64,000 bases of DNA from an uncultured Alistipes sp. (GTDB taxonomy: Bacteria; Bacteroidota; Bacteroidia; Bacteroidales; Rikenellaceae): NCBI GenBank assembly GCA_944326855.1, contig CALVFO010000017.1:1-64000 (forward strand), in the 5' to 3' direction. Numbering within the stretch: position 1 is the stretch's first letter; every line of letters begins with the position of its first letter. This document shows, in pieces, positions 1 through 64,000 of the stretch. Below the pieces are notes generated by a model. That model worked only from the letters and a program-made list of their open reading frames with translations. It had not been told where the DNA came from and did no database searches. Made by a program: the position numbers and the translations under genes.

Positions 1-696
1 CACCGTATCGCCTTCCGCATTCGGAGCTGCCACATCGGTATACTTTTGTCCTACGGCCGTTTTTTGCAGGGCTTCCGCCATACTGCTCACCAGTTTCAGG
101 TAGACCGAACCTTGTACGGAAGGATCAAAGCCGGCCACCGCCTGGAACAATTGTTCATAGGGCAAATAATAGGATACCTCCCGATAGAGGGCATACGCCG
201 CGGCCACGCTCAACGGATGAGCCTGAATATAGTTCATCTTGTAGGCATTGACCAGTTGCATCATCGAATCTTCGGCCTGATGGTTGTTCCGGGCCAACGA
301 ATCGACATACAATACCCGGGTCACCGAGTCCATCTCAGCCCGATAAGCCAGGTATTGATCCGTCGTCGGCGATCCGTTTACCGCCACTTGCTGCAAATGA
401 TCGACAGAGCCTTCGATCGAGATCGGAGCATTTTCCAGAAAAAACCGTACCAACGGCTTTTCGGCATCTTCTACGGCCGCATAAATCGCCAGATCACGCG
501 TACCCTTAAACGTAAAGGCTCCGTTAACCACTTCGGCCGAATCGATCCGAGTCGGCAACTTCCCTTCATAAACGGTCAAATAAACTTTTCCGGTCAGTCC
601 GGCCAAATTGCCCTGAACGGTATAACCGGTTTCGACTTTGGGCGAGCATGCAGTCATCAACAACACGGCACCGGCCCACAAAACAAGTTTTTTCAT
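1..696 (-). CDS. DUF4369/thioredoxin-type lipoprotein, 3' end missing
   Basis: The reverse strand reads from an ATG at 694-696 without a stop to the window edge, giving 232 residues of a longer protein. It opens with a lipoprotein signal ending in a TAC-S lipobox (Cys17). A beta-rich region follows with the pattern typical of DUF4369, the N-terminal domain of many Bacteroidetes TlpA-like thiol-disulfide proteins. The read ends just as the usual thioredoxin domain would begin, so the CxxC is not visible. It lies 24 bases after the ruvC stop and is probably the last visible gene of the glyS-coaD-lpxD-ruvC run. Inferred role: periplasmic or outer-membrane-anchored redox protein. The thioredoxin half is inferred from family architecture only. 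Confidence 0.8.
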   Translation of the reverse strand, partial: MKKLVLWAGAVLLMTACSPKVETGYTVQGNLAGLTGKVYLTVYEGKLPTRIDSAEVVNGAFTFKGTRDLAIYAAVEDAEKPLVRFFLENAPISIEGSVDHLQQVAVNGSPTTDQYLAYRAEMDSVTRVLYVDSLARNNHQAEDSMMQLVNAYKMNYIQAHPLSVAAAYALYREVSYYLPYEQLFQAVAGFDPSVQGSVYLKLVSSMAEALQKTAVGQKYTDVAAPNAEGDTV

Positions 697-720
697 GATT
701 TCACGCAACTTTATGACATT

Positions 721-1299
721 TCATTTATCGGTTCCTTTGACACGATCGGGATGTGCAGCCACAAACGTATCCCAACCCGGGGTTCGACGTCCGCCTCCCA
801 ACGCTTTTTTCAACGGTGCCGGATGCGACGCCACGATTTCACTGGACTGGAAATAATGACACACGGCCACCGCCAAACCGTCCGTAGCATCCAAACGCCG
901 GGGCAACTCCTCCAATTTCAGAAGGGCTTTCAACAGGGCCGCCACCTGTTCCTTGGCGGCGGCTCCTTGTCCGGTAATCGACTGTTTAACCCGACGTGGT
1001 GCATACTCGAATACGGGACATCCCTTACTCAAAGCCGCCGCCATGGCCACGCCCTGAGCGCGCCCCAACTTAAGCATACTCTGCACGTTCTTGCCGAAAA
1101 ACGGGGACTCCAAAGCCACCTCATCGGGCCGATACTGATCGATCAGCGCACACACCCGATCGAAAATATAGCGCAATTTCTGATACGGATCGCCGATTTT
1201 ATGCAAATCGATATCCCCTAAAACCACACACCGGAGGGCTTTCCCGCGTACTTCGAGAATCCCGTATCCGGTCGTATTGGTTCCTGGGTCTATCCCCAT
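721..1299 (-). CDS. ruvC: Crossover junction endodeoxyribonuclease RuvC
   Basis: This is the Holliday-junction resolvase that nicks four-way DNA junctions with RuvAB. The 192-residue protein starts with the RNase-H-fold motif MGIDPGTNTTGYG. Acidic catalytic residues are visible at Asp4, Glu64 (in ALESPFF) and Asp137/Asp140 (in DATDG). The frame is open further upstream, but no family-like sequence precedes Met1, and the codon four residues before it is GTA, not a start. I therefore chose the ATG at 1297-1299. The start is 19 bases downstream of the lpxD stop, consistent with co-transcription. The C-terminal tail beyond about residue 160 is slightly longer than in E. coli RuvC. Confidence 0.95.
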   Translation of the reverse strand: MGIDPGTNTTGYGILEVRGKALRCVVLGDIDLHKIGDPYQKLRYIFDRVCALIDQYRPDEVALESPFFGKNVQSMLKLGRAQGVAMAAALSKGCPVFEYAPRRVKQSITGQGAAAKEQVAALLKALLKLEELPRRLDATDGLAVAVCHYFQSSEIVASHPAPLKKALGGGRRTPGWDTFVAAHPDRVKGTDK

Positions 1300-1318
1300 A
1301 ATGATTTTTACCGACCGA

Positions 1319-2371
1319 TCATTCACCTCGTTCAGCAAGCAATGCATGGAGTTTTTCGACCTGTTTTTCCAGTTGGCGCACCTTGGCACTCAATTCGGGA
1401 AGATTGCGATAGACGGCAAACGAACGATGGTATTTGATGCCAGGCATGGACGGATTACCCATGTAGACTTCGCCGTCAGCGATGTTATTCGAGATACCCG
1501 ATTTCGAAGCCAGCTTCACGTTGTTGCCGATTTTCAGGTGCCCAGCGATCCCCACCTGTCCGCCGATCATGCAGTTATCGCCCACTTTCGACGATCCGGC
1601 CAGTCCGAACTGCGAAGCGGCTACGGTATTGGACCCGACCACGGCGTTGTGTCCGATCTGGATCAGGTTGTCGAGTTTGGTTCCGTGATGAATAATGGTC
1701 GAGCCCATCGTCGCCCGATCGACACAGGTATTGGCCCCGATGTCCACATTTTCTTCCAGAACGACATTCCCCAATTGAGGAATCTTATGATATTCCCCCT
1801 TGTCATCGGGAGCGAACCCGAAGCCATCGGCCCCGATCACCGCTCCGGCATTGATCACAACACCCTCTTTGAGCACGCACTGTTCAAAGATCTTGGCCCC
1901 CGGGAACAAGGTTACGTTATCCCCCAAAGTCACATGATCACCCACATAAACCTGAGGATAAATCTTGACATTCCGTCCGATGCGGACGTTCTTGCCGATC
2001 ACTGCGAACTCGCCCACATAGGTATCGTCACCCACCGGCGACGAAGCGTCGATCGACGAAAGAGGACTGACCCCCGAAGGTTGGGGTTTATGAGCCGCGT
2101 ACAGTTCCAACAATTTGGCAAAACAGGCATACGGATCCTCCACTTTGATCAACGTGGCCGATATCGGGGCTGTCGGTTCAAAGGTTTTGGCCACCATGAC
2201 AATCGAAGACTGCGTCTGGTAGATGTAGTGTTCATATTTAGGATTGGCCAGGAAGGAGAGGGCGCCCGGTCGGCCTTCTTCGATTTTGGCGACCGTCGAG
2301 ACCGTCGCCTGAGGATTGCCCACTACCTCGCCGCCCAGGAAACCGGCGATCATCTCGGCTGAAAATTCCAT
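1319..2371 (-). CDS. lpxD: UDP-3-O-acylglucosamine N-acyltransferase LpxD
   Basis: LpxD adds the N-linked hydroxyacyl chain to UDP-3-O-acylglucosamine in lipid A synthesis, using acyl-ACP. The 350 residues show the N-terminal uridine-binding domain (about 1-100), then a long left-handed beta-helix of hexapeptide repeats (about 105-310) and a C-terminal helix. The catalytic His is visible as His241 in LIQIGHN, and GADGFGF (180-186) is the family's substrate loop. Length is normal. It sits 51 bases after coaD and just before ruvC in the same orientation. Other lipid A genes such as lpxA and lpxC are not in the window. Confidence 0.96.
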
Positions 2372-2422
2372 AGTTCGATTCGTTTGACGGTTTTCGGACC
2401 TACAATCCGAACAACCGTAGGT

Positions 2423-2893
2423 TTACAAATAATCTTTAATATCAATATTACGAGGCATCAGCGGGGTGGGGTCGCCTCCGAAGCGGATCAACTCGCGGAT
2501 GACACTCGATGAAATAGCCACGTATTTGGCCGGCGTAAACAACAGCACCGTCTTGACCTCGGGAAACATCGTCTGATTGACCTGGGCGATGTTACGCTCG
2601 TACTCGAAATCGACACTGTTGCGCAGACCGCGCAGAATAATACTGATTCCCAACTCGCGACAAAAGCTGCCCGTCAGTTCGGTGTAGGTTTTCACCTCGA
2701 TCCGCGGATTGTTACGATAGAGATCCTTGATCAAGCGAACGCGGTTTTCCGCCGTCAACAACCCCTTTTTATCGCTGTTGACGCCCACGGCGATCACAAT
2801 GCGATCGAAAAGTTCGAGCGCCTGATCGACCACGACCTTATGACCCAGGGTAAACGGATCGAACGAACCCGGAAACAGTGCGGTTTTGCCCAT
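2423..2893 (-). CDS. coaD: Phosphopantetheine adenylyltransferase
   Basis: CoaD makes dephospho-CoA from 4'-phosphopantetheine and ATP, the fourth step of CoA synthesis. The 156-residue protein has the nucleotidyltransferase signature PGSFDPFTLGH (8-18), whose final TxGH is the ATP-binding motif, and the second motif ISSSVIR near the C-terminus. Length matches the bacterial family. Its ATG overlaps the glyS stop by one base (TAATG), so the two are almost certainly translationally coupled. Confidence 0.96.
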   Translation of the reverse strand: MGKTALFPGSFDPFTLGHKVVVDQALELFDRIVIAVGVNSDKKGLLTAENRVRLIKDLYRNNPRIEVKTYTELTGSFCRELGISIILRGLRNSVDFEYERNIAQVNQTMFPEVKTVLLFTPAKYVAISSSVIRELIRFGGDPTPLMPRNIDIKDYL

Positions 2894-4437
2894 TATGCCA
2901 TGATTTTCTCCAACAGTTTCTTGAGGCTCACCTCATCGGCTACCAATGCAGGCAGTTCGGCGATAGCCACCCGCTGCTGCTGCATGCTGTCGCGATGACG
3001 AACGGTCACCGTAGCGTCTTCGAGACTCTGGTGGTCGACCGTAATGCAAAGCGGCGTACCGATCGCATCCTGACGACGATAACGTTTCCCGATGCTGTCC
3101 TTTTCATCGTACTGCACGTTATAATCGTATTTCAGGCTATCCATAATCCGATGAGCGATTTCAGGCAGGCCGTCTTTTTTGACCAGCGGCAATACCGCAG
3201 CCTTCACCGGAGCGATGGCGGCCGGAATGGAGAGAACAACGCGCGATTCACCGTTTTCGAGCTGTTCTTCCTTATAAGCGGCCGAGAGCACCTGCAACAC
3301 CATACGATCGACCCCGATCGAAGTTTCCACCACATAAGGTACGTAGCTTTCGCCGGTTTCGGTATCGAAATACTGGATTTTCTTGCCCGAGAATTTCTGG
3401 TGGTTCCCCAGGTCGAAATCGGTCCGGGAATGAATCCCTTCCACTTCCTTGAAACCAAACGGGAATTCGAATTCCACATCGGTGGCCGCATTGGCGTAGT
3501 GAGCCAGTTTTTCATGGTCGTGGAAACGATACTTGTCGTCCCCGAAGCCCAGAGCCCGATGCCATTTCATCCGAGTCTCACGCCAATAGTTGAACCAGTT
3601 CATTTCGTCGCCCGGACGGACAAAGAACTGCATTTCCATCTGTTCGAACTCCCGCATGCGGAAGATGAACTGACGGGCCACAATCTCATTGCGGAACGCC
3701 TTCCCGATCTGAGCGATCCCGAACGGAATTTTCATCCGGCCCGTTTTCTGCACATTGAGGAAGTTGACGAAAATCCCCTGTGCGGTTTCGGGGCGCAGGT
3801 AAATCGTATTGGCCCCTTCAGAAACCGACCCGATTTTCGTTTCGAACATCAGATTGAACTGACGTACTTCGGTCCAGTTGCGGGTTCCGGAGATGGGACA
3901 AACGATTTCGGCATCGAGAATAATCTGACGCAATTCCTGAAGATCATTATCCTGCAGGGCTTTCACCATGCGATCGTGTACGGCGTCCCGTTTGGCGCGA
4001 TGTTCGGCCACCCGGGGATTCGTCTGACGGAACAGCGCTTCGTCGAATGAGTCGCCGAAACGTTTGCGGGCCTTTTCGACCTCCTTTTCGATTTTTTCAT
4101 CCTGTTTGGCGATATAATCCTCCAACAAGACATCGGCACGATAGCGTTTTTTCGAATCCCGGTTGTCGATCAACGGATCGTTGAAAGCTCCGACATGCCC
4201 TGAAGCCTCCCAAACCCGGGGATGCATAAAAATAGCCGCGTCGATCCCCACGATATTTTCGTGGAGCCGGGTCATGGCATCCCACCAGTATTTCTTGATA
4301 TTATTCTTGAGTTCGACACCCAACTGACCGTAATCATACACGGCACTGAGCCCGTCATAAATTTCGCTGGAAGGGAAAATGAATCCGTACTCCTTGCTAT
4401 GAGCAATCAGTTTCTTGAAAAGTTCCTCTTGAGTCAT
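2893..4437 (-). CDS. glyS: Glycyl-tRNA synthetase, single-chain dimeric type
   Basis: This class II synthetase charges tRNA-Gly. At 514 residues it is the homodimeric GlyQS type, not the alpha2-beta2 type. Visible features are the N-terminal motif-1 region with FPSSEIYDG, motif 2 around KAFRNEI, motif 3 near GVDRMVL, and a C-terminal anticodon-binding domain (about 400-510). It is first in a five-gene minus-strand run with coaD overlapping by one base. A perfect TAnnTTTG promoter element lies 30 bases upstream of its start. Confidence 0.96.
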   Translation of the reverse strand: MTQEELFKKLIAHSKEYGFIFPSSEIYDGLSAVYDYGQLGVELKNNIKKYWWDAMTRLHENIVGIDAAIFMHPRVWEASGHVGAFNDPLIDNRDSKKRYRADVLLEDYIAKQDEKIEKEVEKARKRFGDSFDEALFRQTNPRVAEHRAKRDAVHDRMVKALQDNDLQELRQIILDAEIVCPISGTRNWTEVRQFNLMFETKIGSVSEGANTIYLRPETAQGIFVNFLNVQKTGRMKIPFGIAQIGKAFRNEIVARQFIFRMREFEQMEMQFFVRPGDEMNWFNYWRETRMKWHRALGFGDDKYRFHDHEKLAHYANAATDVEFEFPFGFKEVEGIHSRTDFDLGNHQKFSGKKIQYFDTETGESYVPYVVETSIGVDRMVLQVLSAAYKEEQLENGESRVVLSIPAAIAPVKAAVLPLVKKDGLPEIAHRIMDSLKYDYNVQYDEKDSIGKRYRRQDAIGTPLCITVDHQSLEDATVTVRHRDSMQQQRVAIAELPALVADEVSLKKLLEKIMA

Positions 4438-4466
4438 ATCGAATAATTAACAGTTTTGTCTGAAAA

Positions 4467-4475
4467 GCAAAGATA
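4467..4475 (-). promoter_or_regulatory. -7 element for the glyS operon
   Basis: On the minus strand this reads TATCTTTGC, a perfect match to the Bacteroidetes TAnnTTTG element. It lies about 30 bases before the glyS start. Confidence 0.65.
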
Positions 4476-4798
4476 TGGAATTTATTTCAGAGAAAAACCA
4501 CGGATTTCCCAAATTCATCCGTTCAGACCCGAATTTACCCCTCATTTTGCGCATACTGCCACGGAGCGGGGAACCGTTCCCGCTTCCCGATGTTTCCGAG
4601 CCCATCCCGAAAAGCGTTTTCCAGACAGATCGACCGACCAGTCCCCAAAAATGAGCGCTATTTCTCGTCCATGATCCCTATACCGTTTGCCCGACCCGGA
4701 ATTCGAAGTCCGTGTATCGTCACCCAGACACACCCGTCTTAAAACCGACAGAAGGTCTCCTTTTGCAAAACCGAAGCACGAAAACCGCAATAATTTTA

Positions 4799-4806
4799 TA
4801 ATTTTG
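4799..4806 (+). promoter_or_regulatory. -7 element for ruvX-def
   Basis: TAATTTTG matches TAnnTTTG exactly and lies 23 bases before the ruvX ATG. The implied 5' leader is very short. Confidence 0.6.
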
Positions 4807-4829
4807 TCTCGATTTTAGGACAAGAGACC

Positions 4830-5243
4830 ATGGGACGCATCTTGGCGATCGATTACGGACGAAAACGTTGCGGGGTAGCGGTGACCGACCCCGCTCAGAT
4901 TATCGCCAATGCCCTGGAGACCGTGCCCACCCATCTGTTGATGGATTTTCTGAAAGCCTATTTGGGAGCCAACGAAGTGGACGCCGTCGTGATCGGCATG
5001 CCCCGGCAAATGAACGGACAACCCTCGGAATCGTTCACCTACATCGAGCCCTTTGCCCGTCGACTCCGCAAAGAGTTTCCCGAATTGCGCATCGAATGGA
5101 TGGACGAACGTTTCACCTCGAAACTGGCCATGGCCGCCATGATTACCGGGGGCGTCAAGAAATCCAAACGACAGGACAAAGCCCTGGTCGACCGGGTCAG
5201 CGCAGCCATCATCCTGCAAAGCTACCTGGAGAGTCGTTCCTGA
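4830..5243 (+). CDS. ruvX: Putative pre-16S rRNA nuclease / Holliday junction resolvase RuvX (YqgF)
   Basis: The 137-residue protein has an RNase-H fold beginning with GRILAIDYGRKRCGVA, followed by VVIGMPRQMNG and WMDERFTS, with a late DRVSAAIILQ. These are the conserved YqgF blocks, and the acidic residues Asp8, Glu93 area and Asp124 area are in family positions. YqgF is known for 5' trimming of 16S rRNA in E. coli; the resolvase label is historical. It is followed after 29 bases by def and appears to share its promoter. Confidence 0.93.
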   Translation: MGRILAIDYGRKRCGVAVTDPAQIIANALETVPTHLLMDFLKAYLGANEVDAVVIGMPRQMNGQPSESFTYIEPFARRLRKEFPELRIEWMDERFTSKLAMAAMITGGVKKSKRQDKALVDRVSAAIILQSYLESRS

Positions 5244-5272
5244 ATCCGAACTCGTACAAAACAGAAACCGAC

Positions 5273-5827
5273 ATGATATTACCGATTTACGTCTACGGCT
5301 CCGCCGTTCTGCGCCAAGAGGCCCAGGAGATCACCCCCGATTATCCCGACTTGAAAAAATTTCTGGCCGATTTGTGGGAAACCATGTATGAGGCCGACGG
5401 GGTAGGGCTGGCCGCCCCGCAAGTGGGCAAAAGCATCCGTGTTTTCGTGGTGGACGTCGCTCCCGGGCCTAACGAAAAAGGCATCACTCCTTTTAAGCAG
5501 GCTTTTATCAACCCGGTGATTTACGAACGATTCGGGGAAGAATGGCCTTTCAATGAAGGGTGCCTGAGCGTTCCGGGTATTTACGAAGATGTCATGCGTC
5601 CTGCCGGCATCAAAATTCGCTACCGGGACGAAGATTTCGTAGAACACGACGAAGAATACACTGGATACGCCGCCCGCGTAATCCAGCACGAATACGACCA
5701 TCTCGAAGGAACGATGTTCGTAGATAAGGTCTCCCCGCTGCGTAAAACCTTGATAAAAGGGAAACTGTTGGGCATTTCCAAAGGTAAATACAAGGCCGAC
5801 TACCGCTGCAAACTGGTCAAAAAATAA
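5273..5827 (+). CDS. def: Peptide deformylase
   Basis: This metalloenzyme removes the formyl group from nascent protein N-termini. All three family motifs are present: GVGLAAPQ (43-50), EGCLS (95-99) and the metal-binding HEYDH (139-143). The open frame extends upstream inside ruvX, but the family N-terminus (MILPIYVYGSAVLR) starts at the ATG at 5273. The 184-residue length is normal for Bacteroidetes. It is the second gene of the ruvX-def pair and ends at a strong hairpin terminator. Confidence 0.96.
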   Translation: MILPIYVYGSAVLRQEAQEITPDYPDLKKFLADLWETMYEADGVGLAAPQVGKSIRVFVVDVAPGPNEKGITPFKQAFINPVIYERFGEEWPFNEGCLSVPGIYEDVMRPAGIKIRYRDEDFVEHDEEYTGYAARVIQHEYDHLEGTMFVDKVSPLRKTLIKGKLLGISKGKYKADYRCKLVKK

Positions 5828-5942
5828 TATCTTCTTTACCAGGCTTGTAGTTCCCCGGCAAAATCATCTGGTCAGCGGTCAGCCATCGTAACCCGCTGAC
5901 AACCTGCCGGAGGCATCGACCGCCCCGACACAACAAATACAG

Positions 5943-5979
5943 ACCGAGGGCTCATGCTGACGCATGAGCCCTCGGTTTA
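5943..5979. terminator. Bidirectional terminator between def and der
   Basis: A perfect 15-bp inverted repeat (arms 5943-5957 and 5962-5976) with loop TGAC lies between the convergent def and der genes. Confidence 0.75.
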
Positions 5980-5994
5980 TCGGATAAAATCCCG

Positions 5995-7299
5995 TTATTT
6001 CTGACGGAAAAAGATTTGAATGGGAACCCCCCGAAAATCCCAGCGTTCCCGGATTTTATTTTCCAGAAAACGCCGATACCCCTCTTTAATATATTGAGGC
6101 AGGTTGACAAAAAAGGCAAACGCCGGAGTGGGGGAAGCCAACTGGGTCACATATTTAATCCGAATGTATTTCCCTTTGGTCGAAGGAGGCGGCGTCTCTT
6201 CGATGATCGGCAACAGGTAGTCATTCAACTGCGAAGTCGGGATCTTGCGGATGCGCGAATAATAAACCTGCATGGCGGTCTGCAGCACATCCAATATGCG
6301 CTGTTTGTTCAACACCGAAGTAAATATAATGGGAACGTCATCGAAAGGAGCCACCCTCCGGCGAATGTTCTCTTCGAAGGCTTTCATCGTATTGTGATCC
6401 TTCTCGATCAAATCCCATTTGTTGACCACAATCACACAGCCTTTCTTGTTGCGGATCACCAACGAGAAAATATTCATATCCTGCGCCTGCAACCCCTGTT
6501 CCGCATCGATCATCAGAATACAAACATCCGACGATTCGATCGAACGGATCGATCGCAGCACCGAATAAAATTCCAGGTCATCGGTCACCTTGCTCTTCTT
6601 GCGCAAACCGGCGGTATCGATCAGGTAAAAATCCAGCCCGAATTTATTATAACGTGTCAGGATCGAATCCCGCGTGGTACCGGCAATGGGAGTAACGATA
6701 TTCCGCTCATTGTCCAACAAGGCATTGGTCATCGACGATTTTCCGACATTGGGTCGGCCGATGATGGCAAAACGGGGGAGGTCCTCCTCGGCCGGAACCG
6801 TATCTTCGGTCGGCAGCGCTTCGATGATGGCATCCATCAATTCGCCCGTACCGCTACCGCTCATGGCCGAAATGCAGTACGGATCACCCAATCCCAGCGC
6901 ATAAAATTCGTGCGAATTATAAATCAAGGCATTATTGTCCACCTTGTTGACGACCAACAATACTTTTTTGGAGGTTCGCCGCAACAAATCGGCCATAATC
7001 ATGTCCAGATCGGTAATGCCGGTAGAAACTTCCACCAGAAAGAGAATCACGTCGCTCTCGTCGATCGCCAGAACCACCTGTTTGCGGATCTCTTCTTCAA
7101 AGATATCTTCTCCGCCCAAGGCATATCCACCGGTATCGATGACCGAAAATTCACGACCGCTCCAGTCCGAACGTCCGTAATGACGGTCGCGGGTAGTACC
7201 GGCCGTATCGTCCACAATGGCCTTACGCATACCCACCAGACGGTTGAACAAGGTGCTTTTGCCCACGTTGGGCCGTCCTACAATGGCTACTATACTCAT
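5995..7299 (-). CDS. der: Ribosome-assembly GTPase Der (EngA)
   Basis: Der is an essential GTPase with two tandem G domains that acts in 50S subunit maturation. The 434-residue product shows P-loop 1 GRPNVGKS (8-15) and a second identical GRPNVGKS near residue 180. Each is followed by a DTAG-type switch II and NKxD motif (NKVD, NKWD), and there is a C-terminal KH-like domain ending in [14 protein letters not shown] chose the internal ATG at 7297-7299 because [11 protein letters not shown] is the family N-terminus; 20 further upstream residues are not conserved. A perfect -7 element lies upstream. Confidence 0.96.
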
Positions 7300-7356
7300 G
7301 TCGTTGAATGAATTATATCCGCACTTCAGATCGAATTCCTGCCGCGGATTCCGCCC

Positions 7357-7364
7357 CAAAGATA
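7357..7364 (-). promoter_or_regulatory. -7 element for der
   Basis: The minus strand reads TATCTTTG, a perfect TAnnTTTG match about 60 bases before the der ATG. Its position also supports the shorter der start. Confidence 0.6.
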
Positions 7365-7409
7365 GTCAATTTTTCCGAACCTCCTGATCTGAAACCGATT
7401 CGGCGAAGA

Positions 7410-9272
7410 TCAATTCCCACGCACAGCCCGAAAATCGGCCTCCTTTTCCTGATCGAAGTCGAGACCGTATCCCACCGCCATCATCAGCGCCCGATCCCGT
7501 GCTCCATCCTGACGAACGGCCGTTTCCAACCGGGCCCGGTCGCTCTTGCCCTGACGAATCACCTCTTCGATATCTTCTTCGGTGATTTTCTCCAGCGGTT
7601 TATCCAAAAATACCGACAGGGCATACCACAACCACTGAAACTCGTCTTCCGCATACCGGTCATAGAGTTTTCGCAACTGACGGTGCAATTCATCGAGGGT
7701 ATCGATCCGCTGTTCGTCCAATTCTTCCAAAAGGTTCTGCAAACGATTGCGCGACAACAACATCCCCGACAAATCCACCCACTCATACTGCTCCGGATCC
7801 ATCAAAGCACAGGGAGATTGTCGCCGTTCCGCAGGAAGAGCTTCCAACAAGGCTCCCAAATACCCCCGTAACGCCTGGTTGTACAACAACAACCCCCGCC
7901 GCAACGACGGCAACTTGATCTTCACACGATTCCAACCAAGTATCTCCACACCGGGATACTTGGCCATCAGGAACTCGCAGATCTTAATGGCTTTGAGTAT
8001 CTTTCCGGCCGTATAAGGATTCATCATCTGATAGTGAATCAAATCCCCGGACACGCCCTGACGACGATCTCGTTTAGGCCATTTCCCCACGTCACGTGCC
8101 GTTCCGATACTACGCAGATTAATCCCCGGTATCAACAACGATTCCCCGTCTTCCTCCACCAGGTACGAAAAAGGCATGTGATCGGTATCGTGGTGATTAT
8201 AATGACGACCGGTTACCAACGTAAAAACGCCGGTACAGGCCGGTAGAAGCACATACGCGTCGCTTCCGAACTTACACCCTCTCAAATGAATTCCCTGGTG
8301 TACCGGTCCGGTTTTATACATGTGGTTGCTCTGATTGGCCCCGCTACCGGCATTGAAAAAGGAGAAATAGCCGGCAATCAACAAACTGGAACGGTGATGG
8401 GAAACGGTATAAGGCCCCGCGAAAACCGCACAAGCCTCTCCATGCGTACAATGGCAGTTGGCAAAAAACAGGGAATGTTCGGCCGAAAAACCGTTTTCGA
8501 TCAACACCCCTTCCCCGACAAAACAATGACGCAACAAGGATCCCGTATCGACCCGAGCACTATGCGCTACGATAAAATCACAGGCCGTCACGCCACTTCC
8601 TATCACCGAAGGAGCTTCCGCCGAGCTGTTGACGGTTCCGTTTTTCAATTGCAGGGCTCCCCGTACGGAAGCATACGCCCCGATACGAACATTCACCAAG
8701 GAGGTCGTATTCGCCACAACGCTATGATCTCCGATTGTTCCCCGGCAAGCGGTTTTCTCCGCCACCCGGCGTGTAATAAGGCGCTCCAACTGACGAATCG
8801 TCCGGCTTCTTTGTCGATACATCGCCATGATATAGGCGGACTGAGCGGTCAGTTCGTCATATATCAACACTTCCCGTCCGCCTCCTTCATTGATGACCGA
8901 AACCGCGGTACCGTTTCCGAAAGCGTTCTCGTCTTCACAGTACAGTTCCCCCACATTTTCCAAAACCACCTCGTCACCAATATCATAATTCGCCATATAA
9001 CGTCCGATATGCACAATCAGGCAATTATCCCCGATCGTACAATCGTACAAAGCCGCATAACGGATTCCGCAAGGACGAGCAATCGGTTCCGAACCTTTCA
9101 CCGTTCCCTGATTCGCGCCCAATTGCACCTTCCCGCCGAAATAGACATCCCGAAGACGTTCCGGACAAAATCCATCGGCTACTTCGACCTGATTCCACGT
9201 TTCCGCCCGGCATCCATTCCGCTCCAAAATTGCAATTTCAGAGGATGTTAAATTTCTATATTTTTTATTCAT
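7410..9272 (-). CDS. DUF4954 family protein with hexapeptide-repeat domain
   Basis: A 620-residue cytoplasmic protein without signal or membrane segments. It matches my memory of DUF4954, a Bacteroidetes/Spirochaetes family of about 650 residues. Residues about 30-350 contain left-handed beta-helix style repeats (for example CTIGDNCLIVHIGRY, VRIGAYASVRG), as in sugar or acyl transferases. The distinctive block around TGPVHQGIHLRGCKFGSDAY resembles LpxA-type active-site regions with several His (HYNHHDTDH). The C-terminal third is helical. No function is established; a nucleotide-sugar or acyl transferase role is inference. It has its own promoter and precedes der in the same direction. Confidence 0.85.
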   Translation of the reverse strand: MNKKYRNLTSSEIAILERNGCRAETWNQVEVADGFCPERLRDVYFGGKVQLGANQGTVKGSEPIARPCGIRYAALYDCTIGDNCLIVHIGRYMANYDIGDEVVLENVGELYCEDENAFGNGTAVSVINEGGGREVLIYDELTAQSAYIMAMYRQRSRTIRQLERLITRRVAEKTACRGTIGDHSVVANTTSLVNVRIGAYASVRGALQLKNGTVNSSAEAPSVIGSGVTACDFIVAHSARVDTGSLLRHCFVGEGVLIENGFSAEHSLFFANCHCTHGEACAVFAGPYTVSHHRSSLLIAGYFSFFNAGSGANQSNHMYKTGPVHQGIHLRGCKFGSDAYVLLPACTGVFTLVTGRHYNHHDTDHMPFSYLVEEDGESLLIPGINLRSIGTARDVGKWPKRDRRQGVSGDLIHYQMMNPYTAGKILKAIKICEFLMAKYPGVEILGWNRVKIKLPSLRRGLLLYNQALRGYLGALLEALPAERRQSPCALMDPEQYEWVDLSGMLLSRNRLQNLLEELDEQRIDTLDELHRQLRKLYDRYAEDEFQWLWYALSVFLDKPLEKITEEDIEEVIRQGKSDRARLETAVRQDGARDRALMMAVGYGLDFDQEKEADFRAVRGN

Positions 9273-9322
9273 ATCATAATCCCATAAAAGGAGAAGAATA
9301 AGAATATTTTAGCAACGGGAGA

Positions 9323-9330
9323 CAAAGATA
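9323..9330 (-). promoter_or_regulatory. -7 element for the DUF4954 gene
   Basis: Minus-strand TATCTTTG, a perfect TAnnTTTG match about 50 bases upstream of the start. It lies back to back with the plus-strand element at 9378. Confidence 0.6.
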
Positions 9331-9377
9331 ACCAAATTTACCATGCTAACTTTATCGATAATCCCAAAATATATTTG

Positions 9378-9385
9378 TAGTTTTG
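9378..9385 (+). promoter_or_regulatory. -7 element for the 9536 lipoprotein
   Basis: TAGTTTTG matches TAnnTTTG exactly. It lies about 150 bases before the gene, implying a long AU-rich 5' leader. Confidence 0.5.
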
Positions 9386-9535
9386 TCCGTTTTTAATAGA
9401 GAGAACGGCAAATCGCATGCCTTATTTTTCGAATCATAAATTTTCCCGGACCCATGCAACGTTTACCGTTTTCGTTTCATCTATTTTTTCGAAACGTTTT
9501 CGTTAAATCACGGAAATTTTAACTTTTCTATTTTT

Positions 9536-10444
9536 ATGAAAAATCTATTCCTTCTGATGGCCTCAAGTTTGTTGCTGTTTGCCTCTTGTTCCCTGAATGT
9601 AGGCAACGAGGGCAATGATCCGGAGACTCGTCGCAGAATCATTGCTACCTCCATGCACAACAGCAACATGGGGCAAATATTGGTTTGCCTGGATCCGTTT
9701 AACCTGGCTTTTCGATTGAACACCTTGATGATCGAAAGCGAAGCCTACGAAGGCAATGTCAACGACAATGCGCTTGCCAAAATGCGTGAAGATCTGTTCG
9801 GAACCTCGACAACGATCACTTCTGACAACGAAGGTGTATACACCCTGGTTTTAAAAGGTCAAGGAAAACAAGATTACCTCCATTCAGGGACTTTGGTGAT
9901 ACAGACCAACGGAAGCACGCTCTCCAATGGAAATACATGGTCTTTAAGTATTCCTAAAACGGCGGAATATAGTTTCAGCATGTCAGGAACGACCGTCGCT
10001 TTATATACCGACAGCTATACAATTACATCGACCGAAGACAATAAATGGGAAATTCAAATCCGCAAACTGGTCTCCAATCAACCCGAAACGGATTACACCG
10101 AGACCAAATCCGATTGGAGTGGAAAAATCACCATGACTCAAGATAAGTTTACGGATCAAACGCTCAATTCGATTTCCAAATCAACCTACACCATGGAGGT
10201 TGAAAGCGCTTATCAAATCACCACCATGTACGTAACCGATACCATGTCGGTACAAACTATCGATCCGCTGGTTTTCAACCCCGAATGCGGACAAAGTGAA
10301 ATTGTGGGCGCCGGATCAATGCGTTCGGCCTTCACATATCCGTGGTCGGATCCTCTCGACTTTACGCTCAGTGAATGGAAAGGCGAAGGCACCGAATGTG
10401 ATCCGGAGATCGAAGTACAATATTACGGAGTCGTACAAGAATAG
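9536..10444 (+). CDS. Unrecognised secreted lipoprotein, beta-rich
   Basis: I do not recognise this 302-residue protein. It has a clear lipoprotein signal with lipobox FASC (Cys18), so it is expected to be anchored on the outer membrane. The rest is Thr/Ser/Asn-rich and beta-like, with YTLVLKGQGKQDY and STYTMEVESAYQ typical of Bacteroidales surface lipoproteins. GC is lower than in neighbouring housekeeping genes. It stands alone, with its own promoter and a strong terminator directly behind it. Only two Cys (one of them the lipidated Cys) lie near the N-terminus and few elsewhere, and no catalytic motif is visible. Confidence 0.75.
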   Translation: MKNLFLLMASSLLLFASCSLNVGNEGNDPETRRRIIATSMHNSNMGQILVCLDPFNLAFRLNTLMIESEAYEGNVNDNALAKMREDLFGTSTTITSDNEGVYTLVLKGQGKQDYLHSGTLVIQTNGSTLSNGNTWSLSIPKTAEYSFSMSGTTVALYTDSYTITSTEDNKWEIQIRKLVSNQPETDYTETKSDWSGKITMTQDKFTDQTLNSISKSTYTMEVESAYQITTMYVTDTMSVQTIDPLVFNPECGQSEIVGAGSMRSAFTYPWSDPLDFTLSEWKGEGTECDPEIEVQYYGVVQE

Positions 10445-10463
10445 GCATTCATTTCTACCCTAC

Positions 10464-10498
10464 AAAAAAAGGTTTCGAACAGTTCGAAACCTTTTTTT
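10464..10498. terminator. Rho-independent terminator after the 9536 lipoprotein
   Basis: The hairpin GGTTTCGAA / TTCGAAACC has a 3-base loop and is flanked by a run of A on the left and T on the right, so it could work in both directions. Confidence 0.85.
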
Positions 10499-10565
10499 AT
10501 ATCGTCGAACGCACAAATTTCGCCTCAGACAGAAAGTCATATGACTCAATTCGAAAAAAAATAGC

Positions 10566-10574
10566 GATATTTGC
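10566..10574 (+). promoter_or_regulatory. -7 element for asnS
   Basis: GATATTTGC differs from TAnnTTTGC at one base. It lies 33 bases before the asnS ATG. Confidence 0.45.
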
Positions 10575-10606
10575 AAACCAAAGAATCATTATAACCTGAA
10601 AGAATT

Positions 10607-12004
10607 ATGTTAAGCGGAGGCAGAATTAAAGTCGTCGACCTGCTGAAGACGACGGAACTCGACCGGGAGGTCATGGTGAAAGGTTGGGTCAGAACCAAAC
10701 GTGGCAATAAGAATGTAGCTTTCATTGCCCTGAACGATGGCTCCTCGATCAACAACATACAACTGGTAGTAGATGTCGCTCATTTCGACGAAGCCTTATT
10801 GCGTCGTATCACTACCGGCTCCTGCATCTGTGCCGAAGGTAAACTGGTCGCCTCCCAAGGGGCAGGACAGGGTGTGGAAATTCAAACCCGTTCAATCGAA
10901 CTGTACGGAGGAGCCGATCCCGAAACCTACCCGCTCCAGAAAAAGGGACACTCTCTGGAATTTCTGCGGGAAATTGCCTATTTGCGTCCCCGCACCAACA
11001 CATTCGGCGCCGTATTGCGCATTCGCCACGCCATGGCATACGCCATTCACAAATATTTCAACGACCGCGGATTTTTCTATCTGCATACGCCGCTCATTAC
11101 GGGCAGCGACGCTGAAGGCGCCGGGGCCATGTTCTCGGTCACGACGCTCGATATGAGCAATCCGCCGCGTACGCCCGAAGGAGCTGTGGATTACAGCCAG
11201 GACTTCTTCGGCAAACCCTGCAACCTGACCGTCTCGGGACAGCTCGAAGGCGAATTGGGCGCACTGGCCATGGGACAGATTTACACGTTCGGGCCTACCT
11301 TCCGTGCCGAAAATTCCAATACGCCCCGCCACCTGGCCGAATTCTGGATGATCGAACCGGAAATTGCCTTCTACGAACTGGAAGACAACATGGATCTGGC
11401 CGAAGATTTTCTGAAATACCTGATTCGTTATGCCCTGGAAAATTGCCAGGACGATTTGGCTTTCCTGCAAAAAATGTACGACGGAGAGCTGATCGACCGG
11501 TTGAAGTTCGTGGTGGAAAACGAATTTGTGCGGTTGGATTACAGCGAAGGGATCAAAATCCTGATGGAAAGCGGTCAGAAATTCGAATTCCCGGTCAGCT
11601 GGGGCCTCGACCTGCAAAGCGAACACGAACGTTACCTGGTAGAAAAGCATTTCAAAAAGCCGGTAATCCTGATCAACTACCCCAAAGAGATCAAGGCATT
11701 TTACATGAAACTCAACGAAGACGGGAAAACCGTTCGTGCCATGGATGTACTTTTCCCGAAGATCGGCGAAATCATCGGCGGCTCCCAACGCGAAGAAAAT
11801 TACGACAAACTCAAACAACGTATCGAAGAGTTGCACATTCCCGAAAAAGACATCTGGTGGTATCTGGATACCCGGCGTTGGGGTTCGGCTCCGCACAGCG
11901 GTTTCGGGCTGGGTTTCGAACGACTTTTGCTCTTTGTAACCGGCATGGCCAACATTCGGGATGTAATTCCTTTCCCGCGTACGCCTAAAAATGCTGATTT
12001 TTAG
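10607..12004 (+). CDS. asnS: Asparaginyl-tRNA synthetase
   Basis: This class IIb synthetase charges tRNA-Asn. The 465 residues show an N-terminal OB-fold anticodon domain (about 10-120, with [19 protein letters not shown]). The catalytic domain follows, with [16 protein letters not shown], motif 2 around [22 protein letters not shown] and motif 3 [10 protein letters not shown] near the C-terminus. The ending [11 protein letters not shown] is diagnostic of AsnRS rather than AspRS. Length is normal. It is followed by rpoN, which has its own promoter. Confidence 0.97.
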
Positions 12005-12014
12005 AAAAAAATCG

Positions 12015-12023
12015 TATATTTGC
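12015..12023 (+). promoter_or_regulatory. -7 element for rpoN
   Basis: TATATTTGC is a perfect TAnnTTTGC match, 109 bases before the rpoN start. It leaves a structured leader. Confidence 0.6.
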
Positions 12024-12053
12024 CTAAACAGAACTCAAATAATCGCTTTCAGA

Positions 12054-12093
12054 GGTTTTCAATTTCGGTCGAAAACCCTTGGGGTGGTTTTTT
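12054..12093 (+). promoter_or_regulatory. Candidate attenuator-like structure in the rpoN leader
   Basis: Two mutually exclusive stems can form. GGTTTTC (12054-12060) pairs with GAAAACC (12071-12077). Alternatively, AAAACC (12072-12077) pairs with GGTTTT (12086-12091), which runs into Ts like a terminator. Purely a sequence-pairing inference. Confidence 0.3.
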
Positions 12094-12131
12094 AACAAGT
12101 ATTTTTCAGTTCCCTTAAGGTTGGAGGCGAT

Positions 12132-13562
12132 ATGGCAAGCGTCAGTCAACGGCAGGTACAAAAATTACTGCAAAAGCTATCCCCGCAGCAGATTCAAATG
12201 ATCAAGCTGCTGGAGTTGCCTGCTTTGCAGCTGGAACAACGAATCAAACAGGAAATCGAAGAAAATCCGGTCCTGGAAGAGGAAGCCACCGAAGAACAGG
12301 AAGAGCAACAGCCCAAAGAGGTTTCTGTCGATGAATATTTTGCCGAAGACGATACGCCCCGGTACAAATACCAGATCAACAACTTTTCCAAAGATGACGA
12401 CCGCCGTCCGGTATACATCTCCGAAGGACAGTCGTTTCAGGAAAACCTGATTCAACAATTGGGCTATAAACGCCTTACGCCTCATCAGGAAAAACTGGCC
12501 GAATACCTGATCGGCAGCCTGGACGACGACGGATATCTGCGGCGCGATCTGGTTTCCGTAGCCGATGATCTGGCCTTCACGCAAGGAATCGAAGTCTCCG
12601 TGGGCGAATTGGAAGAGGTATTGCGGATCATCCAGCAACTGGAACCCGCCGGAGTAGGGGCCCGGACCCTTCAGGAATGCCTGTTGCTGCAATTGAACGC
12701 CAAACCGTTGCCTGCACGTATCCAGCAACTGGCGCGCAAATTGCTGACCCAATATTTTGACGAATTCACCAAAAAGCATTACGACAAGTTGATGACTCGA
12801 CTGGGCGTCAATGCCGACGAATTCCGGGAAGTGGTCGAAGAAATTCTTCGGCTCTCTCCGAAACCGGGCAACCTCTATACCGAAGGACGCAACGAAATGC
12901 AACCCTATGTCGTCCCGGATTTTATCCTGGACTACCAAAACGGAGTTTTCGATTTGAGCCTCAATGCCTCGAACATTCCCGACATCAAGATCAACCGTCG
13001 CTACATGGATATGATCCGCGAAATGGTAAACGACGATCAGGGAAAACAAACTTCGGGAAAAGGAAAAGAAGCCATACAATTCGTCAAAAGCAAGATCGAT
13101 TCGGCCAAATGGTTCATTTCGGCGATCAAACAACGACAAGATACGCTGATGCGCACCATGCAAGCCATATTGAACTACCAGCGCGACTATTTCGTGGAAG
13201 GCGATCCGACCAAACTGCGCCCGATGATCCTCAAGGATATCGCCGATGCAACCTCTCTGGACGTTTCGACCATTTCACGAGTCGTCAACAGTAAATATGT
13301 GCAAACCCACTTCGGCATTCTTCCGCTCAAGCAACTGTTCTCGGAAGCGATGCAAACCGACAGCGGGGAAGAAGTCTCCTCGTACGAAATCAAGCAACTG
13401 CTGCAAGAGTGCGTAGACAAGGAGGATAAACACAAACCCTTAACGGACGAAGTGCTGATGGATATACTCAACAGCAAGGGGTACCACATTGCGCGACGGA
13501 CCGTGGCCAAATACCGGGAAATGCTCGGTATCCCGGTCGCCCGATTGCGCAAGGAAATTTAA
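12132..13562 (+). CDS. rpoN: RNA polymerase sigma-54 factor RpoN
   Basis: Sigma-54 directs RNA polymerase to -24/-12 promoters and needs an AAA+ enhancer-binding activator. The 476-residue protein has the Gln/Leu-rich region I (LLQKLSPQQIQMIKLLELP near the N-terminus), an acidic region II, the core-binding and helix-turn-helix domains (around DVSTISRVVNSKYV), and the RpoN box ARRTVAKYRE at 454-463. Length is normal. No activator gene lies in the window. The neighbouring plus-strand region holds four candidate -24/-12 sites, suggesting it acts on nearby genes. A PAP2-like gene begins 8 bases after its stop and is probably co-transcribed. Confidence 0.97.
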   Translation: MASVSQRQVQKLLQKLSPQQIQMIKLLELPALQLEQRIKQEIEENPVLEEEATEEQEEQQPKEVSVDEYFAEDDTPRYKYQINNFSKDDDRRPVYISEGQSFQENLIQQLGYKRLTPHQEKLAEYLIGSLDDDGYLRRDLVSVADDLAFTQGIEVSVGELEEVLRIIQQLEPAGVGARTLQECLLLQLNAKPLPARIQQLARKLLTQYFDEFTKKHYDKLMTRLGVNADEFREVVEEILRLSPKPGNLYTEGRNEMQPYVVPDFILDYQNGVFDLSLNASNIPDIKINRRYMDMIREMVNDDQGKQTSGKGKEAIQFVKSKIDSAKWFISAIKQRQDTLMRTMQAILNYQRDYFVEGDPTKLRPMILKDIADATSLDVSTISRVVNSKYVQTHFGILPLKQLFSEAMQTDSGEEVSSYEIKQLLQECVDKEDKHKPLTDEVLMDILNSKGYHIARRTVAKYREMLGIPVARLRKEI

Positions 13563-13570
13563 ACGCAACT

Positions 13571-14191
13571 ATGAAGACTGAGTGGTTGACACGTTTGAGT
13601 AAGACGATTTCTTTTGCGTTGCACCCATTACTCGTCCCTACATGGGCAGTACTGCTGCTCCTGTTCGGACACACGATTATGAACGGCATCTCAATGAGAT
13701 CCAAGGCGTTCTTTGTGGCAATTGTCGTATTAAACACATGGATCATTCCGGCATTGTGCATCGGACTGTTACGCAGCCTGAGGCTAATCCCGGACCTGAG
13801 CCTGGACGAACCGAAACACCGCATGATTCCGATGGTGATCGTCATTTTGGGGTATATCTCGTGCGCGTTCATGCTCTCCGACCTGATGATGGCTTTCCTG
13901 ATTCGACGCTTTTTGTTCGCGGCCATCGGATGCGTCCTGTTCACGTTGGTGATTACTCCTTTCTGGAAAATCAGCCTGCACATGACCGCCACCGGCGGAT
14001 TATTGGCCATGTTGTTTATACTCAACCTGTCCGGTTTCGGCCAGTTCGCTTATACCTTATTGACGTTTATCGTACTGGCGGGAGCTTTGGGAAGTGCGAG
14101 ACTCTGGTTGGGACACCACAACCTGTGGCAAGTAACGGCAGGTTTTACCGGAGGCTTTTTAATCGCTTCGGCGGCCATCTTGTTCACCTGA
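13571..14191 (+). CDS. PAP2-like integral membrane protein
   Basis: A 206-residue protein with about six hydrophobic segments and very little else. The C-terminal half has weak resemblance to the PAP2 phosphatase core: KISLHMTATGG sits where PAP2 proteins carry PSGH, and SARLWLGHHNLWQVTAG resembles SRxxxxxHxxxQ. The classic KxxxxxxRP block is not evident, so enzyme activity is doubtful. It follows rpoN by 8 bases, a conserved-looking arrangement that suggests shared transcription. It may be a lipid or undecaprenyl-phosphate related protein; that is inference. Confidence 0.75.
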   Translation: MKTEWLTRLSKTISFALHPLLVPTWAVLLLLFGHTIMNGISMRSKAFFVAIVVLNTWIIPALCIGLLRSLRLIPDLSLDEPKHRMIPMVIVILGYISCAFMLSDLMMAFLIRRFLFAAIGCVLFTLVITPFWKISLHMTATGGLLAMLFILNLSGFGQFAYTLLTFIVLAGALGSARLWLGHHNLWQVTAGFTGGFLIASAAILFT

Positions 14192-14255
14192 CAACCAGAC
14201 TCGGCCGACCATAAAGTTTTTTAAAATTTTTAAAAATCAATTCAACCTGTGTATT

Positions 14256-14272
14256 TTGGCATGGAAGTTGAT
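14256..14272 (+). promoter_or_regulatory. Candidate sigma-54 promoter, site D
   Basis: The sequence TTGGCATG-GAAG-TTGAT matches the TTGGCACG-N4-TTGCW consensus except at two positions. The GG and the -12 G are exactly 12 bases apart. It lies 37 bases before a tiny ATG frame at 14295 and about 150 bases before a terminator-like structure. Confidence 0.5.
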
Positions 14273-14294
14273 CTATTGTTTTTCAGATAACATT

Positions 14295-14357
14295 ATGTCA
14301 GAAAATAAAAAAATGTCAGCTTTCGTACAATACAACAGGTTATATCAAGTTATATAA
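14295..14357 (+). CDS. Possible 20-residue leader peptide or microprotein
   Basis: A short frame (MSENKKMSAFVQYNRLYQVI) begins about 13 bases after the start site predicted from sigma-54 site D. It ends inside an 8-bp inverted repeat (14338-14345 / 14352-14359). Nothing but position supports translation. Confidence 0.2.
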   Translation: MSENKKMSAFVQYNRLYQVI

Positions 14358-14359
14358 CC
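14338..14359. repeat. Inverted repeat GGTTATAT / ATATAACC
   Basis: A perfect 8-bp palindrome with a 6-base loop (CAAGTT). It could be an operator, or a hairpin in the transcript from site D. Confidence 0.4.
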
Positions 14360-14389
14360 AGGAAACATGGTTTTTTCATTTTATTGATT

Positions 14390-14397
14390 TAAGTTTG
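14390..14397 (+). promoter_or_regulatory. -7 element in front of the candidate small RNA
   Basis: TAAGTTTG matches TAnnTTTG exactly. The predicted start would be about 14403-14406, directly before the hairpins at 14411-14460. Confidence 0.5.
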
Positions 14398-14403
14398 GGT
14401 TAG

Positions 14404-14467
14404 TAGTTTAGGAGTCGCCAGACTCCGACAAAGGAGGCAGCCGGGAGGCTCCCTCCTTGTGTTTTTT
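14404..14467 (+). ncRNA. Candidate structured small RNA ending in an intrinsic terminator
   Basis: Two stem-loops follow each other. GGAGTC-GCCA-GACTCC (14411-14426) is a perfect 6-bp stem. A longer hairpin at 14428-14460 has a 9-bp stem with one bulged A and an inner AGCC/GGCT stem, and is followed by a run of six T. A perfect -7 element sits just before it, which would give a transcript of about 64 nt. Alternatively the second hairpin is simply the terminator of a transcript from rpoN or from sigma-54 site D. I do not recognise a known RNA family. Confidence 0.4.
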
Positions 14468-14664
14468 AAGGCGTCTTCTCTCTTCCGAGCATGCTGATGC
14501 GCCCGTTCCAGCCACCGACATGGCGCAAAAACAGAAACACAAGATCTCCCCCGCAGCAGAACGGCATCAGAAACCCGTTTATCCATGCCCGATTTTTCCA
14601 CAGATTCGGCTTTCCCGTTTCCCGACAGCTTGAAAATCGCCATTTCCGGCAGCGAACGACAAAT

Positions 14665-14681
14665 GTGGCCTATTTCTTGAT
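14665..14681 (+). promoter_or_regulatory. Candidate sigma-54 promoter, site A
   Basis: GTGGCCTATTTCTTGAT has the -24 TGGC and -12 TTG with the GG and G exactly 12 bases apart. The middle of the -24 box deviates, so it is the weakest of the four sites. It lies 54 bases (GG to ATG) before the first PepSY-like gene. Confidence 0.4.
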
Positions 14682-14720
14682 AGTTTTTTCATGAAACACA
14701 ATACCTAAAATCACACTTTT

Positions 14721-15149
14721 ATGAAAACAATCTATCTGAGCCTCGTTGCTGCCGTCGCACTTCTGCTCTCCTCCTGTGGATCCAGCAACTCCATGCTTCA
14801 GGGTAAAGACCTTCCTGTCGCTGCCCAGGATTTTATCGCAGCCTATTTTCCGAACGCCACCGTACAAGGGGCCCAAAAAGACCCTGAGATCGAAGGAGCC
14901 GTTTACAAAGTCAAACTGGACAATGGATTTGCCTTGGAATTCGACAAAGACGGAATGTGGAGACAGGTAAACGGGACTCCGCAAAGCATACCGGATGTTC
15001 TGATTCCAGCTACGATTTCCGAATATGTCGACCTCAATTTCCCTGAACAGACGATCCTGATTCTCGAACAAGACAAACAGCACTATAAGATTTTCATGCT
15101 CAACGATGTCGAACTTTCTTTCGACAAACAGGGCAACCCGCTTCCCTGA
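14721..15149 (+). CDS. PepSY-like domain lipoprotein (first of three)
   Basis: A 142-residue exported lipoprotein with lipobox SSC (Cys19). The mature part has two related blocks: DLPVAAQDFIAAYFPNATV...YKVKLDNGFALEFDKDGMW, then IPATISEYVDLNFPEQ ...YKIFMLNDVELSFDKQG. This is the tandem pattern of the Bacteroidetes PepSY-like (BLIP-like, formerly DUF2874) family. Function is unknown; family members are small periplasmic or surface proteins often induced by envelope stress or host conditions. A terminator follows at once, so it forms its own unit. A sigma-54-type site precedes it. Confidence 0.85.
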   Translation: MKTIYLSLVAAVALLLSSCGSSNSMLQGKDLPVAAQDFIAAYFPNATVQGAQKDPEIEGAVYKVKLDNGFALEFDKDGMWRQVNGTPQSIPDVLIPATISEYVDLNFPEQTILILEQDKQHYKIFMLNDVELSFDKQGNPLP

Positions 15150-15176
15150 AAGAGTTCTGCCCCTGAAAAGTCCCTC

Positions 15177-15210
15177 CAGCGCTGCCTCTACGATGCAGCG
15201 CTGTTTTTTT
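15177..15210 (+). terminator. Terminator after the first PepSY-like gene
   Basis: The 9-bp stem CAGCGCTGC / GCAGCGCTG has a 9-base loop and a run of seven T. Confidence 0.88.
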
Positions 15211-15227
15211 GAGGCTTTCACCTCGCT

Positions 15228-15244
15228 CTGGCACAAGAATTGGT
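15228..15244 (+). promoter_or_regulatory. Candidate sigma-54 promoter, site B
   Basis: CTGGCACAAGAATTGGT has a perfect -24 TGGCAC and a -12 TTG at the exact sigma-54 spacing. The -12 C is replaced by G. It lies 47 bases (GG to ATG) before the second PepSY-like gene, just behind the previous terminator. Confidence 0.55.
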
Positions 15245-15276
15245 CTTACATACCCCGATCTATCACTGCTGAAACC

Positions 15277-15717
15277 ATGAAAAAATTATTTTTACTGCTG
15301 TTTATCCTGCCCGTTACCTGGTCGGTGTCCCAGGCGATGAACGATGAACCCGCTGCCATGAACAGGACGCTGCCCGACAAAGCCGTTCAATTCATCGAAA
15401 AGCATTTTCCGAACGACGACATTCTGCAAATCTCCACCGAATATGCCCGACAGGGCGAATCGTACGAAGTAAAACTCGAAAATGGTTTCGAGCTCACGTT
15501 CGACAAGCAGGGCCATTGGGTGGAAGTCGATGGGGAGATGCAGAGCGTACCCCATGCAATCATTCCGGGTAAGATTGCGGATTACATCCACAAGCATTAC
15601 GCCGGCGAACGAATCGTTTCGATCGAGAACGAGGATCAGCATTACGAGGTAAGGCTATCCGGGGGACAAGAGCTCACCTTCGAACGTAACGGCAAATTCA
15701 GTGGACGAGAGAATTGA
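15277..15717 (+). CDS. PepSY-like domain periplasmic protein (second of three)
   Basis: This 146-residue protein has a Sec signal peptide without a lipobox (cleavage near SQA-MNDE), so it should be soluble in the periplasm. It has the same two-block layout as its neighbours: TLPDKAVQFIEKHFPNDD ...YEVKLENGFELTFDKQGHW, and IIPGKIADYIHKHYAGE ...YEVRLSGGQELTFERNG. The frame is open further upstream, but the signal peptide sets the start at 15277. It is bounded by its own terminator and preceded by the best of the sigma-54-type sites. Confidence 0.85.
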   Translation: MKKLFLLLFILPVTWSVSQAMNDEPAAMNRTLPDKAVQFIEKHFPNDDILQISTEYARQGESYEVKLENGFELTFDKQGHWVEVDGEMQSVPHAIIPGKIADYIHKHYAGERIVSIENEDQHYEVRLSGGQELTFERNGKFSGREN

Positions 15718-15745
15718 CAGCCTTTGTCGCTTACTTTTCCCTCGG

Positions 15746-15779
15746 GGAGCCGATCGTTTAGCGATTTCGGCTCCTTTTT
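15746..15779 (+). terminator. Terminator after the second PepSY-like gene
   Basis: The 8-bp stem GGAGCCGA / TCGGCTCC is followed by five T. Confidence 0.85.
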
Positions 15780-15847
15780 ATTTAATCTTTCACTTTAAAT
15801 AAATAAACTTAAATTTTTCTATATTAATATTTTTATATTCACAAATC

Positions 15848-15864
15848 TTGGCATGCGGATTGTC
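15848..15864 (+). promoter_or_regulatory. Candidate sigma-54 promoter, site C
   Basis: TTGGCATG-CGGA-TTGTC has a near-consensus -24 and a -12 TTG at exact spacing. It sits after about 60 bases of very AT-rich DNA and lies 53 bases (GG to ATG) before the third PepSY-like gene. No TAnnTTTG element is visible in this gap. Confidence 0.55.
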
Positions 15865-15902
15865 TCGTATACTCAAAACCGTTTAACGAACAATACTCGA
15901 TC

Positions 15903-16340
15903 ATGAAACAAATACTTATCGCCCTGCTGGCCACCACAGCCACCCTCGGCACCGCCATGGCCTCGAATCCGAAAAACATATTGACCGACAAATTACCCAA
16001 AGAAGCCCGTCAATTAATTCGCTCGAACTATCCGCATCAAACCCTGACCCGGTTGACCACCCACTGGGAAAATGACATCCCTCTCTACCAGGCTAAACTC
16101 GACAATGGAACCCGCTTGTATTTCGACAGCTTCGGAGACTGGAACGTAATCGACAATCCGGATGAATCCCTGCCTAAAGGAATCGTTCCCCGCAAGATCA
16201 CCCGATACGTCAAGAAAAACTTCCCGAACCAATACATCGTCACCGCCGCACATAACCCCTTAACCGGTTCTTACGGCATCATCCTGGACAACGACTGGGA
16301 ATTGACATTCGACGAAAAAGGAAACTACACGGGCTGGTAA
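15903..16340 (+). CDS. PepSY-like domain periplasmic protein (third of three)
   Basis: A 145-residue Sec-exported protein (cleavage near AMA-SNPK) with the same duplicated block structure: LPKEARQLIRSNYPHQT ...YQAKLDNGTRLYFDSFGDW, and VPRKITRYVKKNFPNQY ...YGIILDNDWELTFDEKG. Sequence identity to its two neighbours is moderate, so the duplications are old. A terminator follows. The three genes are separately terminated but seem to share promoter type, arguing for coordinated rather than operonic expression. Confidence 0.85.
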   Translation: MKQILIALLATTATLGTAMASNPKNILTDKLPKEARQLIRSNYPHQTLTRLTTHWENDIPLYQAKLDNGTRLYFDSFGDWNVIDNPDESLPKGIVPRKITRYVKKNFPNQYIVTAAHNPLTGSYGIILDNDWELTFDEKGNYTGW

Positions 16341-16366
16341 TTCCCCCGCATCCTGTCCGAAAACGA

Positions 16367-16392
16367 GGCCGCAACTATTTGTTGCGGCCTTT
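16367..16392 (+). terminator. Terminator after the third PepSY-like gene
   Basis: The 9-bp stem GGCCGCAAC / GTTGCGGCC has a 5-base loop and a short T run. Confidence 0.75.
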
Positions 16393-16441
16393 CCGGTAGA
16401 AATAGCTATAAATAGGGAGGAGAAAATTGGAATCCTGTGCG

Positions 16442-16449
16442 TATCTTTG
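16442..16449 (+). promoter_or_regulatory. -7 element for the feo operon
   Basis: TATCTTTG is a perfect TAnnTTTG match, 36 bases before the feoB start. No Fur box is obvious. Confidence 0.6.
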
Positions 16450-16477
16450 TGTTCTGAATCCTTGAAAGAATCACTTC

Positions 16478-18877
16478 ATGTCTGCATACAATACGCCTGA
16501 TCTGCTCTGCAAACGACTCTCTGAACTCAAGACCGACGAAGAAGGCGTCATCACCCGGGTATTCGGACACGGTTCGTTCCGCAACCGGATTACCGAAATG
16601 GGGTTCGTACGCGGCAAAAAGGTCAAAGTGATCAAAAACGCCCCGCTGCAAGATCCCGTCGAATATGAAATCATGGGCTATCGCATTGCCCTGAGACGAG
16701 CCGAAGCCGAACTGATCGAAGTAAGCTCCGCCCCGGAAATGGCCCTGAACGAACAAAATCATCTGCTCGGAGGAGAAACCTTTCCCCAGGAAACCGCCAA
16801 CCGTTTTCTGCATAAAACCGGGAAAACGATCAATGTCGCCTTGGTCGGTAATCCCAACTGCGGCAAAACGTCGCTGTTCAACATGGCTTCCGGGGCCCGA
16901 GAACATGTCGGCAATTACAGCGGTGTCACCGTCGGAGCCAAACAGGCCTCTTTCCATCACAAAGACTACCTGATCAACCTGGTCGATCTGCCCGGCACCT
17001 ATTCCATCACCGAATACAGTCCCGAAGAGTTGTTCGTGCGGACTCATATTCTGGAACGGATGCCGGACGTGGTCATCAACGTAATCGACGCCTCGAACCT
17101 CGAACGAAACCTCTACCTGACCACCCAGCTGATCGACATGGACCTCAAGGTCGTGGTGGCGCTGAACATGTACGACGAATTGCGCCAAAGCGGGGCCGAG
17201 CTCAATTATCGGGAACTGGGCCGACTTTTGGGGATTCCCATCGTGCCGACCGTCGCCTCCCAAGACGTCGGGCTGTCGGAGTTGTTCGATACGGTCATCG
17301 CCATTTTCGAAGACAACGAACCCATCGCCCGACACATCCACATCAATTACGGACACGACATCGAACGATCGATCGGCGAACTGCAAACCCTCATCTGGCA
17401 AGACAAGGATCTGGTGGCCCGCTACTCTTCGCGCTATCTGGCCATCAAGCTGCTGGAAAACGACCAGGCCACCCAAAACCTGCTGAAGAAAAGTCCGAAT
17501 TACGATCGGATCGTCGAAACCGCCCAAAAAGAACGGCAGAAACTGGAACGCAACTACGGGGAAGAGTGCGAAACGATCATTGCAGATGCCAAATACGGGT
17601 TTATTGCCGGAGCTCTGGGCGAAACCTACCGGGGAGCCTCCACCGACAAACATGCCCGAACCGCCCGTATCGACCGTTTCATGACCAGCAAAATATGGGG
17701 ACTTCCGATCTTTTTCCTGCTGATGTGGGTCATGTTTCAAACCACCTTTACGCTGGGAAGCATCCCGGCCGAATGGCTGGAAAACGGAGTGAGCTGGCTG
17801 GGCCGGTTCGTACAAAGCCACATGAATGAAGGTTCGTTGCGCGACCTGCTGGTCGATGGTGTGATCGGCGGGGTGGGGGGCGTCATCGTCTTTCTGCCCA
17901 ACATCCTGATTCTGTTCTTTTTCATCTCCCTGATGGAGGATACGGGTTATATGGCCCGCGCCGCCTTTATCATGGACAAGCTGATGCACAAAATGGGATT
18001 GCACGGCAAATCCTTCATTCCCCTGTTGATGGGATTCGGGTGCAACGTTCCCGCCATCATGGCCACCCGAACCCTCGAAAGCCATAAAGACCGCATCCTG
18101 ACCATGCTGATTCTGCCGTTCATGTCTTGCAGCGCCCGGCTACCGGTTTACGTGCTGCTGATTTCGGCATTCTTTCCCCACAATCAAGGTCTTGTCCTCT
18201 TTTCCATCTACCTGATCGGCATCTTGTTGGCCGTCGTCTGCTCCCTGATTTTCAAACGGCTGTTCTTCAAACAGACCGAAGCTCCTTTCGTAATGGAACT
18301 TCCTCCTTATCGGGTCCCGACCGGACGCAGCGTTGTCCGACACATGTGGCACAAAGGATCGCAATACCTTCACAAAATGGGGACCGTCATTCTGTTGGCT
18401 TCGGTGTTGATTTGGGCGTTGGGCCACTACCCGAAAGGCGATCCGTCAATGACTCCCGCCCAGCAACAGGAACAATCCTACATCGGTCGTATCGGGAAAG
18501 TGATCGAACCGGTGATTCGGCCGTTGGGTTTCGACTGGCAGATCGGCATCAGTCTGGTCACCGGATTGGCCGCCAAAGAAATTGTCGTCAGCACCATGGC
18601 CGTGTTGACCGACAGCGGGGACGAAAACGCCAGCCTGGTCACCAACCTGCAAAACCTGACTTACACACAAGGCGACCGGGCCGGAGAGAAAGTATATACT
18701 CCCTTGGTAGCTTATACGCTAATGGTCTTCATTCTGCTCTATTTCCCGTGTATCGCCTCCGTAACGGCCATACGTCGCGAAGCCGGCCGGAAATGGGCCT
18801 TGTTCACCCTCTGTTACACGACAGGCGTAGCCTGGTTGGTCTCTTTTGCCATTTTTCAGATCGGCAGTCTGTTCTGA
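16478..18877 (+). CDS. feoB: FeoA-FeoB fusion ferrous iron transporter
   Basis: FeoB imports Fe2+ across the inner membrane. In this 799-residue protein a FeoA-type SH3 domain (about 8-82, with GHGSFRNRITEMGFVRGKKVKV) is fused in front. The cytoplasmic G domain follows, with P-loop GNPNCGKT at 124-131 and DLPGTYS. The GDI region is next, then the membrane domain with two Gate segments, including GYMARAAFIMDKLMHKMG and GFGCNVPAIMATRT. The fusion is common in Bacteroidetes such as Porphyromonas. It is followed by the small Cys-rich partner 21 bases later. Confidence 0.96.
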   Translation: MSAYNTPDLLCKRLSELKTDEEGVITRVFGHGSFRNRITEMGFVRGKKVKVIKNAPLQDPVEYEIMGYRIALRRAEAELIEVSSAPEMALNEQNHLLGGETFPQETANRFLHKTGKTINVALVGNPNCGKTSLFNMASGAREHVGNYSGVTVGAKQASFHHKDYLINLVDLPGTYSITEYSPEELFVRTHILERMPDVVINVIDASNLERNLYLTTQLIDMDLKVVVALNMYDELRQSGAELNYRELGRLLGIPIVPTVASQDVGLSELFDTVIAIFEDNEPIARHIHINYGHDIERSIGELQTLIWQDKDLVARYSSRYLAIKLLENDQATQNLLKKSPNYDRIVETAQKERQKLERNYGEECETIIADAKYGFIAGALGETYRGASTDKHARTARIDRFMTSKIWGLPIFFLLMWVMFQTTFTLGSIPAEWLENGVSWLGRFVQSHMNEGSLRDLLVDGVIGGVGGVIVFLPNILILFFFISLMEDTGYMARAAFIMDKLMHKMGLHGKSFIPLLMGFGCNVPAIMATRTLESHKDRILTMLILPFMSCSARLPVYVLLISAFFPHNQGLVLFSIYLIGILLAVVCSLIFKRLFFKQTEAPFVMELPPYRVPTGRSVVRHMWHKGSQYLHKMGTVILLASVLIWALGHYPKGDPSMTPAQQQEQSYIGRIGKVIEPVIRPLGFDWQIGISLVTGLAAKEIVVSTMAVLTDSGDENASLVTNLQNLTYTQGDRAGEKVYTPLVAYTLMVFILLYFPCIASVTAIRREAGRKWALFTLCYTTGVAWLVSFAIFQIGSLF

Positions 18878-18898
18878 ACCGCTAAATTTCCGACAATC

Positions 18899-19105
18899 AT
18901 GCAGGAAGTCATCACCAAAACCATTATCATTCTGGCCGCTTTAGCCGCCATCGTCATTGTATTCAATCGGCTCGGCCGATCCAAAAACCCGGGATGCGGT
19001 TGCGGTTGCGGCAGCAAAACGGACGCTCCGTGTAACGACTGCTCCCAGGCATCCGACTGTATCGACACCCCCAAAGATCGGCAAAAATCTTCGGCCGACG
19101 CATAG
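18899..19105 (+). CDS. FeoB-associated Cys-rich membrane protein
   Basis: A 68-residue protein with one N-terminal transmembrane helix (about 5-24) and a cytoplasmic tail rich in Cys and Gly (NPGCGCGCGS, then CNDC and DC). This is the pattern of the FeoB-associated Cys-rich family (PF12669). It follows the FeoA-FeoB fusion by 21 bases in the same operon. The Cys cluster may bind metal, replacing FeoC as accessory factor; that role is inferred from family context. Confidence 0.85.
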   Translation: MQEVITKTIIILAALAAIVIVFNRLGRSKNPGCGCGCGSKTDAPCNDCSQASDCIDTPKDRQKSSADA

Positions 19106-19183
19106 TCTCCCAATGCGGCTTTCCACGGCTGTGTTCGGCAAACGCGCCGTCCGACAACTTTTCCGCTTGGAAATATCCATGAA

Positions 19184-19223
19184 TACAACGACAGGCGAAT
19201 CTTCCGATTCGCCTGTCGTTGTA
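19184..19223. terminator. Bidirectional terminator between feo and a URO-D-family gene
   Basis: A perfect 17-bp inverted repeat (19184-19200 / 19207-19223) with a 6-base loop lies between convergent genes. Confidence 0.75.
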
Positions 19224-19245
19224 TCTGATCGCACCTGGTTTTTCG

Positions 19246-20334
19246 CTATTTCTTCGCACGGGCCCGCAGATCAGCCGCCGTATCGAAAATCATCTCCCGG
19301 GTCAGACCCGCCTCATGGTACATGGCAAAGATATTTTCGAGTGGCGTTTCCGGCGGAACGGTATGCGAAGCTGCCAAAATATACCCCCCTCCGTCGGAGG
19401 TCATGCCGTCGATCAGACGTCGGGTCTCGCGACGCACCTCATCGACCGTTCCCCGGGGCAACAAACCGATGGTATCCACACCTCCCATAAAAGTCAGATG
19501 CTGTCCGAAATCCTTCTTAAGTTGAATGGCATCCATGCCGGGACAATCGCACTGGATCGGATTGAGCACATCGAGCCCCATATCCACCAGATCGGCAATC
19601 ACGGGACGAACGCCTCCGCAAGAGTGGTAAGCAACCGGCAAGCCATGCTGTTTACCTACGTCGAAGATACGCTTCAACTGGGGTTTAATCATCTGGCGCC
19701 ACATGTCGGGACTGATGATCATCCCTCCGCTACCGGCAATATCGTCACCCGTCCACAACCAATCGAGGCGATATTTTTCGCAGGCTCTGCGAGCCAACTC
19801 GACGTTGAAATCCACACAACGCGTCACCAGATCCAAAAAGGCCGGCGATTCAGTCGCCATCAAAATCATGGTCTCTTCCATCCCGAACAGGCGGAACAGC
19901 AACTCGAACACACAAGGCGAAACATCGCAACCGATAAAATACTCGTCAACATAGGGCAACAGATCGTCCATGTTGCTCAACAACTCGTCGATATGTTCGT
20001 ACGGAAAGCGATATTCCCGGATCTGCTCTTCGGAAGCCCCTTTCAACGGATAACGCATGATCTGGTTGAACCCACCGTAACGTCCCCAGAGAATGCCCCA
20101 AAAATCGGTATGGGTTTCCCCTTCGTGTTCGTGAACGATCCCTTCCATGGCAAAATTGTTGCCCACCCATTTCTGGCAAACATCATTGCCCATGGCAATA
20201 CCCACTTCAGAAGCAGGTATTTCCAATTCCCGACCCAATATAGCGGCCGTCTCGGGGTGGAACCACATAAAAATCGGAATACGATCCACCGGACGACGTT
20301 GCATGGCCGCTATGACTCGCTCTTTTGAAGTCAT
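19246..20334 (-). CDS. Uroporphyrinogen decarboxylase-family protein (MtaA/CmuA-like), paralogue 1
   Basis: A 362-residue soluble TIM-barrel protein of the URO-D superfamily. The N-terminus MTSKERVIAAMQRR and the zinc-site signature YHSCGG followed by QCDCPG fit the methyltransferase branch (MtaA, MtbA, CmuA), which binds Zn through His-x-Cys and a later Cys. They do not fit true HemE. Such enzymes move methyl groups between a corrinoid protein and a thiol such as coenzyme M. No corrinoid protein or activator is nearby, so the substrate is unknown. A terminator-like hairpin separates it from the upstream genes. Confidence 0.85.
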   Translation of the reverse strand: MTSKERVIAAMQRRPVDRIPIFMWFHPETAAILGRELEIPASEVGIAMGNDVCQKWVGNNFAMEGIVHEHEGETHTDFWGILWGRYGGFNQIMRYPLKGASEEQIREYRFPYEHIDELLSNMDDLLPYVDEYFIGCDVSPCVFELLFRLFGMEETMILMATESPAFLDLVTRCVDFNVELARRACEKYRLDWLWTGDDIAGSGGMIISPDMWRQMIKPQLKRIFDVGKQHGLPVAYHSCGGVRPVIADLVDMGLDVLNPIQCDCPGMDAIQLKKDFGQHLTFMGGVDTIGLLPRGTVDEVRRETRRLIDGMTSDGGGYILAASHTVPPETPLENIFAMYHEAGLTREMIFDTAADLRARAKK

Positions 20335-20355
20335 GATCTTATCGATTTAAAAACA

Positions 20356-20385
20356 GGGCCGAGGTCGATCCTCGGCCCCCACTTT
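20356..20385 (-). terminator. Terminator upstream of URO-D paralogue 1
   Basis: The 8-bp stem GGCCGAGG / CCTCGGCC has a 5-base loop and a T run on the minus strand (and a shorter one on plus). It would end the transcript of paralogues 3 and 2 plus the small lipoprotein. Confidence 0.7.
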
Positions 20386-20414
20386 TTATAAAAACAATGA
20401 CAAAGTTATCCCCT

Positions 20415-20792
20415 CTATTTCTTAGAATACATATTCAAAATTGAATCAACTCTTTCTATTCCTTTTAAATCTATAAAGTTATTAGCATCATCCAAATCTT
20501 GCTGCAATTTATTGTAATATTGAACAGGTATTCCTCTTTGTACAAAATCATTTTCTGATAAGGTAAAATATAAATGATTATCTCGAACTTGTAAATTTTC
20601 CGTTATTGTTTTTTGTAATAATAAAAATAACTCTTTCTGTTCTACCGTCCTTAGAGAATCAGGAATAAGATGCACATATTCAAAAGTATCTTTTTCCAAA
20701 CATTTATCTACTACCCTTGTTTTATTGCAGCAACCTGAAAGAAGAAAAGTTAAAACTACTAAACTTAAATTTTTAGGTATAGAAGAAATCAT
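20415..20792 (-). CDS. AT-rich small lipoprotein, unrecognised
   Basis: I do not recognise this 125-residue protein. It has a signal peptide with lipobox LSGC followed by a second Cys (CC), then a charged helical region. Its base composition is very different from its surroundings: the gene is clearly AT-rich (roughly 30% GC by eye) while the URO-D genes on both sides are GC-rich. The A-ending codon use also differs. It sits 11 bases from URO-D paralogue 2 in the same orientation. This looks like a recent insertion or orphan gene; no mobile-element ends are visible. Confidence 0.75.
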   Translation of the reverse strand: MISSIPKNLSLVVLTFLLSGCCNKTRVVDKCLEKDTFEYVHLIPDSLRTVEQKELFLLLQKTITENLQVRDNHLYFTLSENDFVQRGIPVQYYNKLQQDLDDANNFIDLKGIERVDSILNMYSKK

Positions 20793-20803
20793 ATTTTAGA
20801 AAT

Positions 20804-21868
20804 TTACAGGCTTTTCACCGTTCGGATAAACGCTTCGATATTTTCCCAGGGAATCACCGGATCGAGAATATGGGCCGGCGCTACCAAAAAACCGGTATCC
20901 GGACCCAGCGTCTGGATGGTCTCCCGGGTTTTGGCCTCCACTTCCTGCGGCGTACCGTGCGGCATGACCGACTGCACACCGACACCGCCCCAAAACGATA
21001 ACTTACCGGCGTATTTTTCCCGGATCATCGCCAGATCGTTGCATTCGGGCTGCACCGGGTTGAGAATTTCCACACCGGCTTCGATCAAATCGTCGATCAT
21101 CCCTTCGATCTTGCCGCAACTGTGCATGAAGATCAAAATATCGGGATTAACGGCCTTGGCGGCATCTACGATCCGACGAATACGGGGTTTGAAGAAGGTC
21201 GCATACGTCTCACGCGACATCATCAAACCCTGTTGACTGACGATATCATCCCCCAGACGCAGAATATCGACTCCGGCACGGGCATACTGCCGGGCCTGTT
21301 CAATCCGAATGCGGGTAATGTTTTCGCAAATGGCATGAGCCAGCGATTCGTTCATCAGCAGATCCATCAGGAAATCCTGCATGTCACGCATCAACCAGGC
21401 GGTTTCGAAAATCGTCTGGTACATCTCCCCGCACACCGCATAGCCCCGGCGATGATACTCTTCGGTCTGAGCCGCCACCTCTTCATAACGATACGCAGCC
21501 CCCAGATCGGGCCAGGGATAGGCCTCGATCTCTTCGACCGTCGTCATCCGATTCAAAGGATGATATTTGAAATCGGGAATCTCATACAGGGTCGGCACCG
21601 AACCGATGCCCCATTCATCAAAAGTCGTATCGTCCTGCACACCCTCCGGGAAGAAACGGGTAAAATCCGTTTTCAGTCGGGAAGGGGAGGGAACCACCGA
21701 ACGGGTATCGAAATCGAAATACTCTTCGGGGGGTAAATCCGAACCCGTCTTTTCCCGATAGGTTTTCATCAGCAGAGGGGTGAAAGCCCCCCAGCTGATT
21801 TCAAAAGGCGTACGATCGGGACGCCCCGTCCGCTTCATGGCGGCAAGTACTCTCTCACGCGGTGTCAT
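20804..21868 (-). CDS. Uroporphyrinogen decarboxylase-family protein (MtaA/CmuA-like), paralogue 2
   Basis: A 354-residue URO-D superfamily protein starting MTPRERVLAAMKRTGRPDR. The metal-site motif is FMHSCGK, followed by NPVQPEC, so both the HxC pair and the downstream Cys are present. The C-terminal APAHILDPVIPWENIEAF is typical of this branch. It begins 3 bases after paralogue 3 stops, so the two are co-transcribed. True HemE function is unlikely because the HemE arginine-rich N-terminal motif is missing. Likely a cobamide- or thiol-dependent methyltransferase of unknown substrate (inference). Confidence 0.85.
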   Translation of the reverse strand: MTPRERVLAAMKRTGRPDRTPFEISWGAFTPLLMKTYREKTGSDLPPEEYFDFDTRSVVPSPSRLKTDFTRFFPEGVQDDTTFDEWGIGSVPTLYEIPDFKYHPLNRMTTVEEIEAYPWPDLGAAYRYEEVAAQTEEYHRRGYAVCGEMYQTIFETAWLMRDMQDFLMDLLMNESLAHAICENITRIRIEQARQYARAGVDILRLGDDIVSQQGLMMSRETYATFFKPRIRRIVDAAKAVNPDILIFMHSCGKIEGMIDDLIEAGVEILNPVQPECNDLAMIREKYAGKLSFWGGVGVQSVMPHGTPQEVEAKTRETIQTLGPDTGFLVAPAHILDPVIPWENIEAFIRTVKSL

Positions 21869-21871
21869 CTT

Positions 21872-23131
21872 CTACAAATGATTGATTTCACGAAGCGTAT
21901 CGATCATGGCGATCGCATTTTCCACCGGCATGTTGGCCTGCAGGTTGTGTACGGCATTGAATACGAAACCACCGTCCTGGCCGAAAATGTCGCACTGACG
22001 TTTCACCTCGTCCCGAACCTGGGCCGGAGTTCCGTGCATCATCGTGATCTGCGTATCCACACCGCCGCCCCAGAAGACCAGCTTGTCGCCGAATTCCCGT
22101 TTGAGGAACTTGGAATCCATGCCCTTGGCATTGATCTGTACCGGGTTGATGATATCGAATCCGGCATCGATCAGGCCCGGCAGTAAAGGCACCATCGCCC
22201 CGCAACTGTGTTTGAACGTCTTCCAGGTCGTATTCTGGTGAATCCAGTCGTTCATCTTCTTATAATAGGGCAGATACAGATCGCGGAACGTGGCATCGGA
22301 GCAGAACTGCGAATCCTGCGTGCCGAGGTCGGTCCCGCAAATGAACATCACATCAATGTCGTTGCCCACGATATCATAGATCGTCTTGAGATTTTCGACC
22401 GCGATATCGGTTTGACGTTCGAATATCGCTTTCACGTAATCCGGACGCATCACCGTAGACATATACCATTCAGCGATATCGCGAATGCCTTTGGGGTGAC
22501 GCATGTGTACCCCCGGAACTGCCGCCACATCCCCCAACTGCATCCCGCCGATGGACATGATAATCCCTTTGTCGGTCTTCTTATAGGCTTCCAAATGGCG
22601 TTTGATCCAGGCTTTGCTCTCTTCGGGAATCGGGCCGAACTCTTCCAGGTTGTCTTCCACATTGAGTTTGGAATCGTCGATGGGATCCTGACGGATGATG
22701 GCATCGTAGAAGAAATTATCCTGCGGCATGCGGCCCGACGGAGCCAGCGACGTATCGCCTTCGGGGAACATCAGGTAATCGCCATTGCTGTCCCGCACAT
22801 CGGTCGTGAATTTTCCCGGTACCAGACATACCTGGCCCCAAGGCGTTTTGAACTCTTTCCAGCCTTCCAACGGAAAACCGAACATCGTATTCCGGTCTTT
22901 GATTCCGACGATATCCACTCCGATCACCTCCTGCAGATCGGGTTCGATCTCTCCGATCATCTGGAACACATCGGCAATCTTAATCGGATGATCATCCAGC
23001 CCGTAGTGCCGCCGAAGCGCTTCGATCAAACGAATGTGCATACCGGTAACGGCCGTTGCTCCGAAATCCACGCAAATGCGATCGGCCGCACGATGATTCA
23101 GTACGGTCTGGAATCTTTCTTTCGAGGTCAT
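21872..23131 (-). CDS. Uroporphyrinogen decarboxylase-family protein (MtaA/CmuA-like), paralogue 3
   Basis: At 419 residues this is the longest of the four. It opens MTSKERFQTVLNHRAADRICVDFGATAVTGMHI and carries FKHSCGAM as its metal motif. The downstream block reads NPVQINAKGMD without the Cys found in paralogues 1 and 2. The missing third ligand suggests different zinc coordination. Insertions around residues 130-190 account for the extra length. It is first in a minus-strand run with paralogue 2 (3-base gap) and the AT-rich lipoprotein. Confidence 0.85.
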   Translation of the reverse strand: MTSKERFQTVLNHRAADRICVDFGATAVTGMHIRLIEALRRHYGLDDHPIKIADVFQMIGEIEPDLQEVIGVDIVGIKDRNTMFGFPLEGWKEFKTPWGQVCLVPGKFTTDVRDSNGDYLMFPEGDTSLAPSGRMPQDNFFYDAIIRQDPIDDSKLNVEDNLEEFGPIPEESKAWIKRHLEAYKKTDKGIIMSIGGMQLGDVAAVPGVHMRHPKGIRDIAEWYMSTVMRPDYVKAIFERQTDIAVENLKTIYDIVGNDIDVMFICGTDLGTQDSQFCSDATFRDLYLPYYKKMNDWIHQNTTWKTFKHSCGAMVPLLPGLIDAGFDIINPVQINAKGMDSKFLKREFGDKLVFWGGGVDTQITMMHGTPAQVRDEVKRQCDIFGQDGGFVFNAVHNLQANMPVENAIAMIDTLREINHL

Positions 23132-23440
23132 AATAATTAAAGAAGTTTAGTTTGAGTTACGTTTGTATTCAGGTTTCAACAAATATAACAATTTTCCCAA
23201 AACAGGAACTTTCTCCGCCGGCATTTCCTACCCAAAAGATTCAAGATTTTACAAAAGAATTCCCTGTCGTTTAAAAGTCCACACAAAGGCCTCTTCCTTC
23301 GACGAAACCTCGCCGAAACTGTTGGTTCCGGTCGGAAAAATTTCTATCTTTGTCCAATGCCGATCGGTTTCGGCACCATGCGTCCGATCGCGAAATATCA
23401 CCTTAACGAAATATCACTTTAATCTAATAAACACATCCTA
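23132..23440. other. Divergent intergenic region between URO-D paralogues 3 and 4
   Basis: About 309 bases. A plus-strand TATCTTTG is at 23345 and another TAnnTTTG match (TACGTTTG) at 23158-23165. An imperfect direct repeat, GCGAAATATCACCTTA / ACGAAATATCACTTTA, lies just before paralogue 4. No cobalamin-riboswitch-like core was seen. Confidence 0.5.
23345..23352 (+). promoter_or_regulatory. -7 element for URO-D paralogue 4
   Basis: TATCTTTG matches TAnnTTTG exactly and leaves an approximately 85-nt leader containing the short direct repeat. Confidence 0.55.
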
Positions 23441-24544
23441 ATGAACAGCAGAGAACGCGTATTAAGAGCTTTCCGCCGGGTAGAAGGATTACCCGACCGT
23501 GTACCCGTAGAATTCGATCTGTGCGCCCAACTGGCCGAACATTTCGGTAAAAAACTGAACATCCCGGTCAAAGTCACCAACAACCTCTACGAAGACGTAA
23601 CCTATCGTATCAGCGCCAATGAACTGCGTCTGGCCATGGGTAGCGACGTCGTCATCACGGGGGCTTCCGTATCGGACGACTTCAAAATCGTCAAAGACGC
23701 CGACGGGACCTGGCTCAACGAATATAAAATGCGGATGCAACAAGGGTCGCTCTATGTGGAAGTCGTAGACTATCCGCTGGCCAACGCCCAAACCGCCGAA
23801 GATATCAAAAACTATCAGTTCCCCGATCCCGATGCTCCGGGCCGTTATCGCGACGCCGAAGAACTGATCAAAAAATACAAGGACGATTACTTCATCATCG
23901 GCGACATCGAAGTGACGATCTTCTCGTTGGCTCACCAGTTGGCCGGTTTCGAAAAGATCCTGATGAGCATGTTCACCGAAGACGAATACCTCGAACCGCT
24001 GTTCGCCGCCTGCGCCGAATTCCAGACCCAAATCGGGCTGCGCCTGATCGAAAAGGGGGTAGACGCCATCTGGGTAGGGGACGACTTCGGCTCGCAGAAC
24101 AGCACCCTGTTCTCGCCGGAAATGTTCCGCAAACTGCTCTTCCCGCACTACAAGAAGATGATCGACACCTTCAAAAAAGCCAAACCCGATCTGGTGGCCA
24201 TCCTGCACTGCGACGGTGCCGTCAGCTCCCTGATGCCGATGATCCACGAAATCGGTTTCGATGTCTTCAATCCGGTACAACCCGGCGTACCTCACCACTC
24301 ACCCCAAGAAGTCAAAGACGGCTTTGGCGATCTGTTCGCTTTCTGGGGCGCTATCGACCAGCAATATCTGCTGCCCAACGGCACGGACGAAGAACTGGAA
24401 GCGGCCATCAAGGAACGCATCGATATTCTGGGAAAAGGCGGAGGTTACATGGTGGCCCCGGCCCACATCATCCAGAACGACGTATCGCCCGAACGGGTGG
24501 AAAAATTTATCGAACTGTGCAAAAAACACAGCTACATTTACTAA
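23441..24544 (+). CDS. Uroporphyrinogen decarboxylase-family protein (MtaA/CmuA-like), paralogue 4
   Basis: A 367-residue protein of the same superfamily, transcribed divergently from the other three. It starts MNSRERVLRAFRRVEGLPDR. The metal-site segment reads ILHCDGAV, where His and Cys are adjacent, unlike the HSCG of paralogues 1-3. The following block NPVQPGVPHHSPQEV has no Cys. The conserved WVGDDFGSQ and APAHIIQNDVSPERV segments are intact. The altered site suggests a different metal geometry or activity. It has its own promoter and terminator. Confidence 0.85.
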   Translation: MNSRERVLRAFRRVEGLPDRVPVEFDLCAQLAEHFGKKLNIPVKVTNNLYEDVTYRISANELRLAMGSDVVITGASVSDDFKIVKDADGTWLNEYKMRMQQGSLYVEVVDYPLANAQTAEDIKNYQFPDPDAPGRYRDAEELIKKYKDDYFIIGDIEVTIFSLAHQLAGFEKILMSMFTEDEYLEPLFAACAEFQTQIGLRLIEKGVDAIWVGDDFGSQNSTLFSPEMFRKLLFPHYKKMIDTFKKAKPDLVAILHCDGAVSSLMPMIHEIGFDVFNPVQPGVPHHSPQEVKDGFGDLFAFWGAIDQQYLLPNGTDEELEAAIKERIDILGKGGGYMVAPAHIIQNDVSPERVEKFIELCKKHSYIY

Positions 24545-24564
24545 AGAAAAAGTCTGTAAAAAAG

Positions 24565-24598
24565 AGCCGGAACCCTTTCGGATTCCGGCTTTCTTTTT
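24565..24598 (+). terminator. Terminator after URO-D paralogue 4
   Basis: The 8-bp stem AGCCGGAA / TTCCGGCT is followed by a T-rich stretch, with A-rich sequence on the other side. Confidence 0.85.
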
Positions 24599-24642
24599 AA
24601 TAGGAGGGAGGGGAGAGAGGAACCTCTGCCGTCCGATTCATC

Positions 24643-25377
24643 TCAGGCCCCGGGCAACACCACTTCTCCCACCGCATTTACCTGAGGCACACAATCGGTG
24701 ATATCGATCTGAAGGCAATATGCGATATCCTCCAACAGACCTCGTTTCATGATAAAATTATAGTGCTGGCTCTGGCTTAACGGATCACGCAGATCATTTT
24801 TATAACGACGGTACTGGTCCCGCAGGGTCCAGGCCAGATCGGTCAGGAAACAATCCGTCGTCCCGGAAACAATCTCGGCCATCAACCCGGCACACAAGGC
24901 ATCCTCCATGGTGTAGTGACCCTCACGACCGGAACAAATCAGGGTAATGTCCCGTCCGGATTCCATCATCCGCCGACAAACGGCCGTTGCATTGATCAAT
25001 GCTCCGATCAAAATCGTCCCGGCTCCCGCCGCACGTGCTCCATTGATTGCCCGGGTTCCATTGGTCGTCGTAAACAGGATGGTCGCTCCCGCCACCCGTT
25101 CGGAAGTATAGGCCAGCGGAGAGTTGTCCAGATCGAAACCGGGAATCAATACCGTTCCCCGTTCTCCGCCCAGAATCACGTTTTGTTGCGGTCCGAGTCG
25201 GTCCCGAAGCGCAAACGTTTCAGGAATATCCAACAGAGGAACCATATGATCCGCCCCGTTTTTCATTGCCGTTATCATCACCGAAGTCGCCCGAAAGACA
25301 TCGATCACGCACACCGTCCGATCTGCGACTTGTTCCGCCGTGACATGAGAGGCGGAAATAATGACATCCAATTTCAT
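24643..25377 (-). CDS. comB: 2-phosphosulfolactate phosphatase (ComB family)
   Basis: ComB hydrolyses 2-phosphosulfolactate to sulfolactate, known as the second step of coenzyme M synthesis in methanogens. The 244 residues show the family blocks VIDVFRATSVM, SPLAYTSERVAGATILFTTTNGTRAI and ICSGREG. Upstream frame extension to 25647 lacks family sequence, and a perfect -7 element at 25400 supports the ATG at 25375-25377. Many Bacteroidetes carry comB without other CoM genes, so the actual substrate may differ. It sits next to four MtaA-like paralogues, whose archaeal relatives use CoM. Confidence 0.92.
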   Translation of the reverse strand: MKLDVIISASHVTAEQVADRTVCVIDVFRATSVMITAMKNGADHMVPLLDIPETFALRDRLGPQQNVILGGERGTVLIPGFDLDNSPLAYTSERVAGATILFTTTNGTRAINGARAAGAGTILIGALINATAVCRRMMESGRDITLICSGREGHYTMEDALCAGLMAEIVSGTTDCFLTDLAWTLRDQYRRYKNDLRDPLSQSQHYNFIMKRGLLEDIAYCLQIDITDCVPQVNAVGEVVLPGA

Positions 25378-25399
25378 GGGTTTTCCTTTTAAAAGCGCC

Positions 25400-25407
25400 C
25401 AAAGATA
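25400..25407 (-). promoter_or_regulatory. -7 element for comB
   Basis: Minus-strand TATCTTTG, a perfect TAnnTTTG match 22 bases before the comB ATG. Confidence 0.65.
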
Positions 25408-25612
25408 CGACTTTTCGCTCTTCCACGAAACGCAAAGCCCCCTCTGTTTTCCAACATTCAGCGGCAATCGGCACCCTCTTTCCCCAGTTCCGGGCATAGG
25501 AGCACGCCTTCCCGAACCAGACATGCCATTACCTCTCTTTCTGATCTCGGGAAAGCCGGCAAAAGATGCCGGATTCTCCGAAAATGGATTCCTGCAGATG
25601 AAAATATTTTGA

Positions 25613-25621
25613 TACCTTTGC
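25613..25621 (+). promoter_or_regulatory. -7 element for the DMT transporter gene
   Basis: TACCTTTGC is a perfect TAnnTTTGC match, about 15-25 bases before the possible starts at 25637 and 25646. The short spacing favours the second ATG. Confidence 0.6.
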
Positions 25622-25636
25622 CCCGTCCATGACCCA

Positions 25637-26560
25637 ATGCTACCCATGAAAACAAACAGGGGATTTTACCACGCCATGGCCCTGGTGGCCGTCATCATTT
25701 GGGGAACGACTTTCGTCTCCACCAAAACCCTCTTAGCGGAAGGACTCTCCCCGTCAGACATCATGTTCTACCGTTTTCTGCTGGCCTATGTCGTTTTGTG
25801 GGCCTACCGTCCCGGCCTCTATCTGCCGCGAAACCTGCGTGATGAAGGACTCTTCATTCTGGCCGGAATCAGCGGAGGCTCGCTCTATTTCTGGACCGAA
25901 AACACCGCTCTGGATCTCACACTGGCTTCGAACGTGGCCCTGTTGCTGGCCACAGCTCCGATTCTGACCGTTTTGCTGAGCCGTCTCTTTCTGAAAGAAC
26001 AACGCATCCATAAGGCTCTCATAGCAGGTTCCCTGCTCGCCCTCATCGGAGCAACCTGCGTCATTTACAACGGACAATTCATCCTGCAAATCCATCCGTT
26101 GGGCGATCTGCTGTCCATCGCCGCCGCCCTTTCCTGGGCCGTCTATAACATCTGTCTGAAATACCTGGACGGACAATACGATACCCTGACGATCACCCGA
26201 AAAGTTTTTTTCTACGGCGTCATCACGCTGTTGCCCGTCTTTGCTTTTCATCCGCTGACCCATGATCCGGCCATTTTGTTCCGCCCCATCGTCATCGGCA
26301 ACCTGCTATTCTTGGGACTGATCGCTTCGCTGTTCTGTTTCGCCGTCTGGAATCTGGCGGTCAAAGGGCTGGGCACGATCACGACCAGTCACTACATCTA
26401 CCTGATTTCCCCGATCGCACTGGGATGTTCGGCCTGGTGGCTGAACGAACCGATCACCGGCATAGCCTTGTGCGGAGCCGCCATGATCCTCAGCGGCGTA
26501 TATATCGCCGAAAAGGGATGGAAACACGTTTCATTCAAACATCTTTTCGTCAAATCATAA
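25637..26560 (+). CDS. DMT-superfamily (EamA) transporter
   Basis: A 307-residue inner-membrane protein with ten predicted helices in two EamA repeats (about 12-145 and 160-295). The typical start is AVIIWGTTFVSTKTLL and the end of repeat one is ALIGATCVIYNG. Substrate unknown; relatives export amino acids or metabolites. A second ATG nine bases in (25646) is an equally good start given the promoter position. The acetyltransferase gene begins four bases after it, so they are co-transcribed. Confidence 0.9.
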   Translation: MLPMKTNRGFYHAMALVAVIIWGTTFVSTKTLLAEGLSPSDIMFYRFLLAYVVLWAYRPGLYLPRNLRDEGLFILAGISGGSLYFWTENTALDLTLASNVALLLATAPILTVLLSRLFLKEQRIHKALIAGSLLALIGATCVIYNGQFILQIHPLGDLLSIAAALSWAVYNICLKYLDGQYDTLTITRKVFFYGVITLLPVFAFHPLTHDPAILFRPIVIGNLLFLGLIASLFCFAVWNLAVKGLGTITTSHYIYLISPIALGCSAWWLNEPITGIALCGAAMILSGVYIAEKGWKHVSFKHLFVKS

Positions 26561-26564
26561 ACCC

Positions 26565-27044
26565 ATGAAAAACGAATTGAACATACGTCCGGCGACCGAA
26601 GCCGATACCGCCACCATTCTGGGTTTTATCCGTAAAATGGCCGAATACGAAAAACTGACCCACCAGGTCGATACCGACGAACCTTCTCTCAGACAGGCTC
26701 TTTTCGTCGACCACCAGGCCGAAGTCGTTTTAGCCGAAGTAGCGGGAAAGCCCGTAGGAATGGCTCTCTTTTTCCACAACTTTTCCACCTTCAAAGGCCG
26801 TCACGGACTCTACCTGGAAGATCTTTTCGTCGACCGGGAACACCGCGGGAAAGGATATGGCAAAGCCCTGTTGCTGCATCTGGTCGGGATCGCCAAAAAA
26901 CGGGGATGTCGCCGGATGGAATGGGTCGCTCTGGATTGGAACACCCCGGCCATCGACTTCTACAAATCGTTGGGCGCCGAAGCTCATCCCGAATGGATTC
27001 TGTTCCGACTGGATGAAACAAAAATCGACTCTTTGAGCCGCTAA
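26565..27044 (+). CDS. GNAT-family N-acetyltransferase
   Basis: A 159-residue GNAT protein. The acetyl-CoA-binding motif A is visible as LEDLFVDREHRGKGYGKALL (the Q/RxxGxG/A pattern), followed by motif B with NTPAIDFYKSLGAEA. The overall layout with KMAEYEKLTHQV and WILFRL matches the diamine/spermidine acetyltransferase-like branch, though the substrate cannot be read from sequence. It lies 4 bases after the EamA transporter and 23 before the DUF2148 gene. Confidence 0.9.
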   Translation: MKNELNIRPATEADTATILGFIRKMAEYEKLTHQVDTDEPSLRQALFVDHQAEVVLAEVAGKPVGMALFFHNFSTFKGRHGLYLEDLFVDREHRGKGYGKALLLHLVGIAKKRGCRRMEWVALDWNTPAIDFYKSLGAEAHPEWILFRLDETKIDSLSR

Positions 27045-27067
27045 TTCACTTTTAACCTCCTTATTCT

Positions 27068-27604
27068 ATGATTATCGACGAACGAACAACCCGGGAAGAG
27101 GCCATCCTCGAAGCCGCCCGAGAAATCATGACCGCCGGACGCACCGCTCCTAAGGGGAAAGGGGTGGATCTGATCGAAATCATCACCCTGAGCGGAAAAG
27201 AATTGCACGCCCTCGCCGCAGCCATGCGGAAAGCCAGCGACGAAACCGGCCTGAAATTTTTTCTGCGCGATGCCGACAACATAGACGCCTCGCTGGCCGT
27301 CATTCTGATCGGCACCCGGCAACAGACCATGTCCCTCAACTGCGGCTATTGTGGGTATGCCAGCTGCACGGAGAAGGACCAACGGCCGGATGTGCCCTGC
27401 GCCATCAATTCGGTCGACGTCGGGATCGCTCTGGGATCGATGGCAGCCAAAGCCGCCGATCTTCGTATCGATTCCCGGATCATGTTTTCGGCCGGATACG
27501 CCGCCCGAAAACTGGGGATATTGACCGAATGCCGCCAGATACTGGCCATGCCGTTGAGCATCTCCTCCAAAAGTCCGTTTTTCGACCGGGTATCGACCCG
27601 ATAA
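27068..27604 (+). CDS. DUF2148 Cys-rich ferredoxin-like protein
   Basis: A 178-residue protein matching the DUF2148 family (PF09918): the N-terminus MIIDERTTREEAILEAAREIMTAGRTAPKGKG is characteristic. A cluster CGYCGYASC followed by a Cys in PDVPC gives four Cys that could hold an iron-sulfur cluster. These blocks are consistent with a nitroreductase/ferredoxin-like fold. Function unknown. It is third in the DMT transporter-GNAT-DUF2148 run. Confidence 0.85.
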   Translation: MIIDERTTREEAILEAAREIMTAGRTAPKGKGVDLIEIITLSGKELHALAAAMRKASDETGLKFFLRDADNIDASLAVILIGTRQQTMSLNCGYCGYASCTEKDQRPDVPCAINSVDVGIALGSMAAKAADLRIDSRIMFSAGYAARKLGILTECRQILAMPLSISSKSPFFDRVSTR

Positions 27605-27823
27605 GCCCGATTCCCAACGGATTTGTACGAGAGCCGGCTTTCATGCTCCGAAAATCGTTCGGGGCTCTGTCGCCGGCAGGCAACCCACATACGATTCCAG
27701 GGGAACCGCGTCCCGAGCAAGGATACCAAACCCCGCCTCAACGCAAGGCTTCCCGGGTAGTAGATATTATGCAGTCAATGTAAACGCTGCATCCGAATCA
27801 AGAACCAAAACGTACCGTTATTT

Positions 27824-28996
27824 ATGTTTCAAGACCGAATCAAGGAGCTTCGTCTGCGCTGGGAGAAATTGCAGAGCAAGATGAAGGATGAAGCCGCCCA
27901 AGGCCTTCTGATCACCAGCAACGTCAATCTGTATTATGTTTCGGGCCGCGTATTCAGTGGCTATGCCTATCTGCCCGCCGAAGGCGACCCTCTGTTTTTT
28001 GTCCGCCGACCGGTCGGACTTTCCGGTCAGGGAGTGGTCTATGTGCGGAAACCCGAAGAGATCGGAGAATATTTCCGGCAACACGGACTGACTATGCCGA
28101 AGGCCCTGTATCTGGAAACAGATGCCATCTCCCACAACGAATATCTGCGTTATGAAGCCATTTTCCACCCCGAAACCGTTCTCAACGGCACGGCTTTGTT
28201 GCGCCAGGCCCGCAACCTGAAAACCGACTGGGAATTGGCGCAAATCAGACGCTCCGGCGTGCTGCACACCCAGGTATACGAAACCATTCCGTCGCTCTAC
28301 CGTTCGGGGATGACCGACATCGAACTTTCGATTGAAATCGAACGCCAGTCCCGACTGGCCGGATCGCTGGGGCTGTTCCGCATTTTCGGACAAAGCATGG
28401 AGATTTTCATGGGCAGCCTGTTGGCCGGGGAGAATGCCGACAATCCTTCGCCCTATGATTTCGCCATGGGCGGGGCAGGGCAGGATCCCTCATTACCTGT
28501 CGGCGGAAATGGAACCCCCCTGCGGGAAGGAATGGCCGTCATGGTCGATATGGGCGGCAATTTTACCGGTTACACGACCGATATGAGCCGGGTGTTTTCA
28601 ATCGGCACGTTGACCGATCTGGCATACCGGGCCCATGAATGTTCCTTGTCCATCCAACACGAAATCGAACGTACCGCGCGCCCCGGAACCCCCGCCAAAG
28701 ACCTTTACAACCTCGCTGTCGAGATGGCTGCGGAAGCCGGACTGGCCGATTACTTCATGGGACATACCCAAAAAGCCGGATTCGTCGGACACGGCATCGG
28801 TATCGAAATCAACGAAGGCCCGGTACTGGCTCCCCGTTCCAAAGACGTTCTGACCGAAAGCATGGTCTTCGCCCTGGAGCCGAAATTCGTCATCCCGGGA
28901 GTGGGAGCCGTCGGCATCGAAAACTCTTTTGCCGTCCGGAAAGAAGGGCTGGAAAAACTGACGCTCTGCGAAGAAAAGATCCTGAGTCTGAAGTAA
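27824..28996 (+). CDS. M24-family metallopeptidase (Xaa-Pro aminopeptidase-like)
   Basis: A 390-residue cytoplasmic peptidase with an N-terminal creatinase-like domain (about 1-150) and a pita-bread catalytic domain. Metal ligands are visible: Asp242 in VDMGG, Asp253 in TTDMSR, His323 in GHGIG, and Glu residues in FALEPKF and GIENSF. It probably removes N-terminal residues before Pro; Xaa-Pro specificity is inferred. A 220-base gap upstream contains nothing I can identify. An intrinsic terminator follows. Confidence 0.92.
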   Translation: MFQDRIKELRLRWEKLQSKMKDEAAQGLLITSNVNLYYVSGRVFSGYAYLPAEGDPLFFVRRPVGLSGQGVVYVRKPEEIGEYFRQHGLTMPKALYLETDAISHNEYLRYEAIFHPETVLNGTALLRQARNLKTDWELAQIRRSGVLHTQVYETIPSLYRSGMTDIELSIEIERQSRLAGSLGLFRIFGQSMEIFMGSLLAGENADNPSPYDFAMGGAGQDPSLPVGGNGTPLREGMAVMVDMGGNFTGYTTDMSRVFSIGTLTDLAYRAHECSLSIQHEIERTARPGTPAKDLYNLAVEMAAEAGLADYFMGHTQKAGFVGHGIGIEINEGPVLAPRSKDVLTESMVFALEPKFVIPGVGAVGIENSFAVRKEGLEKLTLCEEKILSLK

Positions 28997-29036
28997 CAGA
29001 GTTTTGGGTTTTCACCCCAAATTTTCTTATCTTTAA

Positions 29037-29063
29037 GAGCTGCCCGATGGGGCGGCTCTTTTT
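29037..29063 (+). terminator. Terminator after the M24 peptidase gene
   Basis: A 9-bp stem (GAGCTGCCC / GGGCGGCTC, one G-T pair) is followed by five T. Confidence 0.85.
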
Positions 29064-29099
29064 GCTGGACGAATCGACAACCCCCTAAAATTTCATAAT

Positions 29100-30518
29100 A
29101 TGGTCACACGTCGGGAATTTCTGAAAACTTCACTGCTGGCCTCAGCCGGTTTGGCCATGGGCGGACTCTCTTCGCTCAACGCCCGCAGCTATGCCAACGT
29201 CCGCGGAGCCAACCGCAAAGTGGCCGTGGCTTTTATCGGCATCGGCAATCGGGGCGAACAACTCATTCAGGACTTCGAAAAAACGGGAATGATCCAGGTC
29301 GTCGCCCTGTGCGATGTGGATCTGGGGGCTCCGCACACCCAGGCTGCCTTGGCCAAATATCCCGAAGCCGCCCGTTTTCAGGACTTCCGACAGATGTTCG
29401 ACCGTATCGGCAGTCGCATCGAAGCCATCGTGGTGGCCGTACCCGATCATGCCCACTTTCCCATCTGCATGCAGGCCATGGCTCTGGGAAAACATGTCTA
29501 TGTCGAAAAACCGATGGCCCGCACCTTCCATGAAGCCGAACTGATGATGCAGGCGGCCCGCAAATACCCCAAAGTAGTCACCCAGGTCGGCAATCAGGGA
29601 CACTCCGAAGCCAACTATTTCCAGTTCAAAGCCTGGATGGAGGCCGGCATCATTCGGGATATCACCGCCGTAACGGCCCACATGAACAATCCCCGTCGCT
29701 GGCACGACTGGGACCCCTCCATTCAAAAACCGCCATCCGCCCAACCGATCCCCGAAACCCTGGACTGGATGACCTGGCTGTCGGCCCGACCTTATCATGA
29801 CTACAACGAAATCTACCATTACGGCGAATGGCGCTCGTGGTTCGATTTCGGCATGGGAGCCTTGGGCGATTGGGGCGCGCATATTCTCGATACGGTACAC
29901 GAATTTCTGAATCTGGGTCTGCCCACCGAGATCGACCCGATCAAACTGACCGGACACAACGACTTCTTTTTCCCGAAAGATTCCACCCTCCGTTTCCATT
30001 TCCCCGAACGAGAATCGATGCCGGCGGTAGACGTCACCTGGTATGACGGACAGAACAACCTGCCGCCTCTCCCGGACGGATACGGAAAATCGGAACTCGA
30101 CCCCAACATTCCCACCTCGGGAGCCGGAGAAATTAACCCGTCGCAGCTCAATCCAGGTAAAATCATCTACGGCAAGGATATCACCTTCAAAGGCGCCTCA
30201 CACGGCAGCACACTGTCGATCATTCCCTCGGAAAAGGCCGCCGAAATGGCAAACCAACTGCCCGAAGTACCACCGAGCCCCTCCAACCATTTCGCCAACT
30301 TTTTGCTGGCTTGCCAGGGGCTGGAAGAGACCCGCTCGCCGTTCGAAATTCACGGCCCGTTGAGTCAGGTCTTCGCGCTGGGTGTCATCGCTCAACGTCT
30401 GGGGACCAAACTGATCTTCGATCGCACGACCAAACGCATCGTCAACGACGCTTTCGCCGATGCCATGCTGACCGGCGAACCGCCCCGAAAAGGGTGGGAA
30501 AGTTATTACAAACTCTAA
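29100..30518 (+). CDS. Exported Gfo/Idh/MocA-family oxidoreductase
   Basis: A 472-residue NAD(P)-dependent oxidoreductase with a Tat-type N-terminus (TRREFLKTSLLASAGLAMGG). The Rossmann motif AFIGIGNRGEQL begins near residue 43, followed by VALCDVD and the family's EKPMAR. Such exported enzymes in Bacteroidetes act on sugars or sugar acids, including 3-keto-glycoside chemistry. The DUF1080 gene 12 bases downstream supports that, since DUF1080 proteins include 3-keto-disaccharide hydrolases. The sugar substrate is unknown. Confidence 0.92.
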   Translation: MVTRREFLKTSLLASAGLAMGGLSSLNARSYANVRGANRKVAVAFIGIGNRGEQLIQDFEKTGMIQVVALCDVDLGAPHTQAALAKYPEAARFQDFRQMFDRIGSRIEAIVVAVPDHAHFPICMQAMALGKHVYVEKPMARTFHEAELMMQAARKYPKVVTQVGNQGHSEANYFQFKAWMEAGIIRDITAVTAHMNNPRRWHDWDPSIQKPPSAQPIPETLDWMTWLSARPYHDYNEIYHYGEWRSWFDFGMGALGDWGAHILDTVHEFLNLGLPTEIDPIKLTGHNDFFFPKDSTLRFHFPERESMPAVDVTWYDGQNNLPPLPDGYGKSELDPNIPTSGAGEINPSQLNPGKIIYGKDITFKGASHGSTLSIIPSEKAAEMANQLPEVPPSPSNHFANFLLACQGLEETRSPFEIHGPLSQVFALGVIAQRLGTKLIFDRTTKRIVNDAFADAMLTGEPPRKGWESYYKL

Positions 30519-30530
30519 AAACTTCCGACC

Positions 30531-31880
30531 ATGAAAAAATACATGCTGCTGTTCGGGATTTCGTGTCTGTGGCTCGGTATCGCCTCGGCCCAGCCCTGGC
30601 AATCGCTGTTCAACGGTAACGACCTCAAGGGTTGGCAAGTGATCAACGGTCACGCCCAATATACCGTCGAGGATGGATGTATCGTCGGAACCGCCTGCAT
30701 GGACCGGACCAATACGTTTCTGGTCACGGAACGAACCTACGGCGATTTTATTCTCGAGTTCGAATTTCAGGTAGACGAAGGACTTAATTCCGGCGTACAA
30801 ATCCGCAGTCACAGTACCCCGGACTACCGGGAAGGTATCGTGCACGGTTATCAATTCGAGATCGATCCCTCGGAGCGAGCCTGGACTGGAGGCATTTATG
30901 ATGAATCACGACGTGGCTGGCTCTACCCGCTCACCTTCAACCCCACCGGCAGAACCGCCTTTCAAAACGGTTCATGGAACCGGGCCCGCATCGAAGCCAT
31001 CGGCTCCAAAATCCGCACTTGGGTCAACGGGATTCCCTGCGCCGAATTGTGGGACGATGCCGACAGCAGCGGTTTCATAGCCCTGCAGGTACATGCGGTT
31101 TACAAACCCGAAGACGAAGGGAGAACCGTTCGGTGGCGCAATGTGCGTATCTGCACTGAACAACCCGATCGTTATGCCGCCCGGGAGTCCATCGCTCCGG
31201 AAGTCAACACCTGCGACAATACGCTCTCTCCGGCTGAGCAGGCCGAGGGATGGCATCTGTTATGGGACGGTCACAGTACGGCCGGTTGGCGGGGTGCCAA
31301 ACTCGACACTTTCCCCGGGAAAGGCTGGAGTATCGAAAAGGGCGTCTTGAAAGTTCTGAAAGGCGACGGGGGAGAATCCACCAACGGAGGCGACATCATC
31401 ACCTCCGCGTCTTATCGGAACTTTATCCTGAAAGTAGATTTCAAGATCACCGAAGGAGCCAACAGCGGCATCAAATATTTCGTTGATCCGGAACTGAACC
31501 GCCAAGCCGGATCGGCCATCGGCTGCGAATTTCAGATTTTGGACGACCTGCATCATCCGGACGCCAAATTGGGCGTAGCCGGTAATCGGACTTTGGGTTC
31601 TCTGTACGATCTGATCCCGGCACCGAACGATAAACCGTTCCGTCGGGGAGAATTCAACACGGCCATGATCGTGGTACAAGGCAACCATGTGGAACACTGG
31701 CTCAACGGCACCCGACTGCTGGAATACGACCGCAACAACGATCTGTGGAACGCGCTGGTCGCCTACAGCAAATTCGCCAAGTGGCCCCAATTCGGCAACG
31801 CTCCGCAAGGACACATCCTGCTGCAAGATCACGGCGACGAGGTATGGTTCAAAAACATCAAGATCAAAGAACTGCCATAG
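30531..31880 (+). CDS. Secreted protein with two DUF1080 (3-keto-glycoside hydrolase-like) domains
   Basis: A 449-residue protein with a Sec signal peptide (cleavage near ASA-QPWQ) and two copies of the DUF1080 jelly-roll: about 24-215 ([15 protein letters not shown]) and about 240-448 ([15 protein letters not shown]). Each contains the family's [14 protein letters not shown] or [16 protein letters not shown] strand. PF06439 is now associated with 3-keto-disaccharide hydrolysis. Co-transcribed with the exported oxidoreductase upstream, so the pair may oxidise and then cleave glycosides in the periplasm (inference). Confidence 0.9.
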
Positions 31881-31911
31881 TGTCCGAATCTCCCGGCGAT
31901 CACTTTACAAC

Positions 31912-31945
31912 GACGGGCGGGGTAACTCCGGTTACCCCGCCCGTC
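31912..31945. terminator. Terminator hairpin after the DUF1080 gene
   Basis: A perfect 15-bp stem (31912-31926 / 31931-31945) with a TCCG loop lies between convergent genes. There is no strong T run. Confidence 0.65.
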
Positions 31946-31972
31946 ATTCAAGCACTGATTCGAAGGTTCCGT

Positions 31973-32332
31973 CTATTGCCAGCGGCAGCAACCGCCTCTC
32001 CGAAACCTTCTCGATCGACCGGAAGTAGAGACGCTTTCCGCATCAGGATCCCGCATCGGAACCACACAGCCCTGGGGACAGTTTTCCCGGCCGCAAATCC
32101 GATCGCAAATCCAGCCGCAACGAGTTTCCCCCTGGGGAGGACAAAAAGCAGAACAACCATCCCCCGAAGGCGTACAACAACTCGTACGGCCATCGGCCGG
32201 ACACACCACACGGCCCAGACATTCAACGTCCGCTCTCGGACACACTCGGGTTCGGCCCCGATCCCGGGCGACCACCGTGGTCAGACCGACCACCATGAAC
32301 AGGCCGATCAAGTACAAAACTTTCTTTCCCAT
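31973..32332 (-). CDS. Small Cys-rich secreted protein, unrecognised
   Basis: A 119-residue frame on the minus strand. Starting at MGKKVLYLIGLFMVV it has a convincing signal peptide (cleavage near VVA-RDRG). The mature part holds 14 Cys in a roughly regular spacing (VCPRADVECLGRVVCP, then SCC, GC, FC, RC, IC, IC, NC, GC), ending GGCCRW. The combination of signal peptide and disulfide-rich composition argues for a real gene, but I know no family. The plus-strand frames over the same DNA are less convincing. The start could be four residues earlier at 32344. Confidence 0.5.
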   Translation of the reverse strand: MGKKVLYLIGLFMVVGLTTVVARDRGRTRVCPRADVECLGRVVCPADGRTSCCTPSGDGCSAFCPPQGETRCGWICDRICGRENCPQGCVVPMRDPDAESVSTSGRSRRFRRGGCCRWQ

Positions 32333-32667
32333 CCTATTTGTCATTGATCAAGGTTATCATTCCGAAATACACTCTTCGGATGAAAAACTACATCGGTAAA
32401 ATAGCACTTTTCGGGAAAATATCCAACCTCGACGGCCACTCCTTACCCCCATTTTCCCCCAATTATTCATCAAATTTTCCGCCCCCGTTACGAAGCCTCG
32501 CAAAAAGGCTATTTTTGTAGGGTGAAAGCGCTGGAAAGAAATTCCCAGCCACGACAGCGGTTCCTATCAAACACCGATACATCAGCACGCCCGAAAAGAA
32601 AAGACGCAGAGCGTATCGAATGGGAAAGCAACGACCAAACCGGCAAGAGCGAAAGGAGAGAATTACG
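32333..32667. other. Divergent intergenic region
   Basis: About 335 bases between the Cys-rich gene (minus) and the TIGR04076 gene (plus). It contains a plus-strand -7 element at 32510 and a Shine-Dalgarno-like AAAGGAGAG just before 32668. Nothing else recognised. Confidence 0.6.
32510..32517 (+). promoter_or_regulatory. -7 element for the TIGR04076-MBL pair
   Basis: TATTTTTG matches TAnnTTTG exactly, about 150 bases before the TIGR04076 start. Confidence 0.5.
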
Positions 32668-33021
32668 ATGAAAAAAGTAAAAATCACTGTCTTACGAAAA
32701 ATGTGGATCGAAGATTTAGTCCGAGACTATGGCGCCAAAGACCTGGGCAAATGTCCGATGTTGCGGGAAGGGCAGGTTTTTTATGCGGATTATGCCAAAC
32801 CGGAAGGTTTTTGCGATGAAGCCTGGAAAGCCATTTACCAATATGTATTTGCTTTGGCTCACGGAGCTTCCACGCAGACTTTTTATTTCGGGGACTGGAT
32901 CAGAAAACCGGGCGTGGCAATTTGCAGCTGCAATGACGGATTGAGACCGGTTATTTTCAAACTGGAAGCGACGGATGAGGTTTCCTCATTAGATTATACC
33001 CCCATAACGGAAGAGTCGTAA
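32668..33021 (+). CDS. TIGR04076 family protein
   Basis: A 117-residue cytoplasmic protein with the hallmarks I recall of TIGR04076: KVKITVLRKMWIEDLVRDYG, CPMLREGQ, GFCDEAWKAIYQYVFALAHG and CSCNDGLRPVIFKLE. Conserved Cys residues suggest metal or redox chemistry, but the family has no assigned function. A purine-rich ribosome binding site sets the start at 32668. The MBL-fold gene follows 82 bases later. Confidence 0.85.
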   Translation: MKKVKITVLRKMWIEDLVRDYGAKDLGKCPMLREGQVFYADYAKPEGFCDEAWKAIYQYVFALAHGASTQTFYFGDWIRKPGVAICSCNDGLRPVIFKLEATDEVSSLDYTPITEES

Positions 33022-33103
33022 GCCGGGGCATTCGTCTGACCCCCTCGAAGAACGGACCGGATACAAGCGAAGATCCTGCCTGTCTTCCAGGAGAATTGGA
33101 TCC

Positions 33104-34198
33104 ATGAAAAAAAGGTGTAGCATGATGATTTTGCCGATCGTATCGTTGACAGGAGGGATATTGGGGGTAGGGGTGTATCTTTTTCTGAAACAGCCCTCCT
33201 TTGGCAAACTGCCTGCCGGTGAACGTTTGGAACGGATTGGCCGCTCCCCGAACTATCGGGCCGGAAGATTCGTCAATCAGGTACCGACCCGCATGTGGAG
33301 TGGGGATAAAAGCCGATGGCACCTCTTCTGGAAAATGCTCTTTTCGAACCGAAACCAAGTGCGTCCGAAACAGGCCATGCCCGTCATACCGACCGACGTG
33401 CGCCAGATTCCCGATCCACAGAATGCCCTGGTATGGTTTGGTCACTCTTCCTGTTGGCTTCAAATAGACGGAAAACATATATTGGTGGATCCTGTGTTTT
33501 GTCAGGCCGCTCCGGTTTCCTTTATCAACAAACCTTTTGCCGGTACCGACATCTTTCATCCCGAAAAGATGCCCGATATCGATGTTCTGATCATCACCCA
33601 CGATCATTGGGATCATTTGGATTACCAAACGGTCAAGTCATTGCAAGGCAAGGTTCGCAGCGTAGTCTGCCCGCTTGGGGTAGGGGCGCATTTTGAATAT
33701 TGGGGGTACGAAAAGAACCGTCTTTGTGAACTGGACTGGTCGGAACAAACCGAATATGAAGGCTTGACCATACATTGTTTACCCGCCCGTCATTTTTCCG
33801 GACGAGGGACCATACCCAATAAAACGTTGTGGGCCTCGTTCCTGATAGAAGCCCCGTCGTTAACGATATATATCGGAGGCGACGGAGGGTACGGACCCCA
33901 TTTCCGTTCGATCGGACAACGCTTTCCGAAGATCGATTGGGCCATTCTGGAAAACGGCCAATATAGCGAGAACTGGAAATTCATTCACACCCTGCCGAAT
34001 CAGTTGGAGTCAATCGTCTCGGATCTGAAGGCCCGGCACGTCGTTACCGTACATCATTCCAAATACGCGCTTTCACAACACTCCTGGCAAGAGCCCCTGC
34101 AAAATGCGGAAAACCTACGAGCCAAAGTCCATGGGGAGGTCTGGCTACCCCTTATCGGGGAGATTGTCCCGTTGGATGGCCATACTCCGCCCCGCTGA
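33104..34198 (+). CDS. MBL-fold metal-dependent hydrolase (UlaG/NAPE-PLD-like)
   Basis: A 364-residue protein with an N-terminal membrane anchor (about 7-27) followed by a metallo-beta-lactamase fold. The metal motif is HDHWDHLD (His166, His168, Asp170, His171). The preceding VWFGHSSCWLQIDGKHILVDPVF and later HFSGRG and YIGGDGGYGPHF are typical of the NAPE-PLD/UlaG-like branch, which acts on lipid phosphodiesters or lactones. The anchor suggests action at the membrane; the substrate is unknown. Confidence 0.88.
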   Translation: MKKRCSMMILPIVSLTGGILGVGVYLFLKQPSFGKLPAGERLERIGRSPNYRAGRFVNQVPTRMWSGDKSRWHLFWKMLFSNRNQVRPKQAMPVIPTDVRQIPDPQNALVWFGHSSCWLQIDGKHILVDPVFCQAAPVSFINKPFAGTDIFHPEKMPDIDVLIITHDHWDHLDYQTVKSLQGKVRSVVCPLGVGAHFEYWGYEKNRLCELDWSEQTEYEGLTIHCLPARHFSGRGTIPNKTLWASFLIEAPSLTIYIGGDGGYGPHFRSIGQRFPKIDWAILENGQYSENWKFIHTLPNQLESIVSDLKARHVVTVHHSKYALSQHSWQEPLQNAENLRAKVHGEVWLPLIGEIVPLDGHTPPR

Positions 34199-34709
34199 AT
34201 CGGCCGCAAAAACGGGGTCCAATCCCCGCATACCGAAACACGCCGATCCGACTCAGGGATTCACATCGCAAAATCAAGGGGAAACGCTCCTGACCGCGGA
34301 ACCCCAAACCGCCCCCGGAGTTCGTATCTTCGGTTAAATCGGGTTGCAATAATCCGGTCCAACATGCCGGAATCCGACGGAAACGATCTATCCCGAGACC
34401 ATACGCCAACCCGTTTTCAAACCGTTCCGCCATTCACGCAAGCCCTTTCATTATTAAACAAATCATTCATTATAAAGTAATTACAAAACATCCTTTCTCC
34501 GGCAGGCTGCAAGCAGGGGTCTCGTTCACGTCGCATCATGGTACCCGACAGCGTTCATCGTCTTTTCTCCTGCCGGGTTTACAAGCCGTAAGCGGATAAA
34601 CCATTCTTTTCATAAGTTCATCTATTTTTTCGGCATATCACTTTTTATTAGTAACTTTGTGTGCGAAATATCAAACCCCTAAATAACCATCAAAAAACAG
34701 TTCTGTACC
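34199..34709. other. 511-base gap before carB
   Basis: I find no convincing gene. A 93-residue minus-strand frame overlaps the end of the MBL gene and looks like a shadow. CCGGCAGG at 34499-34506 and CCTGCCGG at 34568-34575 form an inverted repeat with a 61-base spacer. A plus-strand -7 element for carB is at 34652. Confidence 0.5.
34652..34659 (+). promoter_or_regulatory. -7 element for carB
   Basis: TAACTTTG matches TAnnTTTG exactly, 58 bases before the GTG start. Confidence 0.6.
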
Positions 34710-37700
34710 GTGAAGAAAAATATTTCCAAAGTGCTAGTCCTGGGTTCGGGTGCGCTTAAAATCGGTCAGGCCGGAGAATTCGACTACTCCGGTTCGCAAG
34801 CCCTCAAGGCTATGAAAGAAGAGGGCATTTCTACCGTGTTGATCAACCCCAACATCGCCACCATTCAAACCTCGGAAGGGATCGCCGATAAAGTCTATTT
34901 CCTCCCGTTGACCCCCTATTTTATCGAAGAGGTCATCAAAAAAGAACGTCCCGACGGCATTCTGCTGGCTTTCGGCGGCCAAACAGCCCTGAACTGCGGT
35001 ACGGAACTCTACACCAGCGGCACGCTGGCCAAATACGGAGTTGAAGTGTTGGGGACCTCGGTCGAAGCCATCATGAACACCGAAGACCGAGACCTGTTCG
35101 TGAAAAAGCTCAACGAAATCGGCATCAAAACCCCGCGCAGCATCGCCGTCGACACAATGGAAAAAGCCGTCGAAGCGGCTCAGGTCATCGGTTTCCCGAT
35201 TATCGTCCGTTCGGCCTACGTACTGGGCGGGATGGGTAGCGGATTCTGCTACAATATGGATGAGCTGAAAGCCCTGGCTGAAAACTCGTTCTCCTATGCC
35301 CCGCAGATTCTGGTCGAAGAATCGCTCAAGGGCTGGAAAGAAATCGAATTCGAAGTTATCCGCGACCGCAACGACCACTGCTTCACGGTAGCCAGCATGG
35401 AAAATGTCGATCCGCTGGGGATCCACACCGGAGAAAGCATCGTCGTCGCTCCGACCTGCTCGCTGGATCAGGAAGAATTGACGCTGTTGCAGGAACTCTC
35501 CAAGAAGACGATCCGCCACCTGGGTATCGTGGGCGAGTGCAACATCCAATATGCGTTCAACTCCGAAACCGACGACTACCGCGTCATCGAAGTGAACGCC
35601 CGTCTGAGCCGTTCCTCGGCCCTTGCTTCCAAGGCAACCGGGTATCCGCTGGCTTTCGTGGCCGCCAAACTGGCCATCGGCTATACGCTGGATGAAATCG
35701 GGGAAATGGGAACCACCAACTCGGCTTATGTGGCTCCGGAACTCGACTACATGATCTGCAAAATCCCGCGCTGGGACCTGAGCAAATTCGCCGGCGTCAA
35801 CCGCCACATCGGATCAAGCATGAAATCCGTCGGCGAAATCATGGCCATCGGGAAAACCTTTGAAGAAATCATCCAGAAAGGGTTGCGCATGATCGGGCAG
35901 GGGATGCACGGTTTTGTCTGCAACAACGACCTTTCGTTCGAAAACCTCGACGACGAACTGGCCAATCCGACCGATATGCGTATTTTCGCCATTGCCGTCG
36001 CTTTCGAAAAGGGGTACAGCGTCGAACGCATCCACGAACTGACCAAAATCTCGACCTGGTTCCTCCAGAAACTCGAAAATATCTATCGCTACTCGCAGGT
36101 CATCGCTCAGTTCAACAAAATCGAAGAGGTGAGCGCCGACGTACTGTGGGAAGCCAAACGCCTCGGGTTCTCCGACTTCCAAATCGCCCGTCTGGTGGAA
36201 CATCCTGCCGGCAACATGGAAAAAGAGGTGATCCGCGTACGCAACTACCGTAAACAGTTGGGGGTTCTGCCTTCGGTCAAACGCATCAACACCGTAGCTT
36301 CGGAACATCCCGAACTGACCAACTACCTCTACATGACCTACGACGGTTCGCCACACGATATTCCTTATTACCAGAACAAAAAATCGGTGATTGTCCTCGG
36401 ATCGGGTGCTTACCGTATCGGTAGTTCGGTAGAATTCGACTGGTGTTCGGTCAATGCCGTTCAGACCGCCCGCAAATTGGGTTACATGTCCATCATGATC
36501 AATTACAATCCCGAAACCGTGTCGACCGACTACGACATGTGCGACCGGCTCTATTTCGACGAACTGTCGGAAGAACGGGTGCTGGATGTGATCGATCTGG
36601 AACAACCCAACGGCGTGATGGTATCGGTCGGCGGTCAGATCCCCAACAACCTGGCCATGAAACTCTATCGTCAGGGAGTACCCATTCTGGGCACCTCGGC
36701 CGTTTCGATCGACCGGGCCGAAAACCGCCACAAATTCTCCTCGATGCTCGACTCGCTGAAGATCGACCAGCCGCAATGGAAGGAACTCTCTTCGATGGAC
36801 GACATCAACGAATTTGTCGATCGGGTAGGATTCCCGGTATTGATTCGTCCTTCGTACGTCCTGTCGGGAGCCGCCATGCGCGTTTGCTACACCAAACAGG
36901 AAATGGAACACTTCCTGGGCATCGCCGCCAAAGTATCGAAAGAATATCCCGTAGTGGTGTCGGCTTTCCTGGAAAATGCCAAGGAAGTGGAATTCGACGC
37001 CGTAGCCCATGCCGGTGAAATCATCGAATACGCCATCTCGGAACATGTGGAATTTGCCGGGGTTCACTCGGGGGATGCCACGCTGGTCTTCCCGGCTCAG
37101 AAGCTCTATTTCGAAACCGGACGCCGAATCAAGAAAATCAGCCGTCAGATTGCCAAAGAACTCAACATCACCGGTCCGTTCAACATCCAGTTCCTGGCCA
37201 AGAACAACGAAATCAAGGTCATCGAATGCAACCTGCGGGCTTCGCGCAGTTTCCCGTTCGTCTCGAAGATCCTCAAACGCAACTTCATCGAAACGGCTAC
37301 CCGCGTGATGCTGGATGCCCCGTACACCAAAGCCGACAAGACCGTGTTCGATATCGACTGCATCGGGGTGAAAGCCTCGCAGTTCTCGTTCGCCCGGCTG
37401 TTGCAGGCCGACCCCATCCTGGGCGTCGACATGACCTCGACCGGCGAAGTAGGTTGTCTGGGCGACGACTTCAACGAAGCCTTGTTGAACGCCATGATCT
37501 CCGTCGGATACAACATTCCCAAAAAGAACGTGATGATCTCTTCCGGCACGGCCAAATCGAAAGTCGACATGCTGGAAGCCTGCGGAGAACTCGACAAACG
37601 CGGTTACACGATCTACGCCACCGAAGGTACGGCCCAGTTCCTCAATAACAACGGGGTCAAAGCCATCGCCGTGGCCCACGCCGACGAAAACAAGGAAACC

Positions 37701-37925
37701 AATGTCACCCAGATGATTGCCGATAAGGTATTCGATCTGGTAGTCAACATTCCCAAGGATCACACGACCCGGGAAATCACCAACGGATTCCGCATCCGTC
37801 GTGCCGCCATCGACCACAACATTCCGTTGATCACCAACGCCAGACTGGCCGCCGCTTTTATCCATGCCTTCTGCACGATGGATATGAGCGAAATCGCCAT
37901 CAAGTCGTGGGACGAATACAAATAA
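34710..37925 (+). CDS. carB: Carbamoyl-phosphate synthase large subunit
   Basis: CarB makes carbamoyl phosphate from bicarbonate, ammonia (delivered by CarA) and two ATP, for pyrimidine and arginine synthesis. The 1,071 residues show two homologous ATP-grasp halves, starting VLVLGSGALKIGQAGEFDYSG and VIVLGSGAYRIGSSVEFDW. Between them is the oligomerisation region, and a C-terminal MGS-like allosteric domain follows (from about 935). It uses a GTG start. carA is not adjacent, unlike in many bacteria. A hairpin follows the stop. Confidence 0.97.
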   Translation: MKKNISKVLVLGSGALKIGQAGEFDYSGSQALKAMKEEGISTVLINPNIATIQTSEGIADKVYFLPLTPYFIEEVIKKERPDGILLAFGGQTALNCGTELYTSGTLAKYGVEVLGTSVEAIMNTEDRDLFVKKLNEIGIKTPRSIAVDTMEKAVEAAQVIGFPIIVRSAYVLGGMGSGFCYNMDELKALAENSFSYAPQILVEESLKGWKEIEFEVIRDRNDHCFTVASMENVDPLGIHTGESIVVAPTCSLDQEELTLLQELSKKTIRHLGIVGECNIQYAFNSETDDYRVIEVNARLSRSSALASKATGYPLAFVAAKLAIGYTLDEIGEMGTTNSAYVAPELDYMICKIPRWDLSKFAGVNRHIGSSMKSVGEIMAIGKTFEEIIQKGLRMIGQGMHGFVCNNDLSFENLDDELANPTDMRIFAIAVAFEKGYSVERIHELTKISTWFLQKLENIYRYSQVIAQFNKIEEVSADVLWEAKRLGFSDFQIARLVEHPAGNMEKEVIRVRNYRKQLGVLPSVKRINTVASEHPELTNYLYMTYDGSPHDIPYYQNKKSVIVLGSGAYRIGSSVEFDWCSVNAVQTARKLGYMSIMINYNPETVSTDYDMCDRLYFDELSEERVLDVIDLEQPNGVMVSVGGQIPNNLAMKLYRQGVPILGTSAVSIDRAENRHKFSSMLDSLKIDQPQWKELSSMDDINEFVDRVGFPVLIRPSYVLSGAAMRVCYTKQEMEHFLGIAAKVSKEYPVVVSAFLENAKEVEFDAVAHAGEIIEYAISEHVEFAGVHSGDATLVFPAQKLYFETGRRIKKISRQIAKELNITGPFNIQFLAKNNEIKVIECNLRASRSFPFVSKILKRNFIETATRVMLDAPYTKADKTVFDIDCIGVKASQFSFARLLQADPILGVDMTSTGEVGCLGDDFNEALLNAMISVGYNIPKKNVMISSGTAKSKVDMLEACGELDKRGYTIYATEGTAQFLNNNGVKAIAVAHADENKETNVTQMIADKVFDLVVNIPKDHTTREITNGFRIRRAAIDHNIPLITNARLAAAFIHAFCTMDMSEIAIKSWDEYK

Positions 37926-37965
37926 TCTTTCCGGAACCGATCCGGAATCTTTATCTGCTTTTCAC

Positions 37966-37995
37966 ATCGATCCCCCTCTTCGCAGGGGGATCGAT
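37966..37995 (+). terminator. Hairpin after carB
   Basis: A perfect 12-bp stem (37966-37977 / 37984-37995) with loop CTTCGC. No T run, so the terminator role is inferred. Confidence 0.55.
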
Positions 37996-38023
37996 GCAAA
38001 AAGACGGATCCAAACGTACAAAA

Positions 38024-38040
38024 AACGTATTCCGTACGTT
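38024..38040. promoter_or_regulatory. Possible operator before the TSUP transporter
   Basis: AACGTA-TTCCG-TACGTT is a perfect 6-bp inverted repeat 28 bases before the start, with a further copy of AAACGTA at 38012. Its position suggests a regulator site. Confidence 0.3.
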
Positions 38041-38067
38041 ATATACAAATAATAAGAAAACAACAAA

Positions 38068-38820
38068 ATGGATATCAGTGCGGTAGTGAGCGGACCGGCT
38101 CAATGGACGATTCTGGTTTTGTGTGCCATCATCATCGGAATGTCGAAAACCGGTATCCAAGGGATCACGACCCTGGCGATTCCGATTCTGGCCCTGGCTT
38201 TCGGGGGAAAACCTTCGACCGGAATCATTCTGCCCATGTTGTGTCTGGCCGACTTCATGGCGGTAGCCTATTACCGCAGAGATGCCGAATGGAAATACAT
38301 CCTACGGTTGTTGCCATCGGCCATCGCCGGTTTTTTCGTTGCCCTGGCCGTAGACAAGCTCATTCCGGCCGATGAGTTCAAACGCCTGATGGCCGTGTGT
38401 ATTCTGGCCGGCATCGGTGTCATGTTCTGGACCCGACGAGTGGGCAAAGAAAACACCGTGTCATCCGCCTGGTGGTACGGACCCATGTTCGGTCTGTTGG
38501 GCGGATTCACCACCATGATCGGTAATGCTGCCGGCCCGATCATGTCGGTGTACCTGCTGTCGATGAACCTGCCCAAGAATTCGTTCGTCGGCACCAGCGC
38601 CTGGTTTTTTCTGATCGTCAACCTGCTGAAAGTACCCCTGCAAATCTTCGCCTGGGAAAACATCACCTGGACGACCTTTGCCGTCGATGTAATATTGTTG
38701 CCTGCCATCGCCACAGGGGCTGTATTGGGGATCTGGCTGGTCAAACGGCTGCCTGAAAGCAAATACCGCAGCCTGATCATCTGGCTGACCATCCTTTCGA
38801 CCCTTATGTTGTTGTGGTAA
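38068..38820 (+). CDS. TauE/SafE (TSUP) family membrane transporter
   Basis: A 250-residue inner-membrane protein with about eight helices and the family's duplicated layout: CAIIIGMSKTGIQGITTLAIPILALAFGGKPSTG in the first half and LLGGFTTMIGNAAGPIMSVYLLSMNLPK in the second. TSUP proteins carry sulfite, sulfonates or organic acids; the substrate here is unknown. Followed after 28 bases by the acyl-ACP thioesterase gene. Confidence 0.92.
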   Translation: MDISAVVSGPAQWTILVLCAIIIGMSKTGIQGITTLAIPILALAFGGKPSTGIILPMLCLADFMAVAYYRRDAEWKYILRLLPSAIAGFFVALAVDKLIPADEFKRLMAVCILAGIGVMFWTRRVGKENTVSSAWWYGPMFGLLGGFTTMIGNAAGPIMSVYLLSMNLPKNSFVGTSAWFFLIVNLLKVPLQIFAWENITWTTFAVDVILLPAIATGAVLGIWLVKRLPESKYRSLIIWLTILSTLMLLW

Positions 38821-38848
38821 ACCGACCCGACTAAAAACTGAACGACCT

Positions 38849-39571
38849 ATGGAATGTGGATACTATGACTTTCAAGTACAACCCCGGGAAGTGGATCTGA
38901 CCAAACGAGCCACACTGATCGCTTTGGGCGACCACATTCTGCATACCGCCGGCGAAGACGCCGACCGAAACGGCTTCGGCATCCGCACCCTGCATGAACA
39001 CAACATTGCCTGGGTGCTGTCCCGGTTTGCCATCGAGATCGACCGGCAACCCGATGAATACGAAAAATACCGGATCCAAACCTGGGTCGCCGAAGTCAGC
39101 CGGGTCATGACCACCCGAAACTTTATCCTGCGGGACATGAACAATCGAGAAATAGGCCGGGCCTCGAGCCAATGGGCCATCATCGACATGCAAAGCCGTC
39201 AAGCCTTGGATTTGCGTTCCAATGTACAGTATACCGATGTGGTCGTTCCGCTCGAATTTCCCATGCAACGTCCCGCCCGTATAGGAGCCGTTCACGGCGA
39301 TCGGACAGGGGAACATACGGTCCGTTACAGCGACATCGATTTCAACCAACATGCCAACAGCATGAAGTACGTGGAATGGATGACCGACCTGTTGCCGCTG
39401 GAAAAGATGACCTCCGGCCATCTCGCCCGCATCGACATCAACTATATTCACGAAACCCGTTATGGAGATGTTCTGACTCTGGCTGTGGAAGAGAGTGACA
39501 CCGTTGCTCGTTTCGAAGTGAGACGTCCGGACGAAACCGTAGCCTGCCGGGCTATGATTCAATGGAAATAA
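38849..39571 (+). CDS. Acyl-ACP thioesterase
   Basis: A 240-residue double hot-dog protein of the FatA/FatB-like family (PF01643). The first hot-dog (about 1-130) contains GFGIRTLHEHNIAWVLSRFAIEI. The second holds the motif VRYSDIDFNQHANSMKYVEWM, where Asp, Asn and His of DxNxHxN form the catalytic set. It releases free fatty acids from acyl-ACP. Its stop overlaps the first possible start of the next gene, so the two are linked. Confidence 0.9.
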   Translation: MECGYYDFQVQPREVDLTKRATLIALGDHILHTAGEDADRNGFGIRTLHEHNIAWVLSRFAIEIDRQPDEYEKYRIQTWVAEVSRVMTTRNFILRDMNNREIGRASSQWAIIDMQSRQALDLRSNVQYTDVVVPLEFPMQRPARIGAVHGDRTGEHTVRYSDIDFNQHANSMKYVEWMTDLLPLEKMTSGHLARIDINYIHETRYGDVLTLAVEESDTVARFEVRRPDETVACRAMIQWK

Positions 39572-39585
39572 CTCTAAAACAAGAC

Positions 39586-42028
<2,443 letters not shown>

Positions 42029-42134
42029 CCGGGCAGGGAGTTCTTATTCGACGGGATTCGTTTCTTTCGATCAAACGGGTCCTGTCGATTTTTCTTCAAC
42101 GTGATACTCGAACAAACCTTTGGGGATCTCGACC

Positions 42135-42965
42135 ATGAAACGAATGCAATGGATAGTGATAGGAGTCGTTTTGGGGACTTTACTGGCTCCGGCCTTACGG
42201 GCTCAGAGCCCCGAAGACTCGATGGCACTGGCCCATGCTTCCTGGAAAATCCGGCCACAGAAAGAACCGGGTCTAATCTGCCGGACATTATCCATCGACC
42301 TGTTCGGTAGTCCGCAACAGTTGTTCTGTCTGGAAATCGACACTTCGTTGTACCACCTCCGGATCGTGCAAGACAAAAGACGCCGGACTCCCGGCGCCCA
42401 AGGTCGCCGACGGGGGGCCGCCGCCGCCATCAACGGAGGCTTTTTCGTCACCAAAACCTGCCGGGCCATCGCCAACGATTTTCTGAAAATCGAGGGAGAG
42501 GTGCAACCCTTTGCCGGAGGATGGGGCCGGGCCGGAATCGGCATCGATTCGACCGGTCAGATCGTCTTTGTTCAACTGCCCGCCGATTTTCAGCACGATA
42601 CGCTCTGGCACCGCCGCTATCGTGACGTTCTGACAGCCGGACCTCTGTTGCTGCTCGACCACCGAGTGATTCCCGACAACAATCCGGCCCGCCATCCCCG
42701 CTCGATGATCGGACAAAAGGATGACGGTACCCTCATGCTCGTAGTCGTAGACGGCCGCCGTCGGAAAGCCGCCGGAGTCAGCCTGAACGAACTGGCATGC
42801 ATCGCCCGGGCGCTGGGTCTCCGATCGGCCCTCAACCTCGACGGAGGCGGTTCATCAGCCCTGTGGATCAAGGAGCAGGGGAATGTGAACCGTCCTTCGG
42901 ACCGGATATGGTTCGTACGATTTCCCCGCGATGTCGCCAACAGCCTGCTGGTCATACCCCGGTAA
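42135..42965 (+). CDS. Exported phosphodiester glycosidase (NAGPA-like) protein
   Basis: A 276-residue protein with a Sec signal (cleavage near LRA-QSPE) followed by a NAGPA-type domain (PF09992). Conserved segments are AAINGGFF, HPRSMIGQ and the near-terminal LNLDGGGSSALW. Relatives cleave GlcNAc from phosphodiester-linked glycans or act on exopolysaccharides. Five residues earlier another ATG exists (42120), but the basic MKRMQ start suits a signal peptide better. It lies 106 bases after the ABC-F gene. Confidence 0.9.
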   Translation: MKRMQWIVIGVVLGTLLAPALRAQSPEDSMALAHASWKIRPQKEPGLICRTLSIDLFGSPQQLFCLEIDTSLYHLRIVQDKRRRTPGAQGRRRGAAAAINGGFFVTKTCRAIANDFLKIEGEVQPFAGGWGRAGIGIDSTGQIVFVQLPADFQHDTLWHRRYRDVLTAGPLLLLDHRVIPDNNPARHPRSMIGQKDDGTLMLVVVDGRRRKAAGVSLNELACIARALGLRSALNLDGGGSSALWIKEQGNVNRPSDRIWFVRFPRDVANSLLVIPR

Positions 42966-43021
42966 TCGATCGGGTCCGGTCAGTCCGATCCGACATGCCC
43001 CGGGGATACCATACCCCGCTT

Positions 43022-43058
43022 CACGAAGGGCGACCCCGTTCCGGGATCGCCCTTCGTG
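43022..43058. terminator. Bidirectional terminator hairpin
   Basis: A stem of about 17 bp (43022-43038 with 43041-43057, one mismatch) lies between the convergent NAGPA-like and YeiH-like genes. Confidence 0.65.
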
Positions 43059-43082
43059 GATTCGGTCGGTTTTCCCCCGTCA

Positions 43083-44315
43083 TCAGGCGGCCAGCCATCC
43101 GAACAACAGCAAAGCCATCACCAGGGTAACGAAGATATTGAACCCTTGAGCAATCAGGAAAGCCGAGATATTGCGTCGATTTTCCGCCTTAAACAGGAAA
43201 CGGAAGTCGGTTTCCAGACCGATACACACGAAAGCGACCGAAAACATCACTTCCCGCATACCTTTGGCCAGCGAACCCAACGATTTGGCCTGTTCGGGCG
43301 AGAGACAAAAACTGAAAATCAGCGAGGCCAGCACGAAGCCGACCACGAATTTCGGGAAACGATCCCACAAAACCCGTGGCGTAGGACGTTCCGTCCGATG
43401 GGTGCCTTTCAACGACCAGTAGATCGAAATCACAAAGGCTGCCACCCCTAATAAAACATTCTGTGAAGATTTGATAATCACACTATAAGTTTCGGCTACC
43501 TCACCTAAAAATTTACCCGAAGCCACTACAGCCCCGGTCGTATCGATCGTACCGCCCAGCCAGGCCCCGGCCACCTCCTGAGAGAGGCCCATCCAACGCG
43601 CCAGCAACGGCATCAGATACATCATGGGAATCGCCACGACCAACACCAGAGAAACCACGAACGAGAGTTTTTTGCTGTCGCCTTTGATGGCTCCGCAGGT
43701 GGCAATGGCAGCCGAAACCCCGCAAATCGAAACGGCACTGGCCAGCATGACACCCATTTCCCGATCCACGTTCATTTTGCCGGAGAGCCAGAAAGTAAAA
43801 TACCAGACACTGAATACCACGACGAGACTTTGGATCAGCCCCCAGAACCCGGCCTCCAGAATCTCGCCGAACAACACGGAGGTCCCCAACAGAACCAACC
43901 CGATTTTAATGTAATATTCACTACGAACCGCCGGCGTCAACCATTTCGGCAAGCCGATCGTATTGCGAATCAGGAGTCCGATCGCCACCGAGAAAAACAC
44001 CGATTCGAGCCCGATCGTTTTGATAAACCCGAGCCCACAAATGTACATAGACACTGCCGCAATCAGGAAAACGCCCATAAAAGCGGGCACAAACCCCCGT
44101 AAACGTTCCCCAAGCCCATAAACCCCCACACCGGCAAACAACAGCGCGATCAGGAACATTCCTCCAACAGCCATCCAGCTGTCGGCATCCGTCAACGTTT
44201 TGGGAAAGGCCGGGATCATTCCGGGAAAACAAATAATCGCCGTCATCAGGGCCAAACCCATAATCGTGGCGATCCAATCTTCGTTCTTGAACTGTAGCAG
44301 AAATTTATTCAACAT
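43083..44315 (-). CDS. YeiH/UPF0324-family putative anion transporter
   Basis: A 410-residue membrane protein with about eleven helices, of the conserved YeiH family (PF03601, called putative sulfate exporter). Signature stretches are SEYYIKIGLVLLGTSVLFGEIL, SAVSICGVSAAIATCGAIKG and AGAWLGGTIDTTGAVVASG. The sulfate-export label is not experimentally solid; related proteins may move sulfite or other small anions. It is divergent from the metallophosphoesterase gene, with 165 bases between. Confidence 0.92.
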   Translation of the reverse strand: MLNKFLLQFKNEDWIATIMGLALMTAIICFPGMIPAFPKTLTDADSWMAVGGMFLIALLFAGVGVYGLGERLRGFVPAFMGVFLIAAVSMYICGLGFIKTIGLESVFFSVAIGLLIRNTIGLPKWLTPAVRSEYYIKIGLVLLGTSVLFGEILEAGFWGLIQSLVVVFSVWYFTFWLSGKMNVDREMGVMLASAVSICGVSAAIATCGAIKGDSKKLSFVVSLVLVVAIPMMYLMPLLARWMGLSQEVAGAWLGGTIDTTGAVVASGKFLGEVAETYSVIIKSSQNVLLGVAAFVISIYWSLKGTHRTERPTPRVLWDRFPKFVVGFVLASLIFSFCLSPEQAKSLGSLAKGMREVMFSVAFVCIGLETDFRFLFKAENRRNISAFLIAQGFNIFVTLVMALLLFGWLAA

Positions 44316-44450
44316 AATTCACGCGGAGATTTTGATGCATTGTGACGCGAAAATAACCAAAACGACGAGAGTAATACAGAATGCCCCGTAAAATACGATT
44401 TTATGCGTAGTGGCCGGAGAGCATCACGACGCCGAACAAACTTTTTTTTG

Positions 44451-44458
44451 TAGCTTTG
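44451..44458 (+). promoter_or_regulatory. -7 element for the metallophosphoesterase gene
   Basis: TAGCTTTG matches TAnnTTTG exactly, 23 bases before the start. Confidence 0.6.
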
Positions 44459-44480
44459 TCGAAAAGTCTTTCTGCAGATT

Positions 44481-45725
44481 ATGATCAAATATTTCATCGG
44501 TTTGTTGGCCCTGCTCGCCCTGGCGCTCGACGGACTGATCTACCGTCAACTCAAAAAGCGTTTCACAAACCGTTCTTGGGTATCTAAACTTTATTTGGGT
44601 CAGGCCATCGTTCTGGATGTCGTGATCGTGATCGCCCTGACGTTTTATCGACGGGCCATCAATATGCCCGAAAGTCCGTACGCTCTACTGATTTTGTGGG
44701 TAATCTGCCTGTTCTTTCTTACGATTCTTCCGAAACTGGTCTACATGCTTTTCTCGGCCATAGACAGCCTTTGGAGGGGAGTTCGAGGCCGTAAATCCGT
44801 CGTTTTTACCTGGATCGGCGCAGGTGCCGGAGTATGCGTGTTCGGGATCATGCTCTGGGGCGCCACCGAAGGACGCAGCCGCATTCGGGTCACTGAGGTC
44901 GAAATCCGGTCCGACAAAATTCCCGCCTCTTTCGACGGATACCGCATTGCCCAAATCTCCGACCTGCATATCGGCAATTACGCCCAACGCAACACCCTGA
45001 TTCAAAGAGTTGTCCAACGTGTCAACGCCTTACACCCCGACCTGATCATCAGCAGCGGCGATTTGGTCAATCTCTCGGCTCGGGAACTGACACCCCGGTA
45101 TCAGGAGATTCTCTCCGGACTGAAAGCTCCGGATGGAGTAATGTCCGTCTTCGGCAATCACGATCTGGGTTTTTACATGCAGGAAGATCCGAACTTTACG
45201 CCACAGCAAAGCGTACGTATGCTGATCGAAAAGCAACACGCCATGGGCTGGCGTCTGCTCCAAAACGAAACGGTATATATCCACCGCGGAGCCGACAGTA
45301 TTTCGGTATCCGGGGTCAAATACCCCCGAGACGGTCATCACAACGGCCGCGACAGCGGGTTAGGAGGCTGTGATTTGGTTGCGACGTATCGCGGGGTCCC
45401 CGATTCGCTGTTCAACCTGATGATCTCCCACACCCCCCAGAACTGGGATGAGATCCGAACGGAAACCCCGGCCGACCTGACCGTGGCAGGGCACGTCCAC
45501 GCTATGCAGATGAAACTGCCGTTCGGGGAGCGGGGATGGTCTCCGGCCCGGTGGATGTACGACCGCTGGAGCGGCTTATATGAAGAGGATGGAAAAACCC
45601 TCTATATCAACGATGGAATCGGATACGTGATGTACCCCATGCGTATCGGGACTCGTCCGGAAGTGACGCTTTTCACCCTGAAAAGCACTAAGAAGTCAGC
45701 CTCAGACCGATCACCCCGGCAATGA
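44481..45725 (+). CDS. Membrane-anchored metallophosphoesterase
   Basis: A 414-residue protein with about four N-terminal helices (about 1-135) and a calcineurin-type phosphoesterase domain. All metal motifs are visible: ISDLHIG, SSGDLVN, FGNHDLG, and GHVHAMQ near residue 340. This layout is found in YaeI/LpxG-like lipid phosphoesterases, so a phospholipid or UDP-diacylglucosamine substrate is possible but not shown. Its 3' end overlaps the convergent SMR gene by 38 bases. Confidence 0.92.
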   Translation: MIKYFIGLLALLALALDGLIYRQLKKRFTNRSWVSKLYLGQAIVLDVVIVIALTFYRRAINMPESPYALLILWVICLFFLTILPKLVYMLFSAIDSLWRGVRGRKSVVFTWIGAGAGVCVFGIMLWGATEGRSRIRVTEVEIRSDKIPASFDGYRIAQISDLHIGNYAQRNTLIQRVVQRVNALHPDLIISSGDLVNLSARELTPRYQEILSGLKAPDGVMSVFGNHDLGFYMQEDPNFTPQQSVRMLIEKQHAMGWRLLQNETVYIHRGADSISVSGVKYPRDGHHNGRDSGLGGCDLVATYRGVPDSLFNLMISHTPQNWDEIRTETPADLTVAGHVHAMQMKLPFGERGWSPARWMYDRWSGLYEEDGKTLYINDGIGYVMYPMRIGTRPEVTLFTLKSTKKSASDRSPRQ

Positions 45726-46005
45726 TAAGGGCCGCGGAAAACAACCGCCAGAAACTGGCCGAATCTCCGAACAACAAAATACCCGCCAACAGCGTACCGA
45801 CAGCCCCAATGCCGGTCCAAACCACATAGGCCGTACCGATGGAGATCTGACGTTGTGCCAGATAAAGCAGGAAAACACTCAATGCCATCGAAATGACCGC
45901 AAAGAGGATTCCCCAGATTTTCACCTGCATCGTTTGGGAAAATTTGAGTCCTAAGGCCCATCCCATCTCGAAGAGGCCGCCTAAAATCAAATAAAACCAG
46001 GCCAT
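45688..46005 (-). CDS. SMR-family exporter, SugE/Gdx-like
   Basis: A 105-residue inner-membrane protein with four helices. Glu13 in GGLFEMGWALGLKFS is the essential proton/substrate site. GTAYVVWTGIGAVGT is the SMR signature, in the form seen in the guanidinium exporter (Gdx/SugE) branch rather than EmrE. It probably works as a dual-topology dimer. No guanidine riboswitch was seen upstream. It overlaps the end of the convergent metallophosphoesterase gene. Confidence 0.9.
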   Translation of the reverse strand: MAWFYLILGGLFEMGWALGLKFSQTMQVKIWGILFAVISMALSVFLLYLAQRQISIGTAYVVWTGIGAVGTLLAGILLFGDSASFWRLFSAALIIAGVIGLRLTS

Positions 46006-46109
46006 GATGTTAAAATCGTTCGGAATTGACAGGACGAAGGTAATGCTTTTGGCAAAAAACTGCTATATTTACGCTCGAATTTCAAAAAACGCTTTTCAAA
46101 TCACGCTCC

Positions 46110-47351
46110 ATGAAAAAGCCCATCAAAGTCGGACTACTACTCAAAATCGTCATTGCGATCATCCTCGGCTTAACCTTTTCCACCTTTCTGCCTGAAGGAG
46201 GCGTTCGCATTTTCGTAACCATCAACTCTATTTTCAGCAACTTTTTGGGCTTCGCCATTCCGCTGATCATTCTCGGACTGGTCGCACCGGGTATCGCCGA
46301 CCTGGGAAGCGGAGCCGGCAAACTGCTGGGCATTACGACCCTGATCGCCTATGTATCGACCATCATCGCCGGATATTTTTCCTATTTCGGGTGCATGTTC
46401 ACGTTCCCGTACCTGCTGCCTGAAGGCGGTGCCCATGTGGTAGGAGGAAGCGGATCTGTCGCCACCTCCGGCCAACTGGACCTGGTGGGCAAAACCATCG
46501 AACCGTTTTTCACCATCGCCATGCCCCCGCTCATGGATGTCGTATCGGCCCTGATTCTTTCGTTTATTCTGGGTTTGGGACTGGCCGCCATGCCGGGCCG
46601 GGCTTTCAAAGACGTATTGAATGAATTCGGAGAGGTGGTCAACATGCTCATCGCCAAAGTCATCATTCCGATCCTTCCGCTGTACATCTTCGGGATCTTC
46701 CTCAAAATGGGAGCCGAAGGACAGGCCGCCAGCATTATGTCCCTATTCATGAAGGTGATCATCCTGATCTTTATCATGCACATTCTCTTGCTGCTGTTCC
46801 AGTACGCCGTGGCCGGTATCGTCGCCAAATGCAATCCGCTCAAGATGCTCAAAACCATGCTTCCGGCCTACATGACCGCTTTGGGGACCCAGTCCTCGGC
46901 CGCCACCATTCCGGTATCGCTGGCTCAGACCATCAAAATGGGCGTCAACCCCGATCTGGCCGGGTTCGTCGTGCCGCTCTGCGCCACGATTCACCTTTCG
47001 GGCAGTATCCTGAAGATCGTCGCCTGTGCACTGGCCATCATGTGGATCACCCCCGATACCCTGCCCATCACCTTCGAACTCTACACCGGATTCATTCTGA
47101 TGCTCGGCATCGCCATGGTCGCCGCGCCGGGAGTGCCGGGAGGTGCCATTATGGCCGCACTGGGTCTGTTGGCCTCGATTCTGGGTTTCAACAACGACCT
47201 GCAAGGATTGATGATTGCCCTCTATATCGCCATGGATAGCTTCGGAACCGCCGGAAACGTAACCGGTGGAGGCGCCATCGCCCTGATCATGGATAAAATC
47301 TACCGCAACATGAAGAAAAAAGAGGCGGCTCAGGATGCAACGGCAGCATAA
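46110..47351 (+). CDS. Dicarboxylate/amino acid:cation symporter
   Basis: A 413-residue protein of the DAACS family (PF00375), with eight helices and two re-entrant hairpins. The Ser-rich hairpin 1 appears in TALGTQSSAATIPVSL, and the later VPLCATIHLSGSILKI resembles the substrate-binding region. It takes up glutamate, aspartate, Ser/Thr or C4 dicarboxylates with Na+ or H+; the exact substrate cannot be told. The DUF6769-like gene follows after 42 bases but probably belongs to the metal efflux group. Confidence 0.93.
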   Translation: MKKPIKVGLLLKIVIAIILGLTFSTFLPEGGVRIFVTINSIFSNFLGFAIPLIILGLVAPGIADLGSGAGKLLGITTLIAYVSTIIAGYFSYFGCMFTFPYLLPEGGAHVVGGSGSVATSGQLDLVGKTIEPFFTIAMPPLMDVVSALILSFILGLGLAAMPGRAFKDVLNEFGEVVNMLIAKVIIPILPLYIFGIFLKMGAEGQAASIMSLFMKVIILIFIMHILLLLFQYAVAGIVAKCNPLKMLKTMLPAYMTALGTQSSAATIPVSLAQTIKMGVNPDLAGFVVPLCATIHLSGSILKIVACALAIMWITPDTLPITFELYTGFILMLGIAMVAAPGVPGGAIMAALGLLASILGFNNDLQGLMIALYIAMDSFGTAGNVTGGGAIALIMDKIYRNMKKKEAAQDATAA

Positions 47352-47393
47352 AAGCACAGTCTGAGGTCGTTCTGATTTGACAATCCTTCCCCA

Positions 47394-47858
47394 ATGAACA
47401 AGCTCGCAGCCAAAATTCTGTTACTGTTTTCCGGAGCTCTGCTTCTGGTGCTCTCCGTGCTGCCGCATCACCACCACGGAGACATCATCCACTTCGGAGT
47501 TATGGAACGTTGCGAGCCCTGTCAGGAGTGTCGCGAAAATGCCCGACAAGGCGAATGGGATATTGTAGCCCACAAACATCACCATTCCTCCGACGAATCG
47601 GATGCCGATTGCGATCTGCGTCAACTTTTCGTCATCTCGGCCCGGGAAGAGCAGTTATTGCCGATATATCACGGCAATCAAACCGAACCCTCTTGGAGCC
47701 CGACACTGCCATATGTATCCGACCTCTTTTCGTCGTATTGCCTGCCTCAAAACGACACACCCAACAACCTGAAATACCCGCCGCTGATCGAACGTTTGCG
47801 TTCGATCGCGGCAGGGCATATCTTTGCCCTGAGGGCTCCTCCCGCCATCATTGCTTAA
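47394..47858 (+). CDS. DUF6769-like His-rich membrane-associated protein
   Basis: A 154-residue protein with an N-terminal hydrophobic signal or anchor (about 5-22) ending in LPHHHHGD. A CEPCQEC cluster and a second His patch (HKHHHSSDESDADC) follow. I recall such proteins annotated DUF6769 next to Bacteroidetes metal efflux systems. The His and Cys groups suggest periplasmic Cu, Zn or Ag binding. It precedes the RND adaptor gene by 83 bases. Confidence 0.75.
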   Translation: MNKLAAKILLLFSGALLLVLSVLPHHHHGDIIHFGVMERCEPCQECRENARQGEWDIVAHKHHHSSDESDADCDLRQLFVISAREEQLLPIYHGNQTEPSWSPTLPYVSDLFSSYCLPQNDTPNNLKYPPLIERLRSIAAGHIFALRAPPAIIA

Positions 47859-47941
47859 TCGGGCTCCCTGCATCGTCAGGGAGTTTGCTCGGCGCTTTCA
47901 CGCACCGGGCTTTCATGTATTCACATCACACCTTTCAAGCA

Positions 47942-49186
47942 ATGAAAAGCATCTTAATTATCAGCATTATATCGACATGTATATTATGGGGTTGCGGGAA
48001 TCGTCACACCGAAGCCCATACGGAGCACGGTTCGGAACACACTGAACATACAGACCTCCACGATCACGACCAACACGATCACGCCACAGAAGGTCATAAC
48101 CATGAAGCCGAAACCGGCGAAGAACATGCCGCGCACCACCACGAAAACGAAGAGGCTCACCGTGGAGAAATCATCTTTACCCAGGCGCAAGCAGCCGCAG
48201 CCACAAACTTCGCCCTGTACGAAGTTCGCCCTGTTACGTTCCATGGCATCATTCCGGCCAGCGGACAAATTCTGACGGCTCAGGGAGACGAAGCCACCGT
48301 GGTGGCCTCGTTCAGCGGCATTGTCCGCCTGCCCTCCAAAAAACTGGTTCCCGGAGCCTCGGTAACGGCCGGAGAGACTCTTTTCTATGTCTCTTCCAAA
48401 GAGATTGCCGAAGGGGATTACGCCACCCGTACGGAAGCCGCCTACCAACAGGCCAAAGCCAATTATGAACGCGCCCAAAAATTGATCGGGGATCGGATCA
48501 TCTCCCAAGCCGAATTCGAAGCGGCCAAAACGGCTTACGAAACCGCCGCAGCGGCCCGGGAAGCACTCGGCGACAAAATTTCGAAACAAGGAACCGCCAT
48601 TCAAGCTCCGCTGAGCGGTTTTATTAAGAATCTGAGCGTTTCCGAAGGTCAATACGTGGATGTCGGGCAACCGCTGGCAACCGTCTCCCAAAACCGGAGA
48701 CTGGTTCTGCAAGCCGAAGTTTCTCAACGCTACCACCACCTGCTCGGGACGATCCGGAGTGCCAATTTCCTGACTCCGTACGACGACCAACTCTATTCGC
48801 TCAGCGAACTCAACGGACGTCTGCTCTCCAGCGGGAAAGCCTCGGACGGACGTTCGGCCTACATTCCGGTAACGTTCGAATTCGACAACCGGGGCCATGT
48901 ACTGCCCGGTTCCTTCGTCGAAATCTACCTGATCTGCGCCCCGATGTCCGACGTATTGACCATTCCGGTTTCGGCCCTGACCGAAGATCAGGGGAACTAT
49001 TTTGTTTACGTACAACTGGACGAAGAAGGATACCGTCGTCAACAAGTCACCCTGGGGGTTAATGACGGAGAAAATGTCCAAATTCTTTCCGGTCTGAAAG
49101 TCGGCGACAAGGTCGTCAGTCAGGGAGCGACGCTGGTTAAAATGGCCTCCTTCTCCGGGGCGATTCCCCACGGTCACACCCACTAA
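47942..49186 (+). CDS. Heavy-metal RND efflux periplasmic adaptor (CusB/CzcB family)
   Basis: A 414-residue membrane-fusion protein with lipobox WGC (Cys19). The first about 55 mature residues are packed with His (HTEAHTEHGSEHTEHTDLHD and onwards), ending HAAHHHENEEAHRGE. The usual barrel-sandwich, helical hairpin (about 150-200) and beta-barrel domains follow, and the C-terminus closes with HGHTH. The His segments likely bind the exported metal and pass it to the pump. The upstream frame is open, but the lipoprotein signal sets the start at 47942. The permease follows 12 bases later. Confidence 0.93.
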   Translation: MKSILIISIISTCILWGCGNRHTEAHTEHGSEHTEHTDLHDHDQHDHATEGHNHEAETGEEHAAHHHENEEAHRGEIIFTQAQAAAATNFALYEVRPVTFHGIIPASGQILTAQGDEATVVASFSGIVRLPSKKLVPGASVTAGETLFYVSSKEIAEGDYATRTEAAYQQAKANYERAQKLIGDRIISQAEFEAAKTAYETAAAAREALGDKISKQGTAIQAPLSGFIKNLSVSEGQYVDVGQPLATVSQNRRLVLQAEVSQRYHHLLGTIRSANFLTPYDDQLYSLSELNGRLLSSGKASDGRSAYIPVTFEFDNRGHVLPGSFVEIYLICAPMSDVLTIPVSALTEDQGNYFVYVQLDEEGYRRQQVTLGVNDGENVQILSGLKVGDKVVSQGATLVKMASFSGAIPHGHTH

Positions 49187-49198
49187 TCCGTCGTCGCC

Positions 49199-52100
49199 AT
49201 GCTGAACAAAATCATCAACTACTCATTACACAACCGACTGTTGGTAATGATCATGGCGGCTCTGGTGACCGGTGTCGGTCTCTACACCGCCAACCGCATG
49301 GAAGTCGACGTCTTTCCGGACCTGAACGCCCCGACAGTAGTAGTCATGACCGAAGCCCTCGGAATGGCTCCCGAAGAGGTGGAACGGACCGTCACCTTCC
49401 CAATCGAAACGGCCGTCAACGGAGCGACCGACGTTCGGCGCGTCCGTTCGAGTTCAACCACCGGATTTTCGATCGTCTGGGTGGAATTCGATTGGGGCAC
49501 CGACATCTACCGGGCCCGGCAAATCGTATCCGAAAAACTGAGCACCCTGGGCGAAACCCTGCCCGACAACGTCGGAACCCCCGTTCTGGGTCCCCAGTCC
49601 TCCATTCTGGGTGAACTGATGATCGTGGGACTGACCGCCGATACCACCTCGATGCAGGAGTTGCGGACACTGGCCGACTGGACCCTGCGTCCCCGTCTGC
49701 TTTCCACCGGTGGGGTGGCCCAGGTTACCGTCATCGGAGGTGACATCAAAGAGTATCAGATTCTGCTCGACCCGCAACGCATGAAACACTATGGGGTATC
49801 GGTCGATGAGGTGCTGGCCGTCGTACAGAACATGAGTCGGAACGCCAACGGTGGGGTCTTGAACCAATACGGCAACGAATACCTCATCCGAGGGATGCTT
49901 TCCACCACCTCGACCTCGGAAATGGCCAAGGCTGTCGTAAAAACCGTCGACAACAATCCCGTCCTGCTGGAACACATCGCCGATGTACGGATCGGAGGCA
50001 AAACGCCCAAAGTGGGGGTAGCCTCGGAAAAGGGGAAAGCGGCCGTTTTCCTGACCATCACCAAGCAGCCGAATACCAACTCGTTGGAATTGACCGAAAA
50101 GTTGGACGCAGCCATCGCTGAAATGCAGGCCCAACTGCCCGAAGACATTCATATCTCGACCGATGCGTTTCGGCAGGCCCGTTTTATCGACAACTCGATC
50201 GACAACATCCAGAAAGCCCTGCTCGAAGGGGCCGTATTCGTCGTCATCGTGCTGTTCTTCTTCCTGATGAACGCCCGCACGACGCTGATCTCGCTGATTG
50301 CCCTGCCGCTCTCGCTGCTGGTTGCCATTCTGGCGCTCGAAGCCCTGGGGCTGACCATCAATACCATGAGTCTGGGAGGAATGGCCATCGCCATCGGATC
50401 GCTGGTGGATGACGCCATCATCGATGTCGAAAACGTATTCAAACGCTTGCGGGAAAACTTCCGCCGCCCTAAAGACGAACGTCTGCCGACCCTGAAAGTC
50501 GTGTACGAAGCCTCGACGGAGATCCGCAGCTCGATCGTCAACGCGACCTTCATCACCATCGTGGCGTTCATTCCACTGTTTTTCCTGAGCGGCATGGAAG
50601 GCCGCATGCTCCGTCCGCTGGGAATTTCGTTCATCGTAGCGCTGTTCGCCTCCATGATCGTCGCCGTCACGCTGACTCCCGTTCTGTGCAGCTACCTGCT
50701 GACCGGAGAACGCACCTTGCACCACAGCGAAAAGGAACCTTTCCTCTCCCGCTGGCTCAAAAGCATATATGAACCGGCCTTGGAATGGGTTCTGCGACAT
50801 AAACGACTCGTACTGGGAGGCACCCTCGCGCTATTTATCGTCTCGCTGTTCATCTTTACCGGGTTGGGACGCAGTTTCTTACCGGCCTTCAACGAAGGCT
50901 CGCTGACGATCAACGTCGCCACCATGCCGGGCGTTACGCTCGAAGAGTCGAACCACATCGGACAAAGCGCCGAACGTATCCTGATGTCCATTCCCGAAAT
51001 CCAAACCGTCGCCCGCAAAACCGGACGCGCCGAACTGGACGAACATGCCCTGGGCGTGAATGTCTCCGAAATCGAGGCTCCGTTCTTGCTCAAGGAACGT
51101 TCCCGCAGTGAATTTATGGCCGATGTCCGTCGCAAACTGAGTGTCCTGCCGGGCGTCAACATCGAAATAGGACAACCCATTTCGCACCGCATCGACGCCA
51201 TGCTTTCGGGCACCCAGGCCAACATCGCCATCAAACTCTTCGGTACCGACCTGAACCGCATGTTCAGCCTCGGCACCCAAATCCGCAACGCCATCGCCGA
51301 CGTGGAAGGCATTGCCGACCTGAACGTAGAACAACAGATCGAACGTCCCCAACTGCAGATCCGACCCCGACGCGAGATGCTGGCTCGTTACGGCATCACG
51401 TTGCCTCAGTTCTCCGATTTCGTCGAAGTGGCTCTGGCCGGCCGGGTAGTTTCGCAAGTATACGATCAGGGCCGTTCGTTCGACGTCACCGTCAAGGTGA
51501 ACGACTCCGACCGCGACCGCATGGAATCGATCGGCAATCTCTGCATCGAAGGCGCCTATGGAAAAGTTCCGCTGAATTACGTGGCGGAGATCGTTTCCAG
51601 CTCGGGCCCCAACACCATCAGTCGTGAAAACGCCCAGCGCAAAATCGTCATTTCGGCCAATGTTTCGGATCGCGACCTGCGGGGCGTGGTCAACGACATC
51701 CAGCGCATTATCGACGAACAGATCGTCCTGCCCGAAAACTACCACATCGAGTACGGCGGTCAGTTCGAAAGCGAAGCCAATGCCTCCCGCATCCTGTTGC
51801 TTTGCTCGATCGTCTCGCTGCTGATTATCTATCTGCTGTTGTTCCAGGAGTTCCGCAGCCTGACCGTTGCCGGAGTCATCATGCTCAACCTGCCGCTGGC
51901 GCTGATCGGGGGTGTACTGAGTCTGTGGATCACCTCGGGCGAATTGAGCATCCCGGCCATCATCGGATTCATATCGTTGTTCGGGATTGCCACCCGCAAC
52001 GGGATTCTGCTCATCTCGCACTACAATCATCTCCGCACGGAAGGCCTCTCGTTGCACGATAGCGTCATCCGAGGTTCGCTCGACCGTCTGAACCCCATTC

Positions 52101-52288
52101 TGATGACAGCCCTGACGTCTGCCCTGGCCCTGATTCCGCTGGCGCTGGGCGGAGACCTGCCGGGCAATGAAATCCAAAGTCCGTTGGCGAAAGTGATTTT
52201 GGGTGGTCTGCTCAGTTCGACGCTGCTCAACGGATTCATCATCCCGATCGTCTACCTGATTGTCAACCGTAAAACCGAAACTGCATGA
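49199..52288 (+). CDS. Heavy-metal RND efflux permease (CusA/CzcA family)
   Basis: A 1,029-residue inner-membrane pump driven by protons, with twelve helices and two large periplasmic loops. The N-terminus LLVMIMAALVTGVGLYTANRMEVDVFPDLN is typical of the metal (HME) branch. Helix-4 signature AIAIGSLVDDAIIDVEN holds the charged proton-relay residues. The metal (Cu/Ag versus Zn/Co/Cd) cannot be fixed from the sequence alone. The TolC-type gene overlaps its stop by four bases (ATGA). Confidence 0.94.
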   Translation: MLNKIINYSLHNRLLVMIMAALVTGVGLYTANRMEVDVFPDLNAPTVVVMTEALGMAPEEVERTVTFPIETAVNGATDVRRVRSSSTTGFSIVWVEFDWGTDIYRARQIVSEKLSTLGETLPDNVGTPVLGPQSSILGELMIVGLTADTTSMQELRTLADWTLRPRLLSTGGVAQVTVIGGDIKEYQILLDPQRMKHYGVSVDEVLAVVQNMSRNANGGVLNQYGNEYLIRGMLSTTSTSEMAKAVVKTVDNNPVLLEHIADVRIGGKTPKVGVASEKGKAAVFLTITKQPNTNSLELTEKLDAAIAEMQAQLPEDIHISTDAFRQARFIDNSIDNIQKALLEGAVFVVIVLFFFLMNARTTLISLIALPLSLLVAILALEALGLTINTMSLGGMAIAIGSLVDDAIIDVENVFKRLRENFRRPKDERLPTLKVVYEASTEIRSSIVNATFITIVAFIPLFFLSGMEGRMLRPLGISFIVALFASMIVAVTLTPVLCSYLLTGERTLHHSEKEPFLSRWLKSIYEPALEWVLRHKRLVLGGTLALFIVSLFIFTGLGRSFLPAFNEGSLTINVATMPGVTLEESNHIGQSAERILMSIPEIQTVARKTGRAELDEHALGVNVSEIEAPFLLKERSRSEFMADVRRKLSVLPGVNIEIGQPISHRIDAMLSGTQANIAIKLFGTDLNRMFSLGTQIRNAIADVEGIADLNVEQQIERPQLQIRPRREMLARYGITLPQFSDFVEVALAGRVVSQVYDQGRSFDVTVKVNDSDRDRMESIGNLCIEGAYGKVPLNYVAEIVSSSGPNTISRENAQRKIVISANVSDRDLRGVVNDIQRIIDEQIVLPENYHIEYGGQFESEANASRILLLCSIVSLLIIYLLLFQEFRSLTVAGVIMLNLPLALIGGVLSLWITSGELSIPAIIGFISLFGIATRNGILLISHYNHLRTEGLSLHDSVIRGSLDRLNPILMTALTSALALIPLALGGDLPGNEIQSPLAKVILGGLLSSTLLNGFIIPIVYLIVNRKTETA

Positions 52289-53466
52289 AACGTTTGATAT
52301 TCCTTCTGGTCTGCGCACTCCCCGGATGGGGTACGCTCACCGCCCAAAATACCATCGAAGAGGTTCTCTCCCGAGTCGAACAGGCCTCCATCGCCATGGA
52401 AGCCCAACGCAAACTGACCGAAGCCCAAAAGCTGGAAGCCAAAACCGGCAATTACCTGACCAATCCTTCGGTCGGTTATGAAAGCATGTGGGGCAGCGGT
52501 GAAAATCGCGGGAATGCCGGGGAACTGTCGGTCGTACAGGCTTTCGATTTCCCGAGTGCCTATGGCAACCGGAACAAGATCGCCCGGCTCAAAGGCCAAA
52601 TGTACGAACAGCAGGGAGCGGCTTTCCGTCGACAGATTTTATTGGATGCCAAAATGGCGTGTCTGCAGATCATTTACCTCAGGCAACAGGAGAGCTTGCT
52701 CCAGGAACGGCTCGCCAATGCGGAGAAACTCGCTCAGGTATATCAACAAAAACTCGAGGCTGGAGATGCCAATATCATTGCCATCAATAAAATCAACATC
52801 GAAAAGTTGAATGCGCAGACGGCCTTGAGTCTGAATGGAACGGCGCTGAAGAGTCAGCTCGAACAACTGTCGAATCTGGTCGGAGGCGAACGCATCGAAT
52901 TCGAAAGCCAGGTTTATCCTCCCGAAACGGCCCTGCCGTCTCTTTCCGAAATCGAAAGCCGTTACCTGAACGATGACCCCAATCTGCTGGCTCTGGAACA
53001 GGCTTACAGCATCGACCAACGGAGCATTGCCCTGAATCGGTCGCTCTCCCTGCCGCAATTCGAAGTGGGGTATCGCCAGAATTTCGGCATGGAAGGGAAA
53101 GCCAAAGGGTTTCTGGTCGGCATCTCCGTTCCGTTGTTCGAAAACAAAAACAAGGTCAAAGCCGCCAAGGCCCGCAGCTTCTTCTCGCAAGCCCAACTGC
53201 AAAGCTCCAAACTCAATCTCAAAACCGAACTCGCCCAACTGTACGAACAGGCCCAAACCCTGCAACGGTCGGGCAATGAACTGCGGTCGCTGTTGAGCCA
53301 GCAAAACAACCTGGAGATTCTGCAAAAAGCGCTCGAAGCCGGACAGATCGATATTATCGAATACTTTACCGAAGTCAATATTCTGTTTGAGAGCCGGGCG
53401 CAACTCCTGACGATCGAACGGGACTATCGCCTGGCCACCGCCCAGTTGTTCCGCTATACCTTGTAA
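52285..53466 (+). CDS. TolC-family outer-membrane factor (CusC/CzcC-like)
   Basis: A 393-residue protein with a Sec signal (cleavage near LTA-QNTI) and two long coiled-coil OEP repeats. The repeat ends are seen in NPSVGYESMWGSGENRG and LPQFEVGYRQNFGMEGKAKG. It provides the outer-membrane channel for the RND pump. The ATGA overlap with the permease gene shows translational coupling. A strong terminator follows. Confidence 0.92.
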   Translation: MKRLIFLLVCALPGWGTLTAQNTIEEVLSRVEQASIAMEAQRKLTEAQKLEAKTGNYLTNPSVGYESMWGSGENRGNAGELSVVQAFDFPSAYGNRNKIARLKGQMYEQQGAAFRRQILLDAKMACLQIIYLRQQESLLQERLANAEKLAQVYQQKLEAGDANIIAINKINIEKLNAQTALSLNGTALKSQLEQLSNLVGGERIEFESQVYPPETALPSLSEIESRYLNDDPNLLALEQAYSIDQRSIALNRSLSLPQFEVGYRQNFGMEGKAKGFLVGISVPLFENKNKVKAAKARSFFSQAQLQSSKLNLKTELAQLYEQAQTLQRSGNELRSLLSQQNNLEILQKALEAGQIDIIEYFTEVNILFESRAQLLTIERDYRLATAQLFRYTL

Positions 53467-53600
53467 CCGGACGAGATCGAATAGGTCGTGGGGGTAGAAT
53501 CGGCACCCGCATCAGCTACCCCAAACAAACCACGCTGCCGGTGAAGTGACCATACCAACCCGTCGTACAGCATCCTTTCGATCGACGGCACGTTTTTCCA

Positions 53601-53642
53601 AAAAAGAGGCGCATTCCCATCGTGGAATGCGCCTCTTTTTTT
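53601..53642. terminator. Terminator after the metal efflux operon
   Basis: A perfect 17-bp inverted repeat (53601-53617 / 53624-53640), A-rich on the left and T-rich on the right, lies between convergent genes. Confidence 0.9.
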
Positions 53643-53653
53643 CGTGCAACCAG

Positions 53654-54880
53654 TTATCCGTTCTGGACGGACGATGACTGTTGCGCGGCATAGTCCTGAG
53701 CGGCTTTCATCACCCGTAACAGGTTTCCGCTCCATATTTTAGCAATGTCCTCTTCGGAATAGCCTCGGCGCAAAAGTTCTACGGTAATATTTTTCAGCTG
53801 CGCCGCATTTTTGCAATCCGAAAGCTGACCGCCTCCGTCGAAATCGGTACCGATCCCCACATGGTCGATTCCCACCAGGCGAACTACATGATCGATGTGA
53901 TCGACCGCTTCGGACACCGAAGCCAGATTGGGCGGATACGTCTCATAAATCTTCTGGATATCGGCCCGCTGCTGACGCTGCTGTTCGGGAGTCAAAGTTC
54001 CCAAGGCCGCATACTGTTCGCGCATGGCTTGCATGGCCGAATCCAATTGCGGATTGGGAATGTCCGGGCGCACATAACTGCTCAAAATACACAACTGCAT
54101 GACCCCGCCTTTTCGGGCCATCGCCACCAGCAGGCTGTCGCTCATGTTGCGCGGATTCTGACACACCTCCCAGGCACACGAGTGCGAAGCCACGACCGGA
54201 ACGGCACTCAACTCGATCGCATCAAACGCCGACGCCTCACTCACATGAGAAATATCGACCATCATCCCGAGGCGGTTCATCCGTTCGACTACCTGACGAC
54301 CGAAATCCGAAAGTCCTCCATGCTCTTCGATCGTATCGTTGGCCGAGTCGCAGATATCGTTATTGCGGGTATGACACAAGGTCATATAACGTACCCCCAA
54401 ATCATAGAAGCGATCCAAGATTTCCAGATTACGTCCGATTGCATAACCGTTTTCCACGCCAATATACATGGCTCTTTTGCCTTCCTGTTTGATTTTCAAA
54501 CCGTCTTCCGGGGTCGTGGCCAGCGTGAACTGATCCGGATGTTCGGCCGCCATACGGCGAATATCTTCGATAATGGAGAGGGTGCGTTGCGTAGCCGCTT
54601 CCAGGGCTGCCGAATCACGCGCTCCCTGACGAATATAAGCCGCAAAAAAAGCGCCGTCGAGTCCGCCGGCTACCATCTTCGGATAATCCACACATACGCC
54701 CGGATTGTCCTGCATGATATCGAACTCCGGCAAACGAAATCGCAAAGGCGTATCGTTGTGCGAATCCAAGGTCAACATACGGGTATGTAAAGCCTCGGCC
54801 CGTTCTTCGAGGGTCTGCTCCCGGCAGGAAACCAGAAGCGACAGGGCCAATAAAGCCCCGAAACAGATTTTTGAATTCAT
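53654..54880 (-). CDS. M19-family (renal-type) dipeptidase, lipoprotein
   Basis: A 408-residue zinc dipeptidase with a lipobox LVSC (Cys19), so it is membrane-anchored. Metal ligands are visible: His41 and Asp43 in DSHNDTP, a Glu in VENGYAIG, His in DISHVSE and SHSCAWE, and the late DHVGIGTDFDGGG. It cleaves dipeptides, possibly including D-amino-acid or cell-wall dipeptides. It stands alone, converging on the metal efflux operon. Confidence 0.94.
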   Translation of the reverse strand: MNSKICFGALLALSLLVSCREQTLEERAEALHTRMLTLDSHNDTPLRFRLPEFDIMQDNPGVCVDYPKMVAGGLDGAFFAAYIRQGARDSAALEAATQRTLSIIEDIRRMAAEHPDQFTLATTPEDGLKIKQEGKRAMYIGVENGYAIGRNLEILDRFYDLGVRYMTLCHTRNNDICDSANDTIEEHGGLSDFGRQVVERMNRLGMMVDISHVSEASAFDAIELSAVPVVASHSCAWEVCQNPRNMSDSLLVAMARKGGVMQLCILSSYVRPDIPNPQLDSAMQAMREQYAALGTLTPEQQRQQRADIQKIYETYPPNLASVSEAVDHIDHVVRLVGIDHVGIGTDFDGGGQLSDCKNAAQLKNITVELLRRGYSEEDIAKIWSGNLLRVMKAAQDYAAQQSSSVQNG

Positions 54881-55227
54881 AGAAGGGTTAAGTTTGGGGG
54901 GGGGTTAAAAATATAAAAATCCAACCGAAAACCAAGACGGATGTTAACCTTTTGTCGATAAATTTCACACTACACCAGCGACTTTCTGTTTTTTTATCAG
55001 GAATAAAAACGTATTTTAGTCTCGAAAACAGGCCAACTTCCCAAAAGTTTTAAAATTTATAATTTTGTATATATTTATACAAATAAAATAAAATTTTAAC
55101 ACATACTGGGAATCCGAGCTTTTATGACCTATCTTTGTCCCTGTCCGAAAGAGTCTGTATTCTTCCAGAAGAAGAGTCGATCGGGTTGATAAATAGATAC
55201 GTCGCAAACAAGAAGAAAGCGTAGAAG
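54881..55227. other. AT-rich intergenic region before the giant gene
   Basis: About 347 bases. The dipeptidase leader contains a run of nine G on the plus strand. Then comes a strongly AT-rich stretch (about 55040-55100) and a perfect -7 element at 55130. No coding frame is convincing. Confidence 0.6.
55130..55137 (+). promoter_or_regulatory. -7 element for the 2,241-residue gene
   Basis: TATCTTTG matches TAnnTTTG exactly, about 90 bases before the start. The AT-rich DNA upstream could act as an UP-like element. Confidence 0.6.
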
Positions 55228-58200
55228 ATGAAAATTGTAGGAGAACCGAAAGCCTTTTTAAGCCAGGAAGCCCGCCAATTACTCAATCTGTATGAGTCGC
55301 TGGGAGAGAGAGCCGAGATCCTGTTGCCTCGTCACATTTTCGACAACCTGACCAGTTTTGTGTCCCTCTGCATGGAGGAACCCGACGATCCCGCCAAACA
55401 GCAGGCCGAAATCAATCGTTACCTGCTCAAATTCCGCGAGGACATTCCGGGGTACACCCATGTGTCGCTGATGCTCGTCCCGCACAACAACTCCAAAGCC
55501 TTCGAGCTGAGCAGCAAACGAGGCGAATTCACCCATAAGATCAATGCCCTGCTCGATACGGACGGCACCGGTCCCGAAGTTAAAAACATCCTGCGCAATA
55601 TCCGCGACAGTCACGACCTGTCGGTAGGAACACCGCCCATCAACAGTTCGCATATCGATTTCATGTCCCAAGTGCAGTTGGGCGGCCATGTTCGTGATCT
55701 GAGAAAATACCGGGATGTCATCGGGGTGACGGGCGATATCAACGAAGCCCACTGGAACTACCTGATGGACACCCTCGAACAGATGATCAGCCAAAGCACC
55801 CACTACACCACGCAGGCCGAAAAGAAAGACTTCCTGCATCGTACGCAGTGGGCGGTGAATTTCAAAGGGATGAACGGCATGATCCGCACCGTGGTGTCGG
55901 GCAATGCCGACAAGGCGGTCTCGTTGCTTCGGGGCGATGTCTTCAACAAGGATTGCGTGGTGGTGATGGAAAGTCCCTCGCCCGAAGTGTTGTACGAAAA
56001 GATGACGACCGACACCACTTCGGTATTCGTCGTCAAGGTAAAGCACGCCCGTATCAACCACTACGCAGGCGAAAAATGGTTCCCGCTGTTGACCCGTCTG
56101 GTGATCGTGGACGACTCCAAGGAGTCGCGCAGTTCGAACACCTCGCTGGTTTTCTGTTTCCACAACGGCATCATCAACACCCTGAACATCGTTCACACAA
56201 AAAAACTGGGTTCCCCGGCCAATACGCAGCTCAACCTGCGGTTGATCCTCGAAAACGTCAACCTGAAATACCTGATCGAATTCCGCGAAAAGATCGAAGC
56301 CCAGATCGCCGAATACACCCGCGAACTGAACATTCTGCTCAAGGAACAGACCGGGGAGACGGACGACGTGGAAAAACGCATCACGCTGTTCAAGCTCGAC
56401 GCTTTTTCACGTCAGGTGGTTCAGGACAAATATTCGCTGGAGAAACTGCGCGACTTCATCTTCTTCCTGGAAAACTGCCACAAGCAGGACAACAAGAAAA
56501 TCCAGACCCAGGAGCTGATCGACGAGTTCGAAAGCCGCATGAAACAATACTTCTACGCCGGCAACAAACTCATCGACGTAATCACCATCCTGGAGGGTGG
56601 GGGACGCCACCAGATCAAAACCTTCGGCGATTACCTGCGCAGCAAAACCTTCAACAACCTGGGTAGCCGGATTCGCTATGCCTGTCGGTTGATTCTGGAC
56701 ATCATTCCCAGCTGTTACGAACGGACCCTGCACAACCATTTCCACAAGAATTTCGGCATCAATCTCTTTTTGGAAAAGTATCAGGAATACCTGACCAAAA
56801 CCATCAAGGATGCCGACAACAAAGGCCGTTACGAAAAATTCCTGATCGATCTGGGAATTCGGGACAAATACTTCGCCCTGAGCGAAGAGGACCAGAACAT
56901 CGTCAAGAATTTCCTGTCGGCGCTGGGTAATTTAGATCAGACCTCGGTGTCGGACTCGGTCCAGATGATCATCCGCGACCTGCTCTTCAACCCGAACGGG
57001 CGGCCGAAACCTTATATCATCTACAACGCGGTACAGGCCTGGGAATACAAAGACCTGCTGCCGGACGACTGTTTCGACATCAATCCTTTCGACATCGAAA
57101 TCGAAAACGACGAGAAAGGACGACTGGCTTATGACCGTCTGATCGACAAGTTGCAGCGGATCAAATCGACACTGGCGTTGTTCGACGACAGCGGCAGTCT
57201 GTGGGATCTGTTCTGCGAGAACACGACCATCATCATCAACGACCCCAACAACCCGACCGGATACAGCGACTTCAACACCGAAGCGATCAATAATTTCCTG
57301 CGCTTCCTGAACAGTTGCAAGATCACCCTGTTCCTGGACGAAGCCTATGCCGAAAGCGTCAAGATCGAAGATCGAGAGATGCCCAAATGGCGGACGATTT
57401 CGCGTTACATCATGAACAACATCAACGCCCAGTCGCGCATCAAGGCCATCTCGTCGCTCTCGACCACGAAAAACCTGGCGGCCACGGGAGAACGCCTGGG
57501 GGCCGTTGCCCTGACGCCTCAGGCCTCCGATTTCGCCAAATACGCCCGCAGCTGCAACAGTGCCGAACACGGCAACAACAATTCGTTGCTGATGCTCAAC
57601 AACACGCTGGAAACAGCTCAGGTAGCCAAAAGCATCAAAGACCAGATCGAAGCCGAGTTGCCGAAAAACGCTTCGCGCTCGAAGATCAAAAAGGCCATCA
57701 TTAAATTCATCGTCAACCAGATCGACAAGACGAAACAGAATAACGAAATCAGCAAAACCAACCGCCAGTTGCACAAAACGGCCGGATTCGAAGGTTCTCC
57801 GCTATATCTTTTCCTGCTGGACGAACTGGTCGCCCTCGACAAACTGGATGTTTTGGGATTGCCGGACGACTTCAAATACCACGATGAACCGTTCTTCATC
57901 TATTACCAACAACGACTGGTCGAAAATCTGAACCGCTTCCGGGTCAACAAGAATTTCCGTAAGGAATCGCTCACCCGTCAAAAAATGGCTCAGGGGATTG
58001 CCAAACGTCTGTTGGAAGAGGCTCCCGAGGGCACTCAACTGGATTACATCCAGTCGGACGGTTCCTACCTGTTCAACTTCCGGATTACCGGTCCCTATGC
58101 CTATCCCGATCTGTTGCTGTTCTGTCGGGCCCTGGCCAAAAACAAAGGCGTCGCCACGGTACCGTACCCCACGGGGCTGATCCGCTTCTCTCTGGGTGGA

Positions 58201-61200
58201 TACATCAATGCCTCGCCTCAGGGGATGAAGGTATTTGCCGCCGAAATCGAGGATGCTTTTTCGATTCTGATCAAATACTGGACCCGGTTCGCGACCCTTC
58301 GAGCCGATGAAGCCAACAAGGAGAAAGAGAGTAGCGAGCTGCTCGCTCAGGTATTCTATTACCCTAAGGACCAGGACTTTATCAACGCCGTTATCGAAGA
58401 CTACGCTCTCTCGGCCCGGTACAAAAAAGACAAAGCCCCGTCGTTGCAGATCCGCGACGTCCGCTCGCTTTACCACACCTCTCCCGAAAAGAGCGGTGTA
58501 ACGATCACCACCATCGGACGTTCGGCCAATTCGGTTATCGAATTGCACGGCGATCTGATCGGTTCGTGCAAGGACGTCTTCGAGTTTGTCAAGAGTTCGG
58601 CCTTCACCAAGGTGTACGAAAACCTGTTGGCCCAGGTCTATCGCAAGATTCCGGCCCTGGCCGACCTGGACTTCAATAAAGTCAGTTCGAAATACAGCAA
58701 AGCGGTCATTCTCAAATACATCACCAACAAGCGGACGTTCCAGCCCAATCACCACGTACTGGATAATCCCGAAGAAAAGAACGTGATGCGGGAAATCCTG
58801 ATCGAGATGGAGAACCTGCTCTTCTCGGACAGCAAGATGAAAATCCTGGCCATCAACGCCACGGGAGACCCCGAACTGGACAAGGCCAAACTGGAGGGAC
58901 TGAACTCCATTCTCAAGAAACATATCCGCGAAATCCTGTTGCACTTCAACCTGCCGTTCGAAAAAGAGAGTCTGGAACCCAGCCGCCGCGAGATCATTCA
59001 CGTGGCCGGAGAGTGCTTCGAAGAGATCACGGGCATCAAACTGACCGATCTGAATCTCAATATCTGGATCGACGAATTCATGCGCAACCTGCGCGAAATT
59101 CCCGAATTCCGCTCGTTGGAAATCTTCTCGCGTCGCAGCATCGGATACATTGAAGAGATGATCTATCAGGGCGTAGACAACGCCCCCGAGGTAGCGGACA
59201 AGATTCTCTACCTGTACCTGCTCAACAACGATAATTCGTTCTACAAACAGGTTTGCAACAAACTGAAATACTTCAGCCAACGCATCGAAAGTTGTGACGA
59301 TGGCGAATTGAGACTGTTCGCCGAAGAATTCGTATCGAGTCTGCTTCCCATGGAGTTGCGAGAACTGAGCAACTATATCATGCGCAAGAAGGACATTAAA
59401 ATCGCCGAAAGCGAAATCTATTCGGTCAGCCGCCGGGTCGTGCGTTTCTACATCAGCATGATCAAGCGTACCCGGGGAACGGATTATTACAACCGTTACG
59501 CCCACACCATGGTACGCATCGTGGAAACGGCCTTCAAAAAGCAGAATTCCAGCGTCAACGAAATGGTGCAGCACGGCATTTCGCTTTACAAGGGCTTCGA
59601 GATGGAGAACAAGACCCTGGAAACGTTCGACAAAGGCCGTATCAGCTGGATCAACGAGCTGATGTCCAAATGCGGAGTCATCTCCTCGGAACAGCCCGTT
59701 CAGGTTCATACCCGCATCGTCACCGACGCCAAGAAACGCGAATACCCGTTCCACAAAATCGACCGGCTCGACAGTCGTAAACCGGATGGAGAAATCCCCT
59801 CGGACTACCCGGCCGAATATATCCGCTATATCGATACCCGACCGGCTTCATCGTTCTTTATGGACCGGCTGGCGCGTTTCGTCGAAAACATGGACTCGGA
59901 CGACTATCGCTGCAAAGTAGTGAAACACGGGATTGTCAAAGAGTTGGTTATTTTCCAGAAAGGGTACATGAAATACCTGACCGACAACTACCGACTCAAC
60001 TACACCGAAGATATCAGTCTGAAGGACATTCGCAATTTCGTTCCGGACGTAATTTCACTGCTGGGAGCTCCCGAAAAGCTGATTTCGTTCCCGCAGATCG
60101 GTTATTTCGACATTAAAGGTCCTTCGGGCAACATCAAGACGATCGTTACGCCGCTCAAATCCGAAGCCGACTATTTCGGCGACGTCAAGAAACCGCGTCT
60201 GACGGTCATCAACGAAAAAGTGAAAGAAATCGGAGGGATTCCGCGTCACGGATCGTTGTTCATGGTCGAAGAGAACGACGGAAGTGTGTTCGTGATCGAA
60301 ATCAACGGCGACAGCGGGGTAGGTAAGAGCGAAATGATCGCCGCCTTTGTTCTCAAATGGCTACGCAACAACCTCGAAGGGATCCGGTCGGTAAAAATGA
60401 TCGCCGGAGACATGTTCCACGAATTCCAGGATGCCGACGGCAACCTCTACGGCATCGGCACCGAAGTAGGAGACTTCTCCCGCACTACGGACTTCGACCC
60501 GGATTATATCAAATACTACAAGTACCTGTTCGAAAGCAGTGCAGACAGCAACGTGGACGACCTCAATTCACGCAGTACGGTCAGCGGCATGTGCGATATC
60601 ACCATGCCGTACAAGGTGGACATCATGCTTTCGGCCAGCAACTACGCCAAAGACGAAGGAGGCATTACCCGGGTGGATAATCCCGAAAACTTCCTGCTGT
60701 ACATCGACGCCCACGGCGAACGCAAGGAAAAGGCCACCAGTCAGGACGGTCCCAATTTCCACCGGACGCTCAAACGCTATACGGCCGACAAAAACATCGT
60801 GGAAGTAATCTCCAAACACGGCAACTACCTGGACGAAATTCTCGACTGGGACTATTCCCCCGTCGAAAAGCAATACTACCTGGCCTCATCATTCAAGTTG
60901 ATGGACAAGGTGGATATTCCCGAAGTGGTTCGCATGATTTTCGTGGGCCACAGTTTCACCCGCGAAGGCATCCGTTATCGGATCGACAGCGTCGATTTCG
61001 ACATGATCCAAAACCGATTCATCGCGTCTGTAAGCTACACGCAGGACGAAGAACCCGGTTATGCCGAAATGAAAATCGACCGCAAGATGTTCAGTGCCAT
61101 TTTCGATGCGCTGGCCAGCACGCCGGGCGGTCAGCCCTTCATTGCTGAAGAGGGACAAATGGAATGCATCCAGAATCTGATCACCTGTCTGCGGGGTGGA

Positions 61201-61953
61201 AAAGACGGCAAGGGGAAAGCCCGTCTGATCCAATGCGGGGTACTGTCGACCGAAATCGGCAAGAAGGGCCGTGAGATCACCGGCCCTCAGAAAGCCGCCG
61301 CCGCCCTCAAACAACTGATCCAGGAGGTTCGGGTCAATAAACCGGAGATCAATGCCGGCAAGATCAAGGTCAAGGAACTGATCAACGACAAGTATCGCCA
61401 CATTTTCGGTGGAGAGATGAACAGTTCGGAGATCTGGCGCTACAACTTCTACCTGTATCAGTTGGATATCATGCGCAAAGCCGATCTGCGTCGGATGGAC
61501 AACCGAAACAAGAAAGTGGATATCACCAATCTGGTGGATTTTCACCCTTCGGATCGCAAACAGGAATTCAGTCCGCTGTTGGTGACCCCGAATCTCAACA
61601 TCGAGTTAACAAGTTTCAGCGAAACCTACGACGAGCTGATGAGCTTTCCGAACTATCCGGAATTTGCCGAAGAGTTCGCCGCCAAACTCGACCTGCTCTA
61701 CCTGGCCGAAGGATACAGCGAAGAGACCAATATCAATAACATGATCGTTCAGTTACTGATGCTCGAAGGATACATCAACAGCGACGATTTGGCCCGGGGC
61801 AGCGTCATCGAGAAAGTGAATCGGGAAACCATCGCCGCCGCCAAATACGCCGTCGTACAATACCTGAATCATCGGAAAGCCGTGGCCGCTCCAAGCGATT
61901 CACCCAAAGCCACCGCTCCTTCCGAATCGGCCGTAAAACCGACGGTACAGTAA
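55228..61953 (+). CDS. 2,241-residue protein: PLP aminotransferase-like module plus HprK/PEPCK-type P-loop module
   Basis: A single uninterrupted frame, no signal or membrane helices, so cytoplasmic. Residues 1-560: unrecognised, mixed alpha/beta with helical stretches. About 560-1010: fold-type-I PLP enzyme, with NDPNNPTG (671-678), DEAY (704-707), the Schiff-base Lys748 in SLSTTKNLAATGERLG, and Arg986 in IRFSLGG. It carries a roughly 150-residue helical insert before its C-terminal lobe. About 1020-1590: unrecognised, helical. About 1590-2210: a module with P-loop GDSGVGKS (1694-1701), nearly that of HPr kinase and close to PEPCK, then VKMIAGD (1722-1728) as a possible kinase-2 motif. The last 30 residues are Ala/Pro/Ser-rich. 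Own promoter and terminator. DUF4914 is a family to compare with the C-terminal part. Function unknown; the module calls rest on motifs. Confidence 0.85.
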   Translation: MKIVGEPKAFLSQEARQLLNLYESLGERAEILLPRHIFDNLTSFVSLCMEEPDDPAKQQAEINRYLLKFREDIPGYTHVSLMLVPHNNSKAFELSSKRGEFTHKINALLDTDGTGPEVKNILRNIRDSHDLSVGTPPINSSHIDFMSQVQLGGHVRDLRKYRDVIGVTGDINEAHWNYLMDTLEQMISQSTHYTTQAEKKDFLHRTQWAVNFKGMNGMIRTVVSGNADKAVSLLRGDVFNKDCVVVMESPSPEVLYEKMTTDTTSVFVVKVKHARINHYAGEKWFPLLTRLVIVDDSKESRSSNTSLVFCFHNGIINTLNIVHTKKLGSPANTQLNLRLILENVNLKYLIEFREKIEAQIAEYTRELNILLKEQTGETDDVEKRITLFKLDAFSRQVVQDKYSLEKLRDFIFFLENCHKQDNKKIQTQELIDEFESRMKQYFYAGNKLIDVITILEGGGRHQIKTFGDYLRSKTFNNLGSRIRYACRLILDIIPSCYERTLHNHFHKNFGINLFLEKYQEYLTKTIKDADNKGRYEKFLIDLGIRDKYFALSEEDQNIVKNFLSALGNLDQTSVSDSVQMIIRDLLFNPNGRPKPYIIYNAVQAWEYKDLLPDDCFDINPFDIEIENDEKGRLAYDRLIDKLQRIKSTLALFDDSGSLWDLFCENTTIIINDPNNPTGYSDFNTEAINNFLRFLNSCKITLFLDEAYAESVKIEDREMPKWRTISRYIMNNINAQSRIKAISSLSTTKNLAATGERLGAVALTPQASDFAKYARSCNSAEHGNNNSLLMLNNTLETAQVAKSIKDQIEAELPKNASRSKIKKAIIKFIVNQIDKTKQNNEISKTNRQLHKTAGFEGSPLYLFLLDELVALDKLDVLGLPDDFKYHDEPFFIYYQQRLVENLNRFRVNKNFRKESLTRQKMAQGIAKRLLEEAPEGTQLDYIQSDGSYLFNFRITGPYAYPDLLLFCRALAKNKGVATVPYPTGLIRFSLGGYINASPQGMKVFAAEIEDAFSILIKYWTRFATLRADEANKEKESSELLAQVFYYPKDQDFINAVIEDYALSARYKKDKAPSLQIRDVRSLYHTSPEKSGVTITTIGRSANSVIELHGDLIGSCKDVFEFVKSSAFTKVYENLLAQVYRKIPALADLDFNKVSSKYSKAVILKYITNKRTFQPNHHVLDNPEEKNVMREILIEMENLLFSDSKMKILAINATGDPELDKAKLEGLNSILKKHIREILLHFNLPFEKESLEPSRREIIHVAGECFEEITGIKLTDLNLNIWIDEFMRNLREIPEFRSLEIFSRRSIGYIEEMIYQGVDNAPEVADKILYLYLLNNDNSFYKQVCNKLKYFSQRIESCDDGELRLFAEEFVSSLLPMELRELSNYIMRKKDIKIAESEIYSVSRRVVRFYISMIKRTRGTDYYNRYAHTMVRIVETAFKKQNSSVNEMVQHGISLYKGFEMENKTLETFDKGRISWINELMSKCGVISSEQPVQVHTRIVTDAKKREYPFHKIDRLDSRKPDGEIPSDYPAEYIRYIDTRPASSFFMDRLARFVENMDSDDYRCKVVKHGIVKELVIFQKGYMKYLTDNYRLNYTEDISLKDIRNFVPDVISLLGAPEKLISFPQIGYFDIKGPSGNIKTIVTPLKSEADYFGDVKKPRLTVINEKVKEIGGIPRHGSLFMVEENDGSVFVIEINGDSGVGKSEMIAAFVLKWLRNNLEGIRSVKMIAGDMFHEFQDADGNLYGIGTEVGDFSRTTDFDPDYIKYYKYLFESSADSNVDDLNSRSTVSGMCDITMPYKVDIMLSASNYAKDEGGITRVDNPENFLLYIDAHGERKEKATSQDGPNFHRTLKRYTADKNIVEVISKHGNYLDEILDWDYSPVEKQYYLASSFKLMDKVDIPEVVRMIFVGHSFTREGIRYRIDSVDFDMIQNRFIASVSYTQDEEPGYAEMKIDRKMFSAIFDALASTPGGQPFIAEEGQMECIQNLITCLRGGKDGKGKARLIQCGVLSTEIGKKGREITGPQKAAAALKQLIQEVRVNKPEINAGKIKVKELINDKYRHIFGGEMNSSEIWRYNFYLYQLDIMRKADLRRMDNRNKKVDITNLVDFHPSDRKQEFSPLLVTPNLNIELTSFSETYDELMSFPNYPEFAEEFAAKLDLLYLAEGYSEETNINNMIVQLLMLEGYINSDDLARGSVIEKVNRETIAAAKYAVVQYLNHRKAVAAPSDSPKATAPSESAVKPTVQ

Positions 61954-61965
61954 CCGTCGCTGAAT

Positions 61966-62014
61966 CGAGAAACGAATGGCCCGGGATAAAAAATCCCGGG
62001 CCATTCGTTTCTCG
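61966..62014. terminator. Long perfect hairpin after the giant gene
   Basis: A 22-bp perfect inverted repeat (61966-61987 / 61993-62014) with an AAAAA loop. It has no T run but is very stable. Confidence 0.65.
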
Positions 62015-62112
62015 GTCCCATTCACTCTGGCACCCCGTATCTGTCGAGAGTCGGAAAGAGAACTTCCGATCGAGTCGTATTGCCTGAGCGAGAACCGGAC
62101 TGTAAGCGAGAA

Positions 62113-62141
62113 CCGGAAGAGGAGATATAATCCTCTTCCGG
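62113..62141. terminator. Second hairpin between convergent genes
   Basis: An 11-bp stem, CCGGAAGAGGA / TCCTCTTCCGG. Just upstream, GCGAGAACCGGA occurs twice (about 62089 and 62106). It probably ends the NigD-like transcript. Confidence 0.5.
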
Positions 62142-62214
62142 CTCTACCTGCAAAACAACCCTGTTGAAACTATAAATATAACTAACTATCAACGGCTCAC
62201 GAGCCGCCCATTTA

Positions 62215-62901
62215 CTACAAAGTCCCGGATGGTAACGTAAAGATTCCCGAATCCTGTCGCGGTATGCCCTGATAATCCGTCCACTCAACACAGACCGTAA
62301 TTTGCTGCTTTCCTTCGGGCACCAATTCCGACAAGTCGAATGAAACCCGCTGAGACGCTGCCAAGGAGGTCGGATCACCGTAAGCATTGTGACGCAAGGT
62401 CAAGTACACCGTCTGATCATCGGAACGTTGTTCGTCGACCACCAAATTGATAAAATGAGCCAACGACGGATCTTTACGCAACACCTCAATATTGGCATTC
62501 AGGTATTTACCTCCAAAGTTCATGGCACGAACATTGACAGGATCGTTTCCGAGTTCCGCTATTTGCTCAGAAGTCAACTGTGAAAGATAAACGGGACTTT
62601 TAGTCAAAATATTATATAGAAAATTCAATCGGACATTATAACCTGTTTCGACTCGATCCAGAATGGTATAATTCGCCATCACTCGTTGTCCGTCCTGCAC
62701 TTCCATTCCGGAGGAAGCGTTCTCCACAACATAAAGCGTAGCTCCCTCATCGATGACGATATGATAGGAGTCTGCATTTCCTACAATATTTCCATAAGAA
62801 ACCCCGATATAATATGAATCGCGGTCTTTATTACAAGCCGTCAGGAGCAACAACGCTCCCATCATCACACCCAGCGCATAGCGCGAAATTCCCTTCCACA
62901 T
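62215..62901 (-). CDS. NigD-like lipoprotein
   Basis: A 228-residue lipoprotein (lipobox LTAC) matching the NigD-like family of Bacteroidales. The first half holds an OB-like domain with SYHIVIDEGATLYVVEN, GQRVMANYTILDRVETGYNVRLN and the second half a beta-sandwich ending in a Cys- and Trp-containing strand (CVEWTDYQG). Function unknown; NigD-like genes are often near outer-membrane protein or fimbria genes. The frame extends 48 residues upstream, but the signal peptide places the start at 62901. It lies 101 bases downstream of the beta-barrel gene. Confidence 0.85.
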   Translation of the reverse strand: MWKGISRYALGVMMGALLLLTACNKDRDSYYIGVSYGNIVGNADSYHIVIDEGATLYVVENASSGMEVQDGQRVMANYTILDRVETGYNVRLNFLYNILTKSPVYLSQLTSEQIAELGNDPVNVRAMNFGGKYLNANIEVLRKDPSLAHFINLVVDEQRSDDQTVYLTLRHNAYGDPTSLAASQRVSFDLSELVPEGKQQITVCVEWTDYQGIPRQDSGIFTLPSGTL

Positions 62902-63002
62902 TTTCTTGTTGTTCTGTATTGGATTTATTAAAAAGATGCACAAAGTCTGCAAGACGTTGCATCCATAACACGAAATAACTCGAAAAAACAGAAAAATACC
63001 GA

Positions 63003-64000
63003 TTAGAATTTCACCCGGAAGCCCAAACGGACGTTGAAACTCCACGGATTTTCGGTACGGTAAGTAATCGGCTGGCGATCGTTGGCAAAATAATAGCTGG
63101 CTCCGGGTTCAAGATAGACGCCGAAACGATCGATCATGTAATAAGTGACCCCGCCGCCCAACGTCGTCGACCAGAGCAATCCTTTGGGATGCAGATCTTC
63201 ATAGCTGGTCGATTGGGCGTCCCCTTCGAAATACATCCGGATACGCTGCTGGCCCGACAAGCCGACTTCAGCCATGAATCCACCGGTCAAATACACATCC
63301 CAACGATGGTTGTTGAAAAGCGAATAACTGGCATACAGCGGGATCCCCAAATAATGAACCTGCTGACGGGCTTTATACAGAAAACTTTTCGATTCCAACT
63401 CTCCGGTCGACTCCAGGTAAGAATAGACCAGTCCGGTTTCCAATGCCCAACGGTCATTGAAATGCTTTTTAACGCCCAAACCCACTGAAATCGGGAAATG
63501 ATGTTTAAACTTCATTCCCGACAAGCTATTGGACATATTGTTCAGATAATCGGCATTCACCATCGAGGCAAGCAAGATCTTCGGCGTATCGAATCGACCG
63601 CTGTTCTTGCTGTTATCCGAAGCCGCAAACGTATTGGTGAAAGCTGACAACTGCCAAGTTTTCCGCTGTCTGCGTTCCGTATAGCGATCCCAGTCGAACC
63701 CGCCTCCCAGAGCAGAAGATACGGAAGAAGAGCGATCGGCACGAGTTCTCGCCGTATGGTTCCGTTCATTGGGTGTCGGAGACTCCATCGAGAAGGGACG
63801 TACGATCAGTTCATCGGCCAACAAAGATTCCGAAGCCAATTTAATATCGAAATCCTCGATCAGGGAGGGTTGATTCTGAGTATTATGCAATGGATTACGT
63901 TGGGGAGTGGTTACGACGCTGACGCTGGCAGCCGACTTGAACAGATTCCCCAAGGCCGAACGAATTTCCTGATTGGAGACCTGCAACGATTCTACCGGAA
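63003..64000 (-). CDS. Outer-membrane beta-barrel protein, 5' end missing
   Basis: The minus-strand frame runs off the right edge with no start in view, giving the last 332 residues. The first about 140 residues are low-complexity and polar. The remainder reads as alternating strands of an outer-membrane beta-barrel (porin/PorT-like): WALETGLVYSYLESTG, HYLGIPLYASYSLFNNHRWDVYLTGGF, and the closing SFNVRLGFRVKF with a terminal Phe. Many Bacteroidetes homologues carry an N-terminal cytoplasmic or single-helix region, which cannot be seen here. The NigD-like gene follows and may be co-transcribed. Confidence 0.8.
   Translation of the reverse strand, partial: PVESLQVSNQEIRSALGNLFKSAASVSVVTTPQRNPLHNTQNQPSLIEDFDIKLASESLLADELIVRPFSMESPTPNERNHTARTRADRSSSVSSALGGGFDWDRYTERRQRKTWQLSAFTNTFAASDNSKNSGRFDTPKILLASMVNADYLNNMSNSLSGMKFKHHFPISVGLGVKKHFNDRWALETGLVYSYLESTGELESKSFLYKARQQVHYLGIPLYASYSLFNNHRWDVYLTGGFMAEVGLSGQQRIRMYFEGDAQSTSYEDLHPKGLLWSTTLGGGVTYYMIDRFGVYLEPGASYYFANDRQPITYRTENPWSFNVRLGFRVKF

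Follow-up and report, generated by a model that had tools for sequence, protein, structure and literature searches.

A conserved 2,241-residue protein of Alistipes and its relatives joins an aminotransferase module to a probable PEPCK/HprK-superfamily module

The window, a 64,000-nucleotide stretch of a contig from an uncultured Alistipes sp. (assembly GCA_944326855.1, contig CALVFO010000017.1), encodes in a single frame a polypeptide that unites a fold-type-I aminotransferase module with what is probably a distant domain of the PEPCK/HprK/DUF4914 superfamily (Table 1). The frame runs without an internal stop codon, in agreement with the original prediction of one unbroken gene and one polypeptide. 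No description of a fusion of a PLP aminotransferase with a PEPCK-like module was found in the open-access literature. The architecture is strongly conserved, and both modules retain intact sets of catalytic-type residues. We rate the chances as roughly even that the protein is a self-contained bifunctional enzyme with a PLP site and an ATP-dependent phosphotransfer site. If both sites work, PLP catalysis and PEPCK-type phosphotransfer would be combined in one chain, pointing to a pathway missing from the genome parts lists of common gut bacteria.

Table 1. Features of the fusion gene and its product, with positions in the window
Feature	Residues	Positions	Strand	Remarks
Candidate -7 box, TATCTTTG		55130..55137	+	resembles TAnnTTTG; weak
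Fusion gene	1-2241	55228..61953	+	ATG to stop, 2,241 codons
N-terminal region	1-470	55228..56637	+	no Pfam or PDB match of weight
Fold-type-I aminotransferase module	471-1035	56638..58332	+	extra sequence at about 800-940
NDPNNPTG	671-678	57238..57261	+	N675 corresponds to AspAT N194 by position
DEAY	704-707	57337..57348	+	D222, A224, Y225 of AspAT by spacing
K748, predicted PLP Schiff-base Lys	748	57469..57471	+	in SLSTTK748N; motif and alignment
R986	986	58183..58185	+	equivalent of AspAT R386; motif and alignment
Region between the modules	1036-1525	58333..59802	+	no Pfam or PDB match of weight
Probable PEPCK/HprK-superfamily phosphotransfer module	1526-1880	59803..60867	+	hhalign to stand-alone family
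YFGDVKK	1649-1655	60172..60192	+	in register with PEPCK-specific YGGEMKK
H1674	1674	60247..60249	+	in register with presumed PEPCK metal-ligand His; 19 residues from second Lys, as there
P-loop GDSGVGKS	1694-1701	60307..60330	+	motif and alignment
D1728, kinase-2 strand (IAGDM)	1728	60409..60411	+	sole Asp where PEPCK has two
C-terminal region	1881-2241	60868..61953	+	conserved except last ~40 residues

Full-length orthologues with 73-97% identity are found in named Alistipes and Odoribacter genomes, the frame being intact in Odoribacter laneus and in the complete chromosome of Alistipes sp. dk3624, and more distant full-length versions (48-54% identity) are spread through the order and reach a second class. 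Full-length genes running uninterrupted through numerous assemblies, the complete NZ_CP045651.1 among them, rule out an assembly join or frameshift artefact linking separate genes, a reading in favour of which nothing was found and whose probability is practically nil. All eight same-genus genomes carry the gene. In a sample of 295 genomes of the order, profiles of the N-terminal, aminotransferase and P-loop parts matched the identical 17 genomes (own genome counted), each with all three modules within one frame of about 2,200 codons, and at the thresholds used neither the N-terminal nor the aminotransferase part was detected without the remaining modules in any of the 295. In the class sample of 197 genomes around G162, the fusion was found in G162 itself alone. 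Purifying selection on the protein is very strong, with dN/dS of 0.008-0.085 across all five segments in three comparisons.

The proposal that the gene stands without partners is borne out by its surroundings: both flanking genes lie on the opposite strand (53654-54880 and 62215-63045), and sharing of neighbours is confined to a few close loci, the most widespread neighbouring gene family occurring in 5 of 30 loci. The candidate promoter element upstream resembles TAnnTTTG, which we take to be the Bacteroidales -7 box consensus; it is graded weak because the two-box pattern TTTG-N18-23-TANNTTTG is absent there, its only matches in the window being at 5779 and 47795. The terminator pattern was not found in 61900-62250.

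The aminotransferase landmarks of the original prediction are all present at the expected residues, and a Pfam match above the cut-off together with invariance among homologues shows that they are more than a chance resemblance. Residues 664-807 match Aminotran_1_2 (PF00155) with E 5.4e-11, scoring 42.7 bits where the cut-off is 19.7. The Pfam match is limited to this part of the module, and with NCBIfam the aminotransferase part reaches no cut-off. In addition to the residues in Table 1, S745, T747 and R756 are spaced like S255, S257 and R266 of AspAT, whose active-site residues are listed as N194, D222, A224, Y225, S255, S257, R266 and R386 in PMC3823064. In alignments of 21 sequences, with identity to the window protein down to 48-49%, all ten assigned PLP residues are invariant, including N675, G678, D704, A706, Y707, K748 and R986, while T677 varies. 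By analogy with AspAT, K748 presumably forms the Schiff base, D704 would contact the pyridine nitrogen, N675 and Y707 O3' and R756 the phosphate, and R986 is assumed to bind the substrate alpha-carboxylate.

A structural model of the module has the overall fold-type-I aminotransferase fold, and its Foldseek and VIA matches are class I/II aminotransferases. The model is of moderate quality (mean pLDDT 65, with residues 673-679, 707-716 and 746-756 below 50), and TM-scores by target range from 0.28 to 0.47 among the 50 Foldseek matches listed. The nearest solved structures are by fold of the kynurenine aminotransferase type (3aov, 2qlr) and by profile ACC synthase (1iax), with whose Lys and Arg K748 and R756 coincide when the alignment is read by eye. 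Within the same genome, 4 of 13 aminotransferase places (L128-L131), some of the chosen frames probably being antisense, were compared by hhalign with the aminotransferase half: L131 gave a clear match (E 2.3e-7), L130 a weak one (E 0.008), and L128 and L129 none. Taken together, these results support residues 471-1035 as a fold-type-I aminotransferase module with predicted PLP binding, which differs from known members of the fold in being embedded in a 2,241-residue chain and in its additional sequence.

Conservation within the protein peaks in the P-loop module, which shows 65-87% identity to the window in seven fusions. The kinase-like P-loop followed by a hydrophobic-GD motif (IAGD1728) is invariant in the 21 sequences, as are K1654, K1655, H1674, E1746 and R1782; neither the P-loop nor K748 is lost in any aligned homologue. 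By itself the module reaches no Pfam or NCBIfam cut-off, and its affinities emerge through a stand-alone PEPCK-like family of about 569-618 residues (e.g. L061:2447-4177 and L. fermentum AYP99509.1, annotated 'phosphoenolpyruvate carboxykinase'), 7 of 8 members of which are matched by Pfam PEPCK_ATP. By hhalign the two align with E 7.4e-23 over 481 columns. A profile comparison pairs about residues 1294-1870 of the fusion with the stand-alone protein, by eye convincing only from about 1550. They share the KK, the His, the P-loop, the second Asp, the Glu and the Arg in register, whereas the stand-alone proteins have no aminotransferase module and keep the DD. None of the six order-sample genomes with the stand-alone family has the fusion, and the one plasmid record found carries a stand-alone relative, not the fusion. 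This family may serve to bridge HprK, DUF4914 and PEPCK.

Direct hhalign comparison of the fusion with PEPCK gives a weak match (probability 8%, E 0.004); it scores 33.8, where the highest of 40 column shuffles reaches 25.9. Masking of the P-loop lowers the score to 25.3, about the shuffle level, while the PEPCK register of YxGxxKK and the His is mostly kept; with eight further residues masked on either side the scores are 18.5 for the stand-alone family, in which the His then slips out of register, and 26.1 for the fusion. The direct alignment puts D1728 out of register by one residue, and R1782 aligns only via the stand-alone family. As the AlphaFold model of residues 1036-2226 (26 close homologues) failed, with a mean pLDDT of 45, the PEPCK-like fold is a probable one, drawn from sequence. 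On these profile comparisons the suggested kinship of the module with HprK and PEPCK is probable, through the stand-alone family.

With ATP-PEPCK (PF01293) the fusion shares YxGxxKK, the His 19 residues on, which we take to be the metal ligand there, the P-loop and a Glu in register. Of two motifs described in PMC2684135, the PCK-specific XKK is retained in register (Y1649, K1654, K1655), and RX5TR of the ATP pocket is absent from residues 1780-1880 as read by eye. The kinase-1a P-loop XKT is modified, the Lys being kept and Ser replacing Thr, and in place of the kinase-2 XDD the fusion has G1727-D1728-M1729 in all 21 sequences. PF01293 itself matches 1 of the 21 members, at E 0.26, far below its cut-off; a genuine PEPCK is encoded elsewhere in the same genome (G000:C21:53519-54928). 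The missing kinase-2 aspartate and the poorly predicted active-site loops of the aminotransferase could indicate that one module is catalytically dead and acts as a scaffold or sensor, a reading rendered rather improbable by the invariance, at about 50% identity, of the residues assigned catalytic-type roles in the two modules.

DUF4914 (PF16260), an earlier candidate, stands partly: with E allowed up to 1 its Pfam model matches no fusion sequence out of 21, and it matches 4 of 8 stand-alone members weakly, yet the profile-to-profile comparison (E 6e-4, probability 28%) scores slightly above PEPCK. Since these scores are 40.5 versus 33.8 for the fusion and 50.5 versus 45.5 for the stand-alone family, the shuffle control covering the PEPCK comparison, DUF4914 appears about as near as PEPCK; its score falls to 15.5 once the P-loop is masked. 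HPr kinase/phosphorylase (PF07475) resembles the fusion in its type of P-loop and in an HG a short way upstream, both of which we take to be HprK features. This raises the possibility that the module is an HprK-like regulator in cis, which would phosphorylate the fusion or a partner and switch the transaminase with energy state, metabolism being confined to the PLP site. The GDSGVGKSE P-loop, presumably of HprK type, the kinase-2 departure from PEPCK and weak Hpr_kinase_C matches at E up to 1 in 5 of 8 stand-alone (best 0.053) and 2 of 21 fusion members (best 0.018) are compatible with such a role. Nevertheless, we consider it unlikely, given that no HprK model of Pfam or NCBIfam matches the window protein even with E allowed up to 1, that the PEPCK-specific YxGxxKK is retained, and that the P-loop module is conserved more strongly than any other part, which suits catalysis better than modulation.

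Pfam NACHT matches 17 of the 21 fusion sequences with E allowed up to 1, and its best E of 3e-5 betters any PEPCK model for the fusion, as would be expected of a NACHT/STAND-type NTPase in a signalling or defence protein with an aminotransferase-like domain. That reading is very improbable: the match spans 29 residues around the P-loop in the three members listed, the cut-off of 26.7 bits is reached neither by the window member (11.6) nor by L058 (17.0), the eight stand-alone relatives have no NACHT match, the KK and His upstream keep the PEPCK register, and presence in every same-genus genome is unlike a variable defence gene.

In the preferred reading as a bifunctional enzyme, the aminotransferase-type site would take a free amino acid or a 2-oxo acid as its substrate, and the PEPCK/HprK-superfamily site (P-loop, K1654/K1655, H1674, D1728, R1782) would phosphorylate a side chain or a small carboxylate with ATP and a divalent metal. 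The product of one site might be the substrate of the other, or the turnover of one might be gated by the other; such handover or gating would best explain the constancy of the fusion. A more specific and quite speculative version, to which we attach low probability, is that an acidic amino acid is transaminated and the resulting 2-oxo acid decarboxylated and phosphorylated with ATP by the PEPCK-like site, the unstable intermediate not being released; aspartate would go via oxaloacetate to PEP, and other 2-oxo acids would yield an analogue of it. The retained YxGxxKK and His, the probable PEPCK Arg and the transaminase alpha-carboxylate Arg would fit this route from amino acid to energy-rich enol phosphate. 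If true, gut Bacteroidales would have a channelling enzyme of a new type.

About 1,300 of the 2,241 residues lie outside the recognizable modules, under comparable purifying selection and with invariant motifs such as SxGxPP (132-137) and EGGGRxQ (456-462). These features could suggest that regions 1-470, 1036-1525 and 1881-2226 bind a macromolecule or carrier, both sites modifying an amino acid appended to it, in parallel with the pair of O-phosphoseryl-tRNA kinase and SepSecS. We regard such a substrate as rather doubtful, since the invariant R986 argues for a free amino acid and neither Pfam nor NCBIfam gave a weighty match to RNA-binding or carrier domains. PDB sequence searches with P0001, the 1036-2226 profile, the stand-alone family, the fused P-loop half and the N-terminal part likewise yielded nothing of weight; matches to FapA (13 of 21 members, best 7e-4) and dynein light chain (E 0.012) were taken as chance. 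The stretches originally described as matching nothing have no weighty Pfam or PDB match, but perhaps not all of them are extra domains. Residues 1-470 possibly include the aminotransferase small domain, since 34 of 50 listed aminotransferase chains have their first aligned model residue at 72-148, a weak indication drawn from end residues only. On alignment, the last part of 1036-1525 may be the counterpart of the N-terminal half in the stand-alone PEPCK-like family.

The fusion protein, in which an aminotransferase module (residues 471-1035) is joined to a P-loop module (1526-1880), recurs as one unit. In 295 order genomes, apparently the same draw each time, the N-terminal profile (A7) and the aminotransferase profile (A6, E up to 1e-15) each found 17 genomes and that of the P-loop module (A3) found 23. 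The same 17, including the genome of the window itself, were recovered by all three profiles, each within one frame of 2,150-2,320 codons (the 2,150-codon frame being shortened by a contig end), and the remaining six P-loop-profile genomes carry only stand-alone frames of 577-618 codons. The fusion (17/295) and the stand-alone protein (6/295) share no genome in this sample; as about 0.35 overlaps are expected, these counts are too small to claim exclusion.

A locus search recovered 28 related loci at 73-97% identity in the best segment. They come from records of Alistipes, other Rikenellaceae and Odoribacter, plus a single MAG titled Porphyromonadaceae, and include the complete chromosome NZ_CP045651.1 as well as Odoribacter laneus; four of them (L013, L024, L025 and L026) are cut by contig ends. 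The fusion frame is not an artefact. Matches were found in 34 of 101 relatives' genomes, namely the own genome, all eight of the same genus and others scattered through the family and order; within these 34, G079 has stand-alone relatives only, G077 is represented solely by a 97-residue fragment where a contig ends, and in a few more (G009, G012, G013 and G038) the match is broken up at contig ends. This scatter, taken together with a phylum sample matching in 3/395 genomes (the own genome and two of another class, 54% identity) and a sample of that class matching in 1/197 (its centre genome, G162), shows that the fusion is patchy outside the genus. In three orthologue comparisons dN/dS per segment was 0.008-0.085, residues 1526-1880 being lowest in each (0.008, 0.033, 0.052), figures that are rough because several dS lie near or above 1.3 and one is 2.7.

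No Pfam or NCBIfam model scored above cut-off over the P-loop module of the window protein. Residues 1524-1841 align by blastp with eight stand-alone PEPCK-like proteins (26.5-32.1% identity, E 3.3e-24 to 2.1e-10), whose motif order is YxGxxKK-H-P-loop-DD-R, and the two families match profile-to-profile at E 7.4e-23. Against PEPCK the stand-alone family scores 45.5 (probability 62%; best of 40 column shuffles 24.9) and the fusion 33.8 (probability 8%; best of 40 column shuffles 25.9). The DUF4914 profile scores 50.5 and 40.5 respectively, shuffle controls covering the PEPCK comparisons only; these scores argue for kinship at the level of the superfamily and not specifically with PEPCK. Masking the eight P-loop columns lowers the PEPCK scores to 22.8 (stand-alone) and 25.3 (fusion), inside the shuffle range; thus the overall PEPCK similarity leans on the P-loop. 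Under this mask the Tyr, both Lys, His and Glu of both families still fall in line with PEPCK's own, as do the DD and Arg of the stand-alone proteins; when the mask is widened, the His of the fusion stays in register and that of the stand-alone family slips. Via the stand-alone family, D1728 is matched to the second Asp of PEPCK, and in the direct comparison it is one position off; the alignment of R1782 comes through the stand-alone family only.

The PEPCK marks named in PMC2684135 are XKK, XKT, GDD and RX5TR. Set against these, the fusion has XKK and keeps the Lys of XKT, whereas its Thr, GDD and RX5TR are all wanting; to judge from these motifs, the P-loop module is not a PEPCK. It plausibly works like PEPCK in phosphoryl transfer. 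The own genome encodes a separate true PEPCK, and has 13 Aminotran_1_2 places with the fusion counted in. Among the stand-alone proteins, seven of eight have a PEPCK_ATP match at E up to 1, the best (2.1e-5) scoring 23.9 bits where the cut-off is 26.5, two scanned singly reach no Pfam or NCBIfam cut-off, and the Limosilactobacillus fermentum plasmid member is annotated as PEP carboxykinase, perhaps too precisely. This family may bridge PEPCK, DUF4914 and HprK. On the fusion itself NACHT matches more strongly than any PEPCK model (17 of 21 members, best 3e-5). Since the matched stretch spans 29 residues in the three members with a range given, and NACHT is not among the families matched by the stand-alone relatives, this match probably reflects P-loop similarity.

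Mechanistically, the invariant alpha-carboxylate arginine (R986) points to a free amino acid as substrate, the retained metal-site residues to catalysis and not just to ATP sensing, and the constancy of the fusion to coupling of the two sites; none of these amounts to proof.

Locations of the fusion gene, its neighbours and the stand-alone proteins
Feature	Location	Strand	Size or extent
Presumed RND-type efflux operon (periplasmic adaptor, pump, outer-membrane factor)	47510-53466 (47510-49186, 49199-52288, 52285-53466)	+	
Flanking gene, presumably a lipoprotein membrane dipeptidase	53654-54880	-	
Fusion gene	55228-61953	+	2,241 codons, single open frame
EGGGRxQ and HxHKNFG	56593-56757	+	residues 456-462 and 504-510
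Flanking gene	62215-63045	-	
Stand-alone PEPCK-like proteins (loci in other records)	L061:2447-4177, L062, L118-L122, L093:4701-6410		~569-618 aa

Every motif named in the original prediction, which had read the gene as an aminotransferase-like module fused to an HprK/PEPCK-type P-loop module, lies at the residue position it gave. As both flanking genes are on the opposite strand, the fusion gene appears to form a unit by itself. EGGGRxQ and HxHKNFG show no variation across 25 aligned rows; they match no motif known to us, and could form a substrate or interface site. In the related locus L001 the fusion is 85% identical, whereas identity across nine flanking genes spans 38-88% and is no higher than 38-58% in six of them. 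Among the loci compared, the presumed dipeptidase gene, divergent from the fusion gene, lies near it only in L004, the closest relative, and the upstream RND-type trio is retained in four loci (L001, L004, L014 and L022).
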